The position numbers and the translations under genes were made by a program. Below are positions 1 through 28,627 of a stretch of DNA of 28,627 bases, piece by piece. Numbering within the stretch: the stretch's first letter is position 1; each line of letters opens with the position of its first letter. The stretch is taken from positions 1 to 28,627 of IMG/VR virus record IMGVR_UViG_3300025840_005106; one strand, 5' to 3'. The notes under the pieces are model-generated. The model ran no database searches. It had not been told where the DNA came from and saw only the letters and a list, made by a program, of their open reading frames with translations. This DNA is from a virus.

Positions 1-1
1 T

Positions 2-400
2 TTGTTTGTCGATACTTTTCATATTAAAGAACAAGTGTTATGTGAGCTATACTATTGGTACGATTATGTAAAACCAGGTGGTTTTATAGCTTTTCATGAT
101 ACTAACTGGCCAAAAAATAAGAATGATAAATACGGTGGTATAATTTGGGATAGGGTTGAGTATGCATTATATAAATTTTTTGATATTGAAGGACTAAATT
201 ATGAAGATGACTTTATTAAAGTAACAAATCATCCCGAATCATGGGGGATGACACTTGTTGAAATTAAGAAAAAGAAAGATTATAAGTCTAAAATTAGTGA
301 ATGGAACGACATATTCAATAAAAGAAATAAATTGATATCTTTATTTTGGAATGAATCAAATTCTAAAGATATTCAAATTGAACTAGAAATAAATGTATGA
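2..400 (+). CDS. Class I SAM methyltransferase, C-terminal part (5' end cut by window)
   Basis: This is the C-terminal 130 or so residues of a protein whose start lies left of the window; the first visible codon is TTG and the frame is open to the edge. The segment FVDTFH, about 15 residues later KPGGFIAFHDTNW, and a later GMTLVEI strand resemble the end of a Rossmann methyltransferase of the Methyltransf_24/CmcI type, where a 'D..H' strand is followed by a KPGG-x-I-x-x-HD segment. The SAM-binding glycine motif is not visible. It sits first in the glycan gene run and overlaps the next gene by 8 bases, which suggests O- or N-methylation of a sugar. The substrate is unknown. The fold is fairly sure, the function not. 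Confidence 0.62.
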   Translation: MFVDTFHIKEQVLCELYYWYDYVKPGGFIAFHDTNWPKNKNDKYGGIIWDRVEYALYKFFDIEGLNYEDDFIKVTNHPESWGMTLVEIKKKKDYKSKISEWNDIFNKRNKLISLFWNESNSKDIQIELEINV

Positions 401-1487
401 TTTTCTCATTGTTGGGGCGGGATTCTATGGGTCGATATGTGCCAGAGAACTTACAGATAAAGGATTCAAATGCCTTGTAATAGATAGTCGCAATCATATT
501 GGTGGAAATTGCTACACTTCAAACCATGAAGGAATAAATGTTCATGAATACGGACCTCATATTTTTCACACATCCAATGAAGAAGTTTGGAATTGGATTA
601 ACCAATATACTACATTCAATAATTTTACTCTAAGACCTGTTGCAAATTATAAAGGTGAAATTTATTCTCTTCCCTTTAATATGTGGACATTTAATAAACT
701 TTGGGGTGTTACTACACCCAAAGAGGCTCAGGAAATAATTGAACAACAAAGTTGTGAAATTAATGAACCACAAAACTTAGAAGAACAATCTATAAAATTG
801 GTTGGTAAAGATGTTTATTATAAACTTATTAAAGGGTATACCGAAAAACAATGGAGAAAACCATGCAACCAATTACCTAAAGAAATAATTAAAAGATTAC
901 CTGTAAGATTTACTTATGATAATAATTATTTTAATGATAAATACCAGGGAATACCAATAGGTGGATATACTAAAATTTTTGAAAAATTATTATTAGATAT
1001 TGATGTTATGTTAAATACTGATTTTTTTAAAGATGAATTACCAAAACATAAAAAAGTAATATACACGGGACCTATTGATAAGTTTTATAACTATCAGTTT
1101 GGAGAACTAGAGTACAAAACAACAAGGTTTGAAAAAAAGATATTTAATAATATAACTAATTTTCAAGGAACTGCAATGATGAATTTTACATCATCTGATG
1201 TTGACCATACAAGAATTATTGAACACAAACATTTTGAAGACACCGAAACCAACCACACGGTGATTACATATGAATATCCAATACCATATGATGCTAAAAA
1301 AACCGAAGCTTATTATCCTGTAAATGATAATGATAACAATGAAAAATATAAAAAATATAAATTGTTATCCGATAATGAAACCGATGTTTATTTTGGGGGT
1401 AGATTGGCAGAATACAAATATTACGACATGCATCAAGTAATTGAAAAGGCTTTAAATGGTGTAAAAAAAATATTAGAAAAAAGTTAA
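393..1487 (+). CDS. glf: UDP-galactopyranose mutase
   Basis: This flavoenzyme interconverts UDP-galactopyranose and UDP-galactofuranose, the donor for Galf residues in surface glycans. The 364-residue protein is near the family length. Visible marks are the FAD-binding GAGFYG at residues 8-13, GGNCY at 37-41, HEYGPHIFHT at 51-60 (a signature of the family), GYTEKQW at 148-154, GIPIGGYT at 186-193, and a C-terminal GRLAEYKYYDM that closes the FAD site. The start overlaps the upstream stop by 8 bases, and the stop is followed by one T and then the next ATG, so translation of the run is probably coupled. It is an unusual gene for a phage. Identification is secure from the motifs. Confidence 0.93.
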   Translation: MYDFLIVGAGFYGSICARELTDKGFKCLVIDSRNHIGGNCYTSNHEGINVHEYGPHIFHTSNEEVWNWINQYTTFNNFTLRPVANYKGEIYSLPFNMWTFNKLWGVTTPKEAQEIIEQQSCEINEPQNLEEQSIKLVGKDVYYKLIKGYTEKQWRKPCNQLPKEIIKRLPVRFTYDNNYFNDKYQGIPIGGYTKIFEKLLLDIDVMLNTDFFKDELPKHKKVIYTGPIDKFYNYQFGELEYKTTRFEKKIFNNITNFQGTAMMNFTSSDVDHTRIIEHKHFEDTETNHTVITYEYPIPYDAKKTEAYYPVNDNDNNEKYKKYKLLSDNETDVYFGGRLAEYKYYDMHQVIEKALNGVKKILEKS

Positions 1488-1488
1488 T

Positions 1489-2283
1489 ATGGAAAATATA
1501 AAAGTTATATCAAATTTTGGTTTAGATTTTAAAATGGAAGTATCAAAACCATGCGAGTTATATGTTGACAAAATTCCTAATAATAATTCCGATTGTAAAA
1601 GAATTTTATGGGTAATTGAACCTAACGAAGTATCAAGAATGACAAATAATATAATTTCAAATCACGATAAATTTGATTTAATACTTACATACGACTCTAA
1701 TATTTTAAATAATTGTAAAAATGCCGAATTGTTTCCGTATGGGACAAGTTGGATAAAAGACTTTGACTTTTCAGAAGAAAAAAAATTTGTTATAACAACC
1801 TTAGTTGGTGGGAAAAAAATGTGTAGTAACCACCCATTAAGACACCAGTTGGTTGATAAATCTAAAGAAATAAAATCTATTGGGGTTGATATTTTTAATA
1901 GTATTAATAACCCATTCCAACACATTCAGGACCATAAACAAATGAAAAGTAAATTATGGAAAAATGAAATGTTTTATTCTCAGTTTCATATTGCCATAGA
2001 AAATACTACAATGGATAATTGGTTTACTGAAAAATTAATAGACTGTTTTCAAACAAAAACAGTCCCCATCTATATTGGATGTGAAAATATTGGTGATTTT
2101 TTTGATATAAACGGAATATTACATGTTAAAAATTTAGATGAATTAGTTGACGTTTGTAACAATATAAATGAAAATACTTATAAAAGCATGGAAACTTATA
2201 TTGAGAAAAATTATGAACTTAGTTTTAAGTATTCAGATTATAAAAAATCACTAACAAATAAAATCAACGAATTTTTAAATTAA
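1489..2283 (+). CDS. Glycosyltransferase family 10 (alpha-1,3-fucosyltransferase-like)
   Basis: The C-terminal half carries the GT10 donor-site signature: FHIAIEN at residues 166-172, WFTEKL at 178-183 and VPIYIG at 192-197, followed by DFFDINGILHV. In GT10 enzymes this region binds a GDP-sugar, normally GDP-L-fucose. At 264 residues it is shorter than typical bacterial alpha-1,3/1,4-fucosyltransferases. The N-terminal acceptor domain looks minimal, and no membrane anchor or heptad repeats are visible. The window also encodes GMD and an Fcl/ColC-type enzyme, so a GDP-deoxyhexose donor could be made in the same infection. The actual sugar (fucose, colitose or another) and the acceptor are unknown. 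Confidence 0.82.
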   Translation: MENIKVISNFGLDFKMEVSKPCELYVDKIPNNNSDCKRILWVIEPNEVSRMTNNIISNHDKFDLILTYDSNILNNCKNAELFPYGTSWIKDFDFSEEKKFVITTLVGGKKMCSNHPLRHQLVDKSKEIKSIGVDIFNSINNPFQHIQDHKQMKSKLWKNEMFYSQFHIAIENTTMDNWFTEKLIDCFQTKTVPIYIGCENIGDFFDINGILHVKNLDELVDVCNNINENTYKSMETYIEKNYELSFKYSDYKKSLTNKINEFLN

Positions 2284-2284
2284 T

Positions 2285-3067
2285 ATGGACATTGTTTCTT
2301 GTAGAATTATGGGTGGGTTGGGAAACTATATGTTTCAAATAAGTGCGGCCTATGCCCTATCTCTAAGAGATAATAAAAAATTTATTTGTGACTATTCTGA
2401 TAACATGGTTCCTCAGAAACACTATAGTACATATACTAATAACATTTTTAGAAAAATTGAATTTACAAATCAGTTACCTGAATTTGAAAGGATTGGTGAA
2501 CACGGATTTAATTATCGAGAACTACCAAAAGTAGAAGGTAACGTAAAAATATTCGGATATTTCCAAAGTGAAAAATATTTTAAAAACTATAGGAATGAAA
2601 TTCTTGAGTTATTCAAAATTGACGAACAAACAAATAAAAAACTTCAAGAAAAATATACAGAAGTATTAAGTGAGGATACATGCTCAATACATGTAAGAAG
2701 AGGTGATTACATTAGATTAAGTGATTTTCATTACGTACAAGACATTAATTATTACAAAAACGCATACCAAAAAATGGGAGAAGAAAAAAAATATTTAATT
2801 TTTTCTGACGATATGGATTGGTGTAAACAAAATTTTGATTTTATAAAAGATAAAATATTCATTGAGGATTCAACTGATTTTGAAGACCTATATCTTATGT
2901 CATTCTGTAAGAACAATATCGTATGTAACTCTACATTTTCATGGTGGGGTGCATGGTTAAATGAAAATCCAAACAAAAAAGTAATAATACCAAAAAATTG
3001 GTTTGGACCAAAGAATTCACATTTACCCACAGATGATTTATATTGTAAAGAATGGGTGATAATTTAA
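2285..3067 (+). CDS. Glycosyltransferase family 11 (alpha-1,2-fucosyltransferase-like)
   Basis: GT11 motifs are visible in order: GGLGNYMFQ at residues 10-18 near the N-terminus, HVRRGDY at 136-142 (the GDP-sugar-binding motif with paired Arg), a FSDD segment at 173-176 and NSTFSWWGAWL at 215-225. The length of 260 residues is a little under the usual 280-300. The family transfers L-fucose alpha-1,2 to galactose. Some O-antigen members appear to transfer colitose instead, which matters here because a ColD-like enzyme is encoded downstream. The gene follows the GT10 gene with a TAA-T-ATG junction, so the two are probably co-translated. The family call is secure; the donor is inferred. Confidence 0.88.
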   Translation: MDIVSCRIMGGLGNYMFQISAAYALSLRDNKKFICDYSDNMVPQKHYSTYTNNIFRKIEFTNQLPEFERIGEHGFNYRELPKVEGNVKIFGYFQSEKYFKNYRNEILELFKIDEQTNKKLQEKYTEVLSEDTCSIHVRRGDYIRLSDFHYVQDINYYKNAYQKMGEEKKYLIFSDDMDWCKQNFDFIKDKIFIEDSTDFEDLYLMSFCKNNIVCNSTFSWWGAWLNENPNKKVIIPKNWFGPKNSHLPTDDLYCKEWVII

Positions 3068-3073
3068 TATAAC

Positions 3074-3799
3074 ATGGGTAACTACAGAGACATATCAAAT
3101 TTAATTAATAAACACAAAGGTGAAATTGGTTTTGTAGCAGCACTGGGACCATCATTAAAATCTCATTTAGAGTATATAAAAAGTAAAAAAGCTATCACAA
3201 TTTCAACAAATGATTTTGATTTAATGACTGATATTGAACCAAATTATTGGATGATGGCTAATTCGTCACCAAACTCAATACCAAGAATGATTCAAAGAAT
3301 TAATAATTTAAATTCTATTGATATTATTTATGCAGATTCAGTTGACCCAACACCCAGAAATCATGTTGAGGGTATTATGAATAGAGATTTTTATGGGTAT
3401 GACCAAAGACACTTTGATGGTAAAGAATGTGGTTACTGTCCTCAAGGATGTAGAAATTTAATTTCTGATAGATTAACAATTCAGGAACATTTACAATCAT
3501 ATACAAAACATAATGAAAGGTATAGCCCCTCCGATACTGTTGCAACACATATGTTAGCAATGGCAATACTAATGGGATTCTCAACAATATACATTGCAGG
3601 ATGTGATTTAGATTACACTAAAGGATATGTTGATGGTGTTACAACTAATAGAGACACATTTAATCCTTATTTAAAAAATATCTTAAACGATTTTAGAATT
3701 ATTAATGATAGTGCTAATAACATAGGTACAAAAATTTATAATTTAAGTGAAATTAGTCATTTAAAAGATACGTTAACAACAATACCAAATATATTATGA
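3074..3799 (+). CDS. DUF115-like protein (putative glycan or glycosyltransferase-associated)
   Basis: The 241-residue protein has a GPSL segment at residues 25-28, a TNDFDL strand at 45-50, and near the C-terminus YSPSDTVATHML followed by GCDLDY at 176-181. This pattern resembles DUF115/MptE-like proteins, a fold found in motility accessory factors and in proteins of sialic acid and glycan clusters, and distantly recalls GT42 sialyltransferases. A Cys cluster at residues 119, 122 and 126 (C-x2-C-x3-C) could bind a metal. Its place next to a CMP-sugar synthetase gene, overlapping it by 4 bases (ATGA), would fit use of a CMP-ulosonic acid donor. That is inference; the biochemical role is unknown. 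Confidence 0.5.
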   Translation: MGNYRDISNLINKHKGEIGFVAALGPSLKSHLEYIKSKKAITISTNDFDLMTDIEPNYWMMANSSPNSIPRMIQRINNLNSIDIIYADSVDPTPRNHVEGIMNRDFYGYDQRHFDGKECGYCPQGCRNLISDRLTIQEHLQSYTKHNERYSPSDTVATHMLAMAILMGFSTIYIAGCDLDYTKGYVDGVTTNRDTFNPYLKNILNDFRIINDSANNIGTKIYNLSEISHLKDTLTTIPNIL

Positions 3800-5433
3800 A
3801 AATAGCTTGTATAATACCCGCCAGAGGTGGTAGTAAGGGAATACCAAATAAAAATATAATTGAATTTTGTGGTAAACCACTTATTTCACATACCATCTTA
3901 AATGCAAAAAACTCAAACTTGATAAGTGAAGTATTTGTTACTTCAGATAGTGATGAAATATTAAACATATCTTCTGATTATGGAGCAACACCAATTAAAA
4001 GACCTGAAGGGATATCGGGAGATTTTGCATCAAGTGAAGACGCAATTTTACACTCCATTGAAAATATCAGTCAAGATTTTGATACTATCGTATTTTTACA
4101 GGTAACATCACCTCTAAGAGAGACATCAGACATAGACAGGATGATAAATGACTATGTTAATAACAATTATGACTCAATGTTCTCATCATGTGAATTGGAA
4201 GATTTTTTAATGTGGGAAAAAAAAGATGATTTATTAAAAAGTTTAAATTACGATTTTTTAAATAGAAAAAGAAGACAGGACCACAATCCACAGATTGTTG
4301 AAAACGGTTCAATGTATATCTTCAACAAAAATGGTTTTATAGAAAATAAAAATAGATTGTTTGGTAAGATTGGTACGGTCACACAGGAAAGTTGGAAAAT
4401 GTTTGAAATTGATAATTACGAAGATTTAGATTTTTGTTCTTATCTTTATAAAAAACATTTTTTATCTACAGGTAGAAAAGTTTTTATGAATGGAGATTAC
4501 GTAAATGAAATGGACGCTAAAATTTCAATTTACGATTCAGCATTAATGTTTGGTGATATGGTTTTTGAAATGACAAGGTCATTTAATAAAAAACAATTTA
4601 AATTAGAAGAACATATTGATAGATTATTAAATGGTGTTAAAATCTTAAGAATTCCATTACAATATACAAAAGAAGAACTTATTGATATCTGTAACAAAGT
4701 AATTGAAATTAATGAACCTTTATTTTTACCTACTGACGAACACAGACTCGTTATTAATATATCAAGAGGACCATTAGGTTTATATTCACATTTGTTCGAT
4801 AAAGTTGGTGCGACAGTAATTGTTGCAGATTTCCCATTAAAGTGGACAGTTAGTGGAATGGGTAAATTATTTGATGAAGGTATAAACGCTGTTGTAACTA
4901 ATCAAAAAGCAATACCAAATCATTTATTAGACCCTAAAATTAAAAATAGAAGTAGACTCCACTATCAGATGGCTAACATTGAGGCTTCACAATTTAAAGG
5001 AGAAAACAATTGGGCTCTTTTATTAGATGAGGATGGTTTTATTGCCGAAGGTAGTGGTGATAATGTATTCTTTGTTAAAGATGGTGTTGTATATACACCT
5101 GAAGGTAGAAATATTTTAAGAGGAATCTCAAGAGATTATATTTTTGAGTTATGTGATGAATTAGGAATTCCTTGTGTTGAAAAGAACCTTACTTTATATG
5201 ATGCTTACACATCCGATGAGTCTTTTATGACTGCCACACCATTTTGTATCTTACCAGTGAAATCTGTAAATTATATAGATTTTGGTGATGGTAAAATGGG
5301 TCCAATAACTAAAAGATTATTAGACAAATGGAGTGATAATGTTGGTGTAGACATCGAACAACAGATTAAAGATTTTAACAATGAATTTATTATCGATTCA
5401 AAGGTTTCAACACCATACAATTTTAAAAAATGA
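3796..5433 (+). CDS. Fusion: CMP-sugar (acylneuraminate-type) cytidylyltransferase + class IV aminotransferase
   Basis: Residues 1 to about 222 are a CMP-sugar synthetase of the NeuA/KdsB fold. Marks are the nucleotide-binding ARGGSKGIPNKN at 9-20, LQVTSPLR at 101-108 and an ENGSMYIF strand. Residues from about 225 to 545 are a fold-type IV PLP enzyme (branched-chain/D-amino-acid aminotransferase type), with ALMFGD..FE near its start, a candidate PLP lysine at 383, EGSGDNVF at 418-425, GISRDYI and a TATPFCILPV segment. Both halves look complete and in frame, with no stop or shift between them. CMP activation of a ulosonic acid is expected from the first half. The second half may transaminate a sugar or an amino acid. 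Whether the polypeptide stays fused is unknown; an internal ATG at residue 231 could give a separate second product. Confidence 0.82.
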   Translation: MKIACIIPARGGSKGIPNKNIIEFCGKPLISHTILNAKNSNLISEVFVTSDSDEILNISSDYGATPIKRPEGISGDFASSEDAILHSIENISQDFDTIVFLQVTSPLRETSDIDRMINDYVNNNYDSMFSSCELEDFLMWEKKDDLLKSLNYDFLNRKRRQDHNPQIVENGSMYIFNKNGFIENKNRLFGKIGTVTQESWKMFEIDNYEDLDFCSYLYKKHFLSTGRKVFMNGDYVNEMDAKISIYDSALMFGDMVFEMTRSFNKKQFKLEEHIDRLLNGVKILRIPLQYTKEELIDICNKVIEINEPLFLPTDEHRLVINISRGPLGLYSHLFDKVGATVIVADFPLKWTVSGMGKLFDEGINAVVTNQKAIPNHLLDPKIKNRSRLHYQMANIEASQFKGENNWALLLDEDGFIAEGSGDNVFFVKDGVVYTPEGRNILRGISRDYIFELCDELGIPCVEKNLTLYDAYTSDESFMTATPFCILPVKSVNYIDFGDGKMGPITKRLLDKWSDNVGVDIEQQIKDFNNEFIIDSKVSTPYNFKK

Positions 5434-6206
5434 AAATAGGTGTTTTACAAGGTCGTCTCTCTGAGCCGATAGATGGTCAAATACAGGAATTTCCAATTCA
5501 TTATTGGAGAGAGGAATTATTTGATTTAATAACAATGGGATTAGATGGGATTGAATGGATTATAACCGAAAAAAATTATTTAAACAATCCTTTCTTTTTA
5601 TATGACTTAAGCTCATCTAATATATTATCAGTTTGTGTTGATAATATAATATCTAAGAATATAGTAGATTTTGACTATCTGTTGGATAATTTAAAACCTA
5701 CTTTAGATAGAATGGGAACACAAAAAGTTAAAAACATTGTCATCCCACTATTAGAAGATAGTTCAATTATAGAACCTGAAATAAGAAATAAATTTAAACA
5801 AAATATAAAGAAATTCATAACTGACTACCCTAACATTAACTTTTGTTTTGAGTTTGAGTGTGATGTCGAGACAATTTCAGAATTATTTGAATTAGGTGAT
5901 AATGTGTATGTTACATACGATACCGGTAATGTGACTTCTTTTTATGGTGAAGAGGTAAACCATGAAAAAAATATATTTTATTTAAAAAATAGAATATTAA
6001 ATGTCCATATAAAAGATAGAACTTTTGATTCTGTTACAGTACCATATGGTAGTGGAGACACTGATTTTAACACAATATTTAAATCCCTTAATAAAATTAA
6101 TTATGACGGTAACTTTATATTACAATTATGTAGAGAAATATCAGGAAATGAATATGAATATATTAATAAACACTTTAATTTGATTAAAAAAAACATTACA
6201 TTTTAA
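5430..6206 (+). CDS. Xylose isomerase-like TIM barrel protein
   Basis: This 258-residue protein fits the sugar phosphate isomerase/epimerase (AP endonuclease 2-like) superfamily. It opens with a KIGVLQGRL strand and has GLDGIEW in the second barrel strand, CFEFE around the middle, TYDTGNV, and NVHIKDR followed by PYGSGDTDF near the end. The Glu, Asp, His and Asp residues in these strands are where the metal ligands of the family usually lie. The gene overlaps the fusion gene by 4 bases (ATGA) and precedes an SDR gene. It probably isomerises, epimerises or dehydrates a precursor of the CMP-sugar. The substrate cannot be read from sequence. Confidence 0.72.
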   Translation: MKIGVLQGRLSEPIDGQIQEFPIHYWREELFDLITMGLDGIEWIITEKNYLNNPFFLYDLSSSNILSVCVDNIISKNIVDFDYLLDNLKPTLDRMGTQKVKNIVIPLLEDSSIIEPEIRNKFKQNIKKFITDYPNINFCFEFECDVETISELFELGDNVYVTYDTGNVTSFYGEEVNHEKNIFYLKNRILNVHIKDRTFDSVTVPYGSGDTDFNTIFKSLNKINYDGNFILQLCREISGNEYEYINKHFNLIKKNITF

Positions 6207-6207
6207 T

Positions 6208-7026
6208 ATGGTAAATTATTTTGATTTAACGGATAAAGTTGCGTTGGTTACAGGAGCCGGTGGGTTACTTGGACCTAAACATGCTGAAGCTTTATTAGAA
6301 TTTGGTGCATCTGTAATATTAACCGATGTAGATTTAAATTCACTTATAAAAAAGTTTAATTATTTAAGTGAAAAGTTTGGTAAGGAAAAAGTTTTTTACC
6401 AATACATGGATGTTGTCGATAAAAAATCAATAAATGATGTAATATCTAAATTTCCAAAAATTGATATTTTAATTAATAACGCAGCAAAAGACCCAAAGGT
6501 TACAAAAGATGATAAAAGTCTTACACCCGATAGTAGGTTTGAAGAAATGACTTTTGACTATTTTTCTGAAGGTATTGATGCAATAATTAACGGCACATTC
6601 TTAGTATCACAATGCATATCAAATAAAATGTTAAAGACAGGTGGTGGAGTTATTTTAAATATATCTTCAGATTTGGGTGTTATAGCACCTGACCAAAGAA
6701 TTTATGAAGACCCGACCAAACCTAAAAACTTACAAAACGTAAAACCAATAACATATTCAGCAGCAAAATGGGCAGTTATTGGTATGACAAAATATTTGGC
6801 AACATATTTTGCCAAAGATAACATAAGAGTAAACTGTCTAAGTCCAACTGGTGTATATAATGACCACCCAGATGAATTTGTACAAAAATTATCTAACATT
6901 ATTCCGATGGGGAGAATGGCACACATTGACGAATATAAGGGGGCTATTGTCTTTATGTGTTCTGATGCAAGTAGCTATATGACAGGTACTAATTTAATAA
7001 TTGATGGAGGAAAAACAGTATGGTAG
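6208..7026 (+). CDS. Short-chain dehydrogenase/reductase (SDR)
   Basis: The 272-residue protein is a classical SDR. The cofactor motif TGAGGLLG is at residues 15-22, NNAA at 90-93, the ISSD strand carries the catalytic Ser near 153-154, and the YSAAK motif gives catalytic Tyr183 and Lys187. The C-terminal CSDASSYMTGTNLIIDGG is typical. An Asp (TDVD, residue 40) at the end of the second strand suggests preference for NAD(H), by family rule. It lies between the TIM-barrel gene and the SIS isomerase gene and overlaps the latter by 7 bases. It likely oxidises or reduces a sugar intermediate of the same pathway. The fold call is certain, the substrate unknown. Confidence 0.85.
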   Translation: MVNYFDLTDKVALVTGAGGLLGPKHAEALLEFGASVILTDVDLNSLIKKFNYLSEKFGKEKVFYQYMDVVDKKSINDVISKFPKIDILINNAAKDPKVTKDDKSLTPDSRFEEMTFDYFSEGIDAIINGTFLVSQCISNKMLKTGGGVILNISSDLGVIAPDQRIYEDPTKPKNLQNVKPITYSAAKWAVIGMTKYLATYFAKDNIRVNCLSPTGVYNDHPDEFVQKLSNIIPMGRMAHIDEYKGAIVFMCSDASSYMTGTNLIIDGGKTVW

Positions 7027-7592
7027 AAACAATTAAAAACAACATATCTGAGTCAATCAGATTAAAAACATCATTGTTGAATGATGAGAATATTATCAAT
7101 AAAATATATGAAATTAGTAATATTATTATTGAAACATATAAAAATGGAAATAAGATTTATTTCTGTGGTAATGGTGGTAGTTTTGCAGACTCACAACATT
7201 TATCGGCAGAACTAAATGGTAGATTTTATTTTGATAGAGAACCATTAGAAGTAGTATTATTAGGTTCTAATTTATCATATCTTACTGCAGTGGCTAATGA
7301 CTATTCTTATGAAGAAATATTTTCAAGAGAGTTTAAATCATCATTTAAAAAAGGTGATGTGGTAATATGTTTATCTACATCAGGAAAATCTAAAAATATA
7401 ATAAAATTAATTGAATCTAATCCTGACGCGTTTGTTGTTTCATTTCTTGGTAGAGATGGAGGATTAATGAAAGACATGTCTGATATATCGATAGTAATCC
7501 CATCAGAAGATACGGCAAGAATTCAAGAATGTCACATGTTAATTGGACACACAGTATTAGAAATTGTAGAAAATAAAATGTTTAAAAAATAA
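7020..7592 (+). CDS. gmhA: SIS-domain isomerase, phosphoheptose isomerase-like
   Basis: The protein of 190 residues matches GmhA (sedoheptulose-7-phosphate isomerase) in length and motifs: FCGNGGSFADSQH at residues 48-60, AELNGRF with Glu64 in the position of the catalytic Glu, VANDY, the phosphate-binding STSGKS, and TARIQECH near the end, with His172 in the position of the catalytic His. GmhA makes D-glycero-D-manno-heptose 7-phosphate. SIS enzymes of related fold (KdsD) make arabinose 5-phosphate for Kdo. The motifs favour GmhA over KdsD. It sits directly before a PEP-condensing synthase gene, so its product may feed that enzyme. The symbol is by family resemblance only. Confidence 0.82.
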   Translation: MVETIKNNISESIRLKTSLLNDENIINKIYEISNIIIETYKNGNKIYFCGNGGSFADSQHLSAELNGRFYFDREPLEVVLLGSNLSYLTAVANDYSYEEIFSREFKSSFKKGDVVICLSTSGKSKNIIKLIESNPDAFVVSFLGRDGGLMKDMSDISIVIPSEDTARIQECHMLIGHTVLEIVENKMFKK

Positions 7593-7597
7593 AAATT

Positions 7598-8431
7598 ATG
7601 AGCACTTACATTATTTCAGAAATCGGAATCAATCATAATGGTGATATGAATATAGCCAAAGAATTGATAAAAAAATCTAAAGAATCTGGTTGTAACGCAG
7701 TTAAATTTCAAAAAAGAGATATTGACTCTGTCTATACACCTGAAGAATTATCATCACACAGAGAATCCCCCTGGGGCACTACATTTAGGGAACAAAAAGA
7801 AGGTATTGAATTTTCAATTGAACAATATAAAGAAATTGAAAATTATTGTAATGAAATTGGTATTGATTTTATTGTTTCTTGTTGGGATGAAGTTAGTTTA
7901 GAGTTAGTTGAATCTAATCTAAACGTAAAATACCATAAAATTGCATCGGCACTATTAACCGATAAATCATTTTTAGAAAAATTGAATGCTACAGGTAAAC
8001 CTATAATTGTTTCAACTGGTATGTCAAATGAAGAGGAAATTGAAGCAGCATTAAATATTTTAAATAATGTTGAATATGTTTTGGCTTGTACAAGTACTTA
8101 CCCAACAAAAGAAGAAGAAATGAATTTAAGATATATCACAACACTATCTCAAAAATATCCACAATACAAAATTGGATTTTCAAATCACCATAGTGGTTTA
8201 GTTCCTATGTTTGGTGCAGTTTCTCTTGGAGCAGAATGTATTGAATTTCACATTACTTTAGATAGAACTATGTATGGCTCTGACCAATCTGCCTCTATTG
8301 AGAATGTTGAGGAATTAGTTGAAGGTATAAGAAAAATGGAAAATGTTTTAGGTGATGGCATTAAGGTAGTTTATGATAGTGAATTACCTATCATCAAAAA
8401 ACTAAGAAAGACAAATGATATATTGCTTTGA
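7598..8431 (+). CDS. neuB: NeuB-type ulosonic acid synthase, short form
   Basis: NeuB-family enzymes condense phosphoenolpyruvate with an amino or neutral sugar to give a nonulosonic acid such as sialic acid. The motifs are in order: EIGINHNG at residues 8-15, VKFQKR at 35-40, KIAS at 114-117, STGMS at 139-143, GFSNHHSG at 193-200 and EFHITLDRTMYGSDQSAS at 216-233, which together cover the whole TIM barrel. At 277 residues it ends where the barrel ends and lacks the C-terminal SAF (antifreeze-like) domain of usual NeuB proteins of about 340-350 residues. That domain normally lends a substrate-binding Arg to the partner subunit, so the substrate may differ. The next gene starts inside its last codons. 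Confidence 0.83.
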   Translation: MSTYIISEIGINHNGDMNIAKELIKKSKESGCNAVKFQKRDIDSVYTPEELSSHRESPWGTTFREQKEGIEFSIEQYKEIENYCNEIGIDFIVSCWDEVSLELVESNLNVKYHKIASALLTDKSFLEKLNATGKPIIVSTGMSNEEEIEAALNILNNVEYVLACTSTYPTKEEEMNLRYITTLSQKYPQYKIGFSNHHSGLVPMFGAVSLGAECIEFHITLDRTMYGSDQSASIENVEELVEGIRKMENVLGDGIKVVYDSELPIIKKLRKTNDILL

Positions 8432-9056
8432 TTTAGACGGTACTTTATGCACACTAACAAAAAGTGAGTATGATAAAGCAGAACCAATAATTGAACGTAT
8501 TAACATTGTAAATAAACTATATGACGATGGTAATACTATTATTATTGATACAGCTAGAGGTGCTCAAACAAAAATAGATTGGTATGATGTAACAAAAAAT
8601 CAATTAGACTCGTGGGGTGTAAAATATCATGAACTAAGAGTTGGTAAAAAATTACACTACGATAAATTAATTGATGATAAGGCAAATTCGGATAAATCAT
8701 TTTTTGACGATTTAACTGCCGGTGAAATAATAGATGATAAAATAAGTAACTTTGTAGACTCAATACTTAAAGACAATAAATTCCCAAATTATGATAATAT
8801 CCACACAGATACATTTTCCGAATTAATTGATAAATTATGTATTGTACACATCCGATATTGGTACTTAGAGGACGAAATGGCCATGTGTAAAGATGATGAA
8901 AGATTAGTGGAATTACGAAAAAAATCAGAATACCTTTTTAAAGAAAAAAGACCCATGTTAGTATTGGCGATTGATAAATACATTGACGCTTTAGTTAAAA
9001 ACAAAATTAATCACACACCACAAAATATAAAAAAATATTTAGGATGGGAGAATTAA
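8415..9056 (+). CDS. HAD-family phosphatase-like protein with C-terminal helical domain
   Basis: The first 100 or so residues form a small HAD domain: DLDGT at 6-10 with nucleophile Asp6 and Asp8, TARG at 46-49, a QLDSWGV segment, Lys78/Lys79, and IDDKA at 86-90 for the final acidic pair. This subtype is common in capsule and LPS clusters. Residues of about 130-213 are helical, with WYLEDEMA and a D..L..LRKK...LFKEKRP pattern reminiscent of DUF4254; that part is a weak match from memory. It overlaps the NeuB-like gene by 17 bases. By analogy with KdsC it could dephosphorylate the synthase product or its precursor. Alternatively it acts on a heptose phosphate, given the GmhA-type neighbour. 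Confidence 0.68.
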   Translation: MIYCFDLDGTLCTLTKSEYDKAEPIIERINIVNKLYDDGNTIIIDTARGAQTKIDWYDVTKNQLDSWGVKYHELRVGKKLHYDKLIDDKANSDKSFFDDLTAGEIIDDKISNFVDSILKDNKFPNYDNIHTDTFSELIDKLCIVHIRYWYLEDEMAMCKDDERLVELRKKSEYLFKEKRPMLVLAIDKYIDALVKNKINHTPQNIKKYLGWEN

Positions 9057-9919
9057 AATTTGCAATATGGAGACATGAAAATGCTTTAGGTAATTCAGCA
9101 GAACATACTGTTGGACTATCTAAATTCTTACATTTAAATCCAGATGTAAAACCTAAGATTTATGTTGAAAACGAATTTCAAAAGTATTTTGCCTTATGTA
9201 TTAAAAATGTAAAAGAGCAGGATATAAAACTAATACCAAAAGAGATTTTTAATAATATTAATATTAGTAATGTTGGTACAATTTTAAAAAATAATTTTTT
9301 TTCACTTGATGAGTACAAGGATGTTTATATGCCTGAACCATACGCCTATAACGGATTAAAATATCCAGCAATGTGGTCAGATTTAAAACACACACCTGAA
9401 GCCTCTCTTGAATTTCCTCATGAAACATACCAAAATAAACATAACTTACCAAAAAACGCAATTGTAATTCAGTTTAGAGAAAAAGGAACTTTTGATAAAC
9501 GAATTGATGGTGCAAATTTTGAAAATAAAAGATTTATAAATATTGATACTTTTTTTAAAATTTCACTTTATTATGCTAATTTAGGTTACAAAGTTATTAG
9601 ACTTGGTGATTCAAAACAAACTCCCTTACCTGTACATGAAAACATTATAGATTTTGCACAATATGAGGATAGAAACATGATGGATGATTTATATTGTTTG
9701 TCGACCTGTAAAGTTTTTGTATCTACGGATAGTGGTATTTGGCCAATGGCCGCAGGATTAAAAAAGAATATGGTTTTAACCAATATGACAAGTTGTAGAC
9801 ATAAAATGGACATTGTTAATTGGTTACCTAAAGAAACTACAAAAATTTTATTTAAAAAAAATTGGGTAGAGGACAATACTTTTGAAGAAATTACAGAACA
9901 AATAAATGCTTTTTTATAA
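9044..9919 (+). CDS. GT-B glycosyltransferase, heptosyltransferase/TIGR04372-like
   Basis: The 291-residue protein has a C-terminal nucleotide-sugar half typical of GT9-like enzymes: GYKVIRLGDS at residues 181-190, then a MDDLYCLSTCKVFVSTDSG run, and PMAAGLKKNMVLTN ending near 247. The order 'RLGDS ... IIDFA ... D.YC.S.CK.F..T.SG' resembles the TIGR04372 glycosyltransferase family of cell-surface clusters. The N-terminal half is divergent and short. The start chosen overlaps the HAD gene by 13 bases, which fits the dense packing. A nucleotide-activated sugar from this cluster is the likely donor; linkage and acceptor are unknown. Confidence 0.6.
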   Translation: MGELKFAIWRHENALGNSAEHTVGLSKFLHLNPDVKPKIYVENEFQKYFALCIKNVKEQDIKLIPKEIFNNINISNVGTILKNNFFSLDEYKDVYMPEPYAYNGLKYPAMWSDLKHTPEASLEFPHETYQNKHNLPKNAIVIQFREKGTFDKRIDGANFENKRFINIDTFFKISLYYANLGYKVIRLGDSKQTPLPVHENIIDFAQYEDRNMMDDLYCLSTCKVFVSTDSGIWPMAAGLKKNMVLTNMTSCRHKMDIVNWLPKETTKILFKKNWVEDNTFEEITEQINAFL

Positions 9920-9929
9920 ATTAAACAAA

Positions 9930-10838
9930 ATGAAAATTTTAGTAACCGGAGGTTCAGGAATGGTTGGACAATCTTTAAAAAAATTATTACCCGATGCCAT
10001 ATACATTTCATCTAAAGATTACGATTTAACAAAAGAAGAAGACGTAATCAAAATGTTTAAAACATATAAACCAAAAAAGGTCGTACACTTAGCCGCTAGA
10101 GTTGGTGGTATTATAGATAATATTGAAAGACCATATCAATATTTTGTTGATAATGTTCAAATGAATACATTGATGGTCGAACATTCTTTTAAAAATAATG
10201 TAGAACAATTTATTGGAATTTTATCTACTTGTATCTATCCCGATAAAGTTGATACATATCCTATGTCTGAAGAAGATTTACATTTAGGTCCACCAACGAT
10301 TACAAATTTTTCATATGGATACGCAAAAAGATGTTTGGCGGTACAAATAGATGCATTAAACAAACAATACGGTACAAAATATCAATATTTAACTCCATGT
10401 AATTTGTATGGTGAAAATGACAAAGTAGGTCACAACAGTCATTTTGTTTCTGCACTTTTAGAAAAAATACACAACGCAGTTGTTAATGAAAAAAATGAAA
10501 TAAATTTATTTGGGACCGGTAACCCATTAAGACAATTCATGCATTCAGATGATTTGGCTTGGGTAATTAATGAATGTTTAACAAAAGAAATCTACGAAAG
10601 TTTCAATGTTGCTACCGAAGAAAATTTATCAATAAGACAAATGGCTGAGATATCACTAAACGAATTAAATTTAAATCACATTAAACTAAATTTTGACATT
10701 ACTAAGCCTGATGGTCAATATAGGAAAGATGTATCAATTCAAAAATTAAAAGATTTACTTATAAATTTTAAACCATTACCTTTTAATAAAGGTATAAAAA
10801 AAGTTTATGATAAAATTAGTCAGCGATACAATCGATAA
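9930..10838 (+). CDS. fcl: GDP-L-fucose synthase or GDP-L-colitose synthase-like epimerase/reductase
   Basis: This SDR converts a GDP-4-keto-6-deoxy sugar by epimerisation and reduction. The start at the second in-frame ATG (9930) puts the first Rossmann strand at the N-terminus, as in Fcl; an ATG at 9906 would add eight extra residues. Motifs are GGSGMVG at 7-13, AARVGG at 55-60, STCIYP at 99-104 with Cys101 in the place of the epimerase Cys, Tyr129 and Lys133 of the YxxxK motif, and His171 in the place of the second epimerase residue. Length (302) fits. ColC of colitose synthesis belongs to the same family and also keeps these residues, so fucose and colitose routes cannot be told apart here. 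Its last 32 bases overlap the ColD-like gene. Confidence 0.82.
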   Translation: MKILVTGGSGMVGQSLKKLLPDAIYISSKDYDLTKEEDVIKMFKTYKPKKVVHLAARVGGIIDNIERPYQYFVDNVQMNTLMVEHSFKNNVEQFIGILSTCIYPDKVDTYPMSEEDLHLGPPTITNFSYGYAKRCLAVQIDALNKQYGTKYQYLTPCNLYGENDKVGHNSHFVSALLEKIHNAVVNEKNEINLFGTGNPLRQFMHSDDLAWVINECLTKEIYESFNVATEENLSIRQMAEISLNELNLNHIKLNFDITKPDGQYRKDVSIQKLKDLLINFKPLPFNKGIKKVYDKISQRYNR

Positions 10839-11961
10839 AAATGATATAAATCATTTAATAGAATGGTTATCTCAAGATGAGATTCCTAGATTAACAAAAG
10901 GTGAGTTAACTATTGAGCTTGAAGAAAAATGGGCAAAGAAAATGGGTACAAAGTATTCCGTTTTTGTAAACTCGGGTTCATCGTCAATATTATTAACATT
11001 AGCAGCCCTTTTACATTCAAATAAATTAAAAAATAATAAAATAATTGTACCAGGTTTGAGTTGGGCTACCGATGTAAGTAGTCCAATGTTATTAGGGTAT
11101 GAGACTTTTTTATGTGATTGTAATTTAGATGATTTGTCTTGTGACTTAAATCATTTAGAAGAGTTATTTAAAAAAGAAAATCCATCAGTTTTAATATTGG
11201 TATCACCTTTGGGATTGGTACCAGAAATGGACAAGGTACTAAAACTTTGTAATGACTATGATGTAATATTATTAGAAGATGTTTGTGAAAGTATGGGTTC
11301 TAAATTTAATGGTAAATATTTAGGTTCATTTGGTTTGGCGTCTTTTTATTCCATGTATTTTGGACATCACTTATCAACAATAGAGGGAGGGTTTATTAAT
11401 ACAAATGATGAAGAATTTTATCACTTATTATTAATGATGAGAAGTCATGGTTGGGACAGGGATTTACCAAGAAAAACACAAGAAGAATTAAGAAACAAAT
11501 ATAAATCTTCAGATTTTGATTCTCTATATAATTTTTACGTACCAGGTATGAACTTACGTTCTACAGATTTACAAGCATTTATTGGATTAAGGGCTATAGA
11601 AAAATTAGACAACTATAGTAAAATAAGAAATAAAAACTTTTTATTTTACAAGTCAAATTTAAAATCTAATCAATTACAATTAGATACAAGAAATACTGAT
11701 TTTATATCAAGTTTTGCAATACCTATTCTTAACAAAAATAGAAATAAGATTGTTGAAGAGCTTATTAATAATAACATTGAAGTTAGACCATTAATTGCAG
11801 GTAATATGGCAAATAAACCAATGTGGTATTTAAAATACGGTAGAGTTGAATTAGAAAATTGTCAATTATTAGATGATTATGGTTTTTACGTACCAAATCA
11901 TCAAGACCTAACGGAAACCGATATACAAAAAATAACAGATATAATTAACAAACATTCTTAA
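10807..11961 (+). CDS. colD: DegT-fold PLP enzyme with His in place of Lys: GDP-4-keto-6-deoxymannose 3-dehydratase (ColD)-like
   Basis: The 384-residue protein has the DegT/DnrJ/EryC1/StrS fold: VNSGSS around 55-60 for the phosphate site, LLEDVCES for the Asp that binds the pyridine nitrogen, and a SFYS...EGG segment. Sugar aminotransferases have a PLP lysine six residues before the EGG; here residues 187-188 are His-His (FGHHLSTIEGG). A His at this place is known in ColD, which removes the C3 hydroxyl of GDP-4-keto-6-deoxy-D-mannose, and in the CDP-hexulose dehydrase E1. The four Cys that hold the iron-sulfur cluster of E1 are not evident, favouring ColD. GMD, which makes the ColD substrate, is encoded one base downstream. 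The chemistry is inferred from this residue and the context. Confidence 0.83.
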   Translation: MIKLVSDTIDKNDINHLIEWLSQDEIPRLTKGELTIELEEKWAKKMGTKYSVFVNSGSSSILLTLAALLHSNKLKNNKIIVPGLSWATDVSSPMLLGYETFLCDCNLDDLSCDLNHLEELFKKENPSVLILVSPLGLVPEMDKVLKLCNDYDVILLEDVCESMGSKFNGKYLGSFGLASFYSMYFGHHLSTIEGGFINTNDEEFYHLLLMMRSHGWDRDLPRKTQEELRNKYKSSDFDSLYNFYVPGMNLRSTDLQAFIGLRAIEKLDNYSKIRNKNFLFYKSNLKSNQLQLDTRNTDFISSFAIPILNKNRNKIVEELINNNIEVRPLIAGNMANKPMWYLKYGRVELENCQLLDDYGFYVPNHQDLTETDIQKITDIINKHS

Positions 11962-11962
11962 T

Positions 11963-12934
11963 ATGAAAAAAGCGTTAATTACAGGAATTAACGGACAAGA
12001 TGGTTCATACTTGGCCGAGTTCTTGTTAGATAAAGGATATGAAGTACATGGTACATTAAAAAGAAATTCTGTAGCAGAAAATCAAACTGCAAGATTAGAC
12101 GGAATATTTGACAAAATTATTTTGCATTATGCAGATATGACAGATTTATCATCACTTATATCTGTTTTACAAAAAGTAATGCCCGATGAAATATATAATT
12201 TAGCTGCTCAATCACATGTAAGAATCTCATTTGACCAGCCAATCTATACCTCAAACGTAACAGGATTAGGGTCGTTAAATTTGTTAGAGGCAGTAAGAAT
12301 GATTAAACCGGATAGTAAAGTATATCAGGCATCCTCATCTGAAATGTTTGGTAACTCAATAGATGAGGACGGTTTCCAAAGAGAAACAACTCCAATGAAC
12401 CCAGTGTCCCCATACGGATGTGCAAAAGTATTTAGTTATAACATTTGTAGAAATTACAGAAATTCATATAACTTATTTGTTTCTAATGGAATTCTTTTTA
12501 ATCACGAATCTCCACGAAGAGGTACAAACTTTGTAACAAACAAAGTTGCTAAAGAAGCCGTTAAAATAAAATTAGGACTATCAAATGTGTTAAAATTAGG
12601 AAATTTAGACGCAACTAGAGATTGGGGTCATGCTAAGGATTATGTAGAAGCAATGTGGATGATACTTCAGTTAGATAGTCCAAATGATTATGTATGTGCA
12701 ACAGGTATTTCACATACAGTAAGAGATTTATGTGAATATACTTTTAATAAATTAGGTTTAGATTATCGGGATTATGTAAAACAAGATGAAAAATTCTTAA
12801 GACCTGAAGAACTTAATGATTTAAAGGGAGATTCGACAAAATTAAGAACACAAACCGGATGGTCGCCAAAATACACTTTTGAGACTATGATGGATGAAAT
12901 GATTGATTATTGGTTAAATTTTTATAAATTATAA
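11963..12934 (+). CDS. gmd: GDP-mannose 4,6-dehydratase
   Basis: This extended SDR makes GDP-4-keto-6-deoxy-D-mannose from GDP-D-mannose, the branch point for GDP-fucose, colitose, rhamnose and perosamine. Length is 323 residues. Motifs are GINGQDG at 8-14, AAQSHV at 81-86, ASSSEMFG at 123-130, Tyr151 and Lys155 (YGCAK), and NHESPRRG at 180-187, which is highly characteristic of the family. It starts one base after the ColD-like gene (TAA-T-ATG) and ends the glycan island. Some GMD relatives act on GDP-heptose, which the GmhA-type gene upstream makes worth considering, but the simplest substrate is GDP-mannose drawn from the host pool, since no mannose-activating gene is visible here. Confidence 0.93.
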   Translation: MKKALITGINGQDGSYLAEFLLDKGYEVHGTLKRNSVAENQTARLDGIFDKIILHYADMTDLSSLISVLQKVMPDEIYNLAAQSHVRISFDQPIYTSNVTGLGSLNLLEAVRMIKPDSKVYQASSSEMFGNSIDEDGFQRETTPMNPVSPYGCAKVFSYNICRNYRNSYNLFVSNGILFNHESPRRGTNFVTNKVAKEAVKIKLGLSNVLKLGNLDATRDWGHAKDYVEAMWMILQLDSPNDYVCATGISHTVRDLCEYTFNKLGLDYRDYVKQDEKFLRPEELNDLKGDSTKLRTQTGWSPKYTFETMMDEMIDYWLNFYKL

Positions 12935-12959
12935 CTAATAAAAATAATATTAATAATAT

Positions 12960-13685
12960 ATGGCAGTACGCAAAACAAATGGTGAAGCTAACAATAGTAT
13001 TCCACCAAAAATGACAACTAAAGACTTTATTAACTCATTAATTAAAAAAACTCCAAGAAAAAAATTTTTAACTGAATCTCAAAAAGAATATTACAATACT
13101 TTAGAGAATAATGAAATAACAATATGTACGGGTCCTGCAGGTGTTGGTAAATCATATATTGCAATGAGTGCCGCAGTTCAATTATTAATTGACCCAAATA
13201 ATTCTTATGAAAAAATAATAATCGTCAGACCGGCAGTTGAGGCTGAAGAAAAATTAGGGGCATTACCGGGTAATGTTGAAGAAAAATTAGACCCGTATAT
13301 TTTTCCATCTTATTACTTGTTAAACAAAATTATAGGTAAAGAATCAAGAGAAAAACTTAAGAATACTGACATTATTGAAGTTTTCGCATTAGCATATATG
13401 AGAGGTATGAACATAGATAACTCAATATTGATTTTTGAAGAAGCTCAAAACTGTACACCAAAACAAATGAAATTATTACTAACCCGTATTGGTTTTAATT
13501 CTAAATTTTTTATCTCAGGAGACTTAGAACAAACAGACAGATATAAAGATAAAACTCAATCAGGTCTATGGGATGCTATGGAAAGGTTTAAAGAAATTGA
13601 TAATATTGGTGTATTTGAATTTAAATCAAATGATATTATTAGAAACCCATTAATTACAAAAATTTTAGATAGATACGAAGAATGA
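12960..13685 (+). CDS. phoH: PhoH-like P-loop ATPase
   Basis: The 241-residue protein has the PhoH arrangement: Walker A GPAGVGKS at 58-65, VRPAVEAEEKLGALPG at about 89-104, Walker B IFEEAQN at 158-164, and ISGDLEQTD at 185-193. PhoH-like ATPases are common in marine and T4-like phages, where their role is unresolved; RNA-linked helicase activity has been proposed for the family. The usual DEAQN is EEAQN here, a conservative Asp to Glu change at the Walker B acid. A 25-base AT-rich gap precedes it, larger than most gaps upstream, so a transcription unit could start here, but no clear promoter is seen. It overlaps the next gene by 4 bases. Confidence 0.9.
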   Translation: MAVRKTNGEANNSIPPKMTTKDFINSLIKKTPRKKFLTESQKEYYNTLENNEITICTGPAGVGKSYIAMSAAVQLLIDPNNSYEKIIIVRPAVEAEEKLGALPGNVEEKLDPYIFPSYYLLNKIIGKESREKLKNTDIIEVFALAYMRGMNIDNSILIFEEAQNCTPKQMKLLLTRIGFNSKFFISGDLEQTDRYKDKTQSGLWDAMERFKEIDNIGVFEFKSNDIIRNPLITKILDRYEE

Positions 13686-14293
13686 AAATTGCGGTAGATG
13701 TAAATGGTGTTTTAAGAAATACTTTAGGTAAGGCTGAAGAAGTATACCAAAAGTTTTTTATTGATGATTATATTAAAGAAGAAGGTGAAGAAGATTTTGA
13801 ATATAAATTAAATTTACCTGTCACATCCTTAAATCTTTTGGACCATTTTGTATTTCCAAATAAAGAAAGTTTATATGATTTTCTTTATGTTGATTTTCCT
13901 ATGAATATTTTTGGACATGCTCCATCAGTTAAACCGAATTCATTTAATGTAATGAATGAGATTTATGAAGATTTAAGAGATAATCACGATATCTCCATAA
14001 TTTCTGATGAAATACAAAAATCAAAACCCGCAACTTTATTTTTTTTATCAAAATATGGTTCTTTGGTTGAAAAAATTATTTTTTATTCTAAAATAACATT
14101 AGAGGATGTTATATCAAATTATGATTTAATCATTACATCAAATCCCGATTTATTGATGTTTGAAAATCCCAATCTAATTAAAATAAAATATAAAACATCA
14201 TACAATGAAGGTATTAAATCGGATTATACAATAGAAAATCTTGAGGACTTAAAAGATTTATATGCAGAATTAAAATTAAAAAGTGATGATTAA
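13682..14293 (+). CDS. HAD-like protein with altered motif I
   Basis: The N-terminus (KIAVDVNGVLRNT) reads as a HAD motif I in which Asp6 is kept but the second Asp, normally two residues on, is Asn8. Later IISDE at 106-110 could be motif II with Ser108, Lys115 motif III, and the YDLIITSNPDLL segment motif IV with weak acidic residues. Length is 203 residues, suitable for a capped HAD or 5'-nucleotidase-like protein. In HAD phosphatases the second Asp acts as acid/base, so phosphatase activity is doubtful. It overlaps phoH by 4 bases and the next small gene by 8. The role is unknown; a nucleotide- or sugar-phosphate-binding function is possible. Confidence 0.5.
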   Translation: MKIAVDVNGVLRNTLGKAEEVYQKFFIDDYIKEEGEEDFEYKLNLPVTSLNLLDHFVFPNKESLYDFLYVDFPMNIFGHAPSVKPNSFNVMNEIYEDLRDNHDISIISDEIQKSKPATLFFLSKYGSLVEKIIFYSKITLEDVISNYDLIITSNPDLLMFENPNLIKIKYKTSYNEGIKSDYTIENLEDLKDLYAELKLKSDD

Positions 14294-14549
14294 AATTTTT
14301 GGAGAACTATATTATTTTGATTTCGATGAGTTGGACCGTCAAATAACAATTCAATACGAAGAAAAAGAAAATGAACACAATGTAAATTTGGTCAAATTTG
14401 AATTATTAAAAATAATGATTGAAGTATTATTAACTGAAAAAGAGGACTACGATGAAAACCTTGGCACTTATGCCACAAAAGATTTAAGTATTCCCTTTAG
14501 ATTTGCATTTAATACTTTATTAAAACATAACATACTAAAAAGTCTATAA
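14286..14549 (+). CDS. Small hypothetical protein
   Basis: I do not recognise this 87-residue acidic protein. The start is set at the ATG at 14286; an upstream in-frame GTG at 14283 would add only one residue and is less likely. It has a short beta-rich N-terminus (IKIFGELYYFDFDE) followed by helices and shows no membrane segment or signal peptide. It overlaps the HAD-like gene by 8 bases and ends three bases before the GT-B gene, so it is part of the same co-translated run. The packing and the clean reading frame between two real genes support it as a gene. Confidence 0.6.
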   Translation: MIKIFGELYYFDFDELDRQITIQYEEKENEHNVNLVKFELLKIMIEVLLTEKEDYDENLGTYATKDLSIPFRFAFNTLLKHNILKSL

Positions 14550-14552
14550 AAT

Positions 14553-15617
14553 ATGGAACCCGAAAAATTATTAAAAATAGAAGAATCTATTAAAAGATTG
14601 TCAAATAGACAATCAAGAATTTATTTTTTAGTACAAGATACTAAAGGAAATGGTAAAGGTTCAATCCGTTACACATATCAAATTGCCATGACCTTAAAAG
14701 AACATGGTTTTAACCCTATTATTATGCATGAAGCAAAAGAATATACAGGTGTTGGTGAATGGCTAGGTGAAGAGTATATGGAATTACCACACCAAGCAAT
14801 TGAAGGCCAAAATTTGGAAATTACACCTGATGATTTTATCATTATACCTGAATTATATGGTCACGTATTAGAGCAGATTTCAAATTTCCCATGTGGAAAA
14901 ATAATACTGTGTCAGTCTTACGATTATATGTTAGAGACTATGGCTCCCGGTGTTAATTGGGCACAATATGGTTTTAGAAAAGGTATTACAACAAATAAAA
15001 CACAATCGGAATATATTAAAACGGTTATGAAATCAACAGACTTAGATGTTTTAGAACCTTTAATTCCAACAATTTTTTCTGAAAAAACAAAACCATCAAA
15101 ACCAATTGTTTCTATATTGTGTAGAGAACCTAGAAATACTGCAAAAATCATTAAAACTTTTTATCTAAAATACCCTCAATTTAGATGGATAACATTTAGA
15201 GATATGAAAAACATTACACAACAACAGTATTCTGAATATCTAAAAGATAGTTTTGTTTCTGTTTGGGTTGATGATGAATCAGGATTCGGGACATTCCCAT
15301 TAGAATCTATGGCTTCAAGAACACCTGTGATTGGTAAAGTTCCAAATATGAAGCCTGAATGGATGACAGATTACAATGGTGTTTGGACATATGAAATAAA
15401 TAACATTGTAGATATATTAGCAGAATTTATACAGAATTGGTTAGAAGATAACATCTCAGATTCATTGTATGAAAACTCTTTAGAGACTGTTAAAAAATAT
15501 CAAAATGAAAATCTTTTTAATTCTAATGTTTTAAATTTATTTAATGAATATTTTGACATAAGAAAAGAATCGTTCCAAGAACAATTGGATAAATCAAAAG
15601 TAACAGAAGAAATTTAA
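14553..15617 (+). CDS. GT-B glycosyltransferase (GT4-like)
   Basis: The 354-residue protein has a GT-B layout. The N-terminal half has an IYFLVQDTKGNGKGSIRYTY segment (residues 23-42) with the Gly-rich loop of the acceptor domain. The C-terminal half has SILCREPRNTAKI at about 187-199 and SGFGTFPLESMASRTPVIG at 243-261. That last stretch corresponds to the donor-phosphate EX7E motif, but Ser243 stands where the first Glu usually is and Glu251 is kept. It pairs with a GT-A gene two bases downstream and lies outside the sugar-synthesis island, between phoH and the late sigma gene. It may glycosylate a phage component or host glycans. Donor and acceptor are unknown. Confidence 0.7.
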   Translation: MEPEKLLKIEESIKRLSNRQSRIYFLVQDTKGNGKGSIRYTYQIAMTLKEHGFNPIIMHEAKEYTGVGEWLGEEYMELPHQAIEGQNLEITPDDFIIIPELYGHVLEQISNFPCGKIILCQSYDYMLETMAPGVNWAQYGFRKGITTNKTQSEYIKTVMKSTDLDVLEPLIPTIFSEKTKPSKPIVSILCREPRNTAKIIKTFYLKYPQFRWITFRDMKNITQQQYSEYLKDSFVSVWVDDESGFGTFPLESMASRTPVIGKVPNMKPEWMTDYNGVWTYEINNIVDILAEFIQNWLEDNISDSLYENSLETVKKYQNENLFNSNVLNLFNEYFDIRKESFQEQLDKSKVTEEI

Positions 15618-15619
15618 TT

Positions 15620-16423
15620 ATGGAAAATTTTAACTTATCAATAATTTTACCTATCGAATCATCAAAACATAAAGATTTTGATGAGTTATTTAGTAGGTCA
15701 GTACAATCAGTAATAAATCAAACAGTACCTGTAAACGAATTAGTAATTGTCCACTCAGGTGAAGAACAATTAGAATCTATTATTAATGAATTTGACTATA
15801 GTGGTTTAACCGTTAATATAATTAAAAATAACGGTGATACGGATTTTGCAACACAAGTGAATTTAGGTGTTACAAATGCAAAATCAGAATGGGTTTCAGT
15901 ATTAGAGTTTGACGATGAATACGCATCAATTTGGGTAAAAAATGTAGATAGATATGCACGGGCATATCCAAACGTACAAGGATTTTTACCAATTGTCGTT
16001 GATGTTGATGAGAAAGGTGTTTTTGCAGGATTTACAAATGAAGCAACATTTGCCGCCAGTATGAACAGTGAAATTGGTATATTAACAAACGAAGTATTGT
16101 TGAATTACCAAAATTTCCAAAGTAGTGGAATGGTTATTAAAAAAGAAGTTTTTGATGATTTTGGCGGATTTAAAAAATCAATGAAATTAACATTTGTTTA
16201 TGAACTGTTGTTAAGATTAACTTATAACTCTGTACAAATAATGACAATACCTAGAATTGGTTACAAACACACTAATCTTAGAGTTGGCTCAATATTTTGG
16301 AATTATAAAAACGATAAAAATCGTTTATCAGAAAATGAAGTTAAGTTTTGGTTAGAATCAGCAAAAAAAGAATATTTCTTTACCAACGATAGAAACATAA
16401 AATATGAATCTATCGATGCTTAA
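15620..16423 (+). CDS. GT-A glycosyltransferase (family 2-like)
   Basis: The 267-residue protein shows a GT2 fold: a first strand NLSIILPIE, an SVQSVINQTVPVNELVIVHS segment (residues 28-47) typical of the nucleotide-binding start, GVTNAKSEWVSVLEFDDEYA (residues 83-102) with the metal-binding acidic motif at Asp98-Asp99, and a later QSSGMVIKKEVFDDFGGF that matches the acceptor-side 'r+++f..iGGF' block. No membrane segment is seen, so it is a soluble enzyme. It follows the GT-B gene and its stop overlaps the sigma-like gene by one base (TAATG). Co-translation of two transferases with a late sigma factor suggests late expression. Confidence 0.76.
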   Translation: MENFNLSIILPIESSKHKDFDELFSRSVQSVINQTVPVNELVIVHSGEEQLESIINEFDYSGLTVNIIKNNGDTDFATQVNLGVTNAKSEWVSVLEFDDEYASIWVKNVDRYARAYPNVQGFLPIVVDVDEKGVFAGFTNEATFAASMNSEIGILTNEVLLNYQNFQSSGMVIKKEVFDDFGGFKKSMKLTFVYELLLRLTYNSVQIMTIPRIGYKHTNLRVGSIFWNYKNDKNRLSENEVKFWLESAKKEYFFTNDRNIKYESIDA

Positions 16424-17178
16424 TGTTTGTAGAAGGATTATCAGCTTCCTCTCTAAACACGGAAGTTAAAAGAAGAGGTCGTAAACCAAAAACTACGACT
16501 AACTATTTCGCCGAGCGTGAAGAGTTAGCGGTTAGAATGTTTCTGACCGCCTCTACTATATCCGAAAAAAATGAAATTTATAATGAATTCTTAAGAGCCC
16601 CTTTAGATAAAATGATTGAGTCAATTATTCGAAGGTATAAACTTTACAGAAAAGACATGGATTTTAGAGAAATCCATCATGATACTCATTCTTTTTTAAT
16701 TACAAAGGTTGATAAATTTAAACCTGCACGTAATAAAAAAGCCTATTCTTATTTTGGTACAATATGTAAAAATTATTTGATGGGTCAAATAATAAAAGAC
16801 CAAAAAGAAACTAATAGGAAAATATCTTACGAAGATATATCTAGTAGTTTAGAAAACCGACCTGATATGGTTTATTATCTTGAATATGAAAAAGTTGAAC
16901 CTGACCAAGTTATTAAAGAGTTTTTAGAACAGTTACGTGATTTTATAAAAACTGAAAATCTAAATACAAACGAAAAAAAATTAGGTTTTGCATTAATGGA
17001 ACTATTTGATAATTACGAAGAAATATTCATTGGAACGGATAATAACAAATTTAACAAAAATATTATTTTACTTTCAATTAGAGAAATGACTAATTTGACA
17101 ACAAAAGAAATTAGAACTTCTATGAAAAAGTTTAAAAATCTCTATTACGAACTAATGAGAAATATTAATAATCAATAA
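16423..17178 (+). CDS. gp55: Late-transcription sigma factor, T4 gp55-like
   Basis: A central block (residues 46-130), with REIHHDTHSFLITKVDKFKP followed by KKAYSYFGTICKNYLMGQII, follows the pattern of T4 and cyanophage gp55, a sigma-70 region 2-like protein that directs RNA polymerase to late promoters. The pattern is an acidic 'D....l....kFdp.k..na.aYft.i..n.f...i.k..k' run. The N-terminus adds KRRGRKPK at residues 16-23, an AT-hook-like patch. The C-terminal 90 residues extend beyond T4 gp55 (185 residues) and end in an IREMTNLTTKEIRTSMKKF helix pair that could be a helix-turn-helix. A candidate late promoter lies at 25518. The assignment rests on pattern recall, not alignment. Confidence 0.66.
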   Translation: MFVEGLSASSLNTEVKRRGRKPKTTTNYFAEREELAVRMFLTASTISEKNEIYNEFLRAPLDKMIESIIRRYKLYRKDMDFREIHHDTHSFLITKVDKFKPARNKKAYSYFGTICKNYLMGQIIKDQKETNRKISYEDISSSLENRPDMVYYLEYEKVEPDQVIKEFLEQLRDFIKTENLNTNEKKLGFALMELFDNYEEIFIGTDNNKFNKNIILLSIREMTNLTTKEIRTSMKKFKNLYYELMRNINNQ

Positions 17179-17205
17179 AATTTTAAATTTAATATTTATA
17201 GTATT

Positions 17206-17580
17206 ATGGCAAGACCTAAGAAAAAAGAAATAGTACTATCTAAAGATTCGGTTTTGAGTCTTATGCAGGAAATCTACAATGAGCTTGTAGAACAAAGAAC
17301 TACTGCCGTTAGAATTCAAAATAAAATGTTGGCTATGCTAAAAGACCCTGAAGATATGACAGTAATAGGTCCTGTCATAAAAGAACAACAAAAGATAATA
17401 AACGATACCATCGAAAAAAAACTAACTCTTTCTAAACTACAATCTTCAATTTGGGAAAAAGCATCTAATAATGATAGTGAATCATTTAATTTAGCCGAAA
17501 TGGACGATGATGTATTACAATCATTAATTCAAAGAGATTTAGATAAAGATAGTAAAAATGATGGGTATAAACTAACATAA
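17206..17580 (+). CDS. Hypothetical phage protein, coiled-coil-like
   Basis: The 124-residue protein starts with a basic ARPKKK tail, followed by long predicted helices rich in Gln, Glu and Lys (LMQEIYNELVEQRTTAVRIQ, then PVIKEQQKIINDTIEKKL) and an acidic Asp-rich C-terminus. I do not recognise a named family. The position right after the sigma gene and before virion genes would suit a transcription co-activator (gp33-like), a small packaging protein or an assembly factor, but no motif decides between these. A 27-base AT-rich gap before it contains TATTTATA; see the rejected items. Confidence 0.6.
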   Translation: MARPKKKEIVLSKDSVLSLMQEIYNELVEQRTTAVRIQNKMLAMLKDPEDMTVIGPVIKEQQKIINDTIEKKLTLSKLQSSIWEKASNNDSESFNLAEMDDDVLQSLIQRDLDKDSKNDGYKLT

Positions 17581-17590
17581 GTATACCACC

Positions 17591-19525
17591 ATGTCTATTG
17601 ATTTAAGCCAAGATTATTCTGAAATTAAAAATAAGTTAAGTGCTTATATTACTGTTCTTGAAAATGACGAAAATGGGAAAAAATTAAAAAAATCTCAAGA
17701 TGGTGATGCTCAAAGTATAGACCTTTCAGATATAAAAAGAACATTATCAGAGTCATCATCAGGTGTTACAAAATCTATCAAAACAGTAAAAACTCAATTT
17801 GATGAGCTTTTAGATATTTTCAAGTATACATTACCAAATAATCAAACCTCTAATTACAATAGTACACTACTTAAAGTTTTTTCTTTAGCATCGATAAAAG
17901 CAAAAGAAAAAGTTTTACAGATATTAGTAGAAGAGATTTTAGCTGCCATAGGGTGTTCTCAAGAACAAGAATTTATTTTAAACCAACCGTTATACATTAA
18001 AGTCGAATCTATTGATTTATTTGACCAATTAAAAAATAGTCCTGATGATGAACCTGTTGGTTTATTATATGAGAAGGTTTCAACAAATCCAGGTACAATA
18101 CCCTTTTCAATGAATAGAGCCATATATGGGCGTATTCAAGATGAGGGAGTTAGTTTTAAAAGTGATACTGGTAGTGATTATATAGGCGCATCAAACACAG
18201 GAATATTTGATTTTGAATACACAAAACAAGATGATAATGGTAATATAGGTAACTTTTTAAAAGTGACGTTAGTTAAACAAACTAACGGAGTAAAAAGAAT
18301 ATCAGATTTTTTAATGGACTATTACCAATCTATTGACATATTAAACTTTGATGTTTTAATAACAAATGTATTCCAAAGTTTATTTGCAATGTTTGATATT
18401 TCAGGACAAAGGTCTGATGGAAAACAGATAGACGTTGCAAAATGGCAAAAAATACTAACCCGTATTATGGGATTATGTTTTGATGACACACAGGAAATTG
18501 CTGTTAGTGGTAATGCAAAACTATCAGACTTAGATTTATTAGACCAATCATTTTTTGAAATGACACCTTTAGATTTAAGAAATATCGACGCTCAACTTGA
18601 TAATATAAAACAGGGTGTGGTTGAATTTGAAGATTGTGATAATGTGAAATTACCCGTAGATGTTGTTGGTCTTACCGAAGCGATTAAAAAAATTCAAGGA
18701 GAAACTTCGGACGCTAAAAAAATAAAATATTTAGAAGACACTTTAGATGGTACTGCAAATAGTAAAGATTGGAAAACTTTAACATTACCAAAGTTTAATA
18801 TAAATGCAACTTTAAAAGTAGATTTTATTAAAGAATTACCTAGAGCATTAATGTCTACTATTTTATCACCAAAAACTGTATTTGGTATAATGGTGGCTGC
18901 AAAAGCTTTAGGTGTTTTAATTGGTGATGGTATTGACAACCTTAAAACATTCTTAAATAAATTTAAAAAGTTTGTAGTTAACTTAATGAGTAGAACCTTA
19001 TCTATTTACATTGAAGAATTATTTGATTTAATAAAGAAAAATGTAAAACGACTTGTTGGTGACATACTTAGAAGAATTTCGGCTGAAGCTGCAAACAAAA
19101 GAGTTAAAATGTATAGTTCGATAATATATGCACTTTATCTGTTAGGTACAGGATTTTTGGACTATCGAAAATGTAAAAGTATTGTAGATGAAATACTTAA
19201 ATTATTAAACTTAGGGTTACAGTCTTTAGGTTTACCAGGATTAGGTGTACCATTACCTTTATTGGCAGGAAGTGCCCTATTACCCGGTGTTTCAGATATA
19301 CGAGCCTTTTCAAACATTGTTGAAAATTTACAAAAATCAGGATTACCAACTGGTGACTTACCAGATGGTTCACCTAACTTAATGAATATGGGAATTTTAA
19401 ATATGGTTAAAGGTATGAACCAAGAACAAACGGAAAATGGAAAATCTGAAATCTTTATTCCATCATTAACAATAACACCTGCAGGATTAACTGTACCCGC
19501 AAAAGGTTGGGGTAAATCAATGTAA
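17591..19525 (+). CDS. Putative virion/baseplate structural protein
   Basis: The 644-residue protein has no enzyme motif. It has a helical N-terminus with Ser/Lys stretches, a mixed central region, a helical and basic segment at roughly 440-530 (LKTFLNKFKKFVVNLM and nearby), and a Gly/Leu/Pro-rich hydrophobic stretch near 546-572 (LGLPGLGVPLPLLAGSALLP). It ends in a Pro/Thr-rich tail (SLTITPAGLTVPAKGWGKSM). It lies directly before a small coiled-coil gene and the gp5-like baseplate gene, with two-base spacing, so it is probably part of the baseplate or tail. The hydrophobic stretch could insert in a membrane or bury in an assembly. The exact role is unknown. Confidence 0.58.
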   Translation: MSIDLSQDYSEIKNKLSAYITVLENDENGKKLKKSQDGDAQSIDLSDIKRTLSESSSGVTKSIKTVKTQFDELLDIFKYTLPNNQTSNYNSTLLKVFSLASIKAKEKVLQILVEEILAAIGCSQEQEFILNQPLYIKVESIDLFDQLKNSPDDEPVGLLYEKVSTNPGTIPFSMNRAIYGRIQDEGVSFKSDTGSDYIGASNTGIFDFEYTKQDDNGNIGNFLKVTLVKQTNGVKRISDFLMDYYQSIDILNFDVLITNVFQSLFAMFDISGQRSDGKQIDVAKWQKILTRIMGLCFDDTQEIAVSGNAKLSDLDLLDQSFFEMTPLDLRNIDAQLDNIKQGVVEFEDCDNVKLPVDVVGLTEAIKKIQGETSDAKKIKYLEDTLDGTANSKDWKTLTLPKFNINATLKVDFIKELPRALMSTILSPKTVFGIMVAAKALGVLIGDGIDNLKTFLNKFKKFVVNLMSRTLSIYIEELFDLIKKNVKRLVGDILRRISAEAANKRVKMYSSIIYALYLLGTGFLDYRKCKSIVDEILKLLNLGLQSLGLPGLGVPLPLLAGSALLPGVSDIRAFSNIVENLQKSGLPTGDLPDGSPNLMNMGILNMVKGMNQEQTENGKSEIFIPSLTITPAGLTVPAKGWGKSM

Positions 19526-19527
19526 CT

Positions 19528-19728
19528 ATGGACGAGAATAAAATAAAAACAGTATTGTTAGACTATAAAAATAGTACTAATCAAGATTTAAAAGACGCCA
19601 TGGATTTTATTAATATTGATTTTGAAAGAACAAAAGAAGATATAGTAAAATTAACATACCATTTAGATGGTTTAGAAAGGGCTTACAATAAACTATTAGA
19701 GGAGTACCAAAAAAGGAACAATAAATAA
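19528..19728 (+). CDS. Small coiled-coil hypothetical protein
   Basis: This 66-residue, highly charged protein is nearly all helical, with a heptad-like run in DIVKLTYHLDGLERAYNKLL. Its start follows the structural gene by two bases (TAA-CT-ATG), and its stop overlaps the gp5-like gene by one base (TAATG). The tight coupling to two baseplate-region genes suggests an assembly chaperone or small structural subunit. No family is recognised. The tight fit between two real genes and the absence of a competing frame support it as a gene. Confidence 0.6.
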   Translation: MDENKIKTVLLDYKNSTNQDLKDAMDFINIDFERTKEDIVKLTYHLDGLERAYNKLLEEYQKRNNK

Positions 19729-21377
19729 TGGGTATTATTGATAACATATTAAATACTCAAGTATTTTTTGAAGGTAGGGTTGTAGACAATCAAGACCCGT
19801 TAATGCTCGGTAGAATTAGAGTTAAACCCGCGAATGATGTTGAACAAGAACTTCTTAAATCTTCAAAAGGGTTTAAGGAAAATAGTGCAACCCCCGATGA
19901 AAATGGTCCCTGGTCATATATAGACCCTTTCGTTTTTCTACCTCTTTTACCGTATTATATTAATACCGTACCGAAAATAGATGAATATGTAAATTTATTT
20001 TTTCAATATAGGTCTGCAAGAACATCTAAAAATAAATTCTATGTATGTGGTCCACTTTCAACACCCGTAAACATAAACTTTGAGGACCATGAAATATCTA
20101 AAACTCATTTAGACTCGGGGTCAAGATTACCAAGACCTAAAAATATTAAAGTCAATTTATCGACTCAAGCATCAAAAGATTTATTTGATGCAGTTCAATT
20201 TTCTAAAGGGATTATTAGCGGTAATAATGAAAATAAAAGAAATTTAGGATATACTAATGACAAAACAAAAGGAATATTTCCTGAGCCTGGTGACAATTCT
20301 ATTTTGGGTAGGGGGAGTGCCGACATTATTGTAAAGGATAATGAAGTATTAATCAGGGCGGGAAAATATAAAGCACTGAATCCACCAAATATGCCTGACG
20401 CGAATGGAAAAAGAGCGTTCTTACAACTTTCAAATTTTGATTTTACAAAAACTCTTGGTGATAAACAGAATAGAAAAAGACTAATAAAAGATGATACTTT
20501 TATAAAGTATTTAATTGAGTATAATATCTACAATCCTGAAAATACTCAAAATAACTTTAGAGGGGATGTAACATTATATAGGTTACCTAGTGAAGTTCCA
20601 CAAACAAATACCGCCAATTTTGATATAGATACTGTATTAAATAATTCAATATCTACATCTATAATGATTTTACCGTTTGATAATAAATCTTCGGACCAAG
20701 TTATTACGTTTATAAATGATTTTATTAAAGAGTTTCACTCTGGTACCTTATCAGGTGTTTTCGCACCTGACACACAATTAAGTGCTGGTGCACAATTTCC
20801 ATATTACTTTAGACCTAAATCATCTTTATTTTCATACATTTCTAATATTGACACAACGAGTGATATTAATACCACAAAAAATGTTGGGTCTATTTTAAAT
20901 AAAGTAAGGTTAAATGAATTAGATATTACACCCGGTTATAGTTTGGTTTATAATATAAAAGGTGATGATACTGTACCTTTTAGATTAAAAGATGACTCAT
21001 ATAGAAAAGAAGAAATAAACACAGTTGATGAATCTGTGGCATTAATGGGTGGTAAAAAATTATATTTACTGAGTAACAACGTTCTTGGAACAGGAAGTGG
21101 TAAATCACAAATTGATTTTTCAGATTTTGATATATACGGAATATCCCAAGATAAAATATTAAATGATATTGACCCTAACACATCATCTTTAGTTAGAGGT
21201 GAGGAACTGATGGAGTTATTAAATTTAATAGTTAAATTTTTAATCACTCACGTACATCCGTATCCTGGTCTACCTCCCGTACCAACATCACAAGATGGTA
21301 CAACTGCTCAAGATATTCTTAACGAGATACTAAATGCTCAACAAAAAATATTAAATGGCAATATTAAGATTAATTGA
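19728..21377 (+). CDS. gp5: Baseplate hub OB-fold protein, T4 gp5-like (no lysozyme domain)
   Basis: The N-terminal 125 or so residues match the gp5/VgrG-type OB-fold of phage hubs: VFFEGRVVDNQDPLMLGRIRV at 12-32, YIDPFVFLPLLPYY, then VPKIDEYVNLFFQY and FYVCGP. The C-terminus ends with FLITHVHPYPGLPPVPTSQDG and a short helix, a tail seen in T4-like gp5 relatives of marine phages. In T4, gp5 is the central baseplate spike with a lysozyme domain and a beta-helix. In the 549 residues here I see no lysozyme motif and no long triplet-repeat helix, so the cell-wall enzyme and tip must lie in other genes. It is probably assembled at the hub, beneath the tail tube. Confidence 0.78.
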   Translation: MGIIDNILNTQVFFEGRVVDNQDPLMLGRIRVKPANDVEQELLKSSKGFKENSATPDENGPWSYIDPFVFLPLLPYYINTVPKIDEYVNLFFQYRSARTSKNKFYVCGPLSTPVNINFEDHEISKTHLDSGSRLPRPKNIKVNLSTQASKDLFDAVQFSKGIISGNNENKRNLGYTNDKTKGIFPEPGDNSILGRGSADIIVKDNEVLIRAGKYKALNPPNMPDANGKRAFLQLSNFDFTKTLGDKQNRKRLIKDDTFIKYLIEYNIYNPENTQNNFRGDVTLYRLPSEVPQTNTANFDIDTVLNNSISTSIMILPFDNKSSDQVITFINDFIKEFHSGTLSGVFAPDTQLSAGAQFPYYFRPKSSLFSYISNIDTTSDINTTKNVGSILNKVRLNELDITPGYSLVYNIKGDDTVPFRLKDDSYRKEEINTVDESVALMGGKKLYLLSNNVLGTGSGKSQIDFSDFDIYGISQDKILNDIDPNTSSLVRGEELMELLNLIVKFLITHVHPYPGLPPVPTSQDGTTAQDILNEILNAQQKILNGNIKIN

Positions 21378-21400
21378 TATTTATTAGATAAAAGGAACAA

Positions 21401-22915
21401 ATGTCAATTCATAAATCGTATTTTAATAAAAGTAATACACTAATTTACAACTCATACACAAACACAGCAAGAAACCCTGTGGTTGAGCTTTTTTATGGTA
21501 GAGTTGATGATGTAATTGCACCTAAAGGATATAGCCGATACATATTCGATTTAGATTTAAATCTACTACAAACAAAATTTAATGATGGTGTAATCTCCAC
21601 AGGTTGTACTCTAACGGGTATAACACACACTTTAAGAATGACAAATACATCATCGTTTGACACAGAATTATTAAATAGTAAAACCTCTCAAGGTAGAAGA
21701 AGAGCAACATCATTTGACTTAGTTTTATTTAAAATACCAAGAGTTTCAGGTGATACAGGAGACATTCAAACATGGGATTCTGGTGTTGGATACGATTACT
21801 ATAACAATTCAAGAGCGTTAAATGCATCTAATAGTATGAGTATTCCTGATTCATTAACTACAGATAGAAGTTTTTCAGATAGACCTTCAAATTGGTTCCA
21901 AACAACGACAATTGGTGATTGGTCGGTTTCAGGGATTTATGATAATACTAATTCATTAACAGGTCTTACAGGTTGTAATTACTCTGCCATCACAATATTA
22001 GATACTCAACATTTTGAATTTGGTGATGAGGATATTGAGTTTGATATGACTGATGAAATTAATTCTATTTTATCAGGAGGAACAACAGGAAGAACGGGTT
22101 ATGGAATTGCATATTTACCACAAGTTGAAAATATTAGTGGATTAACTGAGAATTATTCTGTAGGGTTCTTTTCACCTCACACTCAAACTTTTTATGAACC
22201 ATATTTAGAAACTAATTATGATGATTTAATTTTAGATGATAGAAATGTATTCTATCAAGGAAATACAAATTATCTCTATCTATACGCCTACAATAATGGT
22301 AACCCATTTAATTTTGACACACCACCAACAGTAGACATATTAGATGGTAATGGTGATGCAATCTCAGAATTTACGGGACTAACATCATGTTTAGTGACTG
22401 AAGGTGTTTATAAAGTTCAAGTATCAGGGTTAACCGCAACTACAGTACCTTGTTTCTACTATGATAAGTGGTATGATTTAACAGTTAACAATTCAAATAT
22501 ATCCGATGTTGAAAATGAATTTGTTTTAAAATCTGCGGATGGTTATTACCAAATTGGTACTCGAACTGAGCAACCAAAAATTTATGGGTTTGAGTATAGT
22601 GGCATAAAACAAGATGAGAAAATATTAAATACTGACGTTAGAAATGTTAGCGTTTATATTAAGAAAGCTTATTCTGTTGCCGAAGTTGTTAATGATATTC
22701 AAGCGTTTTATAGAATATATGTTATGGAGGGTACCACTGAGGTACAAGTTCAAGATTGGACACAAATTAACAGAACACCAGATGGGTATTATTTTGTATT
22801 TGACACTCGAGACAAAATACCAAACGAATATTTTGTTGATATGAAAGTGCTTACAGATAGAAACATAGATACTTATAAGAGAACATTAAAATTCCAAATC
22901 GTAAATAAGAAATAA
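21401..22915 (+). CDS. Putative beta-rich virion protein (tail or fibre associated)
   Basis: The 504-residue protein is rich in Thr, Ser, Asn, Tyr and Gly and looks mostly beta-stranded. The N-terminal half has repeated short strands with TWDSGVGYDYY and a later W..TT..GDW segment, a pattern loosely like DNRLRE-type carbohydrate-linked beta domains. The C-terminal half is two or three Ig-like domains (for example PPTVDILDGNGDAIS). It has no signal peptide. A purine-rich AAAAGGA stands four bases before the ATG, one of few Shine-Dalgarno-like sites here. The place after the gp5-like gene suggests a virion component that contacts the host surface. The domain guess is weak. Confidence 0.52.
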   Translation: MSIHKSYFNKSNTLIYNSYTNTARNPVVELFYGRVDDVIAPKGYSRYIFDLDLNLLQTKFNDGVISTGCTLTGITHTLRMTNTSSFDTELLNSKTSQGRRRATSFDLVLFKIPRVSGDTGDIQTWDSGVGYDYYNNSRALNASNSMSIPDSLTTDRSFSDRPSNWFQTTTIGDWSVSGIYDNTNSLTGLTGCNYSAITILDTQHFEFGDEDIEFDMTDEINSILSGGTTGRTGYGIAYLPQVENISGLTENYSVGFFSPHTQTFYEPYLETNYDDLILDDRNVFYQGNTNYLYLYAYNNGNPFNFDTPPTVDILDGNGDAISEFTGLTSCLVTEGVYKVQVSGLTATTVPCFYYDKWYDLTVNNSNISDVENEFVLKSADGYYQIGTRTEQPKIYGFEYSGIKQDEKILNTDVRNVSVYIKKAYSVAEVVNDIQAFYRIYVMEGTTEVQVQDWTQINRTPDGYYFVFDTRDKIPNEYFVDMKVLTDRNIDTYKRTLKFQIVNKK

Positions 22916-23388
22916 TGAAAGGCGAAAGATACATGTTTTTTAGTAATCTAGAACAAATGAGAAGACAATGTGATTTGTTACTAGATTTAGACCAAGATAT
23001 GGTTGAATCAATTTTAGATAATGGTCATGATTGGGCTCAAGACCACATTGCAGAATCAAAAAATAATTTAGACCAAGTTTTTGATTTTATGATGAATGAA
23101 ACTAAAAAAGATGGTATGGAATTATCAATGAATATTGATGATGTTAATATGATTGAAGAAAGAAAATTACTTGAACAAATTATAAGAAGAGTCATTGACG
23201 AAAAGAAAAAGAAAAAAAAGAAAGACACAACACTTTGTGCTAGAGGAAAATCAGCAGCTAAGGCTAAGTTTGAAGTTTATCCCTCAGCATATGCTAATGG
23301 ATATGCAGTACAAGTGTGTAAAGGAAAAATGCCAGGTTTAGACGGAAAGAAAAAATGTTCTGGAAAATATTGTTCAGGTAAAAAATAA
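22915..23388 (+). CDS. Hypothetical phage protein with Lys/Cys-rich YPSAYANG module
   Basis: The 157-residue protein has a helical acidic N-terminal 95 residues, a run of seven lysines, and a C-terminal module of about 55 residues containing CARGKSAAKAKFEVYPSAYA, a YAVQVCKGK segment and a final CSGKYCSGKK. This type of small, basic, Cys-containing YPSAYANG module recurs in many uncultured phage proteins, but I know no function for it. The last part, with Cys residues in pairs, could bind a metal or nucleic acid. The start overlaps the previous stop by one base (TAATG); an ATG at residue 7 is an alternative start. A promoter and a hairpin terminator lie just after this gene and the next one. 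Confidence 0.68.
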   Translation: MKGERYMFFSNLEQMRRQCDLLLDLDQDMVESILDNGHDWAQDHIAESKNNLDQVFDFMMNETKKDGMELSMNIDDVNMIEERKLLEQIIRRVIDEKKKKKKKDTTLCARGKSAAKAKFEVYPSAYANGYAVQVCKGKMPGLDGKKKCSGKYCSGKK

Positions 23389-23400
23389 ATCATATATTTG
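23369..23400 (+). promoter_or_regulatory. Candidate Bacteroidota-type promoter
   Basis: TATATTTG at 23393-23400 matches the -7 element TAnnTTTG known for the primary sigma factor of Bacteroidota. ATTG at 23369-23372 lies 20 bases upstream and resembles the -33 TTTG element at about the usual spacing. Transcription would start near 23407, about 13 bases before the ATG of the small gene at 23420. The -33 part is inside the end of the preceding gene. It supports early or middle transcription by the unmodified host polymerase. One site alone could be chance in AT-rich DNA. Confidence 0.45.
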
Positions 23401-23419
23401 TACCTTAAAACAAAAAAAG

Positions 23420-23587
23420 ATGTCACACGTTACCTATCAACTTTCAAAAGATGATGAAATAATTATGGAAACTCAAGCGGTTGATGCTGAAAGAGCCATT
23501 GATTATTTCTATCTTGACTACCCACAGATGTTTACAGAAGATGGGTTTTCAGTCAAAATTAAGAAAAAAGAAAAAGAGAGGGTTTAG
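23420..23587 (+). CDS. Small hypothetical protein (55 residues)
   Basis: An ATG at 23420 opens a 55-residue frame starting MSHVTYQLSKDDEIIMETQA and ending in a lysine/glutamate-rich tail before TAG. It is helical, acidic at first and basic at the end, and has no recognised family. Three things support it as a gene: a TAnnTTTG promoter element lies 20 bases before the ATG, the frame fills the gap between two genes, and its stop codon sits in the loop of a strong terminator hairpin. It could be a small early regulator, but nothing in the sequence shows a function. Confidence 0.62.
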   Translation: MSHVTYQLSKDDEIIMETQAVDAERAIDYFYLDYPQMFTEDGFSVKIKKKEKERV

Positions 23588-23599
23588 ACCCTCTTTTTT
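23572..23599. terminator. Bidirectional hairpin terminator between convergent genes
   Basis: A stem of AGAGGGT (23577-23583) and ACCCTCT (23588-23594) with a 4-base loop is extended outward by A:T pairs, including T23595-T23599 on one side and A-rich sequence on the other. The T-tract follows the stem in both directions, so it can end transcription of both the plus-strand small gene and the minus-strand cupin-like gene. The stop codons of both genes fall within the loop region. Confidence 0.85.
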
Positions 23600-24141
23600 G
23601 TTTCCCTAATAACCCAATTGTAACCGGCATTTCCACCCCTCAACAGCCATTGTATATAGTTGTCGTCTTTTTGTGGTTCACCTTTAAAACTTTCATTTAA
23701 GGTTACATTTTTTGAGTGAGAATCAAAAAACTTTTTAAACTCTAATATTGTTTCTAAACTAACAGAATCTGATTTGTGAATTGATTCAAATACATTAGAT
23801 TTTTTACCACTCTTTTTTAAGTACCACAAACCCTTTTTAATATTCTCTTTTACGACCTTAGGTATACGTATCTTACCGACACTTTCATCAATAACGATTT
23901 TAAGGTCACCAGTCCCTTTAAAAATTCTGTGATAGGTCTCTTTAGGTATAAAGTATTTCTGTCCCTCCTGCAAGACCTGAGGTAGTTCATTGTCCATTTG
24001 TAACATCCAACCATTACTTGATTCCACAAAAACCTCACGGTCTTCACGGTCACGGTGCCATACCAACTCTTCAGAGTCCACATTTTCAGTAAAAACTCTT
24101 CTGAATTTATTCTTACCCAAATCTTCTTGATTGTATACCAT
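23584..24141 (-). CDS. Cupin-like protein
   Basis: This minus-strand gene encodes 185 residues from the ATG at 24141 (TAATG overlap with the upstream gene's stop); a TTG two codons earlier is less likely. Residues of about 28-90 look like a cupin barrel: LVWHRDREDREVFVES, a NGWMLQMD turn, ELPQVLQEGQKYFIPKETYH (with the His typical of the second cupin motif), RIFKGTGDLKIVI. The C-terminal half has SLETILEFKKFF and ends in a Gly-containing NAGYNWVIRE. Similar cupins occur in T4-like phages without assigned function. Metal ligands are partly present (the His of WHRD and YHR). It may bind a small molecule or protein. Confidence 0.58.
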   Translation of the reverse strand: MVYNQEDLGKNKFRRVFTENVDSEELVWHRDREDREVFVESSNGWMLQMDNELPQVLQEGQKYFIPKETYHRIFKGTGDLKIVIDESVGKIRIPKVVKENIKKGLWYLKKSGKKSNVFESIHKSDSVSLETILEFKKFFDSHSKNVTLNESFKGEPQKDDNYIQWLLRGGNAGYNWVIRETKKRV

Positions 24142-25484
24142 TACCAATATCTTCCTGGAACATTGTTCCCAAAATCTTTATGTGCTCTACACGCCCAATA
24201 ACCTGCTTTAGTTCTGTCTTTTTTCTTTTCACACTGATGTCTTGCCGCAAATGATGCACGAGCGGCAGGGTCATTCCATTTAGCCGTCATAACAGGTGAA
24301 CCATAAGATACTTTAACAATCTTACCTGTTTTAGGATTTCTAACATAAACATACCATTTTTTAGAACCCCCCTTTTTTGGTTTACCCAATTCAACTTTTT
24401 TACCCTGATATTCGGCTTCGTTAATCATCGGGAAATCCAATGGTAATCTTTCACCTTCATAGATAAAGAACTTACCCAAATCCGAATCCAATATTTCATT
24501 ATCTTCTTCATTAAAGTAATGTCCCTCATTTCTTAATTTTCTGGCTTCTTTTATTATTTCAAAATACTTTTCACTACCCACTCTGTATACGTTCTCTGAC
24601 ACGGGGATATTGTTATCAATATGATATTGTAATTCTTCTGAAATGTTTTGTTTCTTTTCAACATAAGAAGATAAAACACTTTTGATTGATTCTTTTAAAT
24701 TTTTCATTGTTATTTTTGAAGGTTTATCCATAAAGTCATAATATTGATTATATAACCTCATTAATTTATAGTAATCCATTTCTTTATCTATCTTTTCAAA
24801 TTCGTTGGATAACCATTGTTCACCATTAAGGTGTTCGTTATTTAGTTCATCATATACTAATGACCTTCCGTGTTCTCCACCCCATCCACGATAGATACCA
24901 AATTTTGAATTGTTTAATCTCTCAGACAACTCTTTGTCTTTAATAATCAAATATACCAATACACCGCCAATGATGTGTTCATCAAACATCTCATCACTAT
25001 CTCTATTTGTTGTACACCACTTTGTATTGGCTCCATACTTACAAGAAGCGTTGTGTGTTAAAGGGGCAACCAATAAATAAGTCTCATCCTCATATAACTT
25101 TTGGTATTCGTCTGACGATACTTTAAACTTCTCTACAACCAAATTAACCAATTGTTCTGTAGATTCTTTTTTTGTTTTTTTCTTATGTGATGTCATTATA
25201 GGTTTTTGACCCTTACCTGTTTGAGTATCTTTCTTTTCGGCTCTTCTTTTTTGTGCACATGCACTCTTTTTTTCCGCAGCAGACATTTTACCCGCAACAC
25301 CCGCAGCTCTACATTTAGGATACGCACCCTTATCGGCATCTGACCTACCACATGGGGGGTGTTTACCATCCTTGTCTTTTCTACAAATGTCTACCCATGG
25401 CCCCTTAGGTTGTTTACTACCTTTTGGTTTCTTTTTTTTACCAAACCAAACGGCCAAATCTTCACTTAAAATATATTCAGGCAT
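24141..25484 (-). CDS. Multi-module phage protein (Cys/Lys-rich modules and WCT domain)
   Basis: The 447-residue protein starts at the ATG at 25484 (MPEYILSEDL); an upstream in-frame start would add 31 hydrophobic, AT-rich residues that cover the divergent promoter region, so it is rejected. Three modules are seen. Residues 30-83 are a Cys/Lys-rich unit (WVDICRKDKDGKHPPCG, YPKCRA, MSAAEKKSACAQKRR) with Cys at 34, 45, 58 and 76. Residues 130-200 hold a LLVAPLTHNASCKYGANTKW segment ending in WCTT and then VLVYLIIKDK. Residues 362-447 are a basic C-terminal unit (YGSPVMTAKWNDPAARASFA, then RHQC and YWACRAH). All three unit types recur separately in phage proteins of unknown function. A virion or DNA-linked role is possible. 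Confidence 0.72.
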   Translation of the reverse strand: MPEYILSEDLAVWFGKKKKPKGSKQPKGPWVDICRKDKDGKHPPCGRSDADKGAYPKCRAAGVAGKMSAAEKKSACAQKRRAEKKDTQTGKGQKPIMTSHKKKTKKESTEQLVNLVVEKFKVSSDEYQKLYEDETYLLVAPLTHNASCKYGANTKWCTTNRDSDEMFDEHIIGGVLVYLIIKDKELSERLNNSKFGIYRGWGGEHGRSLVYDELNNEHLNGEQWLSNEFEKIDKEMDYYKLMRLYNQYYDFMDKPSKITMKNLKESIKSVLSSYVEKKQNISEELQYHIDNNIPVSENVYRVGSEKYFEIIKEARKLRNEGHYFNEEDNEILDSDLGKFFIYEGERLPLDFPMINEAEYQGKKVELGKPKKGGSKKWYVYVRNPKTGKIVKVSYGSPVMTAKWNDPAARASFAARHQCEKKKDRTKAGYWACRAHKDFGNNVPGRYW

Positions 25485-25517
25485 ACTTGATTTTTTTATC
25501 CTTTTTGTTATATATAT

Positions 25518-25525
25518 TATAAATA
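25518..25525 (+). promoter_or_regulatory. Candidate T4-type late promoter (TATAAATA)
   Basis: TATAAATA is an exact match to the T4 late promoter -10 element, which the gp55-type sigma factor reads. It lies in the 57-base divergent gap, 16 bases before the ATG of the plus-strand gene at 25542, at a distance that gives a start near 25531 and a very short leader. A gp55-like protein is encoded in the same window. In DNA this AT-rich the 8-mer is expected several times by chance, so only its position gives weight. Confidence 0.4.
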
Positions 25526-25541
25526 TCAAAGAAAACCGATT

Positions 25542-25823
25542 ATGGAGGATACTCAAGAACAAAATCAAGAACAACAACCTGCAGGGACACTATTTGAAAT
25601 TATCAATTATTATTCAAATGAAGATTTGAGTAAGTTTGTTGACCAAATGACACAGGAACAAGCATTATATTGTGTAATACATGCAACACGCTCAGGACAC
25701 AGAAGAGGAGCTTACGGAATGGAAGAATCAGAAGTCATTTCAAAAGCAATAAGGGTTTTAACAACTCCACCACCATTATCGGAAAATGATTTTCCTGAAC
25801 CTGAAATTCATAAAGCTGAATAA
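25542..25823 (+). CDS. Hypothetical protein (93 residues)
   Basis: This acidic, helical protein has a Gln/Glu-rich N-terminus (MEDTQEQNQEQQPAG) and a core with two helices (TLFEIINYYSNEDLSKFVDQ and QALYCVIHATRSGHRRG), ending with a Pro-rich tail. No named family is recognised; similar short proteins occur in T4-like genomes. It stands alone on the plus strand, divergent from the multi-module gene, with a late-type promoter candidate before it and a strong hairpin terminator right after it, so it is likely its own transcription unit. Confidence 0.68.
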   Translation: MEDTQEQNQEQQPAGTLFEIINYYSNEDLSKFVDQMTQEQALYCVIHATRSGHRRGAYGMEESEVISKAIRVLTTPPPLSENDFPEPEIHKAE

Positions 25824-25833
25824 TATTTTAATT

Positions 25834-25859
25834 GAGGACTTATTAGTCCTCTTTTTTTT
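25834..25859 (+). terminator. Intrinsic terminator
   Basis: GAGGACT (25834-25840) and AGTCCTC (25845-25851) form a perfect 7-base stem with a TATT loop, followed by eight T from 25852. It ends the 93-residue gene that stops at 25823. The remaining gap to 25906 is A-rich with no clear promoter for the next gene, so read-through or an unseen promoter may serve it. Confidence 0.88.
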
Positions 25860-25906
25860 GCCCAATAAAAACTAAATAAACAAAAATAAAATCAAAAAAA
25901 AACAAA

Positions 25907-26737
25907 ATGAAAAACACAAAAACGTACAATGAATTAGTACAGAAGATGAGAGAATTCTTCTTAAACAAAAACTTCAAAGAAGTTCCTACACAAAGTAGAT
26001 TATCAATTTTGGCTGCGTGTGAAAATCCACACTCTGTAAAAACCTTTGAATACTCAGGTGAAATTTGGCCATTACCACAAACAGGTCAAATGTGGTTGGA
26101 GTATGAATTACTTAAAAACCCTGAGTGGGAAGGTGTATTCTGTGTTTCAACATCTTACAGAGAAGAGAAAGAACCAATACCAGGTAGGCACGAACTTATC
26201 TTCCCTATGTTTGAATTTGAATCAAAAGGTGGAATCGAAGAAATGTTAAAACTTGAGTCTGAATTATTAGAATGGTTAGGTTTTGATGAACCTGTAGAAG
26301 TTGACTATAATGATGTATGTGAAGAATATGGTGGTGTGAGAATTTTAGAGAATGAACACGAACAAAGAATGTGGGACGAAAAAGGTTCGGTTGTTTCATT
26401 ACAACACTTTCCATTAAGAACAAACCCTTTTTGGAATATGAAACACAAAGGAGATGGTATCTTTAATAAAGTAGATGTTATTCTATATGGTCAAGAAACT
26501 ATAGGTTCGGCAGAACGTTCCTCTAATGTTGAAGAAATGAGAGAAATGTTTTATACAATCGAAAATGGTGGTTATTCCGCCAAGTTGTTTGAACTGTTTG
26601 GTAAAGAAAGAGTTGAAAAAGAATTGGAAGAATTCTTATCGTTTAATTTCTTCCCTCGTTTTGGAGGTGGAATCGGTATGACTCGTTTAGCTAGAGCATA
26701 TGAATTAATGAAAGAAGAACAACTTGCGGTTGTTTAA
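25907..26737 (+). CDS. Class II aminoacyl-tRNA synthetase-like protein (Asp/Asn-type catalytic core only)
   Basis: The 276-residue protein is the catalytic domain of a class II synthetase in the AspRS/AsnRS group. PLPQTGQMWLEYELL (residues 56-70) corresponds to the QSPQ-type segment, STSYREEKEPIPGRHELIFP holds motif 2 with its Arg and is followed by MFEFES, and FFPRFGGGIGMTRLARAYEL near 251-270 is motif 3 with its Arg. The OB-fold anticodon-binding domain of true AspRS/AsnRS is absent, and the protein starts directly with a short helix. Similar cores include archaeal asparagine synthetase-related proteins, which use the fold to amidate aspartate. So it may make an amino acid adenylate without charging a tRNA. 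Its substrate is unknown. It ends at a bidirectional terminator. Confidence 0.77.
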   Translation: MKNTKTYNELVQKMREFFLNKNFKEVPTQSRLSILAACENPHSVKTFEYSGEIWPLPQTGQMWLEYELLKNPEWEGVFCVSTSYREEKEPIPGRHELIFPMFEFESKGGIEEMLKLESELLEWLGFDEPVEVDYNDVCEEYGGVRILENEHEQRMWDEKGSVVSLQHFPLRTNPFWNMKHKGDGIFNKVDVILYGQETIGSAERSSNVEEMREMFYTIENGGYSAKLFELFGKERVEKELEEFLSFNFFPRFGGGIGMTRLARAYELMKEEQLAVV

Positions 26738-26757
26738 GATTAATAACATATTAAATT

Positions 26758-26787
26758 AAAAAAGGGGACCGATTGGTCCCCTTTCTA
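26758..26787. terminator. Bidirectional hairpin terminator
   Basis: AAAGGGGACC (26761-26770) and GGTCCCCTTT (26775-26784) form a 10-base perfect stem with a GATT loop. A run of A before it gives a T-tract on the minus strand, and TTTCTATTT follows on the plus strand. It lies between the convergent synthetase-like gene and the capsid gene and can serve both. The strong stem suits a highly expressed capsid transcript. Confidence 0.9.
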
Positions 26788-26807
26788 TTTATTCAGTTTG
26801 AGTTAAA

Positions 26808-28627
26808 TTATCTCAATTCTCTCAAGTCGAATGTTCTAACACCATCAACAATGATTCTACCATAGAAACGGTTGTTAACCATTTTCTTAGCGTATCTTGT
26901 CATGATACCCTTGATAGGTGTAAAGTTGAATGGGTTGTACATAGTTGGAGTCAACTGAAGAGGTACATATGGTGCGTAAACGTAACCTGTATCCAACAAA
27001 GAGTTACCTTTGTGTCCTAACAATACTGTGTTAGGTGGGAAGTATGGGTCACGGTAAACCTGATATCTACCTGCCAAAGTACCAACTCTCTCGATACCCA
27101 TGTTGTACTGGTCTTGGTCTGGAGATGCATTTGAAACGTGGAAGTACTCCAAGTCATCAAAGATTGCAGAGATTTCAGAAGAAACAACAATCCAGTTAGC
27201 ACCACCTCTCAATGTAGATTTGTGAATCTGAGCAGAGATTTGGTTGATAGCTGTGATTAATGTTTGGTTCCAGTCTTTCTGAGTGTATTGAGTTAATGGA
27301 TTAGCTGCAGTTCCTCTCTTCCATCCGTTGTAGTCCCAACGTAATGTCCAAGCTGCACCTTTTCTCAAGTCTCTTAAGATTTCACGGTCGATTTCAGCCG
27401 CCACTTGCTCAGACAATAAAGCTGTCAATTCAGCTTCAGCGTCGATGTTGTGGAAAGCAGAAACGTCTTGTGCTAATTCAGGTGACCATTGAGCTCTCAA
27501 CTTTCTTTCTGTAACAGAAACAGTTACTGACTCTAAGTCAAATGAAACTTCACCAATCTCATCTTCGAATTCCAAGTTCTTATAGATTCTATAAGTACAT
27601 GTGAACTGTCCTGCAGCTGGTGCCGCATTTGAAGGTAAAGTTATACCTGAATATCCATCAAGAGATGCTGCACCAATAGATGCAGGAACTTGACAGTCAA
27701 CTTCTAAGTAAATGATACCATTAGCATCACAGATGTTATCGTAGTAACCACCGTTACCTGAACCAGGCCATGAAGCCTGTGTGTTAGTACCGTACTGAAC
27801 AATACCCTTACCATATTTCTGAGTAACAACTCTGAAGATAAGTGCAGATGTACCCAAACCTGAGAATGCACCTGTAGTTTGTACAGCCTTAACTTGTAAG
27901 TCAGATAAGAAAGTTTCCGTATCTTGTTCGTTTCCATCAGGACCGATAAGTTTACCTTGTCCTGCACTTGAGAAACCTGACAATGCAATGATAGCTTTTC
28001 TGTGGATTGGACCACCTGTAGTAGCACCAGCTGTAGTACCACCATTAATAGTAGTGTATACACCTTCAACTAATTCGCCATTAGACCATACTTGAGTTAC
28101 TGCGTTAGAAGTTACAGAAGTATAAGCTCCTTTTGAATAGTCGAATAATCCTGGAGGGTCCAAAGTTGGTTCGTCACCCTCGTAGAAACGGTCATACAAG
28201 TTTTTACCTGTAGAGTAACCTGATTCTGGAGTTTGTGATGCACTTGCATTTGGTGCCCCGAAAGGTGCGTAGTGAGGATTGTCATATACAGTAGCTGTAT
28301 CATAACCCTGAATTTTAGGTACGAAGTAGAACAATTTACCGATAGGTAAGTTCATAGCTTGTACAGAAACGATGTCGTTTGCCAATAATTTAGAGAAAAC
28401 TCTTCTAACGATTGGGAAAACAACAGTTTCGAATGAACCTGAATTGTCAGTTGATGCAGCTTCGTTGATTAAGTGTGAAGCTTGGTTTTCATACAACTGA
28501 GCCATGTTTTCTTTAACGTGACCTTTAAGACCCTCTAAGAATCCTAATTTGTCCCATTTGTTGATTGTGTCTTCTTTGATAACTTTCAAGTGCTTAAGAC
28601 CGATGTTACCAACAAGACCTGATTCTA
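26808..28627 (-). CDS. gp23: Major capsid protein, T4 gp23-like (N-terminus beyond window)
   Basis: The C-terminal third follows gp23: RKLRAQWSPELAQDVSAFHN, DAEAELTALLSEQVAAEIDR, a WIVVSSEISAIFDDLE strand, then RVGTLAGRYQVYRDPYFPPN, LLGHKG, YVYAPYVPL, FNFTPIKGIMTRYAKKM and a final FYGRIIVDGV. These are conserved blocks of the HK97-fold T4-type capsid subunit. The reading frame is open to the right edge; at least 605 residues are visible and the true start is outside, with an in-frame TTG at 28589 not convincing. It is longer than T4 gp23 (521), mostly from a Gly/Ser/Thr-rich insert in the first half. Base composition is clearly less AT-rich than in the glycan genes, which fits strong expression. 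Confidence 0.9.
   Translation of the reverse strand, partial: ESGLVGNIGLKHLKVIKEDTINKWDKLGFLEGLKGHVKENMAQLYENQASHLINEAASTDNSGSFETVVFPIVRRVFSKLLANDIVSVQAMNLPIGKLFYFVPKIQGYDTATVYDNPHYAPFGAPNASASQTPESGYSTGKNLYDRFYEGDEPTLDPPGLFDYSKGAYTSVTSNAVTQVWSNGELVEGVYTTINGGTTAGATTGGPIHRKAIIALSGFSSAGQGKLIGPDGNEQDTETFLSDLQVKAVQTTGAFSGLGTSALIFRVVTQKYGKGIVQYGTNTQASWPGSGNGGYYDNICDANGIIYLEVDCQVPASIGAASLDGYSGITLPSNAAPAAGQFTCTYRIYKNLEFEDEIGEVSFDLESVTVSVTERKLRAQWSPELAQDVSAFHNIDAEAELTALLSEQVAAEIDREILRDLRKGAAWTLRWDYNGWKRGTAANPLTQYTQKDWNQTLITAINQISAQIHKSTLRGGANWIVVSSEISAIFDDLEYFHVSNASPDQDQYNMGIERVGTLAGRYQVYRDPYFPPNTVLLGHKGNSLLDTGYVYAPYVPLQLTPTMYNPFNFTPIKGIMTRYAKKMVNNRFYGRIIVDGVRTFDLRELR

Follow-up and report, generated by a model that had tools for sequence, protein, structure and literature searches.

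The fused gene and its surroundings

The window analysed here, the whole 28,627-nt stretch at positions 1 to 28,627 of IMG/VR virus record IMGVR_UViG_3300025840_005106, belongs to a T4-like phage (T4-type major head protein, PhoH and a baseplate-hub-like protein) and carries a block of surface-sugar genes spanning about 1 to 13 kb. Within this block, an open reading frame on the plus strand (3796..5433) starts with ATG and continues for 545 aa to its stop codon with no internal stop. Two Pfam domains lie in this single frame, CTP_transf_3 at residues 4-228 (1.5e-25) and Aminotran_4 at residues 256-491 (9.6e-47); they cover positions 1-216 of 217 and 2-223 of 223 of their profiles, respectively, so both are complete. 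The first-pass annotation had described an in-frame fusion of a CMP-sugar synthetase (NeuA-like) to a class IV aminotransferase, with key motifs in both halves and a join at about residue 225, and this description is borne out: ARGGSKG begins at residue 9 and EGSGDN at residue 418, the PLP lysine is K383, and the join falls at about residues 222-226 (FLSTG, around nt 4459..4473, plus strand), identically in one further viral contig (L002). Judged from its sequence, the ORF is a genuine gene for one protein of two domains. A structure predicted by AlphaFold using aminotransferase rows only was confident for the C-terminal half, with pLDDT below 50 for most of residues 1-224, where the NeuA half had no alignment depth.

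The NeuA-like half (3796..4461, plus strand; residues 1-222; PF02348) carries ARGGSKGIPNKN at residues 9-20. It aligns with PpNeuA (PDB 9t4z) at residues 29-240, and end to end with both PpNeuA and the CMP-NeuAc synthetases 1qwj and 6ifd. The complete domain and the nucleotide-binding motif ARGGSKGIPxKN are common to this half and the CMP-nonulosonic acid synthetases (NeuA, PseF, LegF), and a NeuB-family synthase is encoded in the neighbourhood (7598-8431). The fused ORF differs from those synthetases in its aminotransferase partner and in its NCBIfam scores, as the only curated models matched by the NeuA half are PseF and KdsB, all below cut-off. Because PseF TIGR03584 reached only 119.3 bits against a cut-off of 205.7, no specific sugar can be assigned. 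Other NeuA fusions exist, namely NeuA-esterase in E. coli and GalNAc-transferase/NeuA in Campylobacter, with partners that differ from an aminotransferase.

The fused ORF sits among closely packed plus-strand genes. Upstream, an MptE-like/WaaZ-like gene (3074..3799) overlaps it by ATGA and is a possible partner, being adjacent in L007 as well. Downstream, a xylose-isomerase-like TIM barrel (5430..6206) overlaps it in the same way; in bacteria, too, the aminotransferase gene is usually followed by one for a TIM-barrel protein. There follow an SDR oxidoreductase (6208..7026; PRK09186/PtmA-like, below cut-offs), a GmhA-like SIS-domain sugar-phosphate isomerase (7020..7592), the NeuB-family ulosonic acid synthase (7598..8431; PF03102, 3.3e-65) and an EcbF/BcbF-like HAD phosphatase fused to a DUF4254-like domain (8415..9056). 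The latter is a second lineage-specific fusion. The window also encodes a DegT-type protein at 10807-11961, a different gene from the fused ORF. Outside the sugar block, a 276-aa protein at 25907-26737 matches the catalytic domain only of class II (D, K, N) tRNA synthetases.

Authenticity and origin of the fusion

Over an aligned 10,853 bases, the L002 contig (IMGVR_UViG_3300034374_010865) differs from the window by 40 SNPs without a single gap, and its junction DNA is identical. An assembly or sequencing artefact, in which an indel error erased the stop and start of a phage that truly has two genes, would fit the two-gene arrangement of all other relatives and the recovery of the fusion in only one further contig. 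We nevertheless consider it highly improbable: the gap-free junction recurs in a different contig at 40 SNPs' distance, the difference from the closest two-gene relative is 16 nt rather than one homopolymer base, and the ribosome-binding site, start and stop are all missing at the window's join. Thirteen SNPs between the two contigs fall within the fused ORF, and all are synonymous (13/13), against about 19% expected under random substitution, or 33% for transitions. This purely synonymous variation indicates that the fused protein sequence is maintained. Twelve of the 13 lie in the aminotransferase half and one in the NeuA half, ten of them within a tract of about 160 bases. Differences between the contigs cluster at 4737-4893, in the aminotransferase half, and at 12154-12604, in a GDP-mannose dehydratase gene, and are all synonymous there; such clustering in two genes is as expected from recombination tracts, and the cluster at 4737-4893 may be one recombined tract.

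The nearest two-gene relatives, L003 and L004, encode the two enzymes as separate ORFs of 228 and 327 aa, the stop codon of neuA lying within the aminotransferase start region (..GGAGAATGCCATGAATAAGTCC..); the NeuA half is 59% identical to the separate ORF of L003. At the join, L003 has a Shine-Dalgarno-like GGAG, two ATGs and the TAA stop of neuA, whereas the window is 16 nt shorter and lacks all of these. A simple 16-nt deletion between adjacent genes is thus a possible origin of the fusion. Three other relatives (L007, L012 and L013) carry a methyltransferase gene of about 202 aa between the neuA and aminotransferase genes, and in the aminotransferase tree the window stands beside L007 (SH-aLRT 94), both being grouped with L003/L004 (99). 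Because the tree places the window's aminotransferase closer to L007, loss of the methyltransferase gene is an alternative origin.

Only the window and L002 are fused among the 126 aminotransferase loci compared, some of which overlap. Elsewhere, wherever neuA and the aminotransferase gene adjoin one another in the phage and cellular genomes compared, they are separate genes, usually read in different frames, and many pairs overlap by ATGA (L014, L016, L017, L161, L167 and others), the usual sign of translational coupling. A scan of viral contigs with a degenerate junction pattern recovered L002's contig and no third fused one, the fusion was absent from 385 genomes of the class of G001 (a Pelagibacteraceae genome), and class IV or NeuA matches among INPHARED phages and plasmids were only 25-36% identical, none covering 80% of the fused protein. 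The plasmid relatives examined (Skermanella, Ruegeria) had unrelated gene contexts. Across the 126 loci, the viral junction scan and the 385 genomes, no diverse relatives with the same fusion were found that would make up a conserved NeuA-aminotransferase family. Likewise, we found no paper describing such a fusion in the open-access literature, which is weak evidence of absence. The first-pass annotation did not recognise the pairing as a standard enzyme, rightly, and it took separate proteins in all relatives to speak against the fusion. The partners are indeed separate everywhere except in the near-identical L002, and it follows that the fusion is a local derived event and not a conserved architecture, without thereby being false. 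On these comparisons, the fusion is recent and local to one phage lineage.

A further reading accepts the fused frame and adds an internal start at M231 that also, or mainly, makes a separate aminotransferase. Codon 231 is an ATG preceded by a weak purine stretch (AGAAAAG, 5 nt), and free homologues begin only about 4-5 residues earlier. We regard this as improbable, since M231 matches none of the start codons of the relatives, a protein begun there would lose the conserved RKVF beginning of the first strand, including R227, which is invariant in the clade, and the GGAG and both ATGs of L003 are missing from the window.

The fusion could also be neutral gene compaction without functional gain, the halves acting as if separate, a view that we hold to be somewhat better than an even bet and that is compatible with the explanation preferred below. 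Compaction, which had been offered as one meaning of the fusion at the outset, fits the event: the fusion occurs in one lineage only, the same cassette holds the second fusion at 8415-9056 (HAD and DUF4254-like, separate in L003, L015 and L076), and the two genes of relatives already overlap or abut. The purely synonymous variation of the ORF argues that the protein is maintained, yet it is silent on any benefit of the fusion as such. Most simply, the main effect of the fusion is to fix at 1:1 the ratio of two enzymes whose translation was coupled beforehand. An intermediate could conceivably be channelled from one active site to the other, but this is not indicated, because CMP activation does not have to follow directly on amination.

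A distinct class IV aminotransferase clade

The aminotransferase half (4471..5430, plus strand; residues 226-545; PF01063) finds its best solved match in PDB 5mqz, an A. fulgidus-type branched-chain aminotransferase (BCAT; 5.6e-52), and alignment with solved class IV aminotransferases identifies K383 as the PLP lysine. The complete Aminotran_4 domain, the catalytic lysine and the PLP-binding motifs make it a PLP fold type IV enzyme, sharing with IlvE and D-amino-acid transaminases (PF01063) the fold family, the catalytic lysine and the EG.GDN and LRGISR PLP motifs. PF01041 (DegT/DnrJ/EryC1, fold type I), the family of PseC and LegC, is absent from the fused ORF, whose only aminotransferase domain is PF01063.

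Active-site residues were matched to those of E. coli IlvE and 5mqz with hhalign and phmmer. Within the carboxylate pair of BCATs, Arg97 is kept as R317, whereas Tyr95 is replaced by an invariant glutamate (E315). The clade to which the aminotransferase half belongs also has M259 in place of Gly38 and (A/G)TPF in place of the GTAA turn (ATPF in the window), and the tyrosine found at Lys+4 in fold type IV enzymes is R387, invariant in the 105 clade rows. All four departures are invariant or nearly so across these rows. In other fold type IV enzymes, the Lys+4 tyrosine contacts PLP O3' (PMC5131300, PMC8401098). The half scores below every curated equivalog cut-off, including those for branched-chain transaminase (IlvE; 199.3 vs 245.55 bits), whose Tyr95/Arg97 pair and GTAA turn are altered here, and for D-amino-acid transaminase (135.8 vs 277.45 bits). 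The active-site differences from IlvE and D-amino-acid transaminases and the sub-cut-off scores suggest that this clade should have its own substrate. The classical substrates of class IV aminotransferases are alpha-keto acids, (R)-amines or aminodeoxychorismate, not sugars (PMC5131300), which weakens the case for sugar amination by the aminotransferase half.

Gene neighbourhoods and a proposed pathway

Relatives in cellular genomes were sought by the aminotransferase peptides GDM[VI]FEM and SI[YF]DSALM alone, so that the surroundings played no part in their selection. The search returned 230 relatives, of which 80 were kept (56-67% identical). On the 51 bacterial and archaeal contigs longer than 14 kb, NeuB was present in 49, NeuA or an SpsF-like protein in 46, an SDR in 40 and the TIM-barrel protein in 37, and all four partners occurred together in 32; unbiased clustering of the clade's neighbours recovered the same set. 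The typical order is NeuB - HAD/SIS - NeuA - aminotransferase - TIM - SDR - SDR. Clade rows with known taxonomy span 20 phyla, two of them archaeal. Some of the genomes, G003 and G005 for example, encode, in addition to the clade member, further class IV transaminases that are about 30% identical to it; the clade member is therefore not the housekeeping enzyme (IlvE), and its presence in only 2 of the 385 genomes of the class of G001 marks it as an accessory trait. We noticed that the aminotransferase is followed by the TIM-barrel gene more regularly than it is preceded by NeuA, so that gene order ties its function to the pathway more strongly than to NeuA itself. The earlier suggestion that the fused protein links amination and activation is supported at the level of a pathway only, the two genes being neighbours in a cluster conserved across phyla.

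Two phage loci with the same cassette, L066 (8665-10388) and L064, lack the class IV aminotransferase and have, between NeuA and TIM, a class III aminotransferase and a glyoxalase/VOC protein; this substitution suggests that the conserved feature of the slot is amination. Another locus, L089, has both modules. Bacterial clusters add a KDN-9-phosphatase/KdsC-like HAD protein, sometimes fused to SIS (KDN-9-phosphatase NF058599 being below cut-off). One protein of L148 (5027-6091) joins a KdsC/KDN-9-phosphatase-like HAD to a GmhA-like SIS domain, and a protein of L130 (6151-7215) has the same length and SIS match. Since the bacterial HAD partner matches KDN-9-phosphatase and KdsC models, the comparison suggests that NeuB here would make a phosphorylated ulosonate.

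Known nonulosonic acid systems resemble this cluster in part. The Bacteroides KDN pathway joins mannose-6-P and PEP, after which a HAD 9-phosphatase and a CMP-KDN synthetase act; NeuB, NeuA and a KDN-9-phosphatase-like HAD are thus common to it and the bacterial clade clusters, although neither an aminotransferase nor TIM or SDR proteins are needed to make KDN. PseC and LegC are DegT-type aminotransferases of fold type I. They too stand in NeuB/NeuA clusters (PMC13317340, PMC3438082), as does the clade, which differs in being of fold type IV. The Shewanella flagellin modification operon sfmABCDE brings together NeuB, a TPP enzyme and an SDR (PMC3765264), and a TPP enzyme also lies beside the clade in L148 and L126; unlike the clade cluster, the sfm operon as described contains no aminotransferase (0 occurrences; PMC3765264). 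The TPP enzyme of these two Clostridium-type clusters (L148, 6144-7964; L126, 6204-7985) resembles acetolactate synthase, lies directly before the aminotransferase and recalls Shewanella sfmB.

We consider it probable that the fused protein arose when adjacent genes of a sialic-acid-like cassette lost their stop and start, and that its halves aminate a sugar and activate the product with CMP. The loss of the intervening stop and start of two nonulosonic acid cassette genes would have occurred in one phage lineage. The SDR would make a keto group on a sugar intermediate, which the TIM and SIS proteins would isomerise, and the aminotransferase half would aminate the keto intermediate with an amino acid, probably glutamate, as donor, upstream of the NeuB product or at its level. 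NeuB would condense the aldose or its phosphate with phosphoenolpyruvate, the NeuA half would load the product with CMP, and the CMP-ulosonate would pass to glycosyltransferases for glycan transfer during phage infection.

Alternatively, the aminotransferase might leave the sugar itself unaminated and make an amino or keto acid for attachment to it as an N-acyl substituent. Glutamyl or alanyl substituents occur on some nonulosonic acids, and the closest characterised relatives of the enzyme are amino-acid transaminases. The acetolactate synthase-like TPP enzyme beside the aminotransferase in L148 and L126 is a maker of 2-keto acids, and in L007, L012 and L013 a methyltransferase separates NeuA from the aminotransferase. 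However, neighbour clustering revealed no ligase or amino-acyltransferase as a constant neighbour, and the replacement of the tyrosine that holds the alpha-carboxylate in BCATs by the invariant E315, and of GTAA by xTPF, argues against ordinary alpha-amino-acid products (PMC5131300, PMC8401098). We therefore find the N-acyl route rather unlikely and retain sugar amination as the preferred reading.

From the conserved gene order and the divergent active site, we infer that the clade is devoted to amination within a nonulosonic-acid-type pathway that is as yet uncharacterised. A bolder proposal, to which we give slightly less than an even chance, makes the clade, recognisable by its SIYDSALMFGDMVFEMTRSFNKKQFK, DEHR, KNRSR and TPF motifs, the signature enzyme of a so far undescribed pathway of this type in at least 20 bacterial and archaeal phyla and in phages, in which fold type IV amination would replace the fold type I step of PseC/LegC; the fusion would then be a natural pointer to a pathway shared with CMP activation. 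No paper linking a fold type IV aminotransferase to nonulosonic acid synthesis was found in the open-access literature, and the nonulosonic acid aminotransferases described are of a different fold from the clade.

Taken by itself, the fusion is of modest interest, newly joining in a single lineage two enzymes whose genes lie side by side elsewhere. The more interesting and lasting result, and one amenable to experiment, is the clade with its cluster: a distinct class IV group whose gene order links it to the making of ulosonic acids in bacteria, archaea and phages. If confirmed, this link would permit the prediction of a new amino sugar on numerous microbes of the environment (Pelagibacter, Prochlorococcus, Nitrosopumilus, Omnitrophota), and the pathway would explain what some phages install on their host or on themselves. 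Other viral contigs (L177-L189) encode class IV aminotransferases at 33-38% identity, mostly adjoining NeuB, and the association with NeuB may be broader than the clade studied here.
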